Assembly (NCBI GenBank): GCA_016125275.1
Contig: WGMB01000003.1
Coordinates: forward strand, 62,001 to 126,000
Length of the DNA: 64,000 nucleotides
Origin: Acidobacteriota bacterium
Lineage (GTDB): Bacteria; Acidobacteriota; Terriglobia; Bryobacterales; UBA6623
Reading direction: 5' to 3'
The notes beneath the pieces were generated by a model. The model saw only the letters and a list, made by a program, of their open reading frames with translations. It did no database searches and was not told the origin of the DNA. Made by a program: the position numbers and the translations under genes. Within the stretch, counting starts at the first letter, position 1. Every line of letters begins with the position of its first letter. Positions 1 through 64,000 of this stretch are shown piece by piece.

Positions 1-1
1 C

Positions 2-970
2 GTCAAGGCGCTGCACGCCGGCGGCTGGCACGACATCTTCCTGAAGGGCTCGATCAAGAACTACGTGGGCATCCACGCCAAGGCCAAGGACGCCAAGGTT
101 CGCCAGAGCCAGCGCCTACTGGTGGGCCCCTGGGCCCACGCGGGCACCTCGGCGGAAGGCAAGATCGGCGACGTCGTCTTCGGCAAGCAGGCCGTGCTGG
201 ATATGTCCGACACAATCCGGAGGTTTGCCGACTGGGCGCTGAAGGACATCCAGAACGAGTATGCCGACGACACGCCGGTACGGATCTTCGTGCTCGGCGA
301 AAACGTTTGGCGAGACGAGAAGGAGTTTCCGCTGGAGCGGCAGAAGCTCACGCGCTACTATCTGCGGGCTTCGGGCGGTTTGGCCACCGAGAAGCCGTCC
401 GCCGAGAAGCCGGACGAGTACACCTACGACCCGGCCAACCCGACGCCCACCATCGGCGGCCGGCTGTGCTGCGGCGCAGCGATTCCGCCGGGGCCGGCCG
501 ACCAGAGCCCCAACTCGGCTCGCGAGGACGTACTGGTCTTCTCGACGCCTCCCCTGCAGAGCGGCGTCGAGGTGACCGGCGAGATCTCGCTCGAGCTGTT
601 CGCTTCGAGCAGCGCGATCGACACTGATTTCACGGCGATGTTCATCGACGTGGACCCGTCCGGCTACGAGCGGCTTCTGACGGATGGCATCGTGCGGGCT
701 CGCTACCGCAACTCCACGGAGAAGGCGGAGCTGATCAAGCCCGGCAAGGTCTACAAGTACACGATCGACTTGTGGACGACGAGCAACTACTTTCAGCCGG
801 GCCACTCGATCCGCTTGCAGGTCTCGAGCAGCAACTTCCCACGCTTCAACCGCAACCTGAACACGGGCGAGCAGACGGCCGGCTCGACGGGAATGACGAA
901 GGCCGACCAAACGGTCTACCACGACGCCGAGCATCCGTCCGCGCTGGTGCTGCCAGTGATCCCGCGATAG
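2..970 (+). CDS. CocE/NonD family hydrolase, C-terminal part (5' truncated)
   Basis: Only the last ~322 residues lie in the window; the frame is open from base 2, so the start is upstream. The first visible residues include GGWHDIFLKG, the loop that carries the catalytic Asp in CocE-type alpha/beta hydrolases, followed by GPWAHAG, where the catalytic His is expected. The catalytic Ser region is off the window. The rest, from about residue 105, reads as the C-terminal jelly roll of X-Pro dipeptidyl-peptidase/CocE proteins (SSAIDTDFTAMFIDVDPSG is typical). The family hydrolyses acyl, ester or amide bonds; the substrate cannot be read. It ends just before a palindromic repeat and converges on thyX. 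Family assignment is firm, the exact activity is not. Confidence 0.85.
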   Translation, partial: VKALHAGGWHDIFLKGSIKNYVGIHAKAKDAKVRQSQRLLVGPWAHAGTSAEGKIGDVVFGKQAVLDMSDTIRRFADWALKDIQNEYADDTPVRIFVLGENVWRDEKEFPLERQKLTRYYLRASGGLATEKPSAEKPDEYTYDPANPTPTIGGRLCCGAAIPPGPADQSPNSAREDVLVFSTPPLQSGVEVTGEISLELFASSSAIDTDFTAMFIDVDPSGYERLLTDGIVRARYRNSTEKAELIKPGKVYKYTIDLWTTSNYFQPGHSIRLQVSSSNFPRFNRNLNTGEQTAGSTGMTKADQTVYHDAEHPSALVLPVIPR

Positions 971-979
971 GGCGCAATA

Positions 980-1001
980 GGACGGACAAGAATGTCCGTC
1001 C
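980..1001. repeat. Palindromic intergenic repeat, copy 1
   Basis: Perfect 9-bp inverted repeat GGACGGACA / TGTCCGTCC around a 4-nt AGAA loop, between the convergent CocE-type gene and thyX. A degenerate copy follows at 1028-1047 (GCCGG...CCGGC around ACATTCCTG) and a larger relative lies at 60354-60391. With no T-tract it looks more like a dispersed REP-type element than a classical terminator, though it could stop transcription from both sides. Confidence 0.6.
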
Positions 1002-1047
1002 CCACGACAGGAGCGCAGCCCCAGTGGGCCGGACATTCCTGCCCGGC

Positions 1048-2487
1048 TCAGCGCGTCAGGGGATCTTCGATCTCCGGCGGCGTGGCGTGGATCAGACGCC
1101 CGAGGGCGGGGTCGCGCTCCAGCACGCGGTTGCGGATTTCCCAGGCGACGCGCCGGTAGCTGATGTGGCCCTTGACGCCCGAGCGGACGCGGGCGATGTA
1201 TTCGGCCTCGGCAAAGTCCATTTTGTAGAGCGTGCGGCAGCGGGCCGCGAAGGGCAGCAGGTAGTCCCGCGCCTTCTCGGGCAACGCCGTGCGCGCTGCA
1301 GCGGCTTGGTCCAAAGCGGCCTGATATTCCGCGCCTAGCCCGGCCTGCTCGATCAGCTCCGGCGTCTCGAAGCCGAGGCCGTCGCAGAAGTCCTGGCGAA
1401 TCTGCACGCAGCGCCGGTGACGGTGCAGGTCGCGGTAGGCGCCGATGTCGCACACCACGTCGAACACGTACTGGTAGCCGGCCTTGAACTCGCGCAACAG
1501 CTCGTCGCGGCGGTCGCGGCCTTGCAGCGCCAAGTCGATCACTTCGTTCTTGCGCGCTGAGCTCCAGCCGGAGACTTCGTCGAGCACGACCCGATACGGC
1601 GCGGAGGAGACGCCGTAGAGCCACGTGGCCACGATCTCGTCGAGCGGGCCCACGTTGGGCGCCAGGTCCACGTCGCGCACGCCGTCCCCCGCCGCGAATT
1701 GGACGTTCTGCGCCGCCCACTGCCGAACTCGGTCGCGGGCCTGGCGGGCGAAGACGTCCGGGTCCGCGTATTTGGCGAGCGTGGGCGCTAGGGCTTCCTG
1801 GGCTTGCGAGGCGTCCCAGACGCATGCCGGCGGGGCGGCGCATGCCTGCTTCATCTCAACGGCCAGCTCACGCAGCTCACCGTACGGCGAGACGCCCAGC
1901 CGCTGCATCTGCTTTTCGAGCGTGCGGATGCTGGTGACTTGGCCGAGGTTGGTGGAAATGCCCAGGAACAGCAGATAGCGAACGCCGTCGTAGGCTCGCG
2001 CCGCGATGGTGCGCTCGTAGCGCCCCGCTTGCATGTCGGCCGGGCGCGGCAAGGCCTCCCGCAGGTGCTCCACCAAGCGGCCGTGCATCCCTAGGTAGGC
2101 CGCCAACAGGGCGTTGGCCGCCTCGCGGTAGACCGGTTCGTCGGCGGTTCCGGCAATCTCCGAGGGGGTGATGGTGGCCCCGACGGAAAAGTCCTGGTAG
2201 CGGCTGGACTTGGCCTGGCCGTCCCACAGAGGCTCGTCTTCGATCTCGATGGCGGCGAGCTCGGAGACGCCCTCAAAGCAGAAGATGGCGTGGCCGAGGT
2301 CAGCGATGGAGGCGTGGCCGTACTGGAAATAAAAGCTGTCGAGAAACTTCTCGGCGCTGTGCGAGCGCACCCATTCCAGGCTTTGGGCCACGGAGTCCGG
2401 CGAGCGGCTGTAGCGCGCCAGCGCATAGGCGCTCTTTTCGGGCGGCATCGGAGCCACCACCACCACCCGGTTCGGCGTTGCGGACAT
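1048..2487 (-). CDS. thyX: Tandem-domain FAD-dependent thymidylate synthase (ThyX-like)
   Basis: 479 residues, about twice the usual ThyX length (~220-250), and it reads as two ThyX-fold halves. Half one has YGHASIADLGH (residues 56-66) and SSRYQDF (94-100), the flavin/dUMP-binding end of the ThyX signature, but has lost the RHR triplet. Half two has LHRHRRCVQIRQDF (355-367), which keeps RHR but lacks the Ser of the RHRx7S motif. ThyX makes dTMP from dUMP with FADH2 and methylenetetrahydrofolate. The start at ATG 2487 was chosen because TAGAAT sits 8 nt upstream and homology begins just after; the frame stays open to 2589, overlapping birA. Divergent from birA with a 37-bp gap. Whether this form is catalytic is inferred. 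Confidence 0.85.
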   Translation of the reverse strand: MSATPNRVVVVAPMPPEKSAYALARYSRSPDSVAQSLEWVRSHSAEKFLDSFYFQYGHASIADLGHAIFCFEGVSELAAIEIEDEPLWDGQAKSSRYQDFSVGATITPSEIAGTADEPVYREAANALLAAYLGMHGRLVEHLREALPRPADMQAGRYERTIAARAYDGVRYLLFLGISTNLGQVTSIRTLEKQMQRLGVSPYGELRELAVEMKQACAAPPACVWDASQAQEALAPTLAKYADPDVFARQARDRVRQWAAQNVQFAAGDGVRDVDLAPNVGPLDEIVATWLYGVSSAPYRVVLDEVSGWSSARKNEVIDLALQGRDRRDELLREFKAGYQYVFDVVCDIGAYRDLHRHRRCVQIRQDFCDGLGFETPELIEQAGLGAEYQAALDQAAAARTALPEKARDYLLPFAARCRTLYKMDFAEAEYIARVRSGVKGHISYRRVAWEIRNRVLERDPALGRLIHATPPEIEDPLTR

Positions 2488-2495
2488 AAACAGCC

Positions 2496-2501
2496 ATTCT
2501 A
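2496..2501 (-). promoter_or_regulatory. Predicted -10 box of thyX (leaderless)
   Basis: TAGAAT on the minus strand ends 8 nt before the thyX ATG with no Shine-Dalgarno between, so transcription would start at or near the start codon. No good -35 is visible. Confidence 0.5.
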
Positions 2502-2512
2502 CCGTCGCGCCG

Positions 2513-2518
2513 TACAAT
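2513..2518 (+). promoter_or_regulatory. Predicted -10 box of birA (leaderless)
   Basis: TACAAT ends 6 nt before the TTG start of birA and there is no Shine-Dalgarno. It lies back to back with the thyX box, so both promoters share about 25 bp. This spacing is the main argument for TTG 2525. Confidence 0.5.
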
Positions 2519-2524
2519 GACCGT

Positions 2525-3283
2525 TTGCCCCTCGAACCAAAAATCTTCGGCTGTGAGCGCCACGTGTTCGACTCGCTCGACACCACCATGCGCGAGGCGG
2601 CCGAACGCGCACGCGCCGGAGCGCCGGAAGGGACGCTGATCGTGGCGGATCGCCAAACGGCCGGACGCGGCCGTCATGGCCGCTCCTGGGCGTCGGAGCC
2701 CGGCGTGGGGCTGTACTTCTCGCTGGTGCTGCGCCCTCGGCGCCCCGCCCCCCAGATGCTGGCGCTGACGCTGGCCGCCGGAGTGGGTCTGGCGCGCGGC
2801 ATCGGGGAGTTCTGCGGGCTCACGTGCGACATTCGCTGGCCGAACGACGTGATGCTGGAGGGCCGCAAGCTGGCCGGCATTCTGGTGGAGGCGGAGACGG
2901 AGAACGGCGTGCTCGAACGGGCGATCCTGGGCGTCGGCGTCAACGTGAACCAGGAGCGAATGCCCGCGGAGATCGCCCCGATCGCCATCTCCCTGCGCGA
3001 AGCCACCGGCGCGGAGTATGTGCGGGAGGCGCTGCTGGAGACCATTCTGGGCAGGCTGGAGCAAGCTTATGTGATGCTCCTGGAAAGCGGCCCGGAAGCG
3101 GTGCTGGCAGCGTTCCGGCGCATCTCCACCTGGACACAGGGCAAAGGCGTGGCGGTCGAGGGCCTGGAGCGGCCGATGAGCGGAGTCACGGCGGGCCTGA
3201 GCCCCGAAGGTTGGCTGCTGCTGCGCGACGAAACCGGTGCGGTCCGACCTATCCTGGCCGGCAGCGTACGGCCGCTCGACTGA
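2525..3283 (+). CDS. birA: Biotin--[acetyl-CoA-carboxylase] ligase
   Basis: 252 residues, matching the class I enzyme without an N-terminal DNA-binding domain, so it should biotinylate the carrier protein but not repress biotin genes directly. Visible motifs are the biotinyl-AMP loop GRGRHGRSW (about residues 50-58), GLYFSLVLRP, RWPNDVM with the conserved substrate-binding residues, KLAGILVE, and GVGVNVNQ. The C-terminal ~50 residues (TQGKGVAVEG onward) form the small SH3-like domain. The start is TTG 2525, supported by TACAAT 6 nt upstream; GTG 2564 is an alternative but would cut close to the DSLDTT substrate motif. Convergent with the membrane glycosyltransferase, leaving only 4 bp between stops. 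Confidence 0.92.
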   Translation: MPLEPKIFGCERHVFDSLDTTMREAAERARAGAPEGTLIVADRQTAGRGRHGRSWASEPGVGLYFSLVLRPRRPAPQMLALTLAAGVGLARGIGEFCGLTCDIRWPNDVMLEGRKLAGILVEAETENGVLERAILGVGVNVNQERMPAEIAPIAISLREATGAEYVREALLETILGRLEQAYVMLLESGPEAVLAAFRRISTWTQGKGVAVEGLERPMSGVTAGLSPEGWLLLRDETGAVRPILAGSVRPLD

Positions 3284-3287
3284 CGTC

Positions 3288-5123
3288 TTAGCCGGCCGGG
3301 CCGACCAGGCGGTAGACGGTGATGGGCTCGCCGCTGAGCCCAAAGCCGGGACCTCCGCCCGGGCCTCCCGGGCCCAAGCCGCCGGGACCAGGCCCGCCTT
3401 GTCCCATTCCCCCTGGCCCGAATCCGCCGGGCCCCATGCCACCGGGACCCATCCTCCGGGGAAAGCCGCCGCCCGCCGGCCCCCGCCGGCGGCCACCCAG
3501 CCCGGGACGGCCCTCGGGCTGCTCGGGCTGGGGCAGCTCAATGCGGCCCACGACGTCCAGCTCGTAGCCCTCGGGCAGGCGCGGTGTCCGCTCGTCGCCC
3601 GTCAGGGCCCAGTAGACCCCCGCGGAGCCCGCCCAAGTCTCCAAGTCGCCAAGCATCGCGGGCAACCGTTGCGGCGGCGGGAGGCGGTCGTAGCGGGCGC
3701 GCAGATCCTTCCCCTTGCCGCGTTGCATCGGGCTGGGCTGATCCGGGGCGTCGTCCATGCCCGGGGGGCCGCCGAATCCGCCCGGTCCGCCGCCCGGAGG
3801 TCCACCCTGCGGTCGGCGGCGCCCCTCACCGGGCAGCAGCGCGTCGTCATCGGCCAACCGCCATTCCCCGGTGAAGTTCAGTTGTTCGTGCAGCCGACGG
3901 TCGCCCAGCAGCACGGCGCCCTGGGGGACGATCTCTTCCAGGCCGCGAATCGCCGCCGCGGAAACCTCGGCCGAGGAGGCCTGCGCCTCGAGCGCGTGCA
4001 GGCCGGACGGTTGGCCCATCGTTCCTTGGAAGAACAGCAACGCCGCGACTCCGGGCGCCAGGGTCGCACCCGGCAAGGCCTTGCGAAGGAAGTAGAACGC
4101 GGGCGGCAAATAGAGCGGCAGGGTCGGCAGCAGGAAGCGCAACGAGCCCACCGCGCCGCCCATGGCGAAGTAGTAGCAGCAATACAACAGGGTGATGGAG
4201 CCCGCAGCCAACCCCGCCGCGGCGGCGAAAGGACGGCTGTCCTCCTCGCGCAGCATCAGCAGCAAACCCAGCAGGCCGGGCGCAATGAAATAGCCCACGC
4301 CGGACGACAGCAAAGCCTGGCAATAGACGCTCCAGTTGCGCGCCAAGTAGGCCAAGCTCAGGTTGCTTTCGCCCGTCAGCGCATAGGCCGTCCGCCAAAA
4401 CGCGCCGAAATGGATCTCGTTGTGAACCGCCAGCCCCAGCGCGGGAACCAGCGCGCCGGCCAGCACATAGGGAATCTCCGGGCGTCGCTCCGCACGTCTC
4501 CAGACCAAGGCCAGAAAAGCCACGACGCCGACGGCCGCGGCGGCTTCGGCGTAGCGCACCAAGGGAATGTACGCCAACGCGAAGCCGGCTGCCAGAGCAG
4601 TCCAGCGACCGCCCCGGCGGCCCCAGCGGTCCAGCAGGGCCAAGCCGGCCACTAGGCAGAGTGTAGTCAAGGTATGGGAATCGGCGCTCAAGGCGTGGCG
4701 GTTGGCGGTGGGCTCGGCCGCCTGCACAAAGGCCGCGGCCAGAGCCAGCCATGGCCCCGTGTACGGAAGACAAAGCAGGAACACGGCCGGTAGGGTCAGG
4801 GCGGCCAGCAAGGGGTCCACGTAGAGAGCCGCGCCACGGCCAAAGGCGGCCCATGCCGCCCCGATCACCAGCGGCAGGCCGGGAGGATAACGGCTGATGA
4901 AGCGCCCGTCCGCCTTCTCCAGCCAGTGCATGCCCAGATGCTGCAGCGCCGACTCGGCCTCGAAGTCCGGACGGCCCTCGAACACCAGCATTCGCGCTTG
5001 GGCGTAGTAGCCGTCGGCGTCCGGCGCCGCATAGCCCCCACGCACGAACCGCGCCAGCATGGCGAAGTGGGCCACGACCAGCGCGGCCAGCAGAACCCAC
5101 GGTGTCCAACGATGGCGCAGCAT
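3288..5123 (-). CDS. GT-C type membrane glycosyltransferase (ArnT/PMT-like, GT39 family)
   Basis: 611 residues starting with a membrane anchor (WVLLAALVVAHFAML), then a first extracytoplasmic loop with PDADGYYAQA, the acidic motif position of ArnT/PMT-type GT-C enzymes that use polyprenyl-phosphate sugars. About ten hydrophobic helices follow to roughly residue 390. The remaining ~220 residues are a soluble tail with two Gly/Pro-rich stretches: GGPPGGGPGGFGGPPG and, at the extreme end, repeats of GPGG(M/F/L). The family transfers sugars to lipid A, protein or glycan outside the inner membrane; donor and acceptor are unknown. The frame is open far upstream inside actP, but the real start is ATG 5123. 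The low-complexity tail is unusual for the family. Confidence 0.75.
   Translation of the reverse strand: MLRHRWTPWVLLAALVVAHFAMLARFVRGGYAAPDADGYYAQARMLVFEGRPDFEAESALQHLGMHWLEKADGRFISRYPPGLPLVIGAAWAAFGRGAALYVDPLLAALTLPAVFLLCLPYTGPWLALAAAFVQAAEPTANRHALSADSHTLTTLCLVAGLALLDRWGRRGGRWTALAAGFALAYIPLVRYAEAAAAVGVVAFLALVWRRAERRPEIPYVLAGALVPALGLAVHNEIHFGAFWRTAYALTGESNLSLAYLARNWSVYCQALLSSGVGYFIAPGLLGLLLMLREEDSRPFAAAAGLAAGSITLLYCCYYFAMGGAVGSLRFLLPTLPLYLPPAFYFLRKALPGATLAPGVAALLFFQGTMGQPSGLHALEAQASSAEVSAAAIRGLEEIVPQGAVLLGDRRLHEQLNFTGEWRLADDDALLPGEGRRRPQGGPPGGGPGGFGGPPGMDDAPDQPSPMQRGKGKDLRARYDRLPPPQRLPAMLGDLETWAGSAGVYWALTGDERTPRLPEGYELDVVGRIELPQPEQPEGRPGLGGRRRGPAGGGFPRRMGPGGMGPGGFGPGGMGQGGPGPGGLGPGGPGGGPGFGLSGEPITVYRLVGPAG
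3339..3465 (-). repeat. Gly/Pro-rich tandem coding repeat in the glycosyltransferase tail
   Basis: Degenerate 9-15 bp units encode GPGGM, GPGGF and GPGGL on the minus strand, giving an almost pure Gly/Pro/Met/Phe segment of about 40 residues at the C-terminus. Such tracts can vary in copy number by slippage. Confidence 0.6.
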
Positions 5124-5251
5124 CCTAGGCCTTTTCGGCGCCGCCCGGCAACCGACGTTACGGCGGCGTGGGTAAAAAGCTGGTAAACCAGCAGCATATC
5201 CCACCGCGCCGCTCACAGCAGCGGCGCGAGCTCGCGACCGGCAGGGCTCGC

Positions 5252-6802
5252 TCAGTGCTCGGTCGCCTTCTCCGCCCCCAGGCCGGTGTGGGCCCGCACC
5301 AGCAGCTCCGTGTGCAGCCGCTCGGCCTCGGGCTCGGGACGGGTCACCGATCCCAGCCATGCGGCCAAGAAGCCCAGGGGAATGCTGATGATCCCCGGAT
5401 TTTTGAGTGGAAACACCCCGCCGAAGTCCGGGCTCAGCAGAATCAACCCGATCGACGAGATGAGACCTCCCGCCAAGCCCCAAACCGCGCCTCGCGTGGT
5501 GAACTTGCTCCAGAACACGCTGAGCACGATCACCGGCAGATTCGCTGAAGCCGCCACCGCAAAAGCCAGCCCCACCAGGAAGGCCACGTTCGCAGTTGGG
5601 CCGAGCAGGATCGCGATCGCGATCGACACCGCTCCCACCACCAGCGCCGTGATGCGCGCCACGCGGACCTCGTCGCCGGGCCGATGCTCCTTGCCGTGGT
5701 GAATGACGTTCGAGTAGACGTCGTGCGCGAACGAGGTGGAGGCGCTGATGGTCAGCCCGGCCACCACGGCCAGGATGGTGGCAAAGGCGACCGCGGAGAT
5801 GAAGGCGAAGAAGATGTCCCCCGCCAACGACTGCGCCAGCAGCGGGGCGCTCATGTTGACGCCGCCGTGGCCGGAGATGAAGTCGCGTCCGACGATGGTC
5901 GCCGCGCCGTAGCCCAGGAAGGTCGTCATCACGTAGAAGGCGCCGATCAGCAGCATGGCCCAGAACACGCTGACGCGCGCCGTGGGAGCGTCGGGAACCG
6001 TATAGAAGCGGATCAGGATGTGGGGCAGCCCAGCGGTGCCGAAAATCAGCGCCATGCCCAGCGAGATCAAGTCCAGGGCGCCGTAGGGCGGTTTGTAGTA
6101 CAAGCCCGGGTCCAGAAAGTTCCGGGTGACCTTCTGGTCGCCCTCCATGAAGGAGACCTGGCTCATCGCCTCGAAGAAAGCCCCGAAGCTGAAGTCGAAG
6201 TGCGCCAGCACCAGCACGCTGAGCAGAAACGTGCCGCTCATCAGCAACACGGCCTTCACGATCTGCACCCAGGTAGTGGCCAGCATGCCGCCAAAGACCA
6301 CGTACACGATCATCAGCGCGCCGACGCCGGTGACCGCCGTCGTGTAGCCGATCCCGGAGTCGGCCAGCAGCAGGCTGACCAGGGCGCCCGCGCCCACCAT
6401 CTGGGCGATCATGTAAAACGTCGAGACCGTCAGGGTGCTCAGCGAAGCCCAGGCGCGCACCGGCTTGGGCCGCAGGCGGTAGGCCAGCACGTCGGCCATG
6501 GTGTACTTGCCCGCGTTGCGCAACGGCTCGGCCACCAGGAAGAGCACGGTTAGGTAGGCCACCAGAAAGCCCACAGAGTAGAGAAACCCGTCGTAGCCGT
6601 AGTAGGCGATGAGCCCGGCAATGCCCAGAAACGAAGCGGCGCTCATGTAGTCGCCGGCGATGGCCAAGCCGTTCTGCCAGCCCGTGATGCGGCGGCCGGC
6701 GGCAAAGTAGGCGCTGGCCCCTTGGGAACGGCCGGCGGCCCAATAAGTGATCGCCAATGTGGCGGCCACGAAGGTGAGGAACATCAACAGCGAGATCGAC
6801 AT
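5252..6802 (-). CDS. actP: Cation/acetate symporter ActP (solute:sodium symporter family)
   Basis: 516 residues, about 13 transmembrane helices. The SSS fold and ActP-type signatures are plain: YFAAGRRITGWQNGLAIAGD, FLGIAGLIAYYGYDG and GTAGLPHILIRFYTVPDA. ActP takes up acetate and other short monocarboxylates with Na+. It starts 1 bp after the stop of the DUF485 gene, the usual yjcH-actP arrangement, so the two are surely co-transcribed. Compared with the second symporter at 10562-11992 it has the longer loop (about residues 200-250) typical of ActP. Substrate is inferred from family and neighbour. Confidence 0.92.
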   Translation of the reverse strand: MSISLLMFLTFVAATLAITYWAAGRSQGASAYFAAGRRITGWQNGLAIAGDYMSAASFLGIAGLIAYYGYDGFLYSVGFLVAYLTVLFLVAEPLRNAGKYTMADVLAYRLRPKPVRAWASLSTLTVSTFYMIAQMVGAGALVSLLLADSGIGYTTAVTGVGALMIVYVVFGGMLATTWVQIVKAVLLMSGTFLLSVLVLAHFDFSFGAFFEAMSQVSFMEGDQKVTRNFLDPGLYYKPPYGALDLISLGMALIFGTAGLPHILIRFYTVPDAPTARVSVFWAMLLIGAFYVMTTFLGYGAATIVGRDFISGHGGVNMSAPLLAQSLAGDIFFAFISAVAFATILAVVAGLTISASTSFAHDVYSNVIHHGKEHRPGDEVRVARITALVVGAVSIAIAILLGPTANVAFLVGLAFAVAASANLPVIVLSVFWSKFTTRGAVWGLAGGLISSIGLILLSPDFGGVFPLKNPGIISIPLGFLAAWLGSVTRPEPEAERLHTELLVRAHTGLGAEKATEH

Positions 6803-6803
6803 G

Positions 6804-7145
6804 CTAACGGGCCTCCGGGCGCGCCAGGACTTCGGCCACTACGCGCTCGGCGTCGCGGTCGAACCGCGCCGCCATCCGCATGTACAGCCAGGCCAGGACC
6901 CAGGCCATGAAGAACTGCGAAACCGCGAACAGGTAGGCGGCGTTGACGACGCCGAGAACGGGCTTCTTCATTGCCTCGGGAAAGTAGCCCACGGAAATGG
7001 GCAGGGCAAAGTAGTAGACCAGAAAGAAGACCGTGGCGGCCACGATGAAGCGCATCTTCTTGTCGACCATGGCGCGGTAGTTGGGGGAGCGAGCGATGCG
7101 CTCGAAGTCTCCGGGGTGCACGACGGGGTGTTCGGGTGGCGTCAT
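6804..7145 (-). CDS. DUF485 membrane protein (YjcH-like), ActP partner
   Basis: 113 residues with two transmembrane helices (FIVAATVFFLVYYFALPI and AAYLFAVSQFFMAWVLAWLYM) and the SPNYRAMVDKKMRF lead-in typical of DUF485. The family is almost always encoded directly upstream of actP, as here with a 1-bp gap, and is presumed to help assembly or activity of the symporter. A TAGACT box lies 12 nt before the ATG. Confidence 0.9.
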   Translation of the reverse strand: MTPPEHPVVHPGDFERIARSPNYRAMVDKKMRFIVAATVFFLVYYFALPISVGYFPEAMKKPVLGVVNAAYLFAVSQFFMAWVLAWLYMRMAARFDRDAERVVAEVLARPEAR

Positions 7146-7157
7146 AGGGTTCGTGAC

Positions 7158-7163
7158 AGTCTA
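7158..7163 (-). promoter_or_regulatory. Predicted -10 box of the DUF485-actP operon
   Basis: TAGACT on the minus strand, 12 nt before the ATG at 7145, within the 54-bp gap to the divergent propeller gene. Confidence 0.4.
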
Positions 7164-7186
7164 GCGGAGTGCGCAGCGAAAATTGC

Positions 7187-7192
7187 TATCCT
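7187..7192 (+). promoter_or_regulatory. Predicted -10 box of the propeller gene (leaderless)
   Basis: TATCCT ends 7 nt before the ATG at 7200; no Shine-Dalgarno is present. Confidence 0.4.
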
Positions 7193-7199
7193 GCCCGCG

Positions 7200-8435
7200 A
7201 TGCTTCGATACCCCCTCGTCGTCCTTCTGCTGCTGGGCTCCGCCGCCGCCGCCTCGGCCGAAGACTGGCCGGGCTTTCGCGGCCTTACGCGGCAAGGCGT
7301 TTCGACAGAGACAGGGTTGCCGCTGCGCTGGAGCCCGACTGAAAACGTGGCCTGGAAGACGCCTATTTCGGGCGCCGGCTGGTCCTCGCCGATCGTCTGG
7401 GGCAAGAGGATCTTTCTGACCACGGCGACCGACGAAGGAACGTCCTGCCATGTGCTGGCCCTCGACGCCGAGACCGGCGAGGTCTTGTGGGATCGCCGCG
7501 TCTTCGGCCAGGACGCCCTCCAGAAGCGCGAGCAGAACTCCTACGCCTCTCCCACCCCTGTGACCGACGGCGAAACGGTCTTTGCCGTGTTTGGCGGAGG
7601 CGGCGTGGCGGCGCTCGATTTCGACGGCAACATGTTGTGGACGAACCGAGACTTCGACTTCTACTCCGAACACGGCCTGGGAGCCTCGCCGATCCTCTAC
7701 AAGGACACGGTGATCATGACCTTCGACCCTTCCAGCCGAACCGGGCGCGCCGAGAAGATCGGATGGAAGGTCCCCTGGAACGGCGCTGCGCTGTGGGCGC
7801 TCGACAAGAAAACCGGCAAAAGGGTGTGGGAAGCCAAGCGAGGCCCCTCGCGGCTGGCGCACGTGACTCCGAACTTCATGGAGGCGGCCGGGCGCTTGCA
7901 ACTGGTTTCCGGGGCCGGCGACGTGATCCAAGGCTTCGATCCGGACACCGGCGAGCGGCTCTGGTCGGTCTACTCGCAGGGCGAGGGCGTAGTGCCGTCG
8001 ATCGTGGTCGGCGGGGGCTTGGCCTACTCGATCTCAGGTTTTGAGGCGACCACGATTCGCGCCGTGGCGCCCGGGGGCAAGATCGTGTGGGAGCAGACGC
8101 GCTCGGCGTCGCATATCCCGTCGATGATCTACGACCGAGGGTTGCTGTTCAACATGCACGAAGGCGGCGTGGCCACCTGCATGGACGCCGAGACGGGTGA
8201 AGTGATCTGGCAGCAGCGAGTGGGGGGCCAGCACTGGGCTTCGCCGGTGCTGGCTGACGGCCGCATCTACTTTCTCAGCGAGGCCGGCGAAACGATCGTC
8301 ATCGAGCCGGGCCGTGAGTACAAGGAGCTCGCGCGCAGCGATCTCGGGGAGCGCACCCAGGCTTCAATGGCGGTCTCCGGCGGACGGCTCTACATCCGCA
8401 CCGCGGATCATCTCTGGGCGATCGGGCCCCGGTAG
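7200..8435 (+). CDS. Exported PQQ-binding-like beta-propeller protein
   Basis: 411 residues with a signal peptide (LRYPLVVLLLLGSAAAASA, cut before EDWPGFRG). The mature part is built of propeller blades with the repeated tryptophan-docking pattern LDAETGEVLWDRRV, LDKKTGKRVWEAKR, FDPDTGERLWSVYS and MDAETGEVIWQQRV. DWPGFRG at the mature N-terminus is the hallmark of the many BamB/PQQ-like secreted propellers in Acidobacteria and Planctomycetes. No dehydrogenase catalytic Asp or heme motif is evident, so a binding or scaffold role is as likely as an enzyme. Divergent from the acetate operon and convergent with the sensor kinase. Confidence 0.85.
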   Translation: MLRYPLVVLLLLGSAAAASAEDWPGFRGLTRQGVSTETGLPLRWSPTENVAWKTPISGAGWSSPIVWGKRIFLTTATDEGTSCHVLALDAETGEVLWDRRVFGQDALQKREQNSYASPTPVTDGETVFAVFGGGGVAALDFDGNMLWTNRDFDFYSEHGLGASPILYKDTVIMTFDPSSRTGRAEKIGWKVPWNGAALWALDKKTGKRVWEAKRGPSRLAHVTPNFMEAAGRLQLVSGAGDVIQGFDPDTGERLWSVYSQGEGVVPSIVVGGGLAYSISGFEATTIRAVAPGGKIVWEQTRSASHIPSMIYDRGLLFNMHEGGVATCMDAETGEVIWQQRVGGQHWASPVLADGRIYFLSEAGETIVIEPGREYKELARSDLGERTQASMAVSGGRLYIRTADHLWAIGPR

Positions 8436-8445
8436 CCGGCCACGA

Positions 8446-10536
8446 TCAGGCCGGGGCTCCTTCGAGGGTCTCCTTCACCGCGGCGACGACCTCGTTGGGC
8501 GCCAGCGGCCGTTTCAGCAACCCGGAACCGGGTCCGGACCAGCTCTCGAAGACCCTGTCGGACGAGATGATCAACGGCAGATCGGGACGCAGTTCCCGGG
8601 CCTTGGCGAGCAGGTCGCGGCCGTTGCCATCGGGCAGACGGATCGCCAACACGGCCAAGCTGAGCTGGGCGGAACGATCGGCCAGGATCTCCGTCCCGTC
8701 CTTGCAGGTCTCGGCTGTGAGGGGCGTGAAGCCCGCGTCGGAGAGAGCGGAGGCCGCGGCGCGCAACGCCGCTGAATCGGGATCGACAATGAGGATGCGT
8801 CCTGCCGCGATCTCCAAGGAATCCCGCGAGGGGTCGTAGCGCGGCAAGAAGATCGTGAAGGTCGAGCCTTCGCCCACCACGCTTTCGACATCGATGGAGC
8901 CGCCGTGACGCTGCACGATGCCATAGGCGGTCGCCAAGCCCAGACCGGTTCCCTCGCCCAGGGGCTTGGTGGTGAAGAAGGGTTCGAAGACGCGCGAGCG
9001 GGTCTTCTCGTCCATGCCCGCTCCGTTGTCGCGCACGATGATCTCCACGAAATCCGGGCCCCTCGTCAGGTTGCGGCGGCGTCTCTCTCCGCCGGATAAG
9101 GTTCGATTGTGGACTTCGACCTCGATCCTGCCGCTGGATTCGGCGACGGCGTCGCGGGCGTTGACGCAAAGGTTCATCACCACCTGTGCGATCTGTCCCG
9201 CGTCGGCCGCCGTCAGCCAAAGATCGGGCTCGATCCGGCTGACGATCGAGAGGTCCTTGGTGATGCCGCGGCGGAACAGCCGCACGACCTCGCTGAGGCG
9301 TTCGCCCAGTTGGACGGGTTGGAGCTTGCAGGGCGAACGGCGGCTGAACCGAAGGAGCTGCGTGGTGAGCTCAGCCGCCCGCTCGGCGGCCTGGACCCCG
9401 TCGGCGACGCAGGGGGAGGCGGGATGCGACGGCCCGAGCTGCATCTGCGTCAGCGAGAGGTTGCCCTGGATGACCGTGAGCAGGTTGTTGAAGTCGTGCG
9501 CGATCCCACCGGCCAGGGCCCCCACGGCTTCCATCTTCTGCGACTGGGCCAGCTCCTGCTCGAGCTGCAGGCGGCGGGTGATGTCGTGGCCCATGGAGGC
9601 CACCCCGGCGATCTCGCCGTCGGCATTGAGCAAGGCGCTGTGGAACCACTCGAACTCGACGATCTTGTCGTCGCGCGTCCGATGGGGGCACTGCGAGCGC
9701 CGGGGGCCTCGCCCCGAGTGAACGTGCTTCCAGGCGTGGAGGAAGTCATCGTCCGGCGTCAGCGCGAGGAGATCCTCGTACGCCCGCCCTTTTGCCTCTT
9801 CCTCGCTCCACCCGAAGACACGCTCGGCGGTGGAGTTCCACTGCGATACCCGGAAGTCGAGGTCCCAGAGGATGCAGGCCAGCGGCATCTCGCGGAACAG
9901 GAATTCCAGCCGCCGAGCCAGAGCCCTGCGTGCGCTCTCCACGCTGCGCTCGAGGGAGACGTCACGCGTGACGGCCAGCCAGCCCAGCCGCAGGCCGGCG
10001 GAGTCGATCGGGCGCAGAGCGCAGGTGACCGTCACCGTCTCGCCGTCGCCGCGTTGAACCTTCCACTCGAGCCCGCCGCGAGGTTCGTGGCCGGAGAGCG
10101 CCTCCCGCAAAGCCTGCTGAAACGACTCCGCCGGCCCGGTCCCGAGCAGAACCGGCATCTGGATCGTTTCCGCCGGCTGGGGCGAGCGGCCGAGGATCTG
10201 CCAAAACCGCTGGTTGGCATAGCTGGGCCTTCCGTCCCTATCGAGCGCGAGCAGCCCCTCGCCAAGCGGCTCGAGCACTGCGATAGCCCAGGCCAACTGC
10301 CGGCGGACGTCGGCCAGCTCACGGCGTCGCCGTCTGCGGTCGTACTCCGTCCGCAGACGCCACAGCACGGCCGCCGCGACGGCCACACAGCAGGACAAAA
10401 CGGCGCCGACGATCGAGCTTTCGGCGAAGACGCCGCCCAAGGCGCCCGCGGCGGTACACAGCGCCACCAGGGCCCAGGCGGGGATGCGTTCGAGGCGACT
10501 CTGCAAAGCTGGAACGAAAAACAGCCCCAACTGCAA
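8446..10536 (-). CDS. PAS-domain hybrid histidine kinase with degenerate receiver
   Basis: About 696 residues from TTG 10536. Order: two N-terminal membrane helices (AWALVALCTAAGALGGVF and VGAVLSCCVAVAAAVLW), two PAS domains (LDRDGRPSYANQRFWQILG; ILWDLDFRVSQWNSTAERVFGW), a HisKA domain with phospho-acceptor His in GGIAHDFNNLL, a HATPase domain (NLCVNARDAV, DNGAGMDE, GEGTGLGLATAYG), then a receiver-like domain over the last ~115 residues. That receiver keeps the acidic pocket (IVDPD) and Lys (LLKRP), but the phospho-acceptor Asp is Ala in SLAVLAIRLPDGNG. It follows the symporter gene by 26 bp, resembling SSS transporter/kinase pairing. The start is uncertain: no ATG precedes the first helix outside the symporter frame. 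Confidence 0.85.
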   Translation of the reverse strand: MQLGLFFVPALQSRLERIPAWALVALCTAAGALGGVFAESSIVGAVLSCCVAVAAAVLWRLRTEYDRRRRRRELADVRRQLAWAIAVLEPLGEGLLALDRDGRPSYANQRFWQILGRSPQPAETIQMPVLLGTGPAESFQQALREALSGHEPRGGLEWKVQRGDGETVTVTCALRPIDSAGLRLGWLAVTRDVSLERSVESARRALARRLEFLFREMPLACILWDLDFRVSQWNSTAERVFGWSEEEAKGRAYEDLLALTPDDDFLHAWKHVHSGRGPRRSQCPHRTRDDKIVEFEWFHSALLNADGEIAGVASMGHDITRRLQLEQELAQSQKMEAVGALAGGIAHDFNNLLTVIQGNLSLTQMQLGPSHPASPCVADGVQAAERAAELTTQLLRFSRRSPCKLQPVQLGERLSEVVRLFRRGITKDLSIVSRIEPDLWLTAADAGQIAQVVMNLCVNARDAVAESSGRIEVEVHNRTLSGGERRRRNLTRGPDFVEIIVRDNGAGMDEKTRSRVFEPFFTTKPLGEGTGLGLATAYGIVQRHGGSIDVESVVGEGSTFTIFLPRYDPSRDSLEIAAGRILIVDPDSAALRAAASALSDAGFTPLTAETCKDGTEILADRSAQLSLAVLAIRLPDGNGRDLLAKARELRPDLPLIISSDRVFESWSGPGSGLLKRPLAPNEVVAAVKETLEGAPA

Positions 10537-10561
10537 TGATCGGCGGGCCGGAACGGAACCG

Positions 10562-11992
10562 TCAGTCTTCGACCCTGCCCAGGGGGACCGACCGTACGGC
10601 CGAAACGGGCCGTCGGAGCGAAAAGAGTGTAAAGAAGACGACGCTGGCGGCAATGCCGGCCAGAGCGGGCGAGACGACTCCGAACCCTTGGCCGAAGGTG
10701 GCGGCATGCACGGCCAAGGTCGTCGGCACGCCGGCGGCCATCGCGGCGATCGCAGCGGACGCGGTCGGCCGCCGTGAGAACAGACCGCCCAGCAGCGGAG
10801 CGAACAGCGTGACCGTGAGCAGGCTGTAGAAGATCACCAGCGCGGCAATGATCGAATCCAGCCAAATGGCCAGCGCGACTCCCAAGGCCCCGGCGACGAC
10901 GGCCGCCGCCCGTCCGAAACGCAGCATCTGCGCATCGGTCAAAGGGGCGCGCACGATCGCCGGTCCGAGGTCGCGCGCCACGGAGGTGGAAATCATGAAC
11001 AGCACGGCGTCGGCCGAGCTGATCTCGGCCGAGAAGATCGCCGCCAGCATGAGCCCGCCCAGCCAAGTGGGCAATCCGTCAGCCAGGAGCTTCGGCAAGG
11101 CCAGCCCGGAGGATTCGAGCTCGGGCCAGCGCACGAAGGCGATCATCCCCAGAAGGGTGGGAAAGAACGAGTAGACCAGCAGGCAGAGCCCTTGCAGGCC
11201 GACGGCGCGCCGTACGACGCCCTCGTCGCGGGCGCCGAACAGCTTCTGCAGCAGGCCCGGGGAGACGAAGAACGAGGGAATCAGGATGACCGCCCAGGCC
11301 AGGATGCCGCGCATCCCCACGCCGAACAGGCTCAGATAGCGCTCGGGCTGTGGGGCCGTCTCGAGCAGGCGGGCTTGCAGGCCGCCCCAGCCGCCCACGT
11401 CCTGCAGAGCCCAGCCCAGCGCCAGGCAGAAGCCTACCGCTTTGATCAGCACTTGCAGGGAGTTGATCCAAGCGCTGCCCCACAACCCTCCCGCAGTGAA
11501 GTACAAGGTGACGATCACCCCGCCCAAGGCGCAACCCCATGCCTGCGGGATGCCGGCGACGACGTTGAGCGCCAGCCCCATCGCCAGCAGTTGGCCGGCC
11601 AAGATCGCCAGCGCCCCGAGCCACAGGATGCCGGCCGTCAGCAGCCGTACGGCCTGGTTGTAGCGCAGCTCGAGAAAATCCCCGACGGTATAGAGGTTGT
11701 AGACCGTCGCCAGATGATGGATGCGGGGCCCGATCCAGAAGGCCAACACCAGCGAGCCCAAGCCGGCCGACCCCACCCACCACCAGGCCGAGAGCCCATA
11801 GTCATAGCCCAGCGACGCCGCGCCCACCGTCGTGCCCGCGCCCAGGTTGGCCGCCAGGAAAGTCGAGAACAGCAACGGCGTGTTGAGCCTGCGGCCGGCC
11901 ACAAAGAAGTCCCCGGCCGAGCGCACCGAGCGGGACAGAAACAGTCCCAGCGCGGCCAGCACGACGGCATAACCGAGGATGAACGTCAACAT
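10562..11992 (-). CDS. Sodium:solute symporter (SSS/PutP family)
   Basis: 476 residues, about 13 transmembrane helices. SSS signatures are SAGDFFVAGRRLNTPLLFSTFLA at the start (YFLAGR-type motif), LYTVGDFLELRY, TAGGLWGSAWINSLQ and ISSADAVLFMISTSVARDL near the Na+-site helix. Substrate is not deducible; it is distinct from the ActP-type gene at 5.2 kb. The downstream kinase starts 26 bp after its stop and is probably co-transcribed, suggesting sensing coupled to uptake. Start ATG 11992. Confidence 0.88.
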   Translation of the reverse strand: MLTFILGYAVVLAALGLFLSRSVRSAGDFFVAGRRLNTPLLFSTFLAANLGAGTTVGAASLGYDYGLSAWWWVGSAGLGSLVLAFWIGPRIHHLATVYNLYTVGDFLELRYNQAVRLLTAGILWLGALAILAGQLLAMGLALNVVAGIPQAWGCALGGVIVTLYFTAGGLWGSAWINSLQVLIKAVGFCLALGWALQDVGGWGGLQARLLETAPQPERYLSLFGVGMRGILAWAVILIPSFFVSPGLLQKLFGARDEGVVRRAVGLQGLCLLVYSFFPTLLGMIAFVRWPELESSGLALPKLLADGLPTWLGGLMLAAIFSAEISSADAVLFMISTSVARDLGPAIVRAPLTDAQMLRFGRAAAVVAGALGVALAIWLDSIIAALVIFYSLLTVTLFAPLLGGLFSRRPTASAAIAAMAAGVPTTLAVHAATFGQGFGVVSPALAGIAASVVFFTLFSLRRPVSAVRSVPLGRVED

Positions 11993-12079
11993 CGCCTTGG
12001 CCTATGATCGAGGAGCCGCCGGCGGGCCGCAATCAGGATCCCTGCTTAGGGATTTCACTGGGTCGCACCCTGGGAGTTT

Positions 12080-13078
12080 TCACCCTTCGTCGCGTAGGCG
12101 CTCGAAGGTCTCGACCTCTTCTCGGCTGCCCAGGATCAACGGCGTCCGCTGGTGAATGGAGTGCGGCTGCACGTCGAGAACGCGACGCCTTCCGTCGATC
12201 GCCTTGCCGCCGGCCTGCTCTGCGATGAACGCCATCGGATTGGCTTCGTAGAGTAGCCGCAGCTTGCCTTCGGCGTGAGAGTGAGTGGGCGGGTAGAGGA
12301 AGACGCCGCCCTTGAGCAGGGTGCGGTGGAAGTCCGAGACCATCGACCCGATATAACGCGACTTGTAGCGCCGTCCGAAAGTCCCCCGCCGCAGGCCGGT
12401 AATGTAGCGCTGATAGACGTCGGGGAAATCGTCGATGTAGGCCTCGTTGACCGAGTAGATGTCACCGTGCGGCGGCATCTTGATGTCGTCGTGGCTGAGC
12501 ACGTAGGCGCCGACGGCCGGGTCCAAGGTGAAGCCGTAGACGCCGCGCCCGGTGGTGTAGACCAGGATCGTCGACGAGCCGTAGACGACGTAGCCGGCGG
12601 CGACCTGCTGATGTCCCGGTTGCAGAGCCGCCTCGGGACCTTTGGCGCCGGCGCTGCGCCTCAGCACGGCGAAGGTCGTGCCAACGCTGACGTTCACGTC
12701 GATATTCGAGGAGCCGTCGAGCGGGTCGAAGACGACGATGTACTTGGCGTCTTCGCGGCCGTCGAAGCTGCGGGGCTCCTCGTTTTCTTCCGAGACGAGT
12801 TGCGCGACGCTGTCGCGGATGCCCAAACAGTGATGGACGGCTTCGTTGGCGTAGATGTCGAGCTTCTGCTGCGTCTCGCCCTGGACGTTCACCTCGCCGG
12901 CGTCGCCCAAGATGTCGAGCAAGCCCGCGCGGCGGACCTTGGCCTGGATCATCTTGGTCGCCAGGGTGATGCCGGAGAGCAGCCAAGAGAAGACGCCGCC
13001 GGCGTCGGGAAACTGCTGTTGCTGCTGCAGGATGTGCTGCTGGACAGTGACGATCAGTCGCTCTTTCTGCTCGGACAT
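12080..13078 (-). CDS. fbp: Class I fructose-1,6-bisphosphatase
   Basis: 332 residues, standard length. The metal/phosphate signature FDPLDGSSNID is at residues 117-127, with VSEENEEP (acidic metal ligands) upstream, GFTLDPAVGAYVLSH, and the substrate-binding KLRLLYEANPMAFIAEQAGG near the end. It hydrolyses fructose-1,6-bisphosphate to fructose-6-phosphate in gluconeogenesis. The N-terminus has a polyglutamine run (HILQQQQQFP), mildly unusual. A TATACT box lies 16 nt before the ATG on the minus strand. Divergent from the ornithine cyclodeaminase-family gene with a 65-bp gap. Confidence 0.95.
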   Translation of the reverse strand: MSEQKERLIVTVQQHILQQQQQFPDAGGVFSWLLSGITLATKMIQAKVRRAGLLDILGDAGEVNVQGETQQKLDIYANEAVHHCLGIRDSVAQLVSEENEEPRSFDGREDAKYIVVFDPLDGSSNIDVNVSVGTTFAVLRRSAGAKGPEAALQPGHQQVAAGYVVYGSSTILVYTTGRGVYGFTLDPAVGAYVLSHDDIKMPPHGDIYSVNEAYIDDFPDVYQRYITGLRRGTFGRRYKSRYIGSMVSDFHRTLLKGGVFLYPPTHSHAEGKLRLLYEANPMAFIAEQAGGKAIDGRRRVLDVQPHSIHQRTPLILGSREEVETFERLRDEG

Positions 13079-13131
13079 GACGGCTAGGACCCCTAGTATA
13101 CGCCCGCACGGGAAGCCGGCCCGCGGAACGC

Positions 13132-13137
13132 TAGAAT
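13132..13137 (+). promoter_or_regulatory. Predicted -10 box, leaderless
   Basis: TAGAAT ends 6 nt before the ATG at 13144; no Shine-Dalgarno between. Confidence 0.5.
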
Positions 13138-13143
13138 GGCCGC

Positions 13144-14076
13144 ATGGTTCACATTACCGAGGCGCAGGTTCGTGAGGCCTTGCCGATGGAGCTGGCTCTG
13201 GAGCGGGTGGAGGAGGCCTTTCGGCGGCTGGCCGACGGCCGCATGAGCAACCATCCGCGGAGGCGCATCGGGCTCGACAACCGCGCCATGCTGCACGCCA
13301 TGGAGGCCGGCGACAACGAGTCCGGGCTGCTGGGGGCCAAGATCTACGCCACGCGCCCGCGGGTCGGGGCGCACTTCGTGGTTCTGCTGTTCGACGCTGA
13401 AACGACGCGGCCCCTGGCGACGATCGAGGCCGACGAGCTGGGCCGTATCCGCACCGGCGCGGCGTCCGGCGTGGCGACGAAGTTTCTGGCGGCCCCGGAC
13501 GCCAAGACCCTCGGGCTGCTCGGCGCCGGCTGGCAGGCCGAGACGCAGTTGCGGGCCGTCGCCGCGGTCCGCCGGCTCGAACGCGTGAAGGTCTTCTCCC
13601 GCACGCCCGAGAAGCGCCAAGCCTTCGCCGCCAAGATGGGCGCGGAGCTGGGCCTGGCGATCGAACCGGCGGACTCGCCCGAGGCGGCCGTGCGCTACAG
13701 CGACATCGTCGTGACCATCACCACCGCCAAGGAACCCGTGGCGCTGGGCGCATGGCTCGCGCCCGGCTGTCACATCAATGCGGCCGGCAGCAATCATGCC
13801 CTGCGGCGCGAACTCGACGGCGAGGCCGTGGCGCGGGCCGAGCTGGTGACCACGGATTCGATCGAACAGGCGCGGATCGAGGCGGGCGACCTGATTCAAG
13901 CCGTCGCCGAGGGTCGATTTGACTGGGACAGGCTGGTCGCCCTAGAGGACGTGGTGGCGGGCAAGACGCCGGGACGGCCGTCGCCGCAAGCGGTCACGCT
14001 GTTCGAGTCTCAGGGATTGGCGGCGCAGGATCTGATCGTGGCCGAGGCGGTCTGGCGGCGCGTCACCGGAGCTTGA
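13144..14076 (+). CDS. Ornithine cyclodeaminase/mu-crystallin family protein
   Basis: 310 residues covering the whole OCD/mu-crystallin fold. The Rossmann NAD(P) site is TLGLLGAGWQAETQL (about residues 121-135), preceded by GRIRTGAASGVATKFLA, which carries the conserved Arg-Thr-Gly-Ala-Ala substrate/cofactor element. INAAGSNHALRREL is the typical substrate-side loop. Members include ornithine cyclodeaminase, alanine dehydrogenase and ketimine reductases, so the substrate cannot be chosen from sequence. It stands alone between fbp and an esterase encoded on the other strand. Confidence 0.88.
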   Translation: MVHITEAQVREALPMELALERVEEAFRRLADGRMSNHPRRRIGLDNRAMLHAMEAGDNESGLLGAKIYATRPRVGAHFVVLLFDAETTRPLATIEADELGRIRTGAASGVATKFLAAPDAKTLGLLGAGWQAETQLRAVAAVRRLERVKVFSRTPEKRQAFAAKMGAELGLAIEPADSPEAAVRYSDIVVTITTAKEPVALGAWLAPGCHINAAGSNHALRRELDGEAVARAELVTTDSIEQARIEAGDLIQAVAEGRFDWDRLVALEDVVAGKTPGRPSPQAVTLFESQGLAAQDLIVAEAVWRRVTGA

Positions 14077-14098
14077 GGTCCGGCCCTGCAGGCGGAGC

Positions 14099-14989
14099 TC
14101 AGGGCTCCAGGCGGCGCTGGAAGAAGCCGTCGATGCGGTCCATCATCGGATCGAACCAGGGTTGGGAATTCCAGCAGCCGTGCTTGCCGCCTGGCAGCAC
14201 GTCGAACTCGTTTGGAATCCCCAGCTCGTTCAGGCGCCGCCGCATCCCGATGTAGCGCTCGCCCGGGCTGTCGAGCCCGCAGTCGAGGAAGAGCGTCGGG
14301 GGATCGTCGCGATCCAGGTGGGTCACGGCCGAGGCCTCCGCGTAGATGGCCGGATCGTCGGCGTAGCTCGATCCGAAGAACGCGAGCGCATTCGGCGGAG
14401 TCGGTCCGTTGTCGGCCTTGTGCTGAGAAACCAGGTCGACAGCTCCGCCCAGAATCACCGCCGCCTGGATCGCGCTCGAGGCGCCGGCGTTGCCGCCCAG
14501 CCCTTCCAGCCGCTCGATTCGCGCCGAGGTCGCCAGCAGACCCACCAGATGCCCTCCGGCCGAGCCTCCGATCGCCGCGATGCGCTCCGGGTCTACGCCG
14601 TACTGCGGTCCCACCGCGCGCATCCAGCGGACGGCTGCCTTGGCATCGTACAGGGCCGCCGGAAAGCGCGCTTCCCCAGACAGCCGGTATTCGATGCAGG
14701 CTGCCGCGTAGCCGCGCCCCGCCAGATCCGCGCAAAAGGCCCGAAACTTCAGCTTATCGCCATTTCTCCAGCCTCCGCCGTGGACAACGACCACGCCGGG
14801 CCGAGGGCCCTGCCGATTGGGCGTGAACAGGTCCAGCCGCAGCTCTCGCGAACCATAGGCGGCGTAGACCAAGTCCTCGCGCAGCGTCACGCCCGGCGGC
14901 GCGGCCTCGCTGGGCTTGCCCGTCGGCGCCACGACGTCCGCGGCGAAGAGGGATGCGGCCATGGCGAAAGCTGCGACGAGGAGCTTCAT
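14099..14989 (-). CDS. Exported alpha/beta hydrolase (BD-FAE/esterase-like)
   Basis: 296 residues with a signal peptide (MKLLVAAFAMAASLFAADV). Oxyanion-hole motif VVVVHGGGWRNGDK, nucleophile elbow IGGSAGGHLVGL (Ser in GGSAGG), likely acid in LDCGLDSPGER and His in GGKHGCWNSQPW. The pattern matches secreted carboxylesterases of the BD-FAE/hormone-sensitive-lipase type, which often remove acetyl or feruloyl groups from polysaccharides. The stop lies 23 bp from the convergent upstream gene; its start lies close to the stop of the VWA gene on the same strand, so co-transcription is possible. Confidence 0.85.
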   Translation of the reverse strand: MKLLVAAFAMAASLFAADVVAPTGKPSEAAPPGVTLREDLVYAAYGSRELRLDLFTPNRQGPRPGVVVVHGGGWRNGDKLKFRAFCADLAGRGYAAACIEYRLSGEARFPAALYDAKAAVRWMRAVGPQYGVDPERIAAIGGSAGGHLVGLLATSARIERLEGLGGNAGASSAIQAAVILGGAVDLVSQHKADNGPTPPNALAFFGSSYADDPAIYAEASAVTHLDRDDPPTLFLDCGLDSPGERYIGMRRRLNELGIPNEFDVLPGGKHGCWNSQPWFDPMMDRIDGFFQRRLEP

Positions 14990-15003
14990 GCGGACCCTCC
15001 GCG

Positions 15004-16020
15004 CTAGATCTTGGGCCGATAACCGTTGCGGGTACGGACGCGGTACTTGCTCAGTTCCGGGCCGCTGAGCTCGACCTCGATGTTGCGCCAGCTCCGGTTG
15101 GGGTTCGGCTGCGGGTAGTAGGCCATCGTGTAGGAGCTGGCCAACTCCTCGCGAATGTTGACAAAGGCTTCGGACTGGCGCTGCCAGGTCTTGGCGAAGT
15201 AGGCCCGGCCGCCGGTTCGCGCCGTGATGCGGCGGAAGGCGTTGGAGGAGATGGGGTCCTTGTTGAGGTCCTTGGTGGAGATGACGTAGATCGGGATGCC
15301 CTCGTCCTCGGCGATGGCGCCGACGTCGTCAGGGCCCACGGTGGAAGCCGTGTCAGGGCCGTTCGAGAAGACGATGACGACCTTGCGGCCGGAGACCTTG
15401 GCCGCGTCGCGCAGAGTCAGCAGCAGGGCGTTGTAGAGCGCCGTCTCGTCGCCGGCCACAGAGCGCCGCAGACCCTTCACGGCTTCGAGCCGGTCGTCGG
15501 TGAGAGCCGCGTGCCGGGTGAGGTTGCGGCTGAAGCCGTACAGCGCCACCGAGTCGGCCTCATCGAGTCCTCGGATGAAGTCCGCGATCGCATCCTCGGC
15601 GTACACGAAGCTGCGATACATGAAGTTGCTAGTGTCAAACAGGACGAAGACGTTGGCGCCGGCGAACGACTCGCCCACCGGCAATTCGAGGTTCGCGGGT
15701 AGCTCGTCCTTAACGGCTTCGGGGCTTCCGCTGATGGAAATCTCGGAAACACGGACCGGCGCTGCGTTGCCCTCGCCAAAGGCGGCCAGGCGCTGCGAGA
15801 TGCCGTCCTCGAGCACCCGGAAATTGATCGGCTTGAGGCCGCGAACGTAGTTGCCGCGGCGGTCAGTGACAGCCACGTTGAGCACGACGAGGTCGACTTC
15901 CACGCGAAACAGCGCCTGGTCGCCGCCCAGCGATTGCCCTCGCAAGGACGCAAGCGAGGCGAGCCCGGTGAGCCCGGCGGCCGGAAGAGTGCGGATCAAG
16001 AACTCACGACGATTGCTCAT
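15004..16020 (-). CDS. Tat-exported VWFA-related acidobacterial domain protein
   Basis: 338 residues. The N-terminus NRREFLIRTLPAAGLTGLASL is a Tat signal. The mature start FRVEVDLVVLNVAVTDRRG and GLKPINFRVLEDG match the acidobacterial VWFA-related family (TIGR03436). The VWA fold follows, but the MIDAS is incomplete: VLFDTSNFMYRS has DTSNF instead of DxSxS, and IVFSNGPDTAS has Asn for the usual Asp. It may therefore bind a partner without a metal. It lies 13 bp downstream of the 1125-residue TPR gene and is surely in one operon with it. Location: periplasm or cell surface. Confidence 0.85.
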   Translation of the reverse strand: MSNRREFLIRTLPAAGLTGLASLASLRGQSLGGDQALFRVEVDLVVLNVAVTDRRGNYVRGLKPINFRVLEDGISQRLAAFGEGNAAPVRVSEISISGSPEAVKDELPANLELPVGESFAGANVFVLFDTSNFMYRSFVYAEDAIADFIRGLDEADSVALYGFSRNLTRHAALTDDRLEAVKGLRRSVAGDETALYNALLLTLRDAAKVSGRKVVIVFSNGPDTASTVGPDDVGAIAEDEGIPIYVISTKDLNKDPISSNAFRRITARTGGRAYFAKTWQRQSEAFVNIREELASSYTMAYYPQPNPNRSWRNIEVELSGPELSKYRVRTRNGYRPKI

Positions 16021-16033
16021 AGAAATGAAACCT

Positions 16034-19000
16034 CTAGCGAGAGGCCCGCATGGCCGAGTCGAGCATGGCGCGACTCTGTGTGCGCTGGCGATCCGCGACG
16101 ATGCGCATCGACCGTAGCAGGGCGGGCCAGTCCTCCAGGTGGGTGGCGAAGATTCTCTCGATCGCTTGCTGCGTCCACTGCGGGACTCTCAGGTTGAGGA
16201 AGGCGGGTTCCAGGTGCGTTTCATCGGCCAGGGTCGCCCAATAGAGGTTGGTCGACTCCCAGCTCTCTGCCAGGATGCGGCTGGAGTAGCCCATCATGGT
16301 CGGGAATAAAGGCAAGTGCAGCAACTCGAGCCCATAGGATTCCGATAGGGCGGGATGAGGAGTGCCGAAGACGCCGGCGATGCGCTCGTAGGAGAGCTTT
16401 TCCGGCTCCCGCTGGGCCAGCTCTCGGATCTCGGCGGCGAAGGGAGTCCCGAAGCGGTCGGCCAGTTCCGGCTCCCGCGCGAGCATCAGTTGCGCCAGCT
16501 CGTAGACCTCCGCCGGGGCCAACTCTTCGAGCCCTTCGGCGAGTGCGCCCTTGCGAAACGCCTGTTCCACATCCCACAAGCGCGACGGTTCCACGCGGTC
16601 GCCCAACAGGGCAAAGACCTTCGCGGCCAGTTCCGCGTCAAAGGCCGACGCCGCCGCCAGCGCACGCCCCATCCGCACGTGGAGCCCAACGAAGTGCATC
16701 TCGCCGGCCGTCACGCCCCACCAGCGCGGGACCGTTGCGCCGATCAGGATCTGCGGCGCCAAGTCCTGCCAGATCAGCGCCTGGCGTTCCGACGGGATCA
16801 GGAAGTTCTGCTCCGAGTCGGCCAGCGCGTAGGGCAAGCCGATCAGGGAGCCGGTCAGCCGCCCGCCGGCGCTCGAAGGCCAGCCCAGGCCCTGCAACCG
16901 CGCCACTTCCCAGCTCCGGCTTTGGTCCGACCCCAAGAAGTCGTGGCTGCGCACGAACAGCGGGTTGGACCGAATCAGCTCCGCCCCAGGCGGCGAGTAG
17001 TAGACATACAACAGGCCGACCAAGGAGTCGCGCAACACGCCGGCGATCTCGCCGCGAATCTCCAGCAACTGCTGGGGGTTGCCGGAGGCGCCGTCTACCG
17101 AGCGCTGCAGATTCAACTTTTGCTGGTCGCGGATGTGATCTGTCACCCAGTCGCCTTGGGCGAAGGCGTTCGACTCCGGCGTGGAGAGCTGGGCCTGCGG
17201 CAGATTGACTTCCGAGATCGTTTCGGCCAAGCGGTTCGCCATGGCCACGTTCAGGCTCTCGCCGCGGGAGACCCTCTCCAGGTTGTCCGCCAAGTCGAAC
17301 AGAGTTTTCAGGGAGACCAGGCGCTGGCTGTTGAACAGGCCCGCCAGGCGCTTGGAGACCTCGGCGTGCGCGACCTCCTCGCCCGGCGAGGGACGCCCGG
17401 CCAGCAGCTCGATCAAGCGATCCTGCGGAGAGGCGTCCGGCTGGGAACCGCTCGCCTCCAGCAGCGCCAACACACCGTCGCGTCCCGCCTCGAAGACCTT
17501 CTGGTTGTTGTCGATGCCGAGGAACGGCTGGAGAATGCGCACAAGCGTCGGCTCGATGCGGTCGGCCGGGATTTGCCCTTGCCGAACCAGGATCTGCCAT
17601 AGGCCGGTCAGCGCCTGGAAGTTCCCGATCGAATCGGCGCGGCGCGTGGGCCGCGAGACCTTGCTGACCTTCTCGATCGCGTCCAAGTAGCCGACGATCG
17701 CCTCGTCGCTCAACGGCGTCTCGGTGAACAGGCTGAACTGGTCGCCGTGGCCGGGAAAGGAGAGCATCAGCCGGCGCACGGTGGCCTCGGCCAGCGGTTT
17801 GGAGCGCTGCCTCTCGATGTTCGACACGGCCAGAAAGATCTTCAGCGGCTCGTTCTCAATGACCTTGCGCGACATCGCGAACAAGGCTTCGAGCACATCG
17901 TCGGGCGCGGTCCAGTTCTGCGCCGACTTGGTGAGCTTGCCGTCGTACTTGCCGTGCGGGTGCTGCGTGAAGAGCTCCTTCCACACCGCCACGCCGCCGG
18001 GGATGACCGGCTTGCCGTTGGCGTCGAACGGCAGCCGGGTCGCAAGCAGCAGCAGGTCGGCGGTGGCTCGGAAGATCGGGCGCGCCGGGCCCGGGCTGGT
18101 GACCTTGCCGCGCAGGGCATCGTAGAATCGCTCCAGCCGCTGCGGCTCGGTGAAGTAGGTCCGCGCGACGCCGTCGGTGCGCATGATGGCGTCGTAATAC
18201 GCCGCCGTCCAGCCGTCGTCGGTCTCCGTCAGCGCCCGCAGGAACTCGACGCCCTTCGACGGCGGCGTTTCGATGATCTTCTGCCAAACCTGGTCCGAGC
18301 CGGGAACCACGGCCTTGCCGTCCCGCAACACGTAGGTCTCGCCGAAAAAGTCCAGCACGTTGGCGAAGTTCTTGAGCTCTTTGGCCGGGATCGCTTCCTT
18401 CAAAGCGATCGCCGTAGGGCGGTGCATCTTGGACATCGCCACGTAAAGCCGCGCCAGATAGGGATCGCCCAAGAAAACGTTGATAAAATCCTCGCCCTTG
18501 GCGTCGGCGGCCTCGATCCAATACTCCGGCCCGAATAGAACGGGCAACTGCGTGCGGCCGTAGGGGTGATGGAACTCCGCGTCGCGGCGATAGGCGTCCT
18601 CGAGCTCGGCCAGCGGGAAAGCAGAGTCAATGGAGAGGAAGGCGCGCGAGGGATTGACGGTTTCGAGTACGGCGTCCGGCCCGCATTCTCCACGCAGACG
18701 GTAGCCCAGGATCTTGAGCAGCGCGGCGGTCTCGGTGGACTCGCAGGCGGGCACATCGAGCATCTCATCGGGGCCGGCGAACTGTTCCAGCTCGCGAGCC
18801 TGCGTCAAGTACTGCTTGAGCAGCTTGAGGTATTCGGTCTCCTGCTGCGATTCCCCGCCCCGGCTGGTGCGGTAGCCGCCGGTGACGAGGTTGCGCGCCA
18901 GCGCCGGCAGCAACTGTCCCGGCTCGAGGTCCGTGGACAGCGCGGACATTCTCAGAAATGAATCGAAAATTCCCGGGATTTCCGCCACGCCGAAGCCCTC

Positions 19001-19411
19001 GGAAGGGCTGGCCGCGCCGTCGAGGAGCGAGTCCGACCAACCGGCTTGTCCGGCGGCCTGGAGCCGCTTCAGACCTTCGCGAGCCGCCGCCTTGTCACCG
19101 GATTCGGCGGCCAGGAGAGTCAGTCGAAGGGCGGCGACGCGGGCGGTTTCAGGCGAGGGCGAAGCGTCGAGAACCTTCCTATAGGCCTCCGCCGCGCCGG
19201 GGTCGCCGTAGCGGTCCAGAAAATCCGCCAGCGCCAGCAGCGTCTGCGGGTCGCTGGGATTCTCGCGCACCGCCCCCGCCAGCAGCTCGCGGGCTTCCAT
19301 GCCGCGACCGGCTCGTTCGGCCTGGCGCGCTTGCTCAACGCTCTCCCCGGCGGGGGCGGAAAAGGCAACGCCAGTCATCAAGAAGAGCGAACAAAGCAGA
19401 CGTCTCATCAC
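16034..19411 (-). CDS. Large secreted TPR-containing protein of unknown function
   Basis: 1125 residues. Signal peptide RRLLCSLFLMTGVAFSAPAG. Residues ~25-115 form TPR-like helices (ARELLAGAVRENPSDPQTLLALADFLDRYGDPGAAEAYRKVL in outline). The following ~1000 residues are helical with no motif I recognise: no Walker, protease, heme or PEP-CTERM motif. DEMLDVPACEST and the FLGDPYLARLYVAMSKMHRPT region look conserved-domain-like. It is followed after 13 bp by the Tat-exported VWA protein, so the pair may form an envelope complex. A minus-strand TACACT lies ~34 nt before the start. The function is unknown to me. Confidence 0.8.
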   Translation of the reverse strand: MMRRLLCSLFLMTGVAFSAPAGESVEQARQAERAGRGMEARELLAGAVRENPSDPQTLLALADFLDRYGDPGAAEAYRKVLDASPSPETARVAALRLTLLAAESGDKAAAREGLKRLQAAGQAGWSDSLLDGAASPSEGFGVAEIPGIFDSFLRMSALSTDLEPGQLLPALARNLVTGGYRTSRGGESQQETEYLKLLKQYLTQARELEQFAGPDEMLDVPACESTETAALLKILGYRLRGECGPDAVLETVNPSRAFLSIDSAFPLAELEDAYRRDAEFHHPYGRTQLPVLFGPEYWIEAADAKGEDFINVFLGDPYLARLYVAMSKMHRPTAIALKEAIPAKELKNFANVLDFFGETYVLRDGKAVVPGSDQVWQKIIETPPSKGVEFLRALTETDDGWTAAYYDAIMRTDGVARTYFTEPQRLERFYDALRGKVTSPGPARPIFRATADLLLLATRLPFDANGKPVIPGGVAVWKELFTQHPHGKYDGKLTKSAQNWTAPDDVLEALFAMSRKVIENEPLKIFLAVSNIERQRSKPLAEATVRRLMLSFPGHGDQFSLFTETPLSDEAIVGYLDAIEKVSKVSRPTRRADSIGNFQALTGLWQILVRQGQIPADRIEPTLVRILQPFLGIDNNQKVFEAGRDGVLALLEASGSQPDASPQDRLIELLAGRPSPGEEVAHAEVSKRLAGLFNSQRLVSLKTLFDLADNLERVSRGESLNVAMANRLAETISEVNLPQAQLSTPESNAFAQGDWVTDHIRDQQKLNLQRSVDGASGNPQQLLEIRGEIAGVLRDSLVGLLYVYYSPPGAELIRSNPLFVRSHDFLGSDQSRSWEVARLQGLGWPSSAGGRLTGSLIGLPYALADSEQNFLIPSERQALIWQDLAPQILIGATVPRWWGVTAGEMHFVGLHVRMGRALAAASAFDAELAAKVFALLGDRVEPSRLWDVEQAFRKGALAEGLEELAPAEVYELAQLMLAREPELADRFGTPFAAEIRELAQREPEKLSYERIAGVFGTPHPALSESYGLELLHLPLFPTMMGYSSRILAESWESTNLYWATLADETHLEPAFLNLRVPQWTQQAIERIFATHLEDWPALLRSMRIVADRQRTQSRAMLDSAMRASR

Positions 19412-19492
19412 CGTTCCTCTATCCCCTTAGGAGCCGTAACGGCTAACAGTGTAGCTCTCGTTCTTCGATCGTCCAGTGTGCTAGATGTTACA

Positions 19493-21355
19493 TCAGTCGG
19501 CGTGTTGTTCGGTACGTAAAAACTCGTAGATCCTGTGGGCCAGGGGCCTGTCCACAACCTCGCCGAGGGCCTCCACGTCGGTCTGACGAACCCCCTTGAG
19601 GCTGCCGAAACGCTTGAGCAGCTTGCGCGCGGTGGCCTCGCCGACCCCGGGGATGTCGAGCAGCTCAGAGCGGATGCGGCTCGCCTTGCGCCGCTGGCGG
19701 TGGAACGTGACCGCGAAGCGGTGAGCCTCATCGCGAATCTGCTGGATCATCCGCAAGATCGGCGAGAAGCGGTCCAGCCGTATCGGCTCGTCCTCCTGCC
19801 CAAAAACATACAGCAGCTCTTCCTTCTTGGCTATCGCAGCTAACGGCTGATTGGTTACGCCCACCTCTTCCAAGGCCTCGGCGGCGGCGTGCAACTGGCC
19901 CACGCCCCCGTCGATCAGCGTCAGCGCCGGAAACGGCTTACCCTCCCTTTGGAGCCGCCCATAGCGGCGACCGACAACCTCCCGCATGGAGGCAAAGTCG
20001 TCGTTGCCGCGATGGCCCAGCCCCTCGGCTCGATGTACGATGAACTTGCGGTAGTCGGATTTCTTCATCCGGCCGTTTTCCCACACGACCATCGAGGCGA
20101 CGACGTCCGAGCCCTGGATATGGGAGATATCGAAACACTCGATCCGGTCGTTTAGCTCTTCGTCTTCCGCCGCGGCGGGCAGGTTGAGGGCTTCTCGCCA
20201 GGCCGAGGCCATCTGTTCGGCCGTCGGAGCCATCACACGGAAGCGCTGCTCGAAGGCGTGCCGACAGTTGTTGGCCACCAAGTCGAGCATGGCCTTCTTG
20301 GGGCCGCGCTGGGGGATGGCGATCTCGACCTTCGTTCCGCGCTTTTCGCTCAGCAGCTCCGCCAGCACGTCCTGATCTTCAAACTCCTCCGGCACGTGGA
20401 TCAGCGACGGGACGTATTGCTGATCCAGATAGATCTGCACCAACAGCTCGCCGAGGAAGCTGGAAATATCGAAGCCGTGCAGTTCCTCCCAGAAGAACTC
20501 GCGACGATCGACGACGCGCCCGTTGCGAACGTGGAAGAGGTTGGCGCAGGCCAGGGGCGGCTCGGCGTAGACCCCAAAAACGTCCACGTCGTTGCCTTCG
20601 GCGGAGGCCACCCGCTGCCGTTCCTGCATCTCCTCGACCGTACTCAGGAGGTCGCGGAGCTTGGCGGCCCGCTCGAACTCGAGGTTCTCCGCGGCTTCCA
20701 TCATGCGCCCCTTGAGGTCGCGGGTGAGCTCGCTGCGCCGGCCGTCGAGGAACTTGCGTACGTCCTCGACCGCCTGGGAGTAGTCGGCGTCGGTCGTGAG
20801 CCCTTCCACGCAAGGCCCCAGGCAGCGCTGGATGTGGAACTCCAGGCAAGGCCTGGGATGAAAGCGCGTGAGGTCCACGCGGCAGGACGGAATCTTGAAC
20901 CAGCGGTGGATGAAGTGGACCAAGCGGTGAGCGAGGTTGCCGGGGAAGTACGGGCCGAAGTAGCTGGCGCCGTCCTTCTTGAGCCGCCGGGTGACGTAGA
21001 CGCGCGGCCAGCGCTCGTTGGTCAGCTTGATGTAGGGGTAGGTCTTGTCATCGCGCAACAGCACGTTGAAGCGCGGCTGGAGCTGCTTGATGAGGTTGTT
21101 CTCGAGCGCGAGCGCCTCTTTTTCGTTGCCGACGGCGATCGACTCGATGTTGCGCGCCGCCCAGAGCAAGCCGTTGGTCTTGGCATTGGCCAGCTTCTCC
21201 TCGAGAAAATAGCTGCGGACGCGGTCGCGCAGGCTCTTGGCCTTGCCGACGTAAATGACCTTGTCCGCGGCGTCCTTGTACAGGTACACCCCGGGCGAGG
21301 TCGGCATCAACGAGGCGATCTTCTTGAGGTCGTCCCAATGTTCGGGGTGGCGCAT
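19493..21355 (-). CDS. uvrC: Excinuclease ABC subunit C
   Basis: 620 residues, full length. Domains in order: GIY-YIG nuclease (PTSPGVYLYKDAADKVIYVGKAKSLRDRVRSYF in outline, residues ~18-50), Cys-rich region (RPCLEFHIQRCLGPC), UVR motif (~205-240), RNase H-like C-terminal nuclease (CFDISHIQGSDVVASMVVW; LIDGGVGQL) and a final HhH2 pair (LLDIPGVGEATARKLLKRFGS). With UvrA and UvrB it makes the two incisions of nucleotide excision repair. It lies alone on the minus strand, upstream of the TPR/VWA pair and 90 bp downstream of the tandem-TIR gene. Confidence 0.97.
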   Translation of the reverse strand: MRHPEHWDDLKKIASLMPTSPGVYLYKDAADKVIYVGKAKSLRDRVRSYFLEEKLANAKTNGLLWAARNIESIAVGNEKEALALENNLIKQLQPRFNVLLRDDKTYPYIKLTNERWPRVYVTRRLKKDGASYFGPYFPGNLAHRLVHFIHRWFKIPSCRVDLTRFHPRPCLEFHIQRCLGPCVEGLTTDADYSQAVEDVRKFLDGRRSELTRDLKGRMMEAAENLEFERAAKLRDLLSTVEEMQERQRVASAEGNDVDVFGVYAEPPLACANLFHVRNGRVVDRREFFWEELHGFDISSFLGELLVQIYLDQQYVPSLIHVPEEFEDQDVLAELLSEKRGTKVEIAIPQRGPKKAMLDLVANNCRHAFEQRFRVMAPTAEQMASAWREALNLPAAAEDEELNDRIECFDISHIQGSDVVASMVVWENGRMKKSDYRKFIVHRAEGLGHRGNDDFASMREVVGRRYGRLQREGKPFPALTLIDGGVGQLHAAAEALEEVGVTNQPLAAIAKKEELLYVFGQEDEPIRLDRFSPILRMIQQIRDEAHRFAVTFHRQRRKASRIRSELLDIPGVGEATARKLLKRFGSLKGVRQTDVEALGEVVDRPLAHRIYEFLRTEQHAD

Positions 21356-21445
21356 CCTCTCGGTGGCGCTGCTTCGGGCCAGGCCCAGCGCCCAACTCTT
21401 ATTGTCGCAACGTCGATCAGAGCTTCCAGGGAGATATCGACCGAC

Positions 21446-22366
21446 TCAGTGCGGAGCAGCCGCCGCCCGGGCCAACGCCCGAATCTTTTCGGACGTCATC
21501 AGCTCGCTGTTGCTCCGCCGGCGCAACTCGATCTGCGTCGCCAGATCCCCGACCAATTGCTGGCAGTCGGATTCGACCCAAAGTCTGGCCGGCGCCAGGT
21601 CCGCGATCGGGCTGGGGATGTGCTGAAAGTCGGCTCCGCCCGTGAGCAGGGGGCAGGTGTAGACGCGGCGCCCCCAGGCCGCACCAAGCTCGAACATCAC
21701 GTACGACGATTCCGCCGTGTCCGGCGCAAGAATCCCCAGTACCACCTTCGCTCCCTTGATCTCATCGCGAAGGCGCTCGCTCGTATTGCGCCCGAATGGC
21801 AACCGAAACGGCTGAACGGAGGTGCATCGAATCCGCTCCGGCCCCAGCTCGAATGCGGCTTGCAGAACGTCGGTCAGCGCCCGCGCCACAGCCTCGTCCT
21901 TATGCCGGTGACTCACGAAGATCTGCGGGCCGCCGGCGGCCTCGCTTGCGATGGCCCTCAAGTGCGCGGAGATCGCACGATCGATCTCCGAGGCGATTCT
22001 CAGCACCTCCTGGTCCGGCGTCGGCAGGTCCGCACGCAAGACGAAGAGGTCCTGGATGAACGAGGGGATCTCGGGCAGACCCAACAGTACCGGAAGCAAG
22101 GCCATCCGCTGGTCGGTGGTGGCGAAAGCCCGCGCGGCCCCGACCTCGGAGATCACCATCTGCGATTGGAGCGCCTCGGGAGTGAGCAGGGGTACGACGG
22201 CCTCCGAGGAGGCCAAGCTCTGCATCAGGGCGTCGCGCCAGCCGCTGCCGACGAGCAGCGCGTCCACATCCCAGGAGACTTGGTGGCCGAGGTCCTGCAA
22301 GGCCTTCTGAAACCGCCTCGCCAGGTCTTGTTCGCGAACCCGGTAGCTGAGAAAGAATCGCGCCAC
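21446..22366 (-). CDS. Tandem TIR-domain protein
   Basis: 306 residues with two TIR-like domains and little else. TIR1 (residues 3-~115) starts RFFLSYRVREQDLARR and has a candidate NADase Glu at E74 (QMVISEVGAARA). TIR2 (146-~270) starts PQIFVSHRHKDEAVARAL and has E226 in SSYVMFELGAAWGRR. Bacterial TIR domains typically cleave NAD+ or make cyclic ADP-ribose signals, often in antiphage defence, and usually carry a separate sensor domain; none is visible here. The start is GTG 22366, behind GAGGAGG. Flanked by uvrC and the lactonase-like gene. Two single-TIR genes lie at 49.3-50.2 kb. Function is inferred only. Confidence 0.8.
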   Translation of the reverse strand: MARFFLSYRVREQDLARRFQKALQDLGHQVSWDVDALLVGSGWRDALMQSLASSEAVVPLLTPEALQSQMVISEVGAARAFATTDQRMALLPVLLGLPEIPSFIQDLFVLRADLPTPDQEVLRIASEIDRAISAHLRAIASEAAGGPQIFVSHRHKDEAVARALTDVLQAAFELGPERIRCTSVQPFRLPFGRNTSERLRDEIKGAKVVLGILAPDTAESSYVMFELGAAWGRRVYTCPLLTGGADFQHIPSPIADLAPARLWVESDCQQLVGDLATQIELRRRSNSELMTSEKIRALARAAAAPH

Positions 22367-22388
22367 GCGCCCCTCCTCTATGCTTCAG

Positions 22389-23513
22389 CTAATCCACGCG
22401 CAGGAACCGCACACACATCGGCGACGGCATCGCCACGCTCTTGCCCGTCGGGCTCAGCTCGCCCGTCGAGGGATCCACCTTCAATACCACCACGGCTCCG
22501 GAACCCTGGTTGGCCGAGAACAGCCAGCGGCCGTCGGGATCGAGCCGGAAATTCCGAGGCACTTTGCCCTGCACCGATTCCCGCTCGATCGGCGTCAGCT
22601 TTCCCGTCGAGGCGTCGATAGAGAACACAGCGATGGAGTCATGGCCCCGGTTCGCAGCATAGAGAAACCTGCCGTTCGGATGGACCTGCACTTCCGACAG
22701 CGTCGTCGGCTCCGAGTAGCCCTCGGGAATGGTCGAGATCGTCTGGATCTCCTGCAAGGCGCCGCGGCGGGCGTCCCAGTCGAAGGCCGTTACCGTGGAC
22801 GCCATCTCATTGACCACATAGGCGAACTGGCCCGAGGGGTGGAACGTGAAGTGGCGTGGGCCCGACCCGGGCGCGACCTTGGCAAACGGTGGATCGTGCG
22901 GCAACAGCGCGCTCGTCGCCGGGTCGACCTCGTAGATCAGCAGCTTGTCGAGGCCCAGGTCGGCGGAGATGAGGAAGCGGTCGTCGGGAGAGAAGTTGAC
23001 CGAGTGCGAATGCGGCTCGGACTGCCGCCGCGGGTCCACGCTCAAACCCTCGTGCTGGATGAACGAGGTGCGGGCGACCAGCCGACCGTCGGAGCCGATG
23101 CGGAACGAGGCCGTGCTGCCGCCGGTGTAGTTGGCCGCCGCCGCCGTCTTGCCGTCGTGGCTCACGTTCACATGAGCCGGCCCAGGCGCTCCGGTCGGTT
23201 GGCTGTTGAGCTCAGTCAGGTTACCCGACGCCCGGTCGATCCGATAGGCGATGACGACGCCCTCCGGGGCGCCCCCTCCGTCGGCTCGGCTGCAGACATA
23301 CAGCGTCTTGCCGCTGGGGTGTATTTCCAGGAAGTTCGGCCGGGCTACCTCCGCGGCGATTTTCGGCTCCTCGAGCGCGCCGGTGGCCGCGTCAAATCGA
23401 GAAACGTAGATCGCTTTGTCTCCGGTTCCGAAGAAAACCAGGTACCGTTGCGCGGAAGCCATCATGGGGAGTAGGAGCGTCAAAGCGCAGCACGACAGGG
23501 CTCGCATGGACAT
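22389..23513 (-). CDS. Exported lactonase-family seven-bladed beta-propeller
   Basis: 374 residues, signal peptide RALSCCALTLLLPMMASAQ. The mature part has repeated blades with HPSGKTLYVCSR, SPDDRFLISADLG, HPSGQFAYVVNE, HPNGRFLYAANRG and DPDGRWLFSANQG, the pattern of the YbhE/6-phosphogluconolactonase (lactonase) family. The cytoplasmic members open 6-phosphogluconolactone; the signal peptide here argues for another substrate or a binding role. Start ATG 23513 or 23507 (second Met). The upstream 334 bp are a non-coding or small-ORF region with a divergent promoter. Confidence 0.85.
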   Translation of the reverse strand: MSMRALSCCALTLLLPMMASAQRYLVFFGTGDKAIYVSRFDAATGALEEPKIAAEVARPNFLEIHPSGKTLYVCSRADGGGAPEGVVIAYRIDRASGNLTELNSQPTGAPGPAHVNVSHDGKTAAAANYTGGSTASFRIGSDGRLVARTSFIQHEGLSVDPRRQSEPHSHSVNFSPDDRFLISADLGLDKLLIYEVDPATSALLPHDPPFAKVAPGSGPRHFTFHPSGQFAYVVNEMASTVTAFDWDARRGALQEIQTISTIPEGYSEPTTLSEVQVHPNGRFLYAANRGHDSIAVFSIDASTGKLTPIERESVQGKVPRNFRLDPDGRWLFSANQGSGAVVVLKVDPSTGELSPTGKSVAMPSPMCVRFLRVD

Positions 23514-23567
23514 TCATCAGAGCGCAAACGTCCGTCCGTGCGCAACCAAAAACAATCCTGAATTGAC

Positions 23568-23595
23568 TTGACAAGTACTATGGTACTGGTACTAT
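23568..23595 (+). promoter_or_regulatory. Strong sigma70-type promoter overlapped by GTAC repeats
   Basis: TTGACA (23568-23573) and TACTAT (23590-23595) are separated by 16 bp. The spacer and -10 hold three GTAC units, including the inverted repeat AGTAC-TATG-GTACT, which looks like an operator for a dimeric repressor. It reads toward the small open frame at 23632. Confidence 0.55.
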
Positions 23596-23631
23596 TCTTA
23601 GGTTGCGCGCCCGGATTATTCGGAGGCCTTT

Positions 23632-23736
23632 ATGGATTCGGCACTTCCCGCGCCTGCCGCGTTGAACCCAGCTAACGGGCAGCCGGCGCTTCTTTCCTTC
23701 CAGTTTCAAGGAGGTCGAGCGACGGGCGGGCGCTAG
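23632..23736 (+). CDS. Possible 34-residue small protein
   Basis: ATG 23632 is preceded 5 nt upstream by GGAGG and ~37 nt upstream by the best promoter-like sequence of the window. The product begins MDSALPAPAALNPANG and ends QGGRATGGR: no membrane helix, no Cys, Pro/Ala/Gly-rich. I recognise no family. It could be a regulatory leader peptide or chance. A CGTCAGAGG / CCTCTGACG inverted repeat lies downstream at 23769-23826. Confidence 0.35.
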   Translation: MDSALPAPAALNPANGQPALLSFQFQGGRATGGR

Positions 23737-23768
23737 AGCCTCGTCGCAGACGGCTTCCACAAGCTCGC

Positions 23769-23826
23769 CGTCAGAGGAAGGCGTAACTCGCTATCGTCAA
23801 GCCCCCCCAACGTCGGGCCTCTGACG
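23769..23826. repeat. Inverted repeat in the 23.5-23.8 kb intergenic region
   Basis: Nine-bp arms CGTCAGAGG (23769-23777) and CCTCTGACG (23818-23826) flank 40 nt that include a run of seven C. Possible RNA hairpin ending the small transcript; there is no T-tract. Nothing else is recognisable between 23737 and 23847. Confidence 0.4.
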
Positions 23827-23847
23827 AGCGATTCCTCCCCCCCTGCG

Positions 23848-25230
23848 TTACCGACCTTCCTCTGGCGGCGTCCCTGATTCCTCGGCCGGCTTTTCGTCGG
23901 CGGCCAGCAACGACTCCAAGGCCCGCCGAATCTCTTCCGCCGCGCTCTTTTCGATCTCGTACACCGACGCTTCGCCGTCCCGAGCGGCGTAGACTCGTTC
24001 CTTGCCCAGGTCGCTGATCAGCAGCTTTTCGGTCGTGGCGCCTTCTCCAGCCGCCACGATCCCGGCTTCGAGGGCCGGCGAGGCCAGCCCGTACCGCCCG
24101 AACTGTCCCGCCTCATCGGTCGGGAAAGCCGTCGCGGAAAGATTCCGCAGCGCGTCGATCAGCGTTTGCGCCTTCTCCGAACCCACTTCGCGGTCGCCGT
24201 CCGTGGTCAGCGCCCACTTGTCGGCCTTCTTCTCGATGGCGGCCGAGGTCGCGCCGTCCCTCAGCGAGATCTTCGCCAGGGGCTCGAAGCCGAAGTCGAA
24301 CAGCTTCTTCTCGCGGAAGTCCGCCAGGTTCTTCTGGAGGCTCTCAGCGAACGTCGCCGACACCTCATAGACCCCTTGCTGGTCCGAGCTCTGCGCCAGA
24401 TAGCGCTCGCCGTCGCGGATCACCTTCAGCGTGTGCGAACCCTTGGCGTCCTCGACCTCGGCGGAGGCCAGCGGACGGTCGAACGAAAACCCGTCACCCT
24501 CGACCTCGGCGGTCATCTGGGCGCCTTCGATCGAGCGGGCCAGGTCGCCGACGGTGAAGTTGTCGGCCCGCAGTCGACTCGGCTCCTGGATTCGCCACTT
24601 CTTGTCCTCGGATTTGTCGAAGGCGAAGGCGCGGTCCTTGAGGTCGAGCTCGAGTCGCGAGACGGAGTCTTCCTCCACCTGCAAGAGCTTCTTGTCGCGC
24701 CAGTCGAAGGGCTTCTTGTCGAAGGTCGTCTTGACGTAGTTGTAGACCGTGAACAGACGAGGGTCGCCGTCGATGCGGGCGTAGGCGCCGGAGCCGGTGG
24801 GGGTCTCCCGTCCGAAGACGATCTTCTTCGCCGCGGGAGCCTCTTTCGCCTCTCCTTTGCGGAAGGTCACATCGACCGATATCTCGCCATCGCCCTCCAG
24901 TCCATAGGGCGCCCAGTCGGTGGTCTGCTCCTCGACGACGCGGTCGGCGTCCAGGCTCGACAGGTTCGTGACCATCAGGCCGATCGCGGCGTTGTCTGCC
25001 GGATAGCTTAGGCCTCCGCCGAACTTCCAGTCGGTCTCGCCCTCGGCGCGGGTCACGGTCAGCGGTTCGGCCCCGGCTTTGCGGACGGTGATTGCGGCGA
25101 TCTGGTCTTCCTTGACGTCGACCAGCGAGACCGACTCCTCGTCACCGGCCGGCGGATTCTCGTTCGTATACCAAACGGCGCCGCCAAGCACGGCCAGGAT
25201 CAGCAGAGCGAGCACGAGCGGATTCTTCAT
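23848..25230 (-). CDS. DUF4340 domain protein of a gliding-type ABC system
   Basis: 460 residues: one N-terminal membrane helix (NPLVLALLILAVLGGAVWYT), then a long periplasmic part with the DUF4340 pattern (EDQIAAITVRKAGAEPLTVTR; YPADNAAIGLMVTNLSSLDADRVV). DUF4340 genes usually follow GldG-like genes, as here (73-bp gap). It is the last gene of the ATPase-permease-GldG-DUF4340 operon. The role is unknown, presumably an accessory periplasmic subunit of the transporter. The charged tail is disordered (EKPAEESGTPPEEGR). Confidence 0.85.
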   Translation of the reverse strand: MKNPLVLALLILAVLGGAVWYTNENPPAGDEESVSLVDVKEDQIAAITVRKAGAEPLTVTRAEGETDWKFGGGLSYPADNAAIGLMVTNLSSLDADRVVEEQTTDWAPYGLEGDGEISVDVTFRKGEAKEAPAAKKIVFGRETPTGSGAYARIDGDPRLFTVYNYVKTTFDKKPFDWRDKKLLQVEEDSVSRLELDLKDRAFAFDKSEDKKWRIQEPSRLRADNFTVGDLARSIEGAQMTAEVEGDGFSFDRPLASAEVEDAKGSHTLKVIRDGERYLAQSSDQQGVYEVSATFAESLQKNLADFREKKLFDFGFEPLAKISLRDGATSAAIEKKADKWALTTDGDREVGSEKAQTLIDALRNLSATAFPTDEAGQFGRYGLASPALEAGIVAAGEGATTEKLLISDLGKERVYAARDGEASVYEIEKSAAEEIRRALESLLAADEKPAEESGTPPEEGR

Positions 25231-25303
25231 GACGGATTTCCTCTTTCCAACCCGCGGGAGACCACGCCGTCGACGGCGGGCCCCGCGGGCTTCGAGAAAG
25301 AAA

Positions 25304-26755
25304 CTAGCGGCGCAGCCACCAAGTGCGCACGCCGGCGATCACGATGACCAGCGGCAGGCCGAGCACCAAGCCCAGAAACATCCAACGCATCTGGGACTCG
25401 GTCATCTCCATCGGCGTGGAGGCCGGGTCCTTGGGGCGGATCGAGATCAAGTCTTCGTCCGAGGCCAGCCAGTTGACCATGTTCATGAACAGGTCGCGGT
25501 TGCCGACGCTGCCGATGGCGGAGTTGCGGGCGAAGCGCGAGGTGCCGGTCACGACCACGCGGGCCTCCAGGTCCTTCGCTTTCTGCTCGGAGTCGGCGGG
25601 TTTGGCGTCGTCGCCTTCGGCCGGGGGCTCGGCCGGGGCCGGGGCCGCGACTTCATGCACGGCGGCGACGGCCAGGTTGATCGGGCCTTCGGTGTCCTTG
25701 GCCGGGTCCGGAACGATCTCTTCGCGGTCGTAGTCCTTCGTGGCCAGGCTGTTGGGGCTGGTCTTGAGCAGCTCCTGCACATCCCAGCCGGCGGGCGCGG
25801 GCTCGGCGGCGTTGACCGAGCGCGTCAGCGGAAACAGCGTGGGCGTGGGCCGCCCGCCGCTGATGAACGGTTGCGTGATCGGGTGGGACTCGTAGTCCAT
25901 GGCCAAGGGCACGACCGGCCCGCCGCCGAACAAACGACCGATGCCGGTGGTGTCGAGCACCAGGTCGTCATTCACCTGAGCGCCCCATTCGGCGGCCAAC
26001 GTGGCGAGCTCGGGGCTCTTGGCGTGATCGATCATCAACAGCAGCCGACCGCCGCCGTTGACGTAGTCGCGCACGATGCCGATCTCCGGCTCCAAAAGGG
26101 GCGTACTCGGCCCGGCGATGATCACCAGGCTGCAAGCCGGTGGGATCTGCGGATTTTCAAGCAGGGAGACGTCCTGCACCTTGTAGTTCGCCTCTTGGAT
26201 GGCTTCGCGCGCGACCGAGAAGCCCAGCGCCTCGGTGTCCGACGGAGCCGCTTCGCCATGCCCGTTCAGAATGCAGGCTGTCTTCTCTTCGCCCTTGAGC
26301 AGCTTGATGAGGGCGTTGGTCACGTCCTCCTCGTTGGGCGACTTCGCTTCCTCCCGGCGGCCGGCGACCTCCACCAGGACGGTGCCGTAGGTGCGCACGT
26401 TCATCAGTTCGGCGCGCTCCGGGTTGGCGTCCGGGTCGACGTAGTCCACCTCGACCTTCGAGGAGGCGTTGTCGTACCGCGTGAGGCTGGCCTTCGGCGA
26501 GACGCCGTTCATGTCCGGCCGCTCGAAATCCATGCGCCGGTTGAAGTAGTAGATCGTGGCGTCGCTGGGGAGATCGTTCAAGATCTTCAGGGTCTGGTCC
26601 GAGAGGCTGTAGAGCTTGGCTTCGGTCGCGTCGTAGGTCTTGTTGTACTGGTTGGCCAGCCAGTTGACGGCCACCAGGATCGCCAACACCACCACGATGT
26701 ACGCGCCCGAGTAACTCCCCTCGCGAACCTGGCGAGATTGCATCCAATTGCTCAT
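25304..26755 (-). CDS. GldG-like ABC transporter auxiliary protein
   Basis: 483 residues with an N-terminal helix (GAYIVVVLAILVAVNWLAN), a large periplasmic domain starting YDATEAKLYSLSDQTLKIL (typical GldG start), and a C-terminal helix (MFLGLVLGLPLVIVIAGV). LLLMIDHAKSPE and LVIIAGPSTPLLEPE belong to the thioredoxin/ThuA-like core of the family. An acidic Ala/Pro-rich insert (PAEPPAEGDDAKP) lies around residue 375. GldG partners with GldA/GldF; outside gliding bacteria the substrate is unknown. 19 bp downstream of the permease. Confidence 0.87.
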   Translation of the reverse strand: MSNWMQSRQVREGSYSGAYIVVVLAILVAVNWLANQYNKTYDATEAKLYSLSDQTLKILNDLPSDATIYYFNRRMDFERPDMNGVSPKASLTRYDNASSKVEVDYVDPDANPERAELMNVRTYGTVLVEVAGRREEAKSPNEEDVTNALIKLLKGEEKTACILNGHGEAAPSDTEALGFSVAREAIQEANYKVQDVSLLENPQIPPACSLVIIAGPSTPLLEPEIGIVRDYVNGGGRLLLMIDHAKSPELATLAAEWGAQVNDDLVLDTTGIGRLFGGGPVVPLAMDYESHPITQPFISGGRPTPTLFPLTRSVNAAEPAPAGWDVQELLKTSPNSLATKDYDREEIVPDPAKDTEGPINLAVAAVHEVAAPAPAEPPAEGDDAKPADSEQKAKDLEARVVVTGTSRFARNSAIGSVGNRDLFMNMVNWLASDEDLISIRPKDPASTPMEMTESQMRWMFLGLVLGLPLVIVIAGVRTWWLRR

Positions 26756-26774
26756 GGTTCCCTTCGTCCTCGCC

Positions 26775-27545
26775 TTATGCCTTCCAGCGCATCGATTCGA
26801 TCGAGCGCTTGCTCAAGAACAGCCCGAGAAAGATGGCCGACAGGTAGTAGACGACATCCTTGAGCTCGATCACGCCCTTCGTGAACTGCTCGAAGTGAGG
26901 CGGCATCGCCAGATACGAGCAAACTTTGCCGACCATCGAGGTCGAGTACTGGCTCACCCAGTCCAACACCCACAGCAGCAGGAACAAGCCGAACGTCAGC
27001 GCCCCGGCTACGATCTGGTTCTTGGTAAGCGTGGAGAGAAAGGCCCCGATCGCCAGCAGCGACGAGCCGATCAGCAACATTCCCAAGTACCCGGCCAGCA
27101 AAGCCTTCCAGTCCGGGCGGGTGTAGAGGAACAGCACGGCCATCGAGATCAGCGACAGCCCCAACATGCAACCGTAGAGAAGGACGGCGCCGAGCCACTT
27201 GCCCAGGATGATCTCGTAGTCGGTGACCGGAGAGGTCAGCAGCAGCTCGATCGTGCCCTGGCGCTGCTCCTCGGCGAACAGGCGCATCGTCACCATCGGC
27301 ATCAGGAACAGCAGGATGATCGTGAAGTTGCCCAGCGTGGGCTGAATCACGAACTGGTTCACATTCATCGGCGGCGCCATGCCCGGGTTCATCGCCGCCT
27401 GCGCGCTGATGGACTGAAAGAAGGCCACGCCGCTGGCAAAGAAGTAGCCGAAGATCAGCGAAAACATCGCCAAGACGATGTAGGCGATGGGAGAGCTGAA
27501 GTAGACGTTGAGCTCGCGGCGAGCGATCGTCCAAACGTTGCTCAT
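26775..27545 (-). CDS. ABC-2 type permease (GldF-like)
   Basis: 256 residues, six transmembrane helices, opening with VWTIARRELNVYFSSPIAYIV, the standard ABC-2/GldF N-terminus, and containing FAEEQRQGTIELLLTSPVTD, the conserved cytoplasmic coupling loop of GldF/NosY-type permeases. It starts 2 bp after the ATPase stop. It should form the membrane channel of the ABC exporter with the ATPase at 27548-28537. Confidence 0.9.
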   Translation of the reverse strand: MSNVWTIARRELNVYFSSPIAYIVLAMFSLIFGYFFASGVAFFQSISAQAAMNPGMAPPMNVNQFVIQPTLGNFTIILLFLMPMVTMRLFAEEQRQGTIELLLTSPVTDYEIILGKWLGAVLLYGCMLGLSLISMAVLFLYTRPDWKALLAGYLGMLLIGSSLLAIGAFLSTLTKNQIVAGALTFGLFLLLWVLDWVSQYSTSMVGKVCSYLAMPPHFEQFTKGVIELKDVVYYLSAIFLGLFLSKRSIESMRWKA

Positions 27546-27547
27546 GA

Positions 27548-28537
27548 CTAGTTCTCCTCCGCGGCGACGGCCGCTTCCGCCTCGCCTTCCGAGCCTTCCG
27601 CCACCGGATCGGTCGTGGTGAGCTTGAGGAAGACGTCTTCGAGGGACATGCCGGTCGCCTTCACGCCGTACAGGCCCCAGCCGGACTCGACGACGGCCCG
27701 GGCGAGCTCCGCCCGAATGTCGGCCGTGCGCTGGGAATCGACCGTAAAGGTCGGGCGACCGGCGACATCGGAGCCGCGCGTCACACGATCGACGCCGGCC
27801 ACGCTCTGGAGCTTGGCGGCCACCTCGGCGGCGGGCCCGTCGACCTCGAGCTGCACGGACTCGCCGCCCTGCAAGCGGGCGATCAAGTTGGCCGGCGTAT
27901 CGCTGGCCTCGATCTGACCCTGGTTGAGGATGATGATGCGGTGGCAGGTCGAGGCGACTTCGCTGAGGATGTGCGTGGAGAGCATGATCGTGTGCTCGCC
28001 CGACAGTGAGCGGATCAACTCCCGGATCTCGATGATCTGCTTGGGGTCCAGACCGACCGTCGGCTCATCGAGGATGAGCACGTCGGGGGAATGGATCAGC
28101 GCCTGGGCCAGACCCACGCGTTGACGATAGCCCTTGGAGAGCTTGGCGATCACCTTGGAGCGGACGTGGCCGATCGAGGTCCGCTCGAGAGCCGCGTCCA
28201 CGCGCTGGGCGACCTCCGGCCCCCGGATGCCCTTGATTCTTGCAACGAAATCGAGATATTCGTCGACGACCATCTCGGGATAGACCGGCGGGTTCTCCGG
28301 CAGGTAGCCGGTCCGCTTCTTCACCTCGATGGGCTGCTCCATCACGTCGAACCCGGCGACGACGGCGCGCCCTTCCGTGGGCGGCAGAAAGCCCGTCAAA
28401 ATTCGCATGGTCGTCGTCTTCCCGGCTCCGTTAGGCCCAAGAAAACCAACGATTTCGCCGCGTTCGACCTCAAAACTGATATTGCGGACGGCCTGGTGCG
28501 GGCCGTACCTCTTAGAGACGCCTTCGACTTGGATCAT
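27548..28537 (-). CDS. ABC transporter ATP-binding protein (GldA-like)
   Basis: 329 residues. Walker A FLGPNGAGKTTTMRIL, Q-loop region YLPENPPVYPEM, ABC signature LSKGYRQRVGLAQAL, Walker B VLILDEPTVGLDP and H-loop STHILSE are all intact. The C-terminal ~100 residues form the extra domain found in ABC-2 exporters of the GldA/CcmA type, ending in an acidic Ala/Glu tail. First gene of the four-gene operon running to 23848. Confidence 0.93.
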   Translation of the reverse strand: MIQVEGVSKRYGPHQAVRNISFEVERGEIVGFLGPNGAGKTTTMRILTGFLPPTEGRAVVAGFDVMEQPIEVKKRTGYLPENPPVYPEMVVDEYLDFVARIKGIRGPEVAQRVDAALERTSIGHVRSKVIAKLSKGYRQRVGLAQALIHSPDVLILDEPTVGLDPKQIIEIRELIRSLSGEHTIMLSTHILSEVASTCHRIIILNQGQIEASDTPANLIARLQGGESVQLEVDGPAAEVAAKLQSVAGVDRVTRGSDVAGRPTFTVDSQRTADIRAELARAVVESGWGLYGVKATGMSLEDVFLKLTTTDPVAEGSEGEAEAAVAAEEN

Positions 28538-28696
28538 GGCTGCTCACGGTTTCGTGCGAACGGCAGAGCGCCGCTCAAAACCTTAGTGTGTCCAAGGCAT
28601 ATTATTTGACGTTATGCCCCCGGCCCGTCAACTCCCGACTGTCTGGCTTCCACCATGGTTGTGCGACCATCGGTGCTTCGGACGCAGGAAGACGGA

Positions 28697-29887
28697 ATGC
28701 GGGTTGCGATCAACGGGGCCGGCATCGCCGGGCCCAGCCTGGCTTATTGGCTCCAGCGCTTCGGGCACGAACCGGTTCTGATCGAGAAGGCGGTTCGGCC
28801 GCGGGAAGGCGGCTATGTCATCGATTTCTGGGGCGCCGGCTACGAAGTCGCCGAACGGATGGGCCTGATTCCGGAGCTTCGGCGCAAGGGCTACGATTTC
28901 GCCGAGGTGCGCTGGGTGGACCCGGAAGGCCGCACCAGCGGCAGCCTCTGCCTGGACGTGTTCCGGCGGCTCAACCAGGGGCGGTTCATCAGCCTGGAGC
29001 GCTCCGAGGTCGCCTCGTCGCTGCACCGCAGTCTGGACGGCAAGGTCGAAACCCTGTTCGGCGATTCGATCCGCGGCATCGAGGATCGCGGCGACCGGGT
29101 GCAGGTGGAGTTCGAAAAGGCCCCGCCGAGAGACTTCGATTTGGTGGTCGGGGCTGACGGGCTGCACTCGCGGGTTCGCGAAATGGCCTTCGGGCCGATG
29201 GATCGTTTCGAGAAGGATCTGGGCTTCTGCGTGGCGGCGTTTGAGGTAGCAGGCTATGAGCGACGCGACGAGTTGGTGTTCATCAGCCACTCGAAGCCGG
29301 GCCGCCAGGTCTCGCGGCTGTCCAAACGTGACGACAAGACGGTCTTTCTGTTCGTCTACCGCGACAAGACGCCCCGGGCCCGGCTGCCGCAGACCGACGA
29401 CGAGCGCAAGGCCGCGATCGAGCGAGCCTACGTCGATGTGGGTTGGGAGTGCCCTCGGATTCTGGAGGCCTTGCGCGGCGCCGAGGACATCTACTTCGAC
29501 CGGGTGAGCCAGATCGTAATGCCCCAGTGGACGAAGGGGCGGACAGCGCTGGTGGGCGACGCCGCCGCGGCCGTTTCCCTGCTCGCAGGCGAAGGCGCTG
29601 GATTGGCGATGGTCGAGTCCTACGTGCTGGCCGGCGAGCTCTCGCAGTGCGAAGGCGACATCGCGCCGGCCCTGCGCCGGTACGAGCAGCAGTTGATGCC
29701 GTTCCTGCGCGGCAAGCAGAAATCCGCGCTCAAGATCGCCTGGACCTACGCGCCGGAGACGACGGTGGGCATCAAGATCCGGGACCTGGGGACGCGCTTG
29801 TTCAATCTTCCGTTCGTCGCCAAGCTGGGCATCAACCAGTCCGAAGGCGGCTTTCGACCGCCGGTGTACGAGGGTTGGAGCGCCTGA
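28697..29887 (+). CDS. FAD-dependent monooxygenase
   Basis: 396 residues. Dinucleotide-binding GAGIAGPSLAYWLQRFGHEP at the N-terminus, DLVVGADGLHSRVRE (DG motif) in the middle and TALVGDAAAAVSLLAGEGAGLAM (GD motif) near residue 285. This triad defines group A flavoprotein hydroxylases (PHBH/tetracycline monooxygenase-like), which hydroxylate aromatic or polycyclic compounds with NAD(P)H and O2. ATG 28697 was chosen because AGGA lies ~9 nt upstream and the fold begins at its residue 2; the frame is open to an ATG at 28655. Substrate unknown. Confidence 0.88.
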   Translation: MRVAINGAGIAGPSLAYWLQRFGHEPVLIEKAVRPREGGYVIDFWGAGYEVAERMGLIPELRRKGYDFAEVRWVDPEGRTSGSLCLDVFRRLNQGRFISLERSEVASSLHRSLDGKVETLFGDSIRGIEDRGDRVQVEFEKAPPRDFDLVVGADGLHSRVREMAFGPMDRFEKDLGFCVAAFEVAGYERRDELVFISHSKPGRQVSRLSKRDDKTVFLFVYRDKTPRARLPQTDDERKAAIERAYVDVGWECPRILEALRGAEDIYFDRVSQIVMPQWTKGRTALVGDAAAAVSLLAGEGAGLAMVESYVLAGELSQCEGDIAPALRRYEQQLMPFLRGKQKSALKIAWTYAPETTVGIKIRDLGTRLFNLPFVAKLGINQSEGGFRPPVYEGWSA

Positions 29888-29903
29888 CGGCGCCGGCGCG
29901 GGA

Positions 29904-29909
29904 TACACT
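29904..29909 (+). promoter_or_regulatory. Predicted -10 box, leaderless
   Basis: TACACT ends 6 nt before the ATG at 29916, without a Shine-Dalgarno. Confidence 0.45.
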
Positions 29910-29915
29910 GTCGGC

Positions 29916-30797
29916 ATGCGACTGTCGACCTTCGCGCTGCTGGCGTTCCTGCTCGGCTGCGGCGGCTCCGCGCCGGAATCGTCTCAGGCCCCGCAGGAGG
30001 CCGACGAGCTCTCAGTCTTTCGTTCGGCATTGACGTTCCACGCCTCGTTCGACGACGGCTTCGACGCCGCCTATGCCCGCGGAGATCGTCGCGTCTACTC
30101 GGCGCCGTCTTACCAGGAGCTGGCGCAGCGCAGTCCCGGCTACTGGGGCGAAGACATTGAGATCGCCTACGACCAGGGCAAGGTCGGCAACGCCTTGAAG
30201 TTCAACGTCAAGAACACCAAAGCGCTGTTCTACTCCGGCGACCAGAACGCTGCCTTCTCGCCGGAGAGCTGGAGCGGCACAACGTCGTTCTGGCTGAGCC
30301 TGGACCCGGCCGTCGACCTCGAGCCCGGCTACTGCGACCCGCTGCAACTCACCGATTCCGCCTACAACGACGGCGCCATCTGGGTGGACTTCACCAAGGA
30401 CAACCCGCGGAGCTTCCGGCTGGGAGTTTTCGGCGAGAAGGATTCCTGGGACCCCGGCGGCGCGGGCAACGGCGACAGCCCCAAGTTTCTGAGCCGGCTG
30501 GTGGTCGTCGACCAGCCGCCGTTCGCCGCCGGCAAGTGGACCCACGTAGCTATCGCCTACGACGGACTAGGGACGCCGGGTGGCAAGGCGACGCTCTATC
30601 TCGACGGCCAAGCCCAGGGAACGGCCGAGGGAATCTCGGATTCGTTCGTGTGGGACATGACGCAAGCGACCATCCGCCTGGGCATCAACTACGTGGGGCT
30701 GTTCGATGAGCTGGCCGTCTTCGACCGTGCGCTGACTGCGGAGGAGATCCGGAAGCTGGCTGCGCTCGAGAAGGGCGTGGCGGAGATCCATCCGTAG
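29916..30797 (+). CDS. LamG/concanavalin-like lipoprotein
   Basis: 293 residues. Lipoprotein signal with lipobox LLGC (LLAFLLGCGGSAPESS). From residue ~40 a LamG-type jelly roll: ALTFHASFDDGFDA, GTTSFWLSLDP, GKWTHVAIAYDG, ATLYLDGQAQG, and the closing NYVGLFDELAVFDRALTAEEI. LamG-like folds bind carbohydrates or are simple structural modules of surface lipoproteins. A paralogue without a signal peptide is at 43683-44471 and shares the closing motif almost residue for residue. No catalytic domain is attached. Confidence 0.83.
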   Translation: MRLSTFALLAFLLGCGGSAPESSQAPQEADELSVFRSALTFHASFDDGFDAAYARGDRRVYSAPSYQELAQRSPGYWGEDIEIAYDQGKVGNALKFNVKNTKALFYSGDQNAAFSPESWSGTTSFWLSLDPAVDLEPGYCDPLQLTDSAYNDGAIWVDFTKDNPRSFRLGVFGEKDSWDPGGAGNGDSPKFLSRLVVVDQPPFAAGKWTHVAIAYDGLGTPGGKATLYLDGQAQGTAEGISDSFVWDMTQATIRLGINYVGLFDELAVFDRALTAEEIRKLAALEKGVAEIHP

Positions 30798-30828
30798 CGC
30801 CGACGGCGAGGGTATCATGGCGGAGCCA

Positions 30829-31314
30829 ATGGGAGCGATCGAGCGGATCTTTCTGAGGCCTTCGGCGCGGACGCCGGTTCGCGAGGTGCGGAACACAACG
30901 GCAGTTGCCGGCGCGGGGTTGACGGGAGACCACGCCGGCGGCGGTAACCGGCAGGTGACGCTGCTGGACGCGACGGCCTGGGAGGCGGCTTGTGCGGAGT
31001 TGGGACGTGAGCTCAGCCCGGGAGCGCGCCGTGCCAATCTGGTGACCAGCGGAGTCGACTTGGCGGTTGCAATCGGCCGAGGCCTGCGGATCGGCGGCTG
31101 CCTGATCCGCGTGGTGGCCGAGACGCGTCCCTGTCGATTGATGGACGACGCCGCGCAAGGATTGCAGCGGGCGCTCGACCCGGACTGCCGGGGAGGCGTC
31201 TACGGGAGGGTTCTCGAAGGCGGTGAGATCGCCGTCGGCGCGGTGGTCGAGGTCGTCGATCTCGTATCGGAGCCTGTCCAAGAGTCTTTGCCCCTGGCAG
31301 GAGTCGCCTCATGA
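30829..31314 (+). CDS. MOSC domain protein
   Basis: About 161 residues from ATG 30829 (165 from ATG 30817). MOSC features: GDHAGGGNRQVTLLD at the start, RRANLVTSGVDLA, and the conserved Cys in ETRPCRLMDDA, which in YiiM/YuaD-type proteins is the expected sulfur or molybdenum-cofactor contact. ATG 30829 is preferred because TATCAT (30813-30818) overlaps the upstream ATG and would fit a promoter 10 nt before the second. Its TGA overlaps the ATG of the next gene by 4 bp (ATGA), implying translational coupling. Substrate unknown. Confidence 0.82.
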   Translation: MGAIERIFLRPSARTPVREVRNTTAVAGAGLTGDHAGGGNRQVTLLDATAWEAACAELGRELSPGARRANLVTSGVDLAVAIGRGLRIGGCLIRVVAETRPCRLMDDAAQGLQRALDPDCRGGVYGRVLEGGEIAVGAVVEVVDLVSEPVQESLPLAGVAS

Positions 31315-31781
31315 AGAAAGTCTTGATCGTTCTCGCCTTGGCCGCTCTAGGCTGCGGAAGCGCCCCGGAAAGCCCCGCCCCGGCCGCCAAGACCGCGGAG
31401 GCCCCGAAACCCAAGCCGCCGGACGAGAGCCGCCGATTCCCCAAGGAGGGTCGGACGTCCATGGAACTGGTTGAAGACCACGCTCTGGGCAAGGATTACC
31501 TGCCGGGCGGCAACGTGGCGACCTACGAGAAGGACGGCAAGAGCTACCGACTGATCCTGCTGGTGGTGAAGGACCCGGACACGGCCGCCTTGCTGAGCTT
31601 CGAGGCCAAGTCCCATCTGGAGGGGGCCAAGCTGGTTCCTTCGTTCGGCGGATACTTCGGCATGGACGGTGAGACGCCCTGGTTCCTGTTTCCGAAGACG
31701 AATCACCTGCTGGGTGTGGTGGGCCTGCCGCAGGACGAAGCCGACGCCGTAGCCCGCGAGTTTGCCGCGCGGGTGCAGTGA
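31311..31781 (+). CDS. Small lipoprotein of unknown function
   Basis: 156 residues. Lipobox LALAALGCGS, then a Pro/Ala/Lys-rich linker (SPAPAAKTAEAPKPKPPDE) to about residue 40, then a compact globular part (YEKDGKSYRLILLVVKDPDTAALLSF in outline) with no family I recognise. Translationally coupled to the MOSC gene by ATGA overlap, with GGCAGGAG upstream. Probably anchored to a membrane. Confidence 0.75.
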   Translation: MKKVLIVLALAALGCGSAPESPAPAAKTAEAPKPKPPDESRRFPKEGRTSMELVEDHALGKDYLPGGNVATYEKDGKSYRLILLVVKDPDTAALLSFEAKSHLEGAKLVPSFGGYFGMDGETPWFLFPKTNHLLGVVGLPQDEADAVAREFAARVQ

Positions 31782-31813
31782 GCGGCTCGATCGGGCGGCC
31801 GGCAGCGTAGTGC

Positions 31814-31819
31814 TACCCT
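31814..31819 (+). promoter_or_regulatory. Predicted -10 box, leaderless
   Basis: TACCCT ends 9 nt before GTG 31829 and 18 nt before ATG 31838; the shorter distance favours the GTG start of the DUF3604 gene. Confidence 0.35.
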
Positions 31820-31828
31820 TTCGGTTTC

Positions 31829-33409
31829 GTGTCACCAATGACCCGCCGCGATCTGATGAAGGGGGCCGCCCTGAGCCCCGCCATGGCGAGCGCTCAGCCG
31901 CAGGCTCCCGAGCCTTCGACGTCCTACCAAAACTTCTTCGGCGACCTGCACAACCACAACGAGGTCGGTTATGCCCAGGGCACGCTGGAGAGGTCGTTCG
32001 AGGTAGCCCGCAACCACCTGGACTTCTACGCCTTCACGCCGCACTCCTACTGGCCTGACGTGGGCCGCTACGACGGCAAGATCGAGCACAAGTGGCTCAA
32101 CGGCTTCATCGTCGCCGAGGCGCGCTGGCCCGAAGTGGTGGAGCTAGCCCGCAAGTACGACGAGCCGGGAACGTTCGCGACGATCCTAGGCTACGAGCGC
32201 CACGGCGCCGCCGAAGGCGACTACCACATCCTGTTTCCGGACTTGGCCGGCGACTACGAGCTGATCGAAGACCTGGCCGAGCTCCAGGCCTTTGCCAAGA
32301 AGCGCGGCTGCCTGATGATTCCGCACCACCCGTCCAACCGGCTGGGGCACCGAGGCATCGCCGCCGCCTCGATCGATCCCGAAGTCTCGCCGGTGCTGGA
32401 AATCCACTCCGAATGGGGCTGCGCCGAGCACGACCGAGCGCCACACCCCTACAAGCGCCACACCGAGGGCGGCCGCTGGACACGGCACACCTGGCAGCGC
32501 TTTCTGGCCGAAGGCCACCGCCTCGGGGCGATCGCCTCCTCGGACGACCATCTGGGCTATCCCGGCGCCTACCGCGAAGGTCTGTGCGCTGTGAAGTGCA
32601 AAGAGCTGACGCGCGAGGCGATCTTCGACGCGCTTCGGAACCGCCGCTGCTACGCGGTTACCGGAGACCGGATCGCCCTGGACTTCAGCCTCAACGGCCG
32701 GATCATGGGTTCCGGGCTGCCCTACGTCCGCGAGCGTAGCCTGCGCATCGGCGTGGTCGGGTGGGATCAGGTGGACCGCATCGAGCTTCTCGAGAACAAT
32801 CGCGTGATCCACCGCGAGTTCCCCATGGACCGCGACCCAGGCGACGCGCGCTGGAGCAAGCCCTGCACGCTCCGCTTTGAATATGGCTGGGGACCATGGC
32901 CGGCGCTGGGTTGGGGCGGCACGGCGGACTGGGATTTTACGGTGGAGGTGGAACGCGGGCGGATCGTGGATGCCATGCCCTGCTTCACCTCGGGACCGCT
33001 GGACGAGTTCCGCCGCGACCGGATCGTCTCGCGCGAGGAGAGCCGCGTCCGCGTGCGGTCCTACACGGCGCTGAAGCAGCAGATCGACGACTATTCACAA
33101 AAAGCCCTCGTGCTGCGCATCGAAGGCGACGGCTCCACACGCGTCACCGTCACATGCGACAAGCCGGCCAAGTGCGCCCTCACACAGACCCTGGCCGAGC
33201 TCGACGACTCCAACGAGATGCTCTTCACGCGACCCTTCCCGTGGGAGTCGGCCATGCTGCACCGGCCGGTTTTCCAAGACAACTACGCCGCCGACTTCAC
33301 GGTTCCGCTCGAGCGAGACGGCGCGGTCGCCAACTGGTACTACGTGCGGGTCGTACAGGCCAACGGCGAGATGGCTTGGTCGAGCCCCATCTGGGTCGAG
33401 GCGCGATGA
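31829..33409 (+). CDS. Tat-exported DUF3604 (PHP-like) protein
   Basis: 526 residues from GTG 31829 (ATG 31838 is the alternative). Tat signal TRRDLMKGAALSPAMASAQ. The PHP/DUF3604 metal motifs are visible: FFGDLHNHNEVGYAQGT (HxH), DFYAFTPHSY, GYERHGAAEGDYH, PHHPSNRLGHRG, LEIHSEWG and IASSDDHLGYPG. The set of His/Asp ligands suggests a metal-dependent phosphoesterase-like fold; activity for DUF3604 proteins is unestablished as far as I know. The stop overlaps the start of the NodB-like gene (ATGA), so the two are translationally coupled. Confidence 0.85.
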   Translation: MSPMTRRDLMKGAALSPAMASAQPQAPEPSTSYQNFFGDLHNHNEVGYAQGTLERSFEVARNHLDFYAFTPHSYWPDVGRYDGKIEHKWLNGFIVAEARWPEVVELARKYDEPGTFATILGYERHGAAEGDYHILFPDLAGDYELIEDLAELQAFAKKRGCLMIPHHPSNRLGHRGIAAASIDPEVSPVLEIHSEWGCAEHDRAPHPYKRHTEGGRWTRHTWQRFLAEGHRLGAIASSDDHLGYPGAYREGLCAVKCKELTREAIFDALRNRRCYAVTGDRIALDFSLNGRIMGSGLPYVRERSLRIGVVGWDQVDRIELLENNRVIHREFPMDRDPGDARWSKPCTLRFEYGWGPWPALGWGGTADWDFTVEVERGRIVDAMPCFTSGPLDEFRRDRIVSREESRVRVRSYTALKQQIDDYSQKALVLRIEGDGSTRVTVTCDKPAKCALTQTLAELDDSNEMLFTRPFPWESAMLHRPVFQDNYAADFTVPLERDGAVANWYYVRVVQANGEMAWSSPIWVEAR

Positions 33410-34344
33410 GTTTCGCTCCGCTGCGGGTGGAGTGGCCCGAGGGCAAGACCTTCGCCTTCAGCGTGTTCGACGATCCCGACGCCGAAACCTTGGCCGACAG
33501 CGAAGCCATCTACGGCTTTCTCGGCGACTTGGGCTTCCGCACCACCAAGGCCGTCTGGATGGTCGGCCCCATTCGCGAGGAGAATTCCCCGGGTGAAACC
33601 TGCGCTAACCCGAAGTTTCGGCGGCATTGTTTGGACCTGCAGAGCGCGGGCTTCGAGATCGGCTGGCACCACGCTGCCCCGCACTCGTCGTTTCGGCAGG
33701 AAACCATCGCCGCGCTCGACGCTTTTCGGGACTGTTTTGGCGCGGACCCCTCGTCGATGGCCAATCACTACAACGACGAGGCGATCTACTGGACGGCCGA
33801 TCGGCTGACCGGCTGGCGTCGGGCCGCTTATCGGCTGCTGAGCCGGGGCCGTGACCGCCGCTACTTCGGCGCCGATCCCGAAAGCCCCTACTTCTGGGGA
33901 GACATCTGCCGCGAGCGCATCCGCTATTGCCGCAACTTCGTCTTCCGCGGACCGAACAATCTGCGCGAATGCCCCTGGGCGCCCTACCACGATGCCTCGA
34001 AGCCCTACGTGCAGGCCTGGTTCTCGAGCACGGAAGGCGCCAACTGCGCCTCCTATTTGCAGGGGATCGACGAGGCCGCCCAAGACCGTTTGGAGGCCGA
34101 AGGAGGGCTCTGCGTCATGTACACCCACTTCGGCCACCACTTTCGCCCCGGCGGAGAGTTGCATCCGCGTTTCCGGGAGCTGATGCGGCGGCTGAGCGGC
34201 AAGAACGGCTGGTTCGCCCCGGCGTCGACGATCCTCGACTATCTGCGCGAACAACGAGGAGGGCTCCACGAGCTCTCGACGGCGGAACGCGCGACGCTCG
34301 AGCGCAGGTGGTTGAAAGAGAAGCTCTTCCACGGCACCTCCTGA
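33406..34344 (+). CDS. Polysaccharide deacetylase-like (NodB-fold) protein
   Basis: 312 residues. The start FAFSVFDDPDAETLADSE carries the NodB-type catalytic/metal Asp pair (FSxxDDxD), followed by GFEIGWHHAAPHSSF, which could supply metal His residues, and later YTHFGHHFRPGG. The overall length and order fit carbohydrate esterase 4-like folds, but the HxxxH motif is atypical, so the activity may not be N-deacetylation. No signal peptide: cytoplasmic. ATGA overlap with the exported DUF3604 gene. The frame is open far upstream but that part is out of frame with the neighbour. Confidence 0.7.
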   Translation: MSFAPLRVEWPEGKTFAFSVFDDPDAETLADSEAIYGFLGDLGFRTTKAVWMVGPIREENSPGETCANPKFRRHCLDLQSAGFEIGWHHAAPHSSFRQETIAALDAFRDCFGADPSSMANHYNDEAIYWTADRLTGWRRAAYRLLSRGRDRRYFGADPESPYFWGDICRERIRYCRNFVFRGPNNLRECPWAPYHDASKPYVQAWFSSTEGANCASYLQGIDEAAQDRLEAEGGLCVMYTHFGHHFRPGGELHPRFRELMRRLSGKNGWFAPASTILDYLREQRGGLHELSTAERATLERRWLKEKLFHGTS

Positions 34345-34388
34345 GTCGACAAGCGCGCCCGGAGGGGGTCGGTTCGGCGGAAACGTTG

Positions 34389-34397
34389 TGTTATCTT
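34389..34397 (+). promoter_or_regulatory. Possible extended -10 promoter of the lux-like operon
   Basis: TGT-TATCTT is an extended -10 match ~68 nt before the acyl carrier protein start, in the 120-bp gap after the NodB-like gene. No clear -35. Tentative. Confidence 0.3.
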
Positions 34398-34464
34398 GGG
34401 GTTTGGCCGCGTCCCTCGGCGGTTTCTTGTCCTTTCCGCGTCTTCCGGCCGATCTCTACTTCCT

Positions 34465-34713
34465 ATGAGCGCAAGCGTTTCCACCTTGAAGAAGGCATTT
34501 CAGGACGGCCTCGCCATTCCGGCCGATACGGACTTCGAGAACCTCACCTACCGCGGCATCCCGCAGTGGGATTCGATCGCGCACTTACAACTGGTGATGG
34601 AGATCGAAAACAACTTCGACGTGATGCTGCCCACCGAGGATGTGATCGACTTGAGCAGCTTCCAGAAGGCCCGGGAGATCTTGGCGAAACATGGCGTCAC
34701 CCTGGAGGCTTGA
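34465..34713 (+). CDS. Acyl carrier protein
   Basis: 82 residues, standard ACP size. The phosphopantetheine attachment Ser is S37 in IPQWDSIAHLQLVMEIE, matching the DSL/DSI motif, followed by FDVMLPTEDVIDLSSFQKA, the helix II-III region. First gene of a five-gene acyl-processing operon; the next gene starts 23 bp before its stop. It is probably a dedicated carrier rather than the housekeeping AcpP because its motif is DSI rather than DSLD and its partners are unusual. Confidence 0.9.
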   Translation: MSASVSTLKKAFQDGLAIPADTDFENLTYRGIPQWDSIAHLQLVMEIENNFDVMLPTEDVIDLSSFQKAREILAKHGVTLEA

Positions 34714-35449
34714 CGGCAAGGTCGCGCTGGTGACCGGCTCCACACGCGGCATCGGCTGGTCCACGGCCGAGCTGCTGGCCGAGCAAGGCGCGACGGTCAT
34801 CATCAACGGCCTGTCGAACCCCGACCTGGTCGCAGATCGGGCGCGGGAGCTCACCGACCGGTTCGGCGGGGAGGCTTTCGGCCTGCCTTACGACGTCGCG
34901 GACTCGAAGCAGGTGCAGCAGGCCTTTCAGGCCATCTTCAAGCAGCACAAACGGCTGGACATTCTGGTGAACAACGCAGGCGTGCTCAGCGACGCCTTTT
35001 TGGGCATGATCCCCGACGAGACGATCGAGCAGGTTCTGGCGGTCAACACTCGCTCGGTGCTCCTGCACCTGCAACAGGCTTCGCGGCTGATGCGACGCGC
35101 CAAGAGCGGCTCCATCGTCAACCTGACGTCCATCATCGGACGGGTGGGCAACGAAGGACAGACGGTCTACGGGGCCTCGAAGGCCGCCGTCATCGGCGCC
35201 ACCCTGTCGGCCGCCAAGGAGCTGGCGCCGTCGAACATCCGGGTGAACGCCGTCGCGCCGGGATTCATTGACACCGAGATGACCCGCAGCCTGCCGCCCG
35301 ACAAGTACGACGAGCGGATGGCCGGCATCAAGATGGGACGCATCGGAACCCCCCAGGAGGTGGCCGGCGCCATCCTGTTCCTGGCCTCGGACCTGTCGAG
35401 CTACGTGACCGGCCAAGTGGTCGGGGTGGACGGCGGGATGCTCGTCTGA
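34691..35449 (+). CDS. SDR-family 3-oxoacyl-ACP reductase-like
   Basis: 252 residues, classical SDR. Cofactor motif TGSTRGIG (15-22), NNAG (94-97), catalytic S147, Y160, K164 (YGASK), and PGFIDTEMT and LASDLSSYVTGQVVGVDGG at the end, as in FabG. FabG reduces beta-ketoacyl-ACP with NADPH. Its start overlaps the ACP gene by 23 bp, so it probably reduces an acyl group on that carrier. No ketosynthase is encoded in the operon. Confidence 0.88.
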   Translation: MASPWRLDGKVALVTGSTRGIGWSTAELLAEQGATVIINGLSNPDLVADRARELTDRFGGEAFGLPYDVADSKQVQQAFQAIFKQHKRLDILVNNAGVLSDAFLGMIPDETIEQVLAVNTRSVLLHLQQASRLMRRAKSGSIVNLTSIIGRVGNEGQTVYGASKAAVIGATLSAAKELAPSNIRVNAVAPGFIDTEMTRSLPPDKYDERMAGIKMGRIGTPQEVAGAILFLASDLSSYVTGQVVGVDGGMLV

Positions 35450-35462
35450 CGCCGCCGCGACG

Positions 35463-36854
35463 ATGCAAAGCCTCTTCGAGCATGCGCCTGACTCCGCGCC
35501 CGCACTGTTCGACGTAGCATCGGGCGAAGCCTACGACTATGGCCGGCTACGCGATGCAGTAGGAGCCTTGGCCCGGACTCTGCGAAGCGCGGGCGGGGGG
35601 CTGGTCTTCCATCACTGCCGCACGGACGCCGCTTCCGTCGTCGCCTATCTGGCTTGCCTGGAAGCGGGGACGCCGGTCGCTCTGCTCGACCCCAACCTCA
35701 GCGCGGAGATGCGCGGCAGGCCGCTGGAGCTCTACCGCCCCGAGCTGGTGATCGCCCCGCCGGAGGCGGCCCCGCCGGAGCCCGGCTACCGCCGGGTCGG
35801 CGAGGCGGGCCCCGGGCTCGGCCTGTGGCGACGCAGCGACGACGACGCTCCACGGTCGGTCGACGCCGAGCTTGCCGTCCTGCTCTCCACCAGCGGCAGC
35901 ACCGGCAGCCCCAAGTTCGTGCGCTTGGGAGGCCGGGCGATCCGCAGCAACGCCGAAGGCATTCGCGAGGCCCTGGCGATCACAGCCGACGACCGGCCCA
36001 TCTCGAGCCTGCCCTTCTACTACTCCTACGGCCTCTCAGTGCTCAATTCCCATCTGCTCGCCGGCGCCGAGCTCGTGCTGACCGGCGAGGGTCTGACGTC
36101 GGGCGTATTCTGGGGCGCTTTTCGGGAGCGTCGCTGCACCTCGTTCGCAGGAGTTCCGTACTCCTACCAGATGCTGCAGCGGCTCGACATCGACAAGCTC
36201 GACATCCCGACGCTCAACACGATGACGCAGGCCGGGGGCAAGCTGCACGACCGCTTCGTACAGGCCTTTCACGACAAGATCACACGCCGCGAGCGGGGCC
36301 GCCTTTTCGTGATGTACGGCCAGACCGAGGCGACCGCCCGCATCTCCATCCTGCCGGCCGAGCGATTGCCCGAAAAGATCGGCTCGGCCGGGCTGCCGCT
36401 GGCCGGCGGCCGTCTGGAGATCGTGGACGGCGAGGTGGTCTACCACGGGCCCAACGTGATGCTCGGCTACGCTGAGACCCCCGCGGATCTCGCCGCCGGG
36501 GACCAACAACGAGGTCGGCTCGAAACCGGGGATCTGGGCTATCTCGACGACGAGGGCTTTCTCTACATCACCGGACGCCTCAAGCGCATCGCCAAGGTCT
36601 TTGGCCTGCGAATCAGCCTCGACGAGGTGGAAGACTTGGTGCGGCCGTACGGCCCGGCGGCGGCCGTGGGCGCGGACGAGAAGCTGCTGATCTGGTGCGA
36701 ATTCGGCGATGACGCCGAGTTCCAACGCCTTTCCGGCTTGCTCGCCGATAAGCTGAAAGTACACCCGACCGCGCTGCGGTTCCGGCGGATCGCGGCGCTG
36801 CCGCTCAACGCCAACGGCAAGGTCGATTACCAGGAGCTGGCGCAGCAGGCATGA
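35463..36854 (+). CDS. Acyl-AMP ligase (AMP-dependent synthetase family)
   Basis: 463 residues, somewhat short for the family (~500-550). P-loop STSGSTGSPK (142-151), YGQTEATARIS (A5-type motif), ETGDLGYLDDEGFLYITGRLKRIAKVFG in outline (A7/A8 hinge) and the C-terminal catalytic Lys in NANGKVDYQEL. It should adenylate a carboxylic acid and pass it to the ACP or CoA. The stop overlaps the start of the LuxE-like gene by 4 bp (ATGA). The substrate is unknown. Confidence 0.87.
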   Translation: MQSLFEHAPDSAPALFDVASGEAYDYGRLRDAVGALARTLRSAGGGLVFHHCRTDAASVVAYLACLEAGTPVALLDPNLSAEMRGRPLELYRPELVIAPPEAAPPEPGYRRVGEAGPGLGLWRRSDDDAPRSVDAELAVLLSTSGSTGSPKFVRLGGRAIRSNAEGIREALAITADDRPISSLPFYYSYGLSVLNSHLLAGAELVLTGEGLTSGVFWGAFRERRCTSFAGVPYSYQMLQRLDIDKLDIPTLNTMTQAGGKLHDRFVQAFHDKITRRERGRLFVMYGQTEATARISILPAERLPEKIGSAGLPLAGGRLEIVDGEVVYHGPNVMLGYAETPADLAAGDQQRGRLETGDLGYLDDEGFLYITGRLKRIAKVFGLRISLDEVEDLVRPYGPAAAVGADEKLLIWCEFGDDAEFQRLSGLLADKLKVHPTALRFRRIAALPLNANGKVDYQELAQQA

Positions 36855-37930
36855 CGTTCGAACAGTTGCTGGAGCTGCCCGTCTACGGAGTTCCGCAAGC
36901 CGACAAGGACCGCATTCTCACCGCCGAGCTCAACGAGCTCACGGCGCACCATCGCGCCCATTGTGAGCCCTACGCGCGGCTGCTGGCCCAATTGGCGCCG
37001 GGCGACGCCGACGCGAACGCGCCGTGGGAGACGCCGTACCTGCCGGTGGGCTTGTTCAAGTCGCACGCGCTAGCCAGCGTGCCGCCGGAAGACGTTCAGC
37101 TCGTAATGACTTCCAGCGGCACCACGGGGCAGCAGGTCAGCCGCATCTTTCTCGACAAGGAGACCGCCCGGCGGCAAACGCTGGCCCTGTCCCGCATCAT
37201 GCAGCAGGTCCTGGGTCCGGACCGATTGCCGATGCTGGTCATCGATGCGCGCGAGACATTGGCGGACCGCCGGAACTTGAGCGCGCGCGGCGTGGGCGTG
37301 CTCGGCATGATGAACTTCGGCCGGCAGCATCTATTTGCGCTGGACGCGCAGATGGCGCTGAAGCTCGACGAGCTGAAGGCCTTCCTCGCGCAGCACGGCG
37401 ACAAGCCCTTCCTGCTGTTCGGTTTCACCTTCATGGTCTGGAAGTATCTGTACGAGCCGATCCGCGAGATGGGGCTGGACTTGTCCCAAGGCGTGCTGAT
37501 CCACAGCGGCGGCTGGAAGAAGCTCCAAGAGCAGGCGGTGGGCAACGCTGAGTTCAAAGCGGCGCTGCGGCAAGCCTGCGGCTTGCGGCGGGTGCACAAC
37601 TTCTACGGCATGGTGGAGCAGGTCGGCTCGGTGTTTCTGGAAGGGGATGACGGTCACCTGCATCCTCCCAGCTTCTCCGACGTGATCATTCGCCACCCGG
37701 AGACCTGGGAAGTGCTCGGCCCGGGCGAGAAGGGCCTCATCCAGGTGGTGAGCGCCCTGCCCCGCAGCTATCCCGGCCATTCGATCTTGACCGAGGATCT
37801 GGGCGTGGTGCACGCGGTCGATTCGCCGGAGGTCGAGCGCATGGGTAAGGCCTTCGAGGTGATCGGACGCCTGCCCCGGGCGGAGTTGCGCGGCTGTAGC
37901 GACACGCACGCCTTCGGGAGCGCCCGATGA
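36851..37930 (+). CDS. LuxE-like acyl-protein synthetase
   Basis: 359 residues, the normal LuxE length. Adenylation-type motif TSSGTTGQ (87-94), GWKKLQEQAV, and NFYGMVEQVGSVFLEGDDG, characteristic of LuxE/acyl-protein synthetase. In bioluminescent bacteria LuxE activates a fatty acid and hands it to LuxC for reduction to aldehyde. Both neighbours overlap by ATGA, so it is tightly coupled to the ligase and the LuxC-like gene. No luxA, luxB or luxD is present in the window. Confidence 0.88.
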   Translation: MTFEQLLELPVYGVPQADKDRILTAELNELTAHHRAHCEPYARLLAQLAPGDADANAPWETPYLPVGLFKSHALASVPPEDVQLVMTSSGTTGQQVSRIFLDKETARRQTLALSRIMQQVLGPDRLPMLVIDARETLADRRNLSARGVGVLGMMNFGRQHLFALDAQMALKLDELKAFLAQHGDKPFLLFGFTFMVWKYLYEPIREMGLDLSQGVLIHSGGWKKLQEQAVGNAEFKAALRQACGLRRVHNFYGMVEQVGSVFLEGDDGHLHPPSFSDVIIRHPETWEVLGPGEKGLIQVVSALPRSYPGHSILTEDLGVVHAVDSPEVERMGKAFEVIGRLPRAELRGCSDTHAFGSAR

Positions 37931-39153
37931 AGGTCGAATCGCTCGTCCCCCGCAGCGGCGAAGCCGACCTCAGCGCCGTTCTGAAGCAGGTGGGTCGCGC
38001 CTCTTCCCCGCCCCCTTTCAGTGAGGCGGCGGTGGACTTCTGCGCGGCCTTCGCGACGCGTTTGGGCCGCGACCCGCAAGCCCGCCGCTACCCGGAGCTG
38101 ACGGCGCTGGCGTTCTGGATTCGGCGCGCGGAGCTCGAACGCCTGCGTCGCGAGTTCGCCGCCTTGGAGAACGACTCGCTCCTGCGGGCGCCCCGCGGCC
38201 TGGTCTTCCACGTCCCTCCGGGCAACGTGGACACCATGTTCGTCTACTCCTGGCTGTTGGGACTGCTGTGCGGCAACCGCAACATCATCCGGCTCTCGCG
38301 CAACCGCGACGAACCGGTCGAGATCCTTTGCCGGATCGCCGGAGAAGCTCTGGCCGAAGCGGACCCGCTGTTGCAGGCCGGCAACGCGGTGGTCTCCTAT
38401 GCGCACGAAGCGGAGATCAACGCCGCACTGTCGGCCGCCTGCGACACCCGCGTGGTGTGGGGAGGCGACTCCACGGTCGCCCTGTTTCGGCACTTTCCGC
38501 TGGCGCCGCATGGCACGGAGATCGTGTTCCCGGATCGCTTCAGCTTCGCTGCACTGCGCGCTGAAGCTGTGCTTGCGCTCGACGAGGCCGCGCTGGCGCA
38601 GTTGGCCGAGCAGTTCTACAACGACGCCTACTGGTTCCACCAACTGGGCTGCTCCTCGCCGCGGCTAGCGGTTTGGGTCGGGACAGCGGACGCCTGCCGG
38701 GCGGCGGGCGACCGGTTCTTTCCGGCCGTGGCGGAGACGGTGCGCCGCAAACACTACGAACTGCCTGCGGCGGCTCGCATGCGGCGCTTCACCTTCGAAT
38801 GCGAGTCAATTCTCGACAGGCCGGTCGCCGGACGCCGTGATTTGGGCCGTGAGCTGGCCTGCCTACGGCTGGAGACGCTGGAAGACTTCAGCCGGGAGCA
38901 CTGCGGCGGCGGCCTGTTCTGGGAGTATTTCGCCGAGCATCTGGGGGAGATCGAGACGATGCTCGACCGCCGCGACCAGACGCTCACGCACTTCGGCTTT
39001 CCGGCGGACGAGTTGCGCGCGGCCGCCCGCGCTTGGAACGGCCGCGGGCTCGATCGGATCGTGCCCGTCGGCCGCGCGCTGCAATTCGACCGCTATTGGG
39101 ACGGCATGGATCTGTTCGCCGCACTGACGCGGTGCGTGGCCGTACAGAGCTGA
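37927..39153 (+). CDS. LuxC-like acyl-CoA/acyl-ACP reductase
   Basis: 408 residues. LuxC family: HVPPGNVDTMFVYSWLLGLL and NRNIIRLSRN in the NADPH-binding part, and the catalytic Cys C242 in WFHQLGCSSPRLAVW. LuxC takes the acyl group as a thioester and reduces it to the aldehyde with NADPH. Last gene of the ACP-SDR-ligase-LuxE-LuxC operon. The product is likely an aldehyde or, after further reduction, an alcohol used in an envelope lipid, glycan or small molecule; that is inference. Confidence 0.9.
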   Translation: MKVESLVPRSGEADLSAVLKQVGRASSPPPFSEAAVDFCAAFATRLGRDPQARRYPELTALAFWIRRAELERLRREFAALENDSLLRAPRGLVFHVPPGNVDTMFVYSWLLGLLCGNRNIIRLSRNRDEPVEILCRIAGEALAEADPLLQAGNAVVSYAHEAEINAALSAACDTRVVWGGDSTVALFRHFPLAPHGTEIVFPDRFSFAALRAEAVLALDEAALAQLAEQFYNDAYWFHQLGCSSPRLAVWVGTADACRAAGDRFFPAVAETVRRKHYELPAAARMRRFTFECESILDRPVAGRRDLGRELACLRLETLEDFSREHCGGGLFWEYFAEHLGEIETMLDRRDQTLTHFGFPADELRAAARAWNGRGLDRIVPVGRALQFDRYWDGMDLFAALTRCVAVQS

Positions 39154-39169
39154 TCAGGGCCTGGCCCGG

Positions 39170-39655
39170 CTACATCTTGTACTGGCCGAGATCCTCGTCC
39201 GACAGGCCTTCCAGCCAGCGCCGCAGTTCCTCGGAGTTGGCCTTGTCGCTCACCGCTTGGCTGACCTTGGAGGACTGCAGCACGTTGTCATCCACGAAGA
39301 TCGGGCAGTCCATCCGCAACGCCAGCGCCAACGCATCGCTGGGCCGCGAATCGATGGACAAGATTTCGCCGGCGCGATCTAACCAGATGACAGCGTAAAA
39401 CGTGTCATCCTTGAGCTCGTTGACGACGACCTTCCGCACGGTCATCTCCGCCCCCAACAAGACGTTCTTGATCAAGTCGTGGGTCATCGGACGAGGCGTG
39501 GTGACCTTCTCGATTTCGAGAGCGATCGCGTTGGCCTCGTACGCGCCCACCCAGATGGGCAGAACCGAATTCCCCTCGAGATCTCGCAGGATGACGATCG
39601 GCAATTGCGTTACCGGATCGAGCATCAGTCCGCGGATCTTCATTTCGATTTCCAT
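39170..39655 (-). CDS. Bifunctional nuclease family protein (DUF151/BFN)
   Basis: 161 residues. The BFN domain is complete: KIRGLMLDPVTQLPIVILRD, LPIWVGAYEANAIALEIE, RPMTHDLIKNVL, and LSIDSRPSDALALALRMDCPI with the conserved SRPSDA. BFN domain proteins have reported RNase/DNase activity or act in stress responses. The C-terminus WLEGLSDEDLGQYKM is a short acidic tail. The start was placed at ATG 39655, with AGGGAG ~10 nt upstream; ATG 39664 lies too close to that site. Convergent with the lux-like operon. Confidence 0.9.
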   Translation of the reverse strand: MEIEMKIRGLMLDPVTQLPIVILRDLEGNSVLPIWVGAYEANAIALEIEKVTTPRPMTHDLIKNVLLGAEMTVRKVVVNELKDDTFYAVIWLDRAGEILSIDSRPSDALALALRMDCPIFVDDNVLQSSKVSQAVSDKANSEELRRWLEGLSDEDLGQYKM

Positions 39656-39733
39656 GCTCGTCATTCTCCCTGCTTGGTGTGGCCGTGGCAAGACTGGAGT
39701 GGCGACAGCTCGCTCGGAGCCCGGCGGGCCCGC

Positions 39734-42541
39734 TCAGCCGCGCAATCCTTGGAGCCGTTCCACGGCCCAGGCGATCGCGTCCGAATCGTCCACCGGCCCC
39801 TCCGGCAACGGCTCCGCAACCTGCGCCAGAGCCCCTTGTCGCCGCACAGCCAGACGCTGCTCGACGGCGGGCGCGGCGGGGCACTGCAGCCTGTCCCGTA
39901 GGCATTGCGTGAGGTTGTGGATACGGAGCCAATCAGTCGGAGCGAGAGCGGCGCGCTCGGCCTCGAGCAAGGTTTCTAAGCACTCGGCGACGCCGCGGCG
40001 GTCGCCGATCCTCACACGGATCTCAAGGCTCTCGCCCAACAGCCTGCGCGCCTGGTGTGGCTGGCGGTCCACCATCCAGCGGCCTTGCTCGAAGCGCAGC
40101 CAAGCGACGGCCCAAGGGCAGCGGAGCACTTGCCAGAGTTCCAGAGCGTCCGCCAGCAGCTCGCGGCCTCGTTCAGGCTCTCCCCAGTCCAGCAGTACGC
40201 CGCCGAGCACGCCCTGGGTCCAGGCCAGCAAGGCCCTGTGGCCGCCGGCGCCCCAGCGGGTGAGGGCGTCGATGAGCAAGCCGGCCGCCTCCGGCAGACG
40301 CCCACGGGAACGCGCCAACTGGGCGCGCTGGATGAGAGCCCAACCGCTGAGGACCTTGTCGTCGATCGGAGCCAGAGTCGCTTCGGACTCGGCCAGCAGT
40401 TCTTCGGCGCGGTCGTAGTCGCCGCGCTGGCGCTCCGCCCACGCCCAGGTGGCGAGCGTAAAGCCGATGCCGCGCACGTCGCCGATCTCGCGCCGCAGCG
40501 CCAAGCTGCGCTCATGGTACGAGCGGCCGGCGGGATAGTCGCCGCAGTAGTTCGCCGCCCAGCCGCAGTTGTTTAACGCGACGGCGGCTCCGCGGGGATC
40601 GCCGACTTGGTCAAAGAGTTGTCGAGCCTGCTCGGAGAGCTCCAGACAGGCGTCGAACTCGCTGGTCAGGCAGTGCACCCAGCCCAGCCCGCTCAGCGCC
40701 GCCGCCTGCCGGCGCAGGTCCGAGGTCCCGCGAGCCAGATCCACACATTCGCTCAGCGCCGACCGAGCCTGATCGAGCTCGCCCTGGTAATGGCATAGCG
40801 AACCGATTGCGTAGAGGGCGTCCATGCGGGGCTCCACCGGCTGCCCATCGGCCGGACGCGCCAGCAGGGCCTCCAGCAGCGGCCGCCCCTCGTACAGCCG
40901 CCCTCGGACGATCCAGTAACGCCACAGCGCGGCTCCCAACCGCACGCCCAGCAGGGGCTCGCCCTGGGGCGCGCCGGCCCACTCCAGCGCCGCTCGAAAG
41001 TTGGCGTGGTCGGCGTCGAGGCGGTCGAACCATTCGCCTTGTCGCGGCCCCGTCAGGTGCGGCTGCGCCTCCTGAGCCACCCGCAGGAAGTACTCGGCGT
41101 GCAGCCGACGCACCTGCGGCCCCTCGCCCTCGGCCGCCAGCCGGTCCAGCCCGAAGGCCCGGATCGACTCGAGCATCGTGAAGCGAACCTCCTCGTCAGG
41201 GCCGCTGCAACGCTGCACCATGTTCTGATCAGAAAGTGAAGTGAGCGCGTCGAGCGCGTCCAGCTCGCAATCGGCCAGCCCGGAACACAGCGCCTGAGCC
41301 GCATCGAGCGTCATGCCGCCATCGAACACCGCGAGCCGCCGCAGAACTGCTCGGGCCGGCTCGCTGAGCAGGTCATAGCTCCACTCGATCGCTCGCCGCA
41401 ACGTCCGCTGTCGCTCCGGCAGGTCGCGGTTGCCGCCTCCCAGCACCTCCAGCCGACGGCACAGACGATCCGCGAGCGCCGCAGGGGAAAACAGCCGCAC
41501 CCGCGCCGCGGCCAGCTCGATCGCCAGGGGCAACCCGTCGAGGCCGTGGCAAAGCCGAGCCACCGCAGAGGCGTTATTGAGATCGACGCGGAAGTCCGGG
41601 TCGACTGCCTGGGCCCTATCCACGAATAGTTGCACGGCCGGATTGCCCTGCAGGCTCTCCGGAGAACGGGCGTCGAGCGAGGGCGCAGTCAGGGGCTCGA
41701 GAGGGTACTCCTGCTCGCCCAGCAAGCGCAGCGGAGCGCGACTGGTAACCAGAACCTTGAGCGAAGCCGAGCGCGACAGAAGGTCCGAGACCAGCCCGGC
41801 CGCCTCCAGCAGGTGCTCGAAGTTGTCGAGGATCAGCAGCGCCCGGCGGCGGCCCAACGCCTCGTGGAGCTGATGCAGCAACTGCTCCGGGGCGGCCGTC
41901 GGCAAGCCCAGCGCTCGGCCTAGGTCGCCCATGACTTGGGCGGCCGAGGCCGTCGAAGCCAGCGGCACAAAGAGCACGCCGTCGGAGAAGCGGTCCTGCA
42001 CCTTGCGCGCCAGCTCGATGGCCAAGCGGGTCTTGCCCGCACCGCCGGGACCGGTGATTGTCAGCAATCGCGCGTCAACGAGTAGGCCGGCGGCCTCGGC
42101 AAGCTCTCGCTCACGCCCGACGAAGGTCGACATGGGAGCGGGCGGCGGAGCGGCAAGCTCCAAACGCGCCGGCTTGCGGCGCGCCGCAGCGTCCCCAGGC
42201 GCGTCGCCCCCGATCGCCGCCAGAAAACGATAGCCCTGACGAGGCACGGTCTCGACGTACGAAGGGTTCGAGGCCGAGTCCCCCAAGGCTTCGCGGAGCT
42301 TGTTGACCGCCGTCGCCAGCCGCTGGTCAAGGTCCGTGCGGGCGTCTTCGGGCCAGAGACGGCGGCGCAGCTCGTCGCGGGTGACGACGCGTCCGGGCTT
42401 TTCGAGAAGGGCTTCGAGGATGCGGAAGGGCTGCTCCTGCAAGCGGATGCGGACGCCTCGACGGCGCAGCTCACCCGCGCCGAGATTCACCTCAAAGAGC
42501 CCGAACCGTATCGTTCGGGCGTTCTCGACGGCAGAAGGCAT
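39734..42541 (-). CDS. Winged-helix/NTPase/TPR transcriptional regulator
   Basis: 935 residues. Residues ~10-105: OmpR/PhoB-type winged helix (RIRLQEQPFRILEALLEKPGRVVTRDELRRRLW in outline; YVETVPRQGYRFLA). Residues ~135-480: NTPase with P-loop TITGPGGAGKTRLAIELA and Walker B ALLILDNFEHLLEA, followed by GLPLAIELAAARV, as in AfsR/LuxR-type STAND regulators. Residues ~560-900: TPR array. STAND regulators switch on ligand binding and oligomerise; the signal is unknown. A minus-strand extended -10 lies 46 nt upstream. It lies beside the bifunctional nuclease and away from the selenoprotein gene, so no target is obvious. Confidence 0.88.
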   Translation of the reverse strand: MPSAVENARTIRFGLFEVNLGAGELRRRGVRIRLQEQPFRILEALLEKPGRVVTRDELRRRLWPEDARTDLDQRLATAVNKLREALGDSASNPSYVETVPRQGYRFLAAIGGDAPGDAAARRKPARLELAAPPPAPMSTFVGRERELAEAAGLLVDARLLTITGPGGAGKTRLAIELARKVQDRFSDGVLFVPLASTASAAQVMGDLGRALGLPTAAPEQLLHQLHEALGRRRALLILDNFEHLLEAAGLVSDLLSRSASLKVLVTSRAPLRLLGEQEYPLEPLTAPSLDARSPESLQGNPAVQLFVDRAQAVDPDFRVDLNNASAVARLCHGLDGLPLAIELAAARVRLFSPAALADRLCRRLEVLGGGNRDLPERQRTLRRAIEWSYDLLSEPARAVLRRLAVFDGGMTLDAAQALCSGLADCELDALDALTSLSDQNMVQRCSGPDEEVRFTMLESIRAFGLDRLAAEGEGPQVRRLHAEYFLRVAQEAQPHLTGPRQGEWFDRLDADHANFRAALEWAGAPQGEPLLGVRLGAALWRYWIVRGRLYEGRPLLEALLARPADGQPVEPRMDALYAIGSLCHYQGELDQARSALSECVDLARGTSDLRRQAAALSGLGWVHCLTSEFDACLELSEQARQLFDQVGDPRGAAVALNNCGWAANYCGDYPAGRSYHERSLALRREIGDVRGIGFTLATWAWAERQRGDYDRAEELLAESEATLAPIDDKVLSGWALIQRAQLARSRGRLPEAAGLLIDALTRWGAGGHRALLAWTQGVLGGVLLDWGEPERGRELLADALELWQVLRCPWAVAWLRFEQGRWMVDRQPHQARRLLGESLEIRVRIGDRRGVAECLETLLEAERAALAPTDWLRIHNLTQCLRDRLQCPAAPAVEQRLAVRRQGALAQVAEPLPEGPVDDSDAIAWAVERLQGLRG

Positions 42542-42586
42542 GGAAGGTCCGAAACGAGAGCGGCCGAGGGAGTGAGCGAAGTCAGA

Positions 42587-42595
42587 ATTATACCA
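42587..42595 (-). promoter_or_regulatory. Extended -10 promoter of the STAND regulator
   Basis: TGG-TATAAT on the minus strand, a perfect -10 with extended TGn, about 46 nt before the start codon; the -35 is poor. The surrounding 42.58-42.66 kb is unusually AT-rich for the window. Confidence 0.5.
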
Positions 42596-42773
42596 TCAGC
42601 CGTGCGTCCCCGGCAGATGAGACACACAAATAACCAACTTATGATCAATGATTTACCTGTTAAACCGGCGCATCCAGGCAGGAACTTCCAGCCGCGGCGT
42701 ACGGTCCGGCCCTGTTCAGCCGATGAGATTCACTAGGGCGCTCCGAGACGGAGGCGCAGGAGAAGTGAGCATT

Positions 42774-42932
42774 ATGCTGTGGATCGTACGATGTGCTTGC
42801 CTCTGCGTCACCGCAGCCACGATCGCTTGGGCGGCGGCCGCGTGGCCCGGTTTCCAAGGGCTAAGGCCCGAGAGCCCCGTCGAAAAGGTCGCCCCGACTG
42901 TTCGCCTTTCCCCTCCGCAGGCCATCCCATGA
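42774..42932 (+). CDS. Possible 52-residue secreted or membrane small protein
   Basis: ATG 42774 follows AGGAG by 11 nt. The N-terminus WIVRCACLCVTAATIAWAAAAW looks like a signal peptide or single helix, then a Pro-rich tail. Its TGA overlaps the ATG of the next small frame by 4 bp. No family recognised; codon pattern is not decisive, so this could be chance. Confidence 0.3.
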   Translation: MLWIVRCACLCVTAATIAWAAAAWPGFQGLRPESPVEKVAPTVRLSPPQAIP

Positions 42933-43042
42933 CTCACCTGTTCCGCGCTCTCGAGCTCTGCGCTCGCCTGGTCGAGCTCAGCATTCTTTGGGGGTTTCCG
43001 CCTCCGCACGAGGTACAGTCTACCGACCCGCGTCTGCCGTAG
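42929..43042 (+). CDS. Possible 37-residue small protein coupled to the previous one
   Basis: ATGA overlap with the preceding small frame; the product starts [18 protein letters not shown] and ends in a Pro-rich tail. No recognised family. Listed only because of the coupling. Between here and 43063 nothing else is visible. Confidence 0.22.
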
Positions 43043-43062
43043 ACGGCCGCCTCAAAAAGTCC

Positions 43063-43091
43063 TTCGCCCCGAGCTGCGCCGCCTCTACAAT
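43063..43091 (+). promoter_or_regulatory. Predicted promoter of the selenoprotein peroxiredoxin
   Basis: TTCGCC (43063-43068), 17-bp spacer, TACAAT (43086-43091). The transcript would start near 43098 and give a ~39-nt leader containing AGAGGAG 6 nt before the ATG. Confidence 0.4.
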
Positions 43092-43136
43092 GCGAGCGGG
43101 GCCACTGATGGCCCTAGGGATAAAGAGGAGAGGACC

Positions 43137-43652
43137 ATGAGAATGACCCGCAGAGGGGTCCTGGCCGGCCTCGGGGCTCTGGGCGCAATACCAAGCGCCC
43201 AAGCCGCTATAGCGGTCGGAGACAAGGCCCCGGATTTCGAATTGGCCGGAACCAACGGCAAAATGGAGAAACTTTCCGCCTACCGCGGTAAGAAGAACGT
43301 GGTAACGGCGTTCTACCCGAAGGCGTTCACCGGCGGCTGAACGCGCGAAATGACTGCGTACCAGTCTGGTATCGCAAAGTTCGCCGACGCAGATACGGTC
43401 ATCTTCGGCATCAGCACCGACGACCTGGACACCCAAAAGAAGTTCGCCGAATCCCTCAACCTCGAGTTCACTCTCCTCTCGGATGCGGAAGGAAAGGCGG
43501 CTCGGGCCTTCCAAGTGCTGAACGAGAAGAACATGGCGAATCGAACCACGTTCGTCATCGACAAGCAGGGGGTCGTGCAGGAGATCATCTCCGGAGGCGA
43601 CGCCATCTCCATCGACGGCGCTGCGGCGGCCTGTAGCCGGCTGCAGCACTGA
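43137..43652 (+). CDS. Tat-exported selenocysteine-containing peroxiredoxin (TGA read as Sec68)
   Basis: 171 residues when the in-frame TGA at 43338-43340 is read as selenocysteine. N-terminus [22 protein letters not shown] is a Tat signal. The fold then runs unbroken through the [77 protein letters not shown] and [15 protein letters not shown]. The TGA sits exactly at the peroxidatic Cys of the PxxxTxxC motif of BCP/PrxQ-type peroxiredoxins. A SECIS-like hairpin follows. The only Cys is near the end (AAACSRLQH) and may be resolving. It should reduce peroxides outside the cytoplasm. Sel genes are not in the window. Start chosen by AGAGGAG. Confidence 0.9.
43355..43376 (+). promoter_or_regulatory. 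Bacterial SECIS-like hairpin
   Basis: TGCG/CGCA and ACC/GGT arms enclose the loop AGTCT, with unpaired U residues beside the stem. The loop starts 22 nt after the UGA and contains G-U, resembling the AGGUCU loop and bulged U of the E. coli fdhF SECIS. This would direct SelB to recode the UGA at 43338. Confidence 0.6.
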
Positions 43653-43658
43653 CCCGGC

Positions 43659-43683
43659 GGGGCCGCCAGCCCAAGGCGGCCCC
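43659..43683. terminator. Hairpin between convergent peroxiredoxin and LamG genes
   Basis: Nine-bp perfect stem GGGGCCGCC / GGCGGCCCC with a 7-nt loop, directly after the peroxiredoxin stop and touching the stop of the convergent gene. No U-tract, so it is a weak or factor-dependent terminator. Confidence 0.45.
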
Positions 43684-44471
43684 TACTTCCGCCGCAACGT
43701 GGTCAGCGCAGCCGGCTCTGTCGCCAGCGTCCGGATCTCGGCCGGCGACAGCGGCCGGCGGAAGACGGCCAGCTCATCGAGCAGGCCGATGTAGTTCACC
43801 GCCAGATAAATTCCGGTGCGGGCCGCGTCCCACTCCATCGCGATTTCGCGACCCTCGATCGCGCCCTGCTCGCGCCCATCGATGTAGAGCGTCGCGCGGG
43901 CGCTGGCGAGGCCGGAGTCGAAGTCGCTCCAGCAGAAGGCCAAGTGATGCCAGTCGGTCTCGCGGAAGCCCACGGCTTCGACGATGACAAGCGGCGCGTC
44001 CGGGTCCGTTTCGGCATAGCTCGCCCTGCCGCCTTTTGACGGAAACGCACCCAAACGCAGATCGCGGGGCGAAGAATCTGGAAAATCGATCCACAACCCG
44101 CCGTTGTTGGCGCCTCTCTGCGTGATCTGGATGGGGTCGCAGAACGGCGTGCGGAGCATCGAATCCGGATTCGTTCTCATCCAGAACGAGACCGCCCCGC
44201 CCCAGCCGCCCTCGCGATAGGGCAGATTGCCGGCGGCCGGGTAGAAGATGCGCCCGAAATTGGGGAGCACAGCCGTGGCCTCGAGCGCACCCCCGCTGAC
44301 TCCGGCCCCTTCGGCCACGCGGTAGACCGCCGGGTCGAAGCCGTCCACGAAGCGAAATGCCTCGGGAGCGTCTAAAGCTCCGCTGCGCGTGCGCAGGTGG
44401 GGCGAACTTAAGGCATGGTCAGCCTCGAGCGATTCGTCGAAGGATGCGTAGAGCGTGACGGCGTCGAGCAT
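43683..44471 (-). CDS. LamG/concanavalin-like protein without signal peptide
   Basis: 262 residues, jelly-roll LamG pattern: VTLYASFDESLEADHA at the start, GGAVSFWMRTNPDS, DWHHLAFCWSDF, ATLYIDGREQGAIEG and the closing NYIGLLDELAVFRRPLSPAEI. The last motif parallels that of the lipoprotein at 29916-30797, so the two are paralogues. Here no signal peptide or lipobox is present; either it is cytoplasmic or the true start is missed. ATG 44471 has no clear Shine-Dalgarno. No enzymatic domain is attached. Confidence 0.78.
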   Translation of the reverse strand: MLDAVTLYASFDESLEADHALSSPHLRTRSGALDAPEAFRFVDGFDPAVYRVAEGAGVSGGALEATAVLPNFGRIFYPAAGNLPYREGGWGGAVSFWMRTNPDSMLRTPFCDPIQITQRGANNGGLWIDFPDSSPRDLRLGAFPSKGGRASYAETDPDAPLVIVEAVGFRETDWHHLAFCWSDFDSGLASARATLYIDGREQGAIEGREIAMEWDAARTGIYLAVNYIGLLDELAVFRRPLSPAEIRTLATEPAALTTLRRK

Positions 44472-44691
44472 GGCGGCGGAATCGGCGTTTCGGCGGCCTG
44501 ACGGCGCCGGGGGAATCCGTGGGCAGGATAGCAGCCCACCATTCCAGAGCGCCTCTACGCCCTTCGTCGTACCGCAATAGTCTTACAACGGACATGGTCG
44601 ATCTTGACAATATTCAGAGAAACACCTTAGATGGGAACAGGGTCTCTCTCGAAAGGGCCCGCTTCTTTTCCTTCTCATATCGGAAGTACCA

Positions 44692-45336
44692 ATGTTGCGA
44701 AATCCATACGTTCGACTGCTGGCGGCCCTGGGGCTGCTGGCCGCCGGCGTCATGCTGGCCAGCGGGCCGGCGGACGCTGCTCCCTTCCTGTTCTGCAAAG
44801 ACGGCCCGGGCATCGACCTCGTCAACGTCGGCTGCATCTCGGGTACGGCCGACGGGTATCCGAACGGCGGAGACGGGATCTACACCAACGCGGGCGGCGG
44901 CGACTTCCAGTCCGCCGTCGAGGCGGCGATCCTCGGGGCGACCGGGGTGAGCGTCAATCTCGTCGCCCTCGGCAAGACCTCCGGCGACGCGCTGACCGGT
45001 TTCTCGTTCACGCCGGACTCGGGAACGCTGACCACGTCCCAGTCAGGAACCTGGACCCAGCTCTCCGGCGCCAACTCCGTGCAGTACATCACCATCAAGG
45101 CCGCCAACTCGTTCGCGCTCTATCAGTTCTCGCCGAGCGTGGGGACAGGCGCCTACACCACCGTCGGCATCCTCAACACCGGCGGACAGCAGCCGACGGT
45201 CAGTCACATTTCCTTCTGGGGCGCCCCTGGCGGAAACCCCACCGACCCGAGCGCCGTGCCGGAGCCTTCCTCGCTTCTGCTGCTGGGTTCGGGCACTCTG
45301 GGATGGCTTTGGTTGCGCCGTCGCCGTTCTGCCTAG
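44692..45336 (+). CDS. PEP-CTERM sorting-domain protein
   Basis: 214 residues. Signal peptide (VRLLAALGLLAAGVMLASGPADA), a Gly/Ser/Thr-rich, Lys-poor mature part and a C-terminal PEP-CTERM tripartite tail: VPEPSSLLLLGSG motif, hydrophobic helix, RRRRSA. The exosortase should cut at the tail and release or anchor the protein on the outside, typically linked to exopolysaccharide. GGAAG lies just upstream of the ATG. A TTGACA with a 17-bp spacer to TTAGAT at ~44.6 kb may be its promoter. No exosortase gene is in the window. Confidence 0.9.
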   Translation: MLRNPYVRLLAALGLLAAGVMLASGPADAAPFLFCKDGPGIDLVNVGCISGTADGYPNGGDGIYTNAGGGDFQSAVEAAILGATGVSVNLVALGKTSGDALTGFSFTPDSGTLTTSQSGTWTQLSGANSVQYITIKAANSFALYQFSPSVGTGAYTTVGILNTGGQQPTVSHISFWGAPGGNPTDPSAVPEPSSLLLLGSGTLGWLWLRRRRSA

Positions 45337-45366
45337 GCCGGTATCGCGAATCGATACACGCCGTGG

Positions 45367-45372
45367 TACACT
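45367..45372 (+). promoter_or_regulatory. Predicted -10 box, leaderless
   Basis: TACACT ends 7 nt before the ATG at 45380, no Shine-Dalgarno. Confidence 0.45.
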
Positions 45373-45379
45373 CCGCGGC

Positions 45380-46579
45380 ATGCAGACGTCTCGACGCCGT
45401 GTACTCCAGGGAGGCTGGCTGGCCTCCCTGGCCAGTTTCTTGCCGGGTTGCGCCGCCGCCCCCTCGAAAAAGCCGACCGTCTACGAGCGGCTGGGCTTGC
45501 GTCCGGTCGTGAACTTTCGCGGGACGATGACCACGCTGGGAGCGTCCAAGCAGTGGCAGGAGTGCTTCGAGGCGCAGGCCGAGGCAGCCAGCGAGTTCAT
45601 CGTGCTGGAGGAGCTGCAAGAGGCCATCGGCGAGCGGTTGGCGAAGCTCTGTGGAACCGAGTACGCGATGGTCTCCACAGGCACCGCCGGCGCCATCGCG
45701 ATCGGCACCTACGCCTGCGTCGCCGGGGACGACCCCAAGAACATCCGCCAGTTGCCGAACCTGGAAGGCATGAAGGATGAGGTGATCATCCAGAAGGTCC
45801 ACCGCATCTCCTACGATCATGCCGTGCGCGGCGCCGGCGTGAAGATCGTAGAAGTAGAGACGGCCGACGAGATGCGTGCCGCCATCAACCCGAAGACGGC
45901 GATGATCTACTGCCTGCCGGGCAACAACGACGACAACGAGTGGGGCGACTGGATCCAACTGCCGGAGATGGTCGCCATCGCCAAGCCCGCCGGCGTGCCG
46001 ATTCTGGCCGACTGCGCCAACTGCCTGCCGCCCTGGGGCAACATCCCGAAGATCGCCGCGACCGGCATCGACTTACTGGCGCTTTCGGGCGGCAAACACA
46101 TGCGGGGACCGCAGTCTGCGGGCATCCTGGCCGGCGACAAGGAGCTCATCCGCAAGGCCGGGCTCAATTCCAGTCCGCACTCGGACTCCCAAGGCCGCCC
46201 CATGAAGGTAGGCCGCGAAGAGATGGTCGCCCTTTGGACGGCCTGCGAGAAGTACGCCGCACTCGACTTTGAGGCGATCGACCGCGAGAATTCGCGCCAA
46301 GCAGACTACCTGATCGAGAACTTGGGCAAGATTCCGGGTCTGCGCGCCGAGAAGCTGCAGTCGGAGCGCATTCGCAAGATGCACCGCCTGGGCGTCTCCT
46401 GGGACGAGGAGAAGATTGGCAAGACCAAGCAGCAGGTCGAGCAGGAGCTGATGGAAGGGGAGCCGCGAATCGCGGTGGCCGGCGGCTACGGACACCACTT
46501 GGTGTTCTGCTGCTTCATGAACGAATCAGGCGAGGAGCAGATCGTCGTCGACCGCATGAAGCAGATCTTCAAGGCCTGA
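45380..46579 (+). CDS. Tat/lipoprotein-exported PLP enzyme of the SelA-like fold
   Basis: 399 residues. The N-terminus SRRRVLQGGWLASLASFLPGCAAAP combines a twin-Arg motif with a lipobox (LPGC). The rest is a PLP-dependent aminotransferase-fold protein of the SelA/DgaE type: VVNFRGTMTTLGAS, YAMVSTGTAGAIAIGTYA, PILADCANCLPPWGNIP and the PLP Lys K239 in LALSGGKHMRGPQSAGIL. Relatives include L-seryl-tRNA(Sec) selenium transferase and glucosaminate-6-phosphate ammonia lyase. Export makes true SelA function very unlikely, as its tRNA substrate is cytoplasmic. It lies 1.7 kb from the selenoprotein gene, probably by chance. Confidence 0.83.
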   Translation: MQTSRRRVLQGGWLASLASFLPGCAAAPSKKPTVYERLGLRPVVNFRGTMTTLGASKQWQECFEAQAEAASEFIVLEELQEAIGERLAKLCGTEYAMVSTGTAGAIAIGTYACVAGDDPKNIRQLPNLEGMKDEVIIQKVHRISYDHAVRGAGVKIVEVETADEMRAAINPKTAMIYCLPGNNDDNEWGDWIQLPEMVAIAKPAGVPILADCANCLPPWGNIPKIAATGIDLLALSGGKHMRGPQSAGILAGDKELIRKAGLNSSPHSDSQGRPMKVGREEMVALWTACEKYAALDFEAIDRENSRQADYLIENLGKIPGLRAEKLQSERIRKMHRLGVSWDEEKIGKTKQQVEQELMEGEPRIAVAGGYGHHLVFCCFMNESGEEQIVVDRMKQIFKA

Positions 46580-46628
46580 CGCGGCGAGGCTCTCGGGACC
46601 GCCTGCTATCATCAACATCGAGCGCTCG

Positions 46629-47603
46629 ATGTCGGACCGGATTCTCTCTGTGGTGATCCCCGTGCACAACGAGGAGAGCCACCTGCTGCCTCTCTATGAC
46701 CGGCTCACGTCGGTTTTGGAGGCTACGGGGGACGTCTACGAGATCGTCTTCATCGACGACTGCTCCACCGATTCGAGCCGCGAGTTGCTGGCGCATCTGG
46801 TCGAGCACGATAACCGGCTGCGCGCCGTCCTGCTGAGGCGGAACTTCGGCCAAACGGCGGCCCTGGCGGCCGGTTTCGAGCTCGCCGATGGCGACGTGAT
46901 CATCGCCATGGACGGCGACTTGCAGCACGCCCCCGAAGACATCCCGGCGCTGCTGGCGAAGATCGACGAAGGGTACGATGTCGCCAGCGGCTGGCGCCAT
47001 GAACGTATCGACAACTGGCTGACCCGGCGCCTGCCGTCGCGCATCGCCAACTGGCTGATGGCGAAGGCTTCCGGCATCGAGCTGCACGATTTCGGTACGA
47101 CCTTCAAGGCCTACAACGCGGACGTGTTGAAGTCCGTGCGGCTGTACGGCGAGCTGCATCGGTTCATTCCGGTGCTGGCCAGCATCGAGGGCGCGCGGAT
47201 CGCCGAGGTCCCCATCCAGAACCTGCCTCGACGGGACGGGCGCTCACACTATGGGCTGAGCCGCACGTTCCGGGTGCTGTTCGACCTGATCACGCTGCGA
47301 TTCCTGCTCAAGTACCTGACCCGGCCGATGCACTTTTTCGGCTCGATCGGACTGGCGCTGGGCGGCGCGGGCGGCGTCGGCCTGGCTTTCCTAGCCATTC
47401 AGAAGCTGCGCGGCGTGCACATCATGGTCGAGCACGGACCGCTGCTGATCGCCACAGCGATCCTGGTGCTCGGCGGCATCCAGATGGTCTGCACCGGGCT
47501 GATCGGCGAGGTCCTGATGCGGACGTACTTCGAGAGCCAGGGCCGCACGATCTATTCCGTGCGGGAGATCCTGAGCTCCAAGGACCGCGAAGCGGCGGTC
47601 TGA
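46629..47603 (+). CDS. GtrB/DPM1-like glycosyltransferase family 2
   Basis: 324 residues. GT2 signature LSVVIPVHNEESHLLPL, EIVFIDDCSTDSSREL, the DxD-type AMDGDLQHAPEDIP and DFGTTFKAYN. Two C-terminal helices (FGSIGLALGGAGGVGLAFLAI and ATAILVLGGIQMVCTGLIGEV) anchor it in the inner membrane, as in GtrB and dolichol-phosphate-mannose synthases. It should make a polyprenyl-phosphate sugar for glycan assembly outside the membrane, possibly feeding the GT-C enzyme at 3.3-5.1 kb. The start ATG 46629 has TATCAT 16 nt upstream. Confidence 0.9.
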   Translation: MSDRILSVVIPVHNEESHLLPLYDRLTSVLEATGDVYEIVFIDDCSTDSSRELLAHLVEHDNRLRAVLLRRNFGQTAALAAGFELADGDVIIAMDGDLQHAPEDIPALLAKIDEGYDVASGWRHERIDNWLTRRLPSRIANWLMAKASGIELHDFGTTFKAYNADVLKSVRLYGELHRFIPVLASIEGARIAEVPIQNLPRRDGRSHYGLSRTFRVLFDLITLRFLLKYLTRPMHFFGSIGLALGGAGGVGLAFLAIQKLRGVHIMVEHGPLLIATAILVLGGIQMVCTGLIGEVLMRTYFESQGRTIYSVREILSSKDREAAV

Positions 47604-47629
47604 GTCGATCACTCTTTCCCGTCAATCCG

Positions 47630-48094
47630 TCAGATCCCGAGCATCCGGCGCAGGGTCATCAACTCGCCCAGGTGGTAGGCGTTGTGATCGGCGGCGACCA
47701 TCGCCTCTCGGGCCAGATCCTGGCCGTCTCCCCACGGAAATGGGGCGAATAGATCCATCTCCGGCGATTCGACCAGAGCCTTCAAGGCGTCCAGGTCCAA
47801 CTTGAACTGCGCGACCGAGCGTCCCCAGGAGTCCGGCAGAGGAGGCTCGCTGGTTTCGGGCCAATAGCCTTCCGGGAAGGCCGGCGACTTGTGGTGAGGG
47901 TCGCGGCTGAACTCCAAAATGTCCCATTGGGCCAGTCGCAGGTGCTCCAGGACTTCCCAAGGCGTGTGGCTGGCGCCCTTTGGCTTGCGACCCTGGAGCT
48001 CTTGGGGCCAGTCGGCGACCGCGGCGTCGAACGTCACGTGCGCCCAGCCGCCGTCGAGCAGTTCTACCAGCCTCTTACGCAGCGCTTCCATCAT
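47630..48094 (-). CDS. DinB-family metal-binding protein
   Basis: 154 residues. DinB four-helix bundle with its metal His residues: LEHLRLAQWDILEF, and DHNAYHLGELMTLRRMLG near the end. The ATG at 48094 overlaps the stop of the quinone reductase gene by 4 bp (ATGA), so both are in one operon. DinB-like proteins are often thiol-dependent S-transferases or damage-induced proteins; the substrate is unknown. Confidence 0.88.
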   Translation of the reverse strand: MMEALRKRLVELLDGGWAHVTFDAAVADWPQELQGRKPKGASHTPWEVLEHLRLAQWDILEFSRDPHHKSPAFPEGYWPETSEPPLPDSWGRSVAQFKLDLDALKALVESPEMDLFAPFPWGDGQDLAREAMVAADHNAYHLGELMTLRRMLGI

Positions 48095-49119
48095 GGAACC
48101 ATCACCACCTTGCCGAACTGCTTTTTGTCCGCCAGATAGGCGTGCGCCGCCGACGCTTCCGCCAGGGGAAACACGCGGTCGACCACGGGCTTCAGCAGCC
48201 CCTTGTCGAAGCAGCGCAACACGTCCCAAAGCTCGCTCATGCGGCCCATGAACGAGCCTTGCAGCGACAACTGCCGAGCAAAGAGATGTCGCAGATCCAG
48301 GCCGACGTCCGAACCGGTCGTGGCGCCGCAAGTCACCAACCGTCCATGGTGGGCCAGTGAAGCCGTCGAGTGGGTCCAAGTGGCCTTGCCGACGTGCTCG
48401 AAGACGACATCGACGCCGCGCTTGCCGGTGATGCGTCGCACCTCGGACTTGATGTCCTGCTCGTAGTGGTCGATGACGTGGTCGGCCCCAAGCGCCTTCG
48501 CCTTGGCGAGCTTTTCGGGGCCGCCGGCGGTGGCGATCACGTTGCAGTGGAAGAGCTTGGCGATCTGGACGGCGGCGATCCCCACGCCCGATGACGCGCC
48601 GAGGATGAGCACGTCTTCGCCGAAACGGATCTTGGCGTTGCCGACCAGCATGTGCCAAGCCGTCTGAAACACCAACGGAACCGAAGCGGCCTCCTCGAAG
48701 GACAGCTCGCCGGGTATCGGCAGCGCGTTGACCTCGGGGATCGCGATCTTTTCAGCGTGAACGCCCGGGTACTGGTAGCCATGCAACCCGAAGTCGCGGC
48801 TGAGGTTGTCGTCGCCGCGAAGGCACTCATAGGTCTGCCAAGAGCTGCGTCCCGGGGCCACCAGCACGCGATCCCCGACCTTCACGCGACTGCACAACTC
48901 GCCCACGCCGATGACGACGCCGGCGGCGTCGCTGCCGAGCGTGTGCGGCATCGTCAGGCTCAATCCCGGCAGGCCGCCGCGCACCCACATGTCCAGGTGG
49001 TTCAGGGCGCAAGCGCGGACCTCGATGAGGACTTCGTTGGCTTTGGGAGCGGGCTCGGGGGCCTGCTCGCAGCGAACCACTTCCGGCCCGCCGTGTTCGT
49101 GGATCCTGACTGCTCGCAT
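48091..49119 (-). CDS. Zinc-type alcohol dehydrogenase/quinone oxidoreductase family protein
   Basis: 342 residues. MDR fold: GroES-like N-terminus (ACALNHLDMWVRGG, HTLGSDAAGVVIGVG), nucleotide site VLILGASSGVGIAAVQIAKL and the closing AHAYLADKKQFGKVVMV. It lacks the structural-zinc Cys cluster of true alcohol dehydrogenases. It should reduce enones or quinones with NADPH. TAGACT lies 8 nt before the ATG. Co-transcribed with dinB. Confidence 0.88.
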   Translation of the reverse strand: MRAVRIHEHGGPEVVRCEQAPEPAPKANEVLIEVRACALNHLDMWVRGGLPGLSLTMPHTLGSDAAGVVIGVGELCSRVKVGDRVLVAPGRSSWQTYECLRGDDNLSRDFGLHGYQYPGVHAEKIAIPEVNALPIPGELSFEEAASVPLVFQTAWHMLVGNAKIRFGEDVLILGASSGVGIAAVQIAKLFHCNVIATAGGPEKLAKAKALGADHVIDHYEQDIKSEVRRITGKRGVDVVFEHVGKATWTHSTASLAHHGRLVTCGATTGSDVGLDLRHLFARQLSLQGSFMGRMSELWDVLRCFDKGLLKPVVDRVFPLAEASAAHAYLADKKQFGKVVMVP

Positions 49120-49127
49120 GAGGCCCC

Positions 49128-49133
49128 AGTCTA
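49128..49133 (-). promoter_or_regulatory. Predicted -10 box of the quinone reductase-dinB operon (leaderless)
   Basis: TAGACT on the minus strand ends 8 nt before the ATG at 49119, with no Shine-Dalgarno. Confidence 0.45.
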
Positions 49134-49339
49134 TCGCAGCCGCGTTGCGACGCTCTCGATTGGATCAAGACGGACGAGACAACGAGCGGCCAAAGAACCT
49201 GCAGCACTTCGGGCAAGTAGAACCCAACCCGGCCGATCGCGCGGGAGGATGCCGCACTTGGCGCAAGCCCTGGGTGGGTCTACTCTTTGGTAGGATTCCC
49301 CACGGCTCCTTTTCGTTGATCGCGCCCGAGAGCCCAGCA

Positions 49340-49783
49340 ATGCCCGAACTCCCCTCAGACGACCCGGCCCGCCGCCAACGCCTAGTCTTTGTGAGCCACA
49401 GTTCCCGGGACACGTGGGTCGCCAAGCAGATAGCCTTCGGCATCCGGAACGCCGGGGCCGAACCGTTTCTGGATGAGGCCGAGATTGAGGTTGGCGGGGA
49501 CTTCGAGGAAGACATTCTCGCATTCCTCGAGAAGGCGCACGAACTCGTAGTCCTGCTGACCCCGTGGGCGCTTGAGCGGCCCTATGTCTGGGCCGAAATC
49601 GGCGCCGCATGGGGAAGACGCATCCCGATCGTGGCGCTCTTGCATGGAATTGGAGCAAGCGAGCTCCAATCGCGCCCGGGAGTCCCTCTCCTGCTCAAGC
49701 GCCGCAACATGATTGATCTCAACGATGTCGATCAATACTTCGAGGAGCTTCGTCACCGAACCGACAGAGGCGCTAGCATCTAA
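49340..49783 (+). CDS. TIR-domain protein, single domain
   Basis: 147 residues, a lone TIR domain: RLVFVSHSSRDTWVAKQIAFGI at the start, ILAFLEKAHELVVLLTPWALERPYVW and candidate catalytic Glu E86 in VWAEIGAAWGRR. The length leaves no room for a sensor domain. The ATG 49340 has no Shine-Dalgarno; TACTCT lies ~55 nt upstream. 20 bp upstream of a second TIR gene, so the pair is an operon. TIR2 of the 21.4-kb protein shares the ELGAAWGRR element. A role in NAD+ cleavage or signalling is inferred. Confidence 0.82.
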   Translation: MPELPSDDPARRQRLVFVSHSSRDTWVAKQIAFGIRNAGAEPFLDEAEIEVGGDFEEDILAFLEKAHELVVLLTPWALERPYVWAEIGAAWGRRIPIVALLHGIGASELQSRPGVPLLLKRRNMIDLNDVDQYFEELRHRTDRGASI

Positions 49784-49803
49784 AGGGAAGCGTCAACTCG
49801 ACC

Positions 49804-50196
49804 ATGAACAAGCCCTCCGTCTTCATCTCTTATGAGCACTCCGACGAGGAACGCGATTGGGTTCGCCGCTTCGCGAAGTCGTTGGATGCGCAGGGCGTAG
49901 CAACGTGGCTCGACATAGCCGAGTTGCGTCCCGGCGATGACCTCCGACCGGCCATGGAGAAAGCTCTTCGTACGAGCGACGCGATCGTATTGGTCCTCCG
50001 GCGCGACGCAGTAGGGAGTCCTGCGGTGCTGTTTGAGCTGGGTGCGGCGTTAGGCATGGGCAAGCGATTGATCCCGATCATCCCAAGGGACCTCGATCCC
50101 TCCGTTCTGCCACAGCCCTTGCGAAGCCGGCAGTACCTGCTCAAGGACTCGCCCGAAGAGACGGCTGCGACACTAGCTTCCGGCTTGGCAGCCTAA
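49804..50196 (+). CDS. TIR-domain protein, second of the pair
   Basis: 130 residues. KPSVFISYEHSDEERDWVRRFAKSL opens the TIR fold, then WLDIAELRPGDDLRPAMEKALRTSD, and candidate Glu E78 in SPAVLFELGAALGMGKRL. AGGGAAG lies ~17 nt upstream. Follows the first TIR gene by 20 bp. The two are only partly similar, so they are not a recent duplication. No effector other than TIR is visible in either. Confidence 0.83.
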   Translation: MNKPSVFISYEHSDEERDWVRRFAKSLDAQGVATWLDIAELRPGDDLRPAMEKALRTSDAIVLVLRRDAVGSPAVLFELGAALGMGKRLIPIIPRDLDPSVLPQPLRSRQYLLKDSPEETAATLASGLAA

Positions 50197-50277
50197 GAGC
50201 GACCTGCGCATCCTTTAGCCCCATCCAGCCGCGTTCCGTATCGCGAAACGCAAGCCCACGCGCCTTTCCGATTGCGC

Positions 50278-50283
50278 TACACT
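50278..50283 (+). promoter_or_regulatory. Predicted -10 box, leaderless
   Basis: TACACT ends 8 nt before the ATG at 50292, no Shine-Dalgarno. Confidence 0.45.
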
Positions 50284-50291
50284 CTCGCACC

Positions 50292-51161
50292 ATGAGACTC
50301 GATCGCCGCTCCTTCCTCGTCGCCTTCGGAGCCGGCGCGCTGGCTTCCTGCGGCCAGAGCCCTGCTCCCTCCTCCGCCGCGGCTCCGCCCGCCATGCCCA
50401 AGGCCGACGCCTTCGGCCTCATCGGCGATCGCTATCACAACTCCGACTACATCCGCTCCGGGCTCAACCGCACCATTGCGGACGCACTCGGCGTCTCCGT
50501 CGATTTCTGCGACAACACCCATGAGCTCAACGCTCAGACGCTCGACGGCCGCAAGCTGCTGATCATTCTGCGCGATGGAATGATCTGGCCGGACGGCTAC
50601 CCGAACGAGACGACCAACGCCGCCTGGGTGGCCACCGGCAAGCCCGAGCTCAAGTCCGAACCGCCCGTCGATGTCGGCGACCCGAAGCCGGCCTTCTGGA
50701 TGCAGCCCGGTCAAGGCAAAGCCGTGCACGACTTCGTTGACGCAGGGGGCTCGGCCCTATTGCTCCACAACGTGACGCACGTGGGCCTGACCGATCCGGA
50801 CTTCCGCGGCGTGCTCAAGGCCGCCTACGCGGGCCATCCGCCCATCCGCACGTTCAAGGTGAAGGTCACCAACTCCGACCACCCCATCGCCAAGGGCGTT
50901 TCGGACTTCGTCGTGACCGACGAGCAGCACTACATGGACTACGACGGAGAACCGGGGAACATCTTCTTGGAGACCGTCAACGAAGACAATCTGGACTACA
51001 ACGGCAAGGGCCCCACCGCTCCCGGCGGCTGGGCGCATGAGTACGGCAAGGGCCGCGTCTGCTACATGTCGCCCGGCCACCTGCTCTACGTGCTCTGGAA
51101 TCCGGAATACATCAAGCTTCAGCAGAACGCCGTCCGCTGGCTGCTGCGCCAAGATGCTTGA
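50292..51161 (+). CDS. Tat-exported ThuA-like lipoprotein
   Basis: 289 residues. Tat signal RLDRRSFLVAFGAGALASCGQ with a lipobox-like ASC, then a Pro/Ala/Ser linker. The ThuA (class I glutamine amidotransferase-like) fold shows as RKLLIILRDGMIWPDG, QGKAVHDFVDAGGSALLLHN, DHPIAKGVSDFVVTDEQHYMDYDG and GRVCYMSPGHLLYVLWNPEY, with the typical closing LQQNAVRWLLR. ThuA-like proteins of this group are common in Acidobacteria and Planctomycetes; the enzymatic role is unproven. A GC hairpin follows the stop. Confidence 0.85.
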   Translation: MRLDRRSFLVAFGAGALASCGQSPAPSSAAAPPAMPKADAFGLIGDRYHNSDYIRSGLNRTIADALGVSVDFCDNTHELNAQTLDGRKLLIILRDGMIWPDGYPNETTNAAWVATGKPELKSEPPVDVGDPKPAFWMQPGQGKAVHDFVDAGGSALLLHNVTHVGLTDPDFRGVLKAAYAGHPPIRTFKVKVTNSDHPIAKGVSDFVVTDEQHYMDYDGEPGNIFLETVNEDNLDYNGKGPTAPGGWAHEYGKGRVCYMSPGHLLYVLWNPEYIKLQQNAVRWLLRQDA

Positions 51162-51179
51162 GCCGGCGAACGGCCGGCT
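51161..51179 (+). terminator. Hairpin after the ThuA-like gene
   Basis: AGCCGGC / GCCGGCT, 7-bp perfect stem with a 5-nt loop, starting at the last base of the stop codon. No T-tract, and TATATT follows at 51183-51188, so it may equally border a new promoter. Confidence 0.35.
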
Positions 51180-51227
51180 GCTGTATATTGCGATCAGAAG
51201 GGCGCCACGCGGCGCTCCTTCTTCAAC

Positions 51228-51677
51228 TTGGTCCGCGCTCGTTCCATTGGCCGCTTGCTGGGCGTCGTTGTTCTTGCGCTGAGCCTTGGCCTGAGCGGCT
51301 GGGCGCGGCCCTTCAGCCCGCCGGATCCTCTCGCCGGCTCGTCGCGCGGTTCCTATCAGGCCACTCCGGCGATCGCCAACGCAGCGCCGGCCGAGCACCG
51401 CTCTCCGGACTCGATCGCCGTTCCCCAGGCGCCCGTCGGCATCGCGACGGTTCCGAGCCTCTCCCGCGCCGAGCGCGCCCCGGTCCGCCCGGCAGGATCG
51501 ATCATCCGCCGCGGCCGAGACAACGCCGAGCGCGGCCCTCCTTCCTCCCGAGTCCTCTCCCGCCATTGTCGTGTTGAGACGGATTCACAAGGAGGAACAT
51601 TGCCATGTCCGTTGACGCAGAACGGAACGACCAGCCTCGCGGCCGCGAGCCGGGGAACGACTTTGCCTTTGCGGTGA
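51228..51677 (+). CDS. Possible secreted Pro/Ala-rich protein
   Basis: Open frame from TTG 51228. The first ~27 residues (SIGRLLGVVVLALSLGLSGWA) look like a signal peptide; the rest is Pro/Ala/Ser/Arg-rich without a recognised domain. The last 24 codons run into the next gene in another frame, an unusually long overlap, so either the end is wrong or the frame is spurious. It fills the otherwise empty 443 bp between the ThuA-like gene and the small membrane protein. TATATT at 51183 may be a promoter. Confidence 0.3.
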   Translation: MVRARSIGRLLGVVVLALSLGLSGWARPFSPPDPLAGSSRGSYQATPAIANAAPAEHRSPDSIAVPQAPVGIATVPSLSRAERAPVRPAGSIIRRGRDNAERGPPSSRVLSRHCRVETDSQGGTLPCPLTQNGTTSLAAASRGTTLPLR

Positions 51678-51742
51678 AGTTCTTCGGAATCGTGGCGCTG
51701 GTGATCGGCGCCATCTGGTGGCTCAACAGCCTGGTCGGCTAG
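51605..51742 (+). CDS. 45-residue single-pass membrane protein
   Basis: ATG 51605 has a strong GGAGG 9 nt upstream. A charged N-terminus of ~20 residues (VDAERNDQPRGREPGND) is followed by one transmembrane helix (FFGIVALVIGAIWWLNSLV). A near-perfect intrinsic terminator begins 8 bp after the stop. These signals together make it a convincing real gene despite its size. No family is recognised; small proteins of this form often tune larger membrane complexes. Confidence 0.65.
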   Translation: MSVDAERNDQPRGREPGNDFAFAVKFFGIVALVIGAIWWLNSLVG

Positions 51743-51749
51743 AAAAGGA

Positions 51750-51777
51750 CGAGGGCGGCCCAACCGGGCCGCCCTCG
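51750..51777. terminator. Bidirectional rho-independent terminator
   Basis: Twelve-bp perfect stem CGAGGGCGGCCC / GGGCCGCCCTCG around the AACC tetraloop, with TTT after it on the plus strand and CCTTTTC on the minus strand. It separates the small membrane protein from the convergent gene ending at 51806. Confidence 0.88.
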
Positions 51778-51805
51778 TTTCCCCATCCGCTCAACAAACT
51801 CTCCG

Positions 51806-52408
51806 TCACTGGCCGCGGTGCAGCCGGACTTCCTCAAAGAACCGGTCGGCTGACAAGAGCGACGGGCCGCTCTGTCCCTCCACCGCCAACGCCTTCAGCC
51901 CCAACCCGCCCTTCGGCAGAATCTGCGGCGCCGTCACCAAGCGGTTCTCCCGCACCGCCGTCACCGGCCTGCGGTCGGCGCTGAGCATTACGTCCTGCCC
52001 TGTGGTGGGATCGGTTTCCACGAAGAAGACGCCCTGCCAAAGCCCAACTGTGGGCCCAAACACCTGTTCCGGTTTGGCGTTGAGAAACAGCGCCACGCGG
52101 TCTCCGACGGTGAAGTGGGGCATACCCTGGATGGCCAAACGTCCGTCGGACGTCTCTCCGCCCAGCATCCGGAACGTGTAGTCCGTCCCCTGCAACTGAG
52201 TCGGCACGGCCCGGCGGACGCGAATCGTCACCGTCGAGAAGATGTAGCCGGTCGAATCCTTCGCGGCCTCCACCGACGTCACCTCGCCGCTGATGACGTG
52301 CCGCGCAAAGCGGCTGAGCTGCTGGAAGTCGACCGCCAGCACCGACGACGCCTGGACCGGAATCGTCGTCGCCACCAGGAGAATCGCCCAAGAAATCCAC
52401 TGTCGCAT
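51806..52408 (-). CDS. Secreted protein of unknown function
   Basis: 200 residues, signal peptide WISWAILLVATTIPVQASSV. The mature part (VISGEVTSVEAAKDSTGYIFSTVTIRVRRAV; HFTVGDRVALFLNAKPEQVF) resembles a beta-rich OB-like or CARDB-like module but I cannot name the family. It follows the zincin gene on the same strand by 12 bp, so both are in one operon; the two secreted products may work together. The C-terminus SADRFFEEVRLHRGQ has no anchor. Confidence 0.72.
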   Translation of the reverse strand: MRQWISWAILLVATTIPVQASSVLAVDFQQLSRFARHVISGEVTSVEAAKDSTGYIFSTVTIRVRRAVPTQLQGTDYTFRMLGGETSDGRLAIQGMPHFTVGDRVALFLNAKPEQVFGPTVGLWQGVFFVETDPTTGQDVMLSADRRPVTAVRENRLVTAPQILPKGGLGLKALAVEGQSGPSLLSADRFFEEVRLHRGQ

Positions 52409-52420
52409 CGTCTTGTCTCC

Positions 52421-54190
52421 CTAGCGCACGGACACGAAGCCGGCTTCGCTCATCTCACCCGCAATCTCGATCCTCACGGGCAGGTCGCCCGTGATGCCCG
52501 CCGGCATCTCCACGTTCGCCTGCGCCAGGCCGGCGTACCCCGGGGTCATGCCGAGGTAGAGAACCTTGGCCTCCCGGCCTGCCACGAGCACGCGATACTC
52601 GGAGGCGACCCGCGCCAGAGTGTCCGAAGGGGCCGCCTGCCCGCTAGGAACATGCGGCGTCGTCGCGCCTTGGCCGGTAAAGAACAGCGTCACCACCGAG
52701 CCGCCGGCGGCCACGTTGTCCGGAGCGTTCAGGCTGCCGTCCTGGTTGAGCGCGATCGCCCGGTGTCCGTCGAGCAGAAAGAGCTGCGGCGCTGCCGAGA
52801 CGAGGTCGAACGGCGTGCCACGGTTCTGGCCGAAGCTGGTGCGCACGATCGCACCGCTGCGGCCTTCATAGGTCTCCGCCGGCACCAGCGCATTGATCTG
52901 AGTGGGAGACACGTAGAGCAGCGGCGCCTTGGAGCCGTTGATGATCACGTCGGTGTCGCCCAGCCGGGTGGGCAAGGGAAAGCCCTCGGCGGCCATCGTC
53001 ACCGTGGAGAAGTTCTGGCCGTAGAGCGTAACGAGCGAGCCGGGCGCGAGCTTGGCGGAGGCCGGATTGGCGGCGCTGACGATGCCCGCCGAGGTCAGCA
53101 ACGGCGCCTCGCCGCCCGAGCCGGCCGGGCTCACCGTCAGCGACACGGTCAGAGTCGCCGGGGGCCCCGGGTGCTTCTCGTCCGAGAACGAAACCGTGGC
53201 CTCGTAGTGGCCGGGAGCTAGTCCGGCAGAGTCCACGCCGATCGCGACCGTGTCGAGCGAATTGAACCGGCCTGTGGGCGGCTCGATGGTCACCCAAGAC
53301 TGGTTGGCCGCGGCGTTCCATCGGCGGAAGCGCAAGCCGTAGATCGAGACGTCCTTCTCGAAAGGCGGCAGGGCTCCCTGAACGGCCTCGAACTCGACCA
53401 AGCGCTCGGATTCCTTGAAGCGAATCGAGGATTCGGTATCAGTCGGATAAAGAAACTTGACGCCCTCCACCTCCGGCGAGCCGAGGTTCCGCTTGCGCTC
53501 GTTGAGGTCGACGACCGACTCCATGATGGTCGGTTCGGTCACGCAGTTGTCGTTGTGATCCAGCCCCAAGGAGTGCCCCAACTCGTGGATCAGCACGGTC
53601 TCGAAGTCGATCTGGCCGTCCGACGGGTTGACCTCGAAGGGGATCTCCGGGTTGAAGAAGACATCGGAGTTGCGGATGGAACGGCCCGGGCTGTAGTCCT
53701 CGTAGATCAGCGTCACCGCCAGCGTCGTCTGGAAGACTGGAAAGAACTCGAGCACGTCGCCGCCGGGACCGCGAGGCGGTTCCGGCGGACCTTGGTCCGG
53801 GCAATCGAAGACGCCGCCGCAGGAGGCGATGGTCACCCGATTGTCGTTGGGGTCCGCCTCCTTGTCGCTCAGTCCCAGGTTGTTGAACTGCCACTTCGAA
53901 CCGTTGACGCCGTTCCACTTGGCGATGGACTCGTTGATGGCCGGAAGCCAGATGTCCTTGCGGGTCAGGAAGGCGCCTTCGAACCGCTTGTCGATCAGCA
54001 CATCGAAGCTGGGCGTGGCCCGCGGTCCGAACTCGTCGGGGTAACCGACGACAGTAAAGTCACCGGGCTTGCACGCTTCGACGGGCGGCTGACCGATGGT
54101 CTGAGCGCCCAGGGAGGCGGCAAAGAGGACGAGCGGGCCGGCGCGTCGGATCAGCGCGGCTCCGCGAAAGGGCGCCAGGGGTGGTCTCAT
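52421..54190 (-). CDS. Secreted zincin metallopeptidase with TIGR03437-type C-terminal domain
   Basis: 589 residues. Signal-like N-terminus (RRAGPLVLFAASLGAQ). The zinc motif HELGHSLGLDH is at residues 202-212 (HExxHxxGxxH, metzincin type), with a likely Met-turn at TIM (221-223). An IPT/Ig-like middle follows (WVTIEPPTGRFNS). The last ~220 residues, from LTSAGIVSAANPASAKLAPGS on, match the Solibacter uncharacterized C-terminal domain TIGR03437 (VTLYGQNFS, VSPTQINALVP, GQGATTP). ATG 54190 was chosen as the last Met before the signal-like stretch; the frame stays open to 54304. It probably degrades extracellular protein. Confidence 0.87.
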   Translation of the reverse strand: MRPPLAPFRGAALIRRAGPLVLFAASLGAQTIGQPPVEACKPGDFTVVGYPDEFGPRATPSFDVLIDKRFEGAFLTRKDIWLPAINESIAKWNGVNGSKWQFNNLGLSDKEADPNDNRVTIASCGGVFDCPDQGPPEPPRGPGGDVLEFFPVFQTTLAVTLIYEDYSPGRSIRNSDVFFNPEIPFEVNPSDGQIDFETVLIHELGHSLGLDHNDNCVTEPTIMESVVDLNERKRNLGSPEVEGVKFLYPTDTESSIRFKESERLVEFEAVQGALPPFEKDVSIYGLRFRRWNAAANQSWVTIEPPTGRFNSLDTVAIGVDSAGLAPGHYEATVSFSDEKHPGPPATLTVSLTVSPAGSGGEAPLLTSAGIVSAANPASAKLAPGSLVTLYGQNFSTVTMAAEGFPLPTRLGDTDVIINGSKAPLLYVSPTQINALVPAETYEGRSGAIVRTSFGQNRGTPFDLVSAAPQLFLLDGHRAIALNQDGSLNAPDNVAAGGSVVTLFFTGQGATTPHVPSGQAAPSDTLARVASEYRVLVAGREAKVLYLGMTPGYAGLAQANVEMPAGITGDLPVRIEIAGEMSEAGFVSVR

Positions 54191-54414
54191 AACTCGACAG
54201 CGGGGAGCGCGTCCTGCAAGGTTCGGGAGTGGGACGGAGACGCGATCCCTCATCGATATGGAACGACAGATCAGAGTCGTACGACCCTCCGAGCTTTCTA
54301 GCATTCTGTTGCGGAATTCGCCTTAGCCGCCCACACCCGCCGAGCGCTTCGCCGCTGTAACTTCACCTCGGGCCGACCCGCCTCTAGCTGGGAAGCTTTA
54401 CAGTAGGAGAACTG

Positions 54415-54924
54415 ATGACTGCACCCGCTCGACAAGCGCTCGCCGCCGCGTTGGCCGCCCTGTTGCTGGCCCCTCCCACCGTGTTCGGTCAGAGCGGCGG
54501 TCTGCAAGTGGAGGTCGTGGCCGGCCAAGGCGGCTCCAACGACGTGAACACGCGCGCCTACGTCGAGCCCGTGGTGGAGGTCAAGGATGGTCAGGGACGG
54601 CCCGTGGCCGACGCCGAGGTCACCTTCCGCGCGCCGGCCCAAGGCCCAAGCGTCACCTTCTACGGCGCCAGCCGCTCGACCACCGTCCACACCGACCAGA
54701 GCGGCCGCGCAGGCGCCTACGGCATGATGCCCAACACCGACCCGGGCCCGTTTCAGATCGCCGTGCTGGCCGAGCACGACGGGCGGACGGCCTCGGCCGT
54801 GATCGACCAAGTCAACCAGGCGCCGCCCGTGGAAAAGAAGAAGTTCTTCGGCAAGAAGATGCGGGCGCTGGTGGGCATCGGCGTCATCGTGGCGATCGTA
54901 GCCATAGCCACCGGCGGGGACTAG
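54415..54924 (+). CDS. Exported Ig-like protein with C-terminal membrane helix
   Basis: 169 residues. Signal peptide (RQALAAALAALLLAPPTVFGQ), then one Big-1-like/carboxypeptidase-regulatory beta-sandwich (EPVVEVKDGQGRPVADAEVTFRAP; TDQSGRAGAYGMMPN) and a C-terminal helix (MRALVGIGVIVAIVAIATGGD) after a Lys-rich stop-transfer segment. It looks like a surface adhesion module or a sensor. TAGGAGA 6 nt upstream gives a good ribosome-binding site. Divergent from the zincin gene. Confidence 0.77.
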   Translation: MTAPARQALAAALAALLLAPPTVFGQSGGLQVEVVAGQGGSNDVNTRAYVEPVVEVKDGQGRPVADAEVTFRAPAQGPSVTFYGASRSTTVHTDQSGRAGAYGMMPNTDPGPFQIAVLAEHDGRTASAVIDQVNQAPPVEKKKFFGKKMRALVGIGVIVAIVAIATGGD

Positions 54925-54990
54925 TCCCGAGCTCGAGGAGCCCTCAGGGTCGGCCTTTTCGGGCTGATCCTCGATCCATTTCCACCGATG

Positions 54991-54996
54991 TATACT
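54991..54996 (+). promoter_or_regulatory. Possible promoter of the glycan-modification operon
   Basis: TATACT preceded by G-rich/TG context, ~110 nt before the MBOAT start; an imperfect hairpin at ~54937-54972 precedes it. No convincing -35. Confidence 0.3.
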
Positions 54997-55105
54997 AGCG
55001 GGAGCGCCTGCCGCGCGGGGGGCGCAGCCCCCGTCCGCGCGGTCCCTCGTCCGGCTTTCCGCCGAGTCCGCCGGTCTGAACGAACCAAGCCGAATTCGCC
55101 AGGCC

Positions 55106-56536
55106 ATGCTCTTCAACTCCTTCGAGTTCCTGGTCTTTCTGCCGTTCGTTCTGCTCGTTTATCACAACCTCAACCACGGCTGGCAGAACCGCTTTCTGGT
55201 GGCCGCGAGCTGCTTCTTCTACGGCAGTTGGGACTGGCGCTTCCTGTTCCCGCTGCTGACCTCCACGACCATCGACTATTGGTGCGCCAAGAAGATGGAG
55301 GCGCAGTTGGCGGCCGGAGCGCCGCAGGCGGAGCGCAAACGCTACGTCGTGTTGAGCGTGGTCACGAATCTCGGTCTACTGGGATTCTTCAAGTACTTCA
55401 ACTTCTTCTCGGAGAACCTTTACGAGCTGCTGGCGAGCCTCGGCGTCCACGTCAACGCCTGGACGCTCGATGTGATCCTGCCCGTCGGTATTTCGTTCTA
55501 CACCTTCCAGGCGCTGAGCTATACGATCGACGTCTATCGCGGCGAGGCTCACGCCACCAACAGCTTCTGGGATTTCTTCCTGGCGGTGCTCTACTTTCCG
55601 CATCTGGTGGCCGGCCCGATCCAGCGCGCCCAGAACCTGCTGGCGCAGGTCACTTCGCCGCGCCACACGACCCGCCAGCAGGTCTTTGACGGCCTGCACC
55701 TGATCTTCTGGGGCTACTTCAAGAAGGTCTTCATCGCCGACAACCTGGGGCCGCTCGTGGACCAAGTCTTCCAGTCCCCCTCCCCGGACGGATTCCAGAC
55801 GGCCATGGCCGTCTACGGCTTCTGCTTCCAGATCTACTGCGATTTTTCGGGCTACACGGACATCGCTCGCGGCGTGGCCAAGCTGATGGGCTTCGAGTTC
55901 ATGCTGAACTTCAACCTGCCCTACTTCGCCACCAACGCGCAGGAGTTCTGGACGCGCTGGCACATCAGCCTGTCCACGTGGCTCCGCGACTACCTCTACA
56001 TTCCGCTCGGCGGCAACCGCAACGGGGTCGGGCAGACCTACCGCAACTTGATGCTGACGATGGTGATCGGCGGCCTATGGCACGGCGCCGCCTGGAACTT
56101 CATCCTGTGGGGCTTCTACCACGGGACCTTGCTGGTGACGCACCGCTACTTCCGGGCTCCGCTCGACCGCATCTTCTCCGCCTCCACGCCGTGGGGTCGG
56201 GCGGTCTCGTTCAGCATCCGGCTGTTCGTCTTCTTTCACCTCACCTGCTATGGCTGGCTTCTGTTTCGCGCGACCTCGCTCGAGCAAGTCTTGGGGATGA
56301 CCGCGTCGCTGTTCCGGCCATGGCAGGGCTACGATGAGAACCTGTTGCTGCCGGTGCTGTTCTTCGGCGGCCTGCTAATGGCGATCGAGACAGTGCTGTA
56401 TGCGACCGACCGTATGGACTTTCTGGACTTCCGCTGGGTTCCGGCCGAGGCGCGGGTCGTCTGCTACAGCGTGATCGTGTACCTGTGCCTGTTCCGCGGC
56501 GGCGAGGCCCAGTCGTTCATCTACTTCCAGTTCTGA
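55106..56536 (+). CDS. MBOAT family O-acyltransferase (AlgI-like)
   Basis: 476 residues, about 11 transmembrane helices. The MBOAT hallmarks are WTRWHISLSTWLRDYLYIPLGG and the catalytic His in GGLWHGAAWNFILWG; YPVGISFYTFQALSYTID-type and HLVAGPIQR motifs also match AlgI. AlgI-like proteins pass acyl groups across the inner membrane for polysaccharide O-acetylation. Its stop overlaps the next gene's start (TGATG), the normal AlgI/AlgJ-type pairing. First gene of the 55.1-60.3 kb operon. Confidence 0.93.
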   Translation: MLFNSFEFLVFLPFVLLVYHNLNHGWQNRFLVAASCFFYGSWDWRFLFPLLTSTTIDYWCAKKMEAQLAAGAPQAERKRYVVLSVVTNLGLLGFFKYFNFFSENLYELLASLGVHVNAWTLDVILPVGISFYTFQALSYTIDVYRGEAHATNSFWDFFLAVLYFPHLVAGPIQRAQNLLAQVTSPRHTTRQQVFDGLHLIFWGYFKKVFIADNLGPLVDQVFQSPSPDGFQTAMAVYGFCFQIYCDFSGYTDIARGVAKLMGFEFMLNFNLPYFATNAQEFWTRWHISLSTWLRDYLYIPLGGNRNGVGQTYRNLMLTMVIGGLWHGAAWNFILWGFYHGTLLVTHRYFRAPLDRIFSASTPWGRAVSFSIRLFVFFHLTCYGWLLFRATSLEQVLGMTASLFRPWQGYDENLLLPVLFFGGLLMAIETVLYATDRMDFLDFRWVPAEARVVCYSVIVYLCLFRGGEAQSFIYFQF

Positions 56537-57651
56537 TGCCGCGGCCCGTCCAACTCGTCCGAATCGCGATGGCCGGCCTGCTGGCGCTGGCGACGCTGGA
56601 GGTGTCGGCGCGTGTGGATGACTGGATCACGCACGGCGCGCCGCTGTGGGGGTCCTACGACATCGAGCGCATCTACGAATACGATTCGCTCGGCCGGCGC
56701 GGCAAGCCCAACGCTTCGTACTTGAAGTGGAAGCTCAACGATCAGGGCTTCCGCGGCCCGAACTTCGAAACTGACAAGTTGACCGTGGCGACCTTCGGCG
56801 CGTCGGAGACCTTCGGGCTCTACGAAGCCGAGGACCGGGAGTACCCGCGCCAGCTCGAAGAAGTCCTGCGGCAAAGGCTGGGCTCGGACGCCGTCCAGGT
56901 CGCGAACGTCGCCTATCCCGGCATCACCGTCGGCCAGTCCCTGCTTCGGCTCGACGAGACGCTGGACGCCGTGCGGCCCGACCTGGCCGTGCTGTACCCG
57001 AGCGTGGCGGGCTACATCGAGTACCCGGACAACGGCGAATGGCGACTGGGTCGGGCGCCGGCGCCGAGCCGGATTCCCCCGTCGCGCTTGGCGGAGAGGG
57101 TCCGCGAGTTGCTCAAGCGCTCGATCCCAGAGTGGATTCAGACCACGATCCGCGCCCGCCAGGCCGAGCAGGCCTCCGGCGACGAAGACGTCTGGAAGAC
57201 CATTCCGGAGGGGAATGTCGACGGCTTCCGGCGGGATCTCGACCGATTCCTCGACGCGCTGGCCCAGCGGCGGATCCCTGTGGCTCTCGTCACGCACGCC
57301 ACCCGCTTTGGCGACGCCGTCCGGCCGGAAGAGCGGTTCTTGCTGGTCGCCTGGCGCAAGTTCTATCCGCAGCTAGCCGAGGACGGCTTTCTCGACATGG
57401 AGCGGCGTCTCAACAAAGTGGTCCGTGAGGCGGCCCGCGAGCGCGGCCTGCCGCTGATTGACGCCGCCCGCGAGATGCCTCCCGGGCCCGAGGACTTCGT
57501 GGAATTCGTGCACTTCACCGACGCCGGCTCGCACCGCATGGCCAAGCTGATCGCCGACGGGATCGAGGCGCCTTTGGCCGCCCGGCTCGAGCAGCGTTCG
57601 GCCGGTGCCCGGGTCGGGAACCACAATCCCGCGCCGAAGCAGCTACCTTAG
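56536..57651 (+). CDS. SGNH-type hydrolase/acyltransferase (AlgJ/AlgX-like)
   Basis: 371 residues. N-terminal anchor (VQLVRIAMAGLLALATLEVS), then an SGNH fold: FGASETFGLYEAED (block I nucleophile region, GAS/GDS-type), GITVGQSLLRL and the catalytic Asp-x-x-His-like EFVHFTDAGSHRMA. Paired with the MBOAT protein by a 1-bp overlap, it should be the periplasmic transferase that puts acyl groups on a polysaccharide. The start is ATG 56536; the frame is open further upstream inside the MBOAT gene. Confidence 0.85.
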   Translation: MPRPVQLVRIAMAGLLALATLEVSARVDDWITHGAPLWGSYDIERIYEYDSLGRRGKPNASYLKWKLNDQGFRGPNFETDKLTVATFGASETFGLYEAEDREYPRQLEEVLRQRLGSDAVQVANVAYPGITVGQSLLRLDETLDAVRPDLAVLYPSVAGYIEYPDNGEWRLGRAPAPSRIPPSRLAERVRELLKRSIPEWIQTTIRARQAEQASGDEDVWKTIPEGNVDGFRRDLDRFLDALAQRRIPVALVTHATRFGDAVRPEERFLLVAWRKFYPQLAEDGFLDMERRLNKVVREAARERGLPLIDAAREMPPGPEDFVEFVHFTDAGSHRMAKLIADGIEAPLAARLEQRSAGARVGNHNPAPKQLP

Positions 57652-57656
57652 AGGAG

Positions 57657-59132
57657 ATGTCCCCCGACGAGGTCGCCGCGCTGGTGCGCGATGTGCGCGA
57701 CCGCGTGCGCGATCGCCACGCCCGCCAGACGCCGGAAATCCCCGATTTCGAGCTCCCCGAGCTCGAGCCGCTAGGGCGCGCCCGCGATCTGGCCGACGGC
57801 AAGGTGGCCGCGATCGGCCACGTCAACCCACGCCGGCCCGGTCTGGTCAACAACCTCATCCAATGGGTCAAGAAGACCGTCGCCCGCAGCCTGAACTGGA
57901 TGGTGCGGGACCAGGTGGAGTTCAACCGGGCCGTGGTGGCCTACATGGATCGGCAGATCGAGACGCAGGTTGAGTACAACTACAACCTGCTGCGCGTGGC
58001 GCGCGAGGTGGTGCGGTCGCGACAAGAGCTGGCCGAGCGGCTCGACGGCGTAGATGGTGCGATCGCGGAGATCCGCGACGATGTGGCCGAGCTGCGACAG
58101 ACGCAGACCGACATGCTGCGCCACTGGAGCGAATGGAAGCCCGCCTTCGAGGAGAAGCTCACCCAATCCGAGATCCACTTCCTGCACGCGGTGCGGGAGA
58201 TCGAGGGTGAGCTGCGCAAGCGCGAGGAAGGTTTCCGCGCCGACTGGCTGACGCTGCACCAGAACTACGACGAGTCGCTGCGCAACGCCTCGGCCGACAT
58301 CCAGCAGCGCCTCTGGGCCGATCTCGATCGCCTGAAGGCCGAGCAGGAGCGGATGATCCAGACTGAGCTGCGGGTGCTGCGCCGCAAGGCGGCCGTGGAG
58401 CCCGTCGCACCGGCGGCTGCGCCTGCCGCGGCCGTACCCGAGACCAGCGCTCCTCGGCCAGGGCCCCCGGCTACAGCCGCCGGGCTGGACTACACCCGCT
58501 TCGAGGAGCGTTTTCGAGGCGACGAGGAGTTCGTCTCTCAGAATCAGCGCTTCTACTTGCCGATCTTCGAAGGCAAGACCCGCGTGCTGGACTTGGGCTG
58601 TGGGCGCGGCGAGTTGTTGAAGCTGCTGGCCGATCGCGGCGCGGACGTGGGCGGGGTGGACCTGGACCCGGAAGCCTTGGCCGCTTGCCGCGAGAAGGGT
58701 CTGCCGGTCGAGCAGGGCGACCTGTACTCGTACCTGGCGTCCCAGCCGGACTCGAGCTGCGACGGGCTCTTCTGCGCGCATGTGGCCGAGCATCTGCCCG
58801 CCGAGCGACTGCAGGAGCTGGCCGACCTGGCCTTCGCCAAGCTACGCCCGGGGGGTGTGTTTGCTCTGGAGACGCCGAACCCCGGCTGCCTGGCCATCTT
58901 CGCCGGGGATTTCTACCTCGACCCCACGCACGAGAAGCCGGTGCCGGCGGCGCGTCTGCACTTCCACCTCGAGGAGGCCGGATTCGTCTCGATCGAGACC
59001 CATGAGCGACACCCCGCGGTCGAGGTGTTCCCGAACGAGTTAGGCCCGTTGGCGGCTTCTGAAGAATTGGCGGCCTTCCAGAAGAGATTCTTCGGCGGCC
59101 TCGACTATGCGATCATCGGCCGCAAGCCTTAG
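57657..59132 (+). CDS. Coiled-coil/class I SAM methyltransferase of glycan type
   Basis: 491 residues. Residues ~1-240 are mostly helical coiled coil (VEYNYNLLRVAREVVRSRQELAERL; VAELRQTQTDMLRHW), ~245-280 a Pro/Ala linker, ~285-491 a SAM methyltransferase with VLDLGCGRGELLKLL (motif I), GVDLDPEAL and DGLFCAHVAEHLP. The arrangement resembles chain-terminating methyltransferases of O-antigen systems, where the coiled coil acts as a ruler; this is inference. AGAGGAG abuts the ATG. 5 bp after the SGNH gene. Confidence 0.85.
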   Translation: MSPDEVAALVRDVRDRVRDRHARQTPEIPDFELPELEPLGRARDLADGKVAAIGHVNPRRPGLVNNLIQWVKKTVARSLNWMVRDQVEFNRAVVAYMDRQIETQVEYNYNLLRVAREVVRSRQELAERLDGVDGAIAEIRDDVAELRQTQTDMLRHWSEWKPAFEEKLTQSEIHFLHAVREIEGELRKREEGFRADWLTLHQNYDESLRNASADIQQRLWADLDRLKAEQERMIQTELRVLRRKAAVEPVAPAAAPAAAVPETSAPRPGPPATAAGLDYTRFEERFRGDEEFVSQNQRFYLPIFEGKTRVLDLGCGRGELLKLLADRGADVGGVDLDPEALAACREKGLPVEQGDLYSYLASQPDSSCDGLFCAHVAEHLPAERLQELADLAFAKLRPGGVFALETPNPGCLAIFAGDFYLDPTHEKPVPAARLHFHLEEAGFVSIETHERHPAVEVFPNELGPLAASEELAAFQKRFFGGLDYAIIGRKP

Positions 59133-59147
59133 GGCGCCCCAAAGATC

Positions 59148-60338
59148 GTGGAGTTCACCGGCGAGAGAGTCATTCCCGGGCAGACCGACCCGGACCTGCT
59201 CAATGAACACGTAGCCCGCTATCGTTTCGCCGAGGCGCTGGTCGGCGGTCGGCGAGTGGCGGACCTGGGCTGCGGAGTGGGCTACGGGTCAAAGATCCTG
59301 GCCGCCAAGGCCGCTCAGGTCTTTGCCCTGGACTTCGCGCCCGACGCCGTGGCGCAAGGCCGCACGCACTTCGACGCACCCAACGTCCGCTGGCTCTCCG
59401 GCGACGCCTCGCGGCTCCCCTTGGCCGACGACTCGTTGGACGTGGTGGTGGCCTTTGAGGTGATCGAGCATCTGGCTGACTGGCGGGGTTTGCTCGCCGA
59501 GGCGCGTCGGGTGCTGCATCGCGACGGCCAGCTCTTGGTTTCCACGCCGAATCGGCCCTACTACGAGGAGTCTCGCTCGGAGCCCAACCCCTTTCACGTC
59601 CACGAGTTCGACTACGCCGAGTTCAAGCAGGAGCTCGAAGCCGTCTTCCCGCATACGACGATCTTCCTCGAGAACCACACCAACGCCATCGCCTTCACGC
59701 CGCTGCACACGCAAGGGCTGCGCACGCAGCTCGAGCCGCGCGAGGCTCGGCCGGAAGAGGCTCACTTCTTTCTCGCGGTCTGCTCGGACCGCCCGCAGTT
59801 CGGCTCGCCGGCCTTCGTCTACCTGCCTGCCTCGGGCAACGTGCTGCGGGACCGCGAGCTGCACATCGCCAAGCTCGAGAGGGAGCTGGCGCAAAAGACC
59901 GACTGGCTGGAAGAGGCCAAGGTCGGGCTGCGCAAGATGACCGAGCTGCGGCTGGCGGATCAGAAGGAAACACAAGCGGCCATCGACCGTCTGGAAGCTG
60001 AGATCGCAGAGAAGGCCGCCTGGGCGGAGAAAGCGGATCAGGCCGTGGCCGAAGCCCAAAAGCAGATCGAGCGGCTGGAGGCTGAGCTCCACGAGCGAGC
60101 CGCCTGGGTGGCCGAGGTGGAAGCCGACAGGGCCAAGGTGGAGCGGCTCCGTCAGGAAGCGCAGGCCGAGGTGGAGAAGGCTGCGGGCATTATCGACGTG
60201 CTCGAAGAGCGGGTTATCGAGCGCTCCAAGTGGGCGCAGTCGCTCGACACCGAGGTGCTTCGGCTTCGCGAACGGCTGCAGGCGATCTACGCCTCGCCGG
60301 CCTACAAGATCGGACGGCGGCTCCGGCTGGCGCCGTAG
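59148..60338 (+). CDS. SAM methyltransferase with C-terminal coiled coil
   Basis: 396 residues from GTG 59148. Residues ~1-210: class I methyltransferase (RVADLGCGVGYGSKIL, ALDFAPDAV, VVVAFEVIEHLADW). Residues ~240-380: heptad-rich coiled coil with recurring (K/R)(A/T)xW(A/L/V) steps (QKTDWLEEA, EKAAWAEKA, ERAAWVAEV, ERSKWAQSL). The end YASPAYKIGRRLRLAP is a common tail of glycan-cluster glycosyl- and methyltransferases. 15 bp after the other methyltransferase, last gene of the operon. Probably methylates or caps a surface polysaccharide. Confidence 0.83.
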   Translation: MEFTGERVIPGQTDPDLLNEHVARYRFAEALVGGRRVADLGCGVGYGSKILAAKAAQVFALDFAPDAVAQGRTHFDAPNVRWLSGDASRLPLADDSLDVVVAFEVIEHLADWRGLLAEARRVLHRDGQLLVSTPNRPYYEESRSEPNPFHVHEFDYAEFKQELEAVFPHTTIFLENHTNAIAFTPLHTQGLRTQLEPREARPEEAHFFLAVCSDRPQFGSPAFVYLPASGNVLRDRELHIAKLERELAQKTDWLEEAKVGLRKMTELRLADQKETQAAIDRLEAEIAEKAAWAEKADQAVAEAQKQIERLEAELHERAAWVAEVEADRAKVERLRQEAQAEVEKAAGIIDVLEERVIERSKWAQSLDTEVLRLRERLQAIYASPAYKIGRRLRLAP

Positions 60339-60353
60339 CGGACCATCGGGATT

Positions 60354-60391
60354 CGCGGTGGCGACGGATGGTCTTGTCCGTCGCCACCGCG
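60354..60391. repeat. Palindromic repeat / bidirectional hairpin, copy 2
   Basis: Fifteen-bp perfect arms CGCGGTGGCGACGGA / TCCGTCGCCACCGCG around an 8-nt loop, in the 66-bp gap between convergent genes. Its inner half GACGGATGGTCTTGTCCGTC resembles the reverse complement of the repeat at 980-1001. No T-tract. Confidence 0.65.
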
Positions 60392-60404
60392 AGAATCGAC
60401 GAGC

Positions 60405-62615
60405 CTAGTTATCCCCGGCCGACAGGCTGCGAATCCAGTCCGCGATTAGCTCGGCGCCCTGCTTGTCCACAATGTTCGTGCTCGACGGCGGCATCTGGCT
60501 CGCGCCGCGCTGGGTCATCCGCCAGTACAGCACCGAGTGGTCCGGATCTCCCGGCGCCACCACGCGCATCTCCTGGCCTCCGGCCACGTCATGCATGGGC
60601 ATCTCGCCGATCATCTTTGTCTTGTCGGTCGGCGTCTTGAAGCTGACCTGAATCGCCGCGTTGCCGCCGCCGTCGTTCACGTGGCACATAGCGCAGTTCA
60701 CGTCCAGGTAGACCCTCGCTCGCGTCTCCACCGAACCAGCCTGGGGATCGAACGGATCGGCGAACTTGGCGTATTCCTCAGGCTTCTTCTCGAGCGGCTC
60801 GTGGAAGATCCCGATGTGGTCGAGCGTTCGCAACTGATTGTCGGTGATCTTGCCGTAGGTCTGGTCGCGGTTCATCTGCTGGGTCCTGAGTCCCAGCACG
60901 AAGCCCGCGGCGCGGGAGTGGCAGAACATGCACTCCTCGCGGCTGGGGTAGTGCCACACCTGTTCGCGCACGCCGCCGGGAGCGGAGGCGTCGCGAATCT
61001 TGTAGGCCTTGTCCATACCGCCCTCGTCGACCAGCACCGCGTCGGTGCCCTTGTCGTTCCAGGCGTAGGTGTAGCCCACCCAGTGGTCCTCCTGCTTGAG
61101 GACGATGCGCGTCTCGACGCGTTTGCGCGAGGCGGGATTGCCGGGCTCGAGCTCCAACTGGAACGACTTGACGGTCACCGCCCCGTCATCGAAGGTCCAG
61201 GCCTTCTCCTCGTCGAACTTGATCTTGGCGTCGCCCGGCAGCGCGAAGAAGCGCTCCTTGATGGCGCCGTCGGACCAGAACGGCGCGTTGATCTCATACG
61301 GGATCACACCCGGCGCCATCTTGAAGTTCTTCACCGACTCGAACAGCCCCGTTTCGCTCAGCTTGCGCGGGAACGGCGGCAGCTTCTTGTCCGGCGGAGG
61401 GTTGTGGTCGAGCTCGAAGATTCCGCCGGAGGTGTAGTCCAAGCCGTAGAACGAGCCGTTGCGGCCGACGGCGAAGCTCACGAGCATCAACGGGCTGTCG
61501 ACCAGCTCCTTGTGCCAAATCACTTTCTCCGCCTTGTAGTCGTAGCGCAGGCCCCACATCTTGCCGTACTGGTAGTCGCCGTAGAGGTAGGCGCCCTTCA
61601 GCTCGGGAAACTTGTCGCCCTGGTAGACGTAGCCGCCGGTGATCGAGCGGCACTCGGTGTGGTGGTGCTGCACGATCGGGTCCGTCAGCGGCGTCGGCCC
61701 AATCTCGTTGTGCGGATGGAAGGGATAGGTGCCTTCACGCACGCTCCAGCCGTGGTTGGCGCCGGCGTAGGAGAGCTCGATCATCTCCCACAGGTCCTGG
61801 CCCACATCGCCCACCCAAGGACGCCCGGTGACGGGGTCGAAGCTGAAGCGCCAGGGGTTGCGGAAGCCGAAGGCCCAGATCTCGGGCCGGGCGCCGGGCG
61901 TGTTCACGAACGGGTTGTCTTTCGGGATCGAGTACTTGCGGCCCTGGTCGGGATGATCCACGTCCAGGCGCATCATCACCGACAACAGGTCGTTCACTCC
62001 CTGACCGGTGTTGATGCGGTCCGAACCGCCGGTCGAGTCGCCGTTGGAGATGTAGAGGTAGCCGTCCGGACCGATCACGGCCTCGCCGCCATTGTGGCCG
62101 CCGGCCGGCCACTCGATGATGATCTCTTCGGAGTTCGGGTCGAGCCGCGGAGGATTGCTGCCCTTCTCCAGCGTGTAGCGCGAAACGCGGCTGAGCTGCT
62201 TGCCCTTCACGTCCGGATGGGTCGGGCTGAAGACGAAGACCTGACCGTTCTCGGCGTAGCGCGGATGGAACGAGAAGGAGTAGATGCGGCGATCCCAGTC
62301 CAGAAAGATGTCTTTGCGGCCGGCCGAATCCGCTGGGTCGAAGCTGTAGATCTTACCGCCGTGCTCGGCCACGAACATCCGCTCGGAGGTCGGGTCCTGG
62401 GCCACGTAAACGGGCTCCTTGAACTCCACCTGCGGAAACACCCGCACCAAGCGGTAGGGCGGCGGGGGTTTCGGCGAGCCGACCAAGCGAGACGTCGTCC
62501 ACTTGACGCGCTTCTCCAAGCCGTACGGGCGCTCGTCCTGCGCCCACATCAAACCGCCGCCCAGCGCCAGCAACGTCGCTACGACGGCCACCCGCCCATT
62601 CCAATGACTTGCCAT
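60405..62615 (-). CDS. PQQ-dependent sugar dehydrogenase fused to a diheme cytochrome domain
   Basis: 736 residues. Signal peptide (VAVVATLLALGGGLMWAQ). Residues ~40-400: soluble GDH-like beta-propeller (PAGGHNGGEAVIGPDGYLYISNGD in outline; GFRNPWRFSFDPVTG; GANHGWSVREGTYPF). Residues ~420-736: cytochrome-like domain with two heme motifs, CMFCH and CAMCH, and NAPFWSDGAIKERFF, typical of the SO2930-like diheme family. Electrons from sugar or aldehyde oxidation could go straight to heme. A minus-strand TACAAT (62651-62656) and GGAGG 9 nt before the ATG support the start. Confidence 0.87.
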   Translation of the reverse strand: MASHWNGRVAVVATLLALGGGLMWAQDERPYGLEKRVKWTTSRLVGSPKPPPPYRLVRVFPQVEFKEPVYVAQDPTSERMFVAEHGGKIYSFDPADSAGRKDIFLDWDRRIYSFSFHPRYAENGQVFVFSPTHPDVKGKQLSRVSRYTLEKGSNPPRLDPNSEEIIIEWPAGGHNGGEAVIGPDGYLYISNGDSTGGSDRINTGQGVNDLLSVMMRLDVDHPDQGRKYSIPKDNPFVNTPGARPEIWAFGFRNPWRFSFDPVTGRPWVGDVGQDLWEMIELSYAGANHGWSVREGTYPFHPHNEIGPTPLTDPIVQHHHTECRSITGGYVYQGDKFPELKGAYLYGDYQYGKMWGLRYDYKAEKVIWHKELVDSPLMLVSFAVGRNGSFYGLDYTSGGIFELDHNPPPDKKLPPFPRKLSETGLFESVKNFKMAPGVIPYEINAPFWSDGAIKERFFALPGDAKIKFDEEKAWTFDDGAVTVKSFQLELEPGNPASRKRVETRIVLKQEDHWVGYTYAWNDKGTDAVLVDEGGMDKAYKIRDASAPGGVREQVWHYPSREECMFCHSRAAGFVLGLRTQQMNRDQTYGKITDNQLRTLDHIGIFHEPLEKKPEEYAKFADPFDPQAGSVETRARVYLDVNCAMCHVNDGGGNAAIQVSFKTPTDKTKMIGEMPMHDVAGGQEMRVVAPGDPDHSVLYWRMTQRGASQMPPSSTNIVDKQGAELIADWIRSLSAGDN

Positions 62616-62650
62616 GCAACCGATCCTCCGCGACCTAAATAGAACTGCTG

Positions 62651-62656
62651 ATTGTA
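62651..62656 (-). promoter_or_regulatory. Predicted -10 box of the PQQ dehydrogenase gene
   Basis: TACAAT on the minus strand, giving a ~30-nt leader that contains GGAGG at 62625-62629. Confidence 0.45.
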
Positions 62657-62702
62657 GCGCTGTCGTGTCGTGTCTCGATAACGCTACGTCCTCCCCCGCG
62701 TG

Positions 62703-62708
62703 TACACT
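62703..62708 (+). promoter_or_regulatory. Predicted -10 box of the creatininase-family gene
   Basis: TACACT 28 nt before the ATG at 62737; GGGAGG at 62718-62723 may serve as Shine-Dalgarno. Confidence 0.4.
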
Positions 62709-62736
62709 GACCTATTCGGGAGGATTCGAGAGCGAC

Positions 62737-63513
62737 ATGGCTGATTCCATCGTAATGGAAGAGATGACCTGGCCTCAGGTCAAAGCGGCTTTGGAAGGCG
62801 GTTTCGACACCGTAATCCTGCAGAGCGCGTCGGTAGAGCAGCACGGGCCGCACATGCCGCTGCTGACCGACACCTTGATCGGGGCCGAAGTGGCCAAGCG
62901 TATCGCCCTCAAGCTCGGCAAAACGCTGGTTGCGCCGGTCATCCGCCCGGGCCTGTCGAACCACCACATGGCCTTCTCGGGCTCGTTCACAGTGTCGCCC
63001 GAGACGTTCAAGGCGATGATCGAGGACTGCTGCAGCTCGTTGGCTTTCCACGGCTTCCGCAACATCATCCTGCTGTCGAGCCACGGCGGCAACTTCACCT
63101 ACATTGACGGCATCGCGCCCTCGATTCAGCTCTCGATGAAGCGGCAAGGCTTTGACACGCGGATCATTCCGCACGTGAATCCAGGCCGCTATTCGCGGAT
63201 CCAGCAGGACTTTTTGGGCGAGAAGTACGGCGTGCCGCTCGAAGAAGCGGGTTTTCACGCGGACGTGATCGAGACCGCCTGCATGATGGTGATCCGTCCC
63301 GATCTGCTGCACATGGATCAGGCCGCGCCGGGCTACATCGGCGACAACCTCCCGCTGCTCGACCGGATCTTCGTGGAGGGCATGCACTCGGTGACGGCCA
63401 ACGGCATCATCGGGGACCCGCGCCGCGCCACCCCCGCGATGGGCGAGGCGCTGCTCGAGCACTTGACCGGAACCCTGGCCGGCGAGCTCCAACGCCGCCT
63501 GGGACGGAGCTGA
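62737..63513 (+). CDS. Creatininase family amidohydrolase
   Basis: 258 residues, standard size. Metal ligands are visible in SVEQHGPHMPLLTDT (Glu, His, Asp) and LSSHGGNFTYIDGI; ETACMMVIRPDL supplies the later Glu. Known members act on creatinine, mycofactocin precursors or formylated pterin intermediates, so the substrate is open. The start ATG 62737 was chosen over an open upstream frame because the fold begins there. 10 bp before a Tat-signal gene, probably one operon. Confidence 0.9.
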   Translation: MADSIVMEEMTWPQVKAALEGGFDTVILQSASVEQHGPHMPLLTDTLIGAEVAKRIALKLGKTLVAPVIRPGLSNHHMAFSGSFTVSPETFKAMIEDCCSSLAFHGFRNIILLSSHGGNFTYIDGIAPSIQLSMKRQGFDTRIIPHVNPGRYSRIQQDFLGEKYGVPLEEAGFHADVIETACMMVIRPDLLHMDQAAPGYIGDNLPLLDRIFVEGMHSVTANGIIGDPRRATPAMGEALLEHLTGTLAGELQRRLGRS

Positions 63514-63523
63514 GAGCCAGACC

Positions 63524-64000
63524 ATGACGAATCATCCCCGCCGCCGAGACTTCCTCAAGACGTCCCTGCTGGCCGCCGGCGCCACAGCCCTGCCCTTGCA
63601 GGCGACCGGCGACGAGCGGCTGCCCATCGCGGCGATCATCACCGAGTACCGCTACCTTTCGCACGCCGACGTCATCATCACCAAACTGCTGGAAGGCTAC
63701 GAGCATGACGGCGGCCCCGGCCCCAACCTGCGCGTGGCCGGCATGTACATCGACCTGTTCCCCGAGAACGATATGGGCCGCGAGCTGGCCCGCAAGCACT
63801 CCATCCCGATCTTCGACACCATCGAAGACGCGATCACGCTGGGCACTGGCGCCGTGGCGGTGAAAGGCGTGCTCAGCATCGGCGAGCATGGCAACTATCC
63901 CTATACGCCGGACACGCACCAGCACATGTACCCGCGGCGGCGCTTCTTTGACGCCATCGCCGCCACATTCATCAAGTACAACCAGGTCGTGCCCGTTTTC
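63524..64000 (+). CDS. Tat-exported protein of unknown function (3' truncated)
   Basis: 159 residues are visible; the gene runs off the window. Tat signal HPRRRDFLKTSLLAAGATALPLQ. The mature part ADVIITKLLEGYEHDGGPGPNLRVAGMYIDLFPENDMGRELARKH in outline and GVLSIGEHGNYPYTPDTHQHMYPRRRFF looks like a conserved family seen in Acidobacteria and Planctomycetes; I cannot assign a function. It follows the creatininase-family gene by 10 bp. Confidence 0.72.
   Translation, partial: MTNHPRRRDFLKTSLLAAGATALPLQATGDERLPIAAIITEYRYLSHADVIITKLLEGYEHDGGPGPNLRVAGMYIDLFPENDMGRELARKHSIPIFDTIEDAITLGTGAVAVKGVLSIGEHGNYPYTPDTHQHMYPRRRFFDAIAATFIKYNQVVPVF

Follow-up and report, generated by a model that had tools for sequence, protein, structure and literature searches.

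A predicted exported selenocysteine peroxiredoxin in an Acidobacteriota genome

The gene, its frame and its homologues

The window, a stretch of 64,000 nucleotides from an Acidobacteriota bacterium (contig WGMB01000003.1), carries a peroxiredoxin gene whose single frame, from the ATG at 43137 to the TGA at 43652, is interrupted solely by a TGA at 43338-43340 (Table 1). Read through, the frame yields a protein of 171 amino acids with selenocysteine (Sec, U) at position 68 and the active site P61KAFT65GGU68TREM. The AhpC-TSA domain (PF00578) matches residues 27-149 and so spans the TGA, aligning 123 residues with 123 profile positions at E = 1e-36 and 126.1 bits (cut-off 26). An earlier note made from the sequence alone had placed this TGA at the peroxidatic position and described homology as continuous on both sides in one frame. 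Both statements hold: the domain match crosses the TGA, and in the alignment to Cys-containing homologues that the note proposed as a check, Cys falls at the TGA site. The segment P61KAFT65GGU68 conforms to the PxxxTxxU motif of Sec peroxiredoxins as given in the available part of PMC13188914. Cys166 is the sole Cys of the protein. An Arg ahead of x-TF recurs among the homologues shown (by eye), and Arg136 presumably serves as the active-site Arg of peroxiredoxins.

Because the gene terminates in a second TGA, the two UGA codons must be told apart within one message. Under the standard code two separate ORFs appear, 43137-43340 and 43350-43652, and standard ORF calling plainly breaks a gene of this sort. 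Opposite the gene lies an antisense open frame of 209 amino acids (43020-43649, minus strand), which is probably a by-product of G+C-rich codon usage.

Table 1. Features of the selenocysteine peroxiredoxin locus (window coordinates)
Feature	Position	Strand	Basis
Probable ribosome-binding site, purine-rich AGAGGAGAGG	43124..43133	+	sequence; inference
Sec peroxiredoxin gene, 171 codons, one internal UGA (Sec), terminal UGA a real stop	43137..43652	+	
Signal peptide with TRR motif, residues 1-23, Tat type by pattern	43137..43205	+	sequence
In-frame UGA, Sec68, peroxidatic residue of P61xxxT65xxU68	43338..43340	+	homologues carry Cys at this position
Bacterial SECIS-like hairpin GCGUACC-AGUCU-GGUA(U)CGC, loop 43363-43367, bulged U 43372	43356..43375	+	
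Arg136 codon (NRTTF), probable active-site Arg	43542..43544	+	sequence; homologues by eye
Cys166 codon, candidate resolving residue	43632..43634	+	sequence

The protein belongs to the known TxxU type of Sec peroxiredoxins (PF00578, COG1225), with which it shares the domain, the PxxxTxxU motif, the UGA at the peroxidatic position and a downstream bacterial SECIS; structurally it is nearest to BCP/AhpE and is not a classical PrxQ. The nearest entries by sequence (3drn, 1.5e-24) as well as by fold (TMq 0.79-0.82, 34-37% identity in Foldseek) are Sulfolobus Bcp1 and Bcp4 and Mycobacterium AhpE (3drn, 3hjp, 1xxu), which we take to have been solved as ordinary peroxiredoxins without Sec. NF040737, the model of PrxU from Eubacterium acidaminophilum, likewise a selenocysteine peroxiredoxin, matches at 1.4e-15 and 57.7 bits against a cut-off of 270 for its profile of 233 positions. 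PrxQ/BCP proteins are alike in fold and size, but the window protein scores below the cut-offs of their models (PRK09437, 84.7 against 140 bits; NF053650, 75.4 against 260 bits), and at the position five residues after the peroxidatic residue, where PrxQ has its resolving Cys, it carries Thr73. None of the 15 matching NCBIfam models reaches its cut-off for this protein. Since the curated models score well under their cut-offs, the label "PrxQ/BCP-type" that the gene had been given is a loose one, apt for the structural neighbourhood of BCP and AhpE and not for classical PrxQ.

In 43 of 61 genomes drawn from the window's own genome, its family and its order (own genome included), the top-scoring homologue carries TGA at the corresponding site; all 43 were translated. 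Second TGA copies in four genomes (L069-L072) bring this set to 47 TGA rows; their active site reads EAL(T/S)GG-U, and L072 has Gly, not Thr, after Sec. Close Cys forms are found in relatives (L052, L053, L054, L085, L086), and the same genome holds a Cys paralogue with an intact frame and 54% identity (L068, G000:C3:13670-14179). A draw across the phylum gave matches of 1e-25 or better in 53 of 199 genomes, and the 29 loci examined there besides the window gene comprise 27 with TGA and two with Cys at the site. The nearest named homologues (L028, L029) come from Acidobacteriales and Vicinamibacteria MAGs, and named TGA records from a Planctomycetaceae MAG (L030) and a Deltaproteobacteria MAG (L031). 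All row counts leave out L036 and L037, thioredoxin-like sequences of 25-27% identity, and L098, a PrxQ-like Cys gene of the window's own genome. On a tree of the 76 TGA and 17 Cys rows, built with the site masked, the Sec/Cys label needs at least seven changes, five of them forced by well-supported branches, and the tree counts these changes without giving their direction.

The sequence on either side of the TGA is under purifying selection. Nei-Gojobori dN/dS ranges from 0 to 0.41 after the TGA in nine of ten pairs (those computable) and from 0 to 0.21 before it in eight pairs, dS being saturated in one or both parts in two pairs. Several pairs have a higher ratio after the UGA than before, and these ranges indicate that the C-terminal part evolves somewhat faster. 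Decay of the downstream sequence in TGA-bearing relatives, which the earlier note had named as a sign against a selenoprotein, is thus not what the downstream part records.

The hairpin downstream of the UGA

The AGTCT loop (43363-43367) occupies nucleotides 26-30, with the T of the TGA as number 1, and is closed by GCGTACC (43356-43362) and GGTA-T-CGC (43368-43375). The hairpin, which had been proposed from the sequence and is indeed present, starts about 16 nt downstream of the UGA, and its small apical loop AGUCU contains a G, as expected of a bacterial SECIS. As evidence for it, the window's own fold is weak: five segments gave z-scores of -0.4 to -2.1, and although the AGUCU hairpin can be located, the best fold of the 39-nt segment is a different hairpin. 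The comparative evidence is strong. The pairs that close the loop (positions 23-25 with 31-33) occur in all 47 TGA rows from the window's genome, its family and its order, in 22 of the 27 TGA rows of the phylum draw and in neither named TGA row (L030, L031), and they occur in none of the 17 Cys rows (9 + 2 + 6). Since L032-L035, L091-L093 and L129 are distant Cys rows, the missing hairpin says little there; the fair comparison is with the eight Cys rows that share the C-terminal Cys described below, and none of these has it. Seven of the 76 UGA rows (L030, L031, L120, L122, L128, L130, L131) are without the hairpin in the common register, and should they be selenoproteins, they must use SECIS elements of another form.

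Around the loop the pairs are kept partly through compensatory changes. In the covariation alignment (A1; 47 rows, 45 distinct, with L030 and L031 outside) 88.9% of the cells in the six-pair helix are paired, and its covariation is 0.264 against 0.145 when shuffled, neither value being reached in any of 500 shuffles, and the covariation is lower in all six slid versions of the helix (0.006-0.145). Two of the five measures stand out less: four pairs changed on both sides, a number reached by 12 of 500 shuffles, and seven further pair types were found, a number that 38 of 500 shuffles attained. The +1 slide has more doubly changed cells than the proposed register (19 against 15), and 23 of the 45 rows leave the outermost pair, 20-36, open.

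The third base of a Tyr codon is also coupled to a Gly or Asp codon across the stem. In 65 rows we counted 41 TAC-Gly, 22 TAT-Asp, 2 TAT-Gly and 0 TAC-Asp (p = 2e-15; the next best among 20 third-base sites, p = 0.005), the other 11 of the 76 TGA rows having no Tyr or no Gly/Asp at the two codons. Each of the two traits changes five times on the tree. A kinship-aware test yielded three well-supported independent pairs, of which two agree and none opposes in most draws; as there are just three supported pairs, kinship-corrected significance was missed. The coupling suggests that the RNA hairpin beneath constrains a protein residue.

Selenocysteine machinery and the reading of the UGA

The genome from which the window was taken (G000; 7.55 Mb, 20 contigs, 97.6% complete) encodes the full set of selenocysteine factors whose presence the earlier note had wished to see checked. 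SelA scores 494.9 bits (contig C1) and SelD 308.9 bits, and SelB matches at 314.8 bits over model positions 1-341 with a further C-terminal match at 540-578, both within one 760-amino acid open frame in which model positions 342-539 are unmatched. A tRNA-Sec scores 72.3 bits (gathering score 47) and has the anticodon TCA according to ARAGORN. A PF00578 search of this genome returned 26 matches, four with one in-frame TGA; besides the window gene these are three others with recognisable Sec motifs, and so the Sec system probably serves more than this one gene.

Among the 61 genomes SelB is above cut-off in 51, and we counted as positive also G020 (64% complete), in which SelB lies in two fragments. 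The TGA form of the gene is present in 43 of the 52 SelB-positive genomes and in none of the nine SelB-negative ones (Fisher p = 2.8e-6, kinship ignored); in nine SelB-positive genomes the best match is not the TGA form. Two possible counter-examples in SelB-negative genomes did not stand: a peroxiredoxin-like match in G032 ends at its TGA as a natural stop and has Cys at the site, and in G021 the TGA falls ahead of the start. Thus neither of the two low-scoring TGA matches of SelB-negative genomes, among the matches listed, has a TGA at the active site. The tRNA-Sec family gathering score is reached by 54 of the 61 genomes, some SelB-negative ones at 47-50 bits, and by 5 of 14 controls, and for this reason we drew our own line at 60 bits. 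Above it lie 49 of the 61 genomes; below it are the nine SelB-negative genomes, G034, G018 and G020, of which G018 (81% complete) and G020 carry the UGA form without a tRNA-Sec match above that line. The sharpest comparison is within one genus. G027 has the TGA, SelB and the hairpin, whereas G028 has TGC, no hairpin, no SelB over cut-off and no tRNA-Sec above 60 bits, and the two copies (L080, L085) are sisters in the tree with a support of 99.

That the gene is a peroxiredoxin pseudogene decaying behind a premature stop, perhaps with re-initiation at ATG 43350 to give a 100-amino acid fragment, would fit the two ORFs of the standard code, and the intact Cys paralogue could cover the function. 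This is strongly contradicted by the recurrence of the stop at this position across 43 of 61 genomes, by the purifying selection downstream and by the covarying hairpin, and a fragment starting at residue 72 would be left with neither the active site nor the first three strands of the structural model; we reject it as highly improbable. Nor do we accept that the UGA is read as Trp or Cys, through a variant code or general readthrough. Some lineages do recode UGA, and the frame is open either way, but the gene's own stop is a UGA (relatives end in UAA, UAG or UGA), the aligned residue in the examined non-UGA rows is Cys, the UGA form goes with SelB and the hairpin with the UGA, so that such a reading has very little chance of being right. 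Taken together, the machinery, the association of codon with SelB, the hairpin that follows the TGA, the contrast between G027 and G028 and the selection on the downstream part make this a real selenoprotein gene by every computational test applied, one very probably predicted correctly to incorporate Sec.

Export, peroxide reduction and relation to known selenoproteins

By eye, the N-terminus of the window protein has T-R-R, a hydrophobic stretch and an AxA-like end. The S/T-R-R pattern followed by a hydrophobic stretch recurs in all 14 rows L038-L051, that is, the window protein and its 13 closest matches, and is found in four of the 61 other TGA rows with a callable start. N-termini in the wider clade are mostly plain signal-like (by eye). 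The sequences suggest that export of the clade in general is likely, and likewise the Tat route in the window's branch only; the Tat signal claimed earlier suits the window protein and its closest matches, the wider clade having mostly ordinary signal-like N-termini.

AlphaFold2, run on nine sequences, returned a peroxiredoxin fold (pLDDT 88.2, pTM 0.81) in which the signal peptide is of low confidence (residues 1-14 and 16-22 under 50) and the very end of lower confidence. A Cys in the C-terminal stretch is present in 72 of 76 TGA rows, the others being L030, L031 (cut by the contig end), L128 and L130, and in eight of 17 Cys rows. This pattern makes Cys166 a likely resolving residue for oxidised Sec. 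In the mechanism we propose, SelB with Sec-tRNA(UCA) would read the UGA as Sec under the direction of the hairpin, and the protein, with its twin-arginine-type signal, would act outside the cytoplasmic membrane. There the Sec68 selenolate would attack H2O2 or organic peroxides and become a selenenic acid, which Cys166 in the C-terminal helix could resolve as an Se-S bond; a hypothetical thioredoxin-like protein of the envelope may then reduce that bond. We put the probability of this whole reading, an exported Sec peroxiredoxin with hairpin-directed SelB decoding and peroxide reduction resolved by Cys166, at roughly 0.93.

Two alternatives bear on its later steps. The enzyme might work with Sec alone, an external thiol reducing the selenenic acid and Cys166 being structural, or it might be a thiol/selenol oxidase or sensor of the envelope. 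The nearest structures include the 1-Cys AhpE, nine Cys rows out of 17, those more distantly related, have no C-terminal Cys, and no redox partner adjoining the gene was found in the flanks of 93 family loci; the presence of that Cys in nearly all UGA rows, and its being the only Cys of the window protein, speak against this, and we consider it unlikely, though a serious contender. Less likely still is export by the general secretory route, or anchoring in the membrane, in place of Tat. The RR pattern is absent from 57 of the 61 other UGA rows, including same-family second copies (L069-L072) and the G005, G007 and G009 copies (L084, L078, L075), which the tree places among the order rows, and it is no proof of Tat since an RR signal can still use the general route; against this stands its uniform presence in L038-L051. 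As to neighbours, none of the 14 shared-neighbour clusters listed contains a neighbour of the window gene, and the commonest shared neighbours in its family, named by eye, are an Ffh-like GTPase and a thiolase-like gene.

Sec peroxiredoxins are established as a family; the traits that merit attention here are the export and the Cys near the C-terminus. E. coli formate dehydrogenase N (FdnG), an unrelated molybdoenzyme, is likewise a selenoprotein exported by Tat, and to call such a combination unusual, as the earlier note did, was an overstatement. The Sec content of Fdh-N is reported in PMC3636253. In the accessible parts of the respective reports, the Sargasso Sea set contains 43 TxxU Sec peroxiredoxins, filed under COG1225 (PMC1088965), the 2006 survey of bacterial selenoproteomes has 12 and credits Acidobacteria with three selenoprotein families and four proteins without giving their names (PMC1794560), and GOS has 253 (PMC2398784); a 2026 review lists them too (PMC13188914). 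Judged by these published descriptions, as far as available, the window protein appears to be set apart by its added signal peptide and conserved C-terminal Cys. The same portions of the four sources (PMC1088965, PMC1794560, PMC2398784, PMC13188914) yielded no mention of exported Sec peroxiredoxins, and an exported branch recurring in many genomes of one phylum seems, on that basis, not to have been singled out before.

Tentatively, and at somewhat less than even odds for the conjunction, all of this may amount to a phylum-wide branch of exported Sec peroxiredoxins in the envelope of probable soil Acidobacteriota, lying below every NCBIfam cut-off, self-resolved through an Se-S bond to the C-terminal Cys, exported in folded form through Tat among the window protein's nearest relatives and with ordinary signals in the rest, and marked by several Sec/Cys exchanges, one of them in a sister pair that differs by presence or absence of the whole Sec machinery. 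If peroxides are indeed fought outside the cytoplasm with the help of selenium, the supply of this element would be linked to how well a probably common group of soil bacteria withstands envelope stress. The family is also a natural experiment, with Sec and Cys forms in closely related genomes with and without SelB.

Further loci came to light in passing. In the window's genome, L100 (G000:C9:109026-109235) and L101 (G000:C7:81230-81433) have an in-frame TGA in GSYT-U-PPF, a motif familiar from iodothyronine deiodinases, and a hydrophobic N-terminal stretch (by eye), and L099 (G000:C20:333764-334159) is peroxiredoxin-like with an in-frame TGA in RSADW-U-PYC, of the UxxC type. A distinct PrxQ-like gene with an in-frame TGA, DTPG-U-TKQVC, is present in a SelB-positive relative (L134, G049:C525). 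Finally, 2 kb from the selenoprotein gene the window encodes an apparently exported SelA-like PLP protein (45380-46579, plus strand) with matches to Aminotran_5 (40.1 bits) and SelA (PF03841, 31 bits) and a Tat- or lipoprotein-like N-terminus (by eye); given that the strong SelA match lies on contig C1, it is probably a non-Sec relative of SelA.
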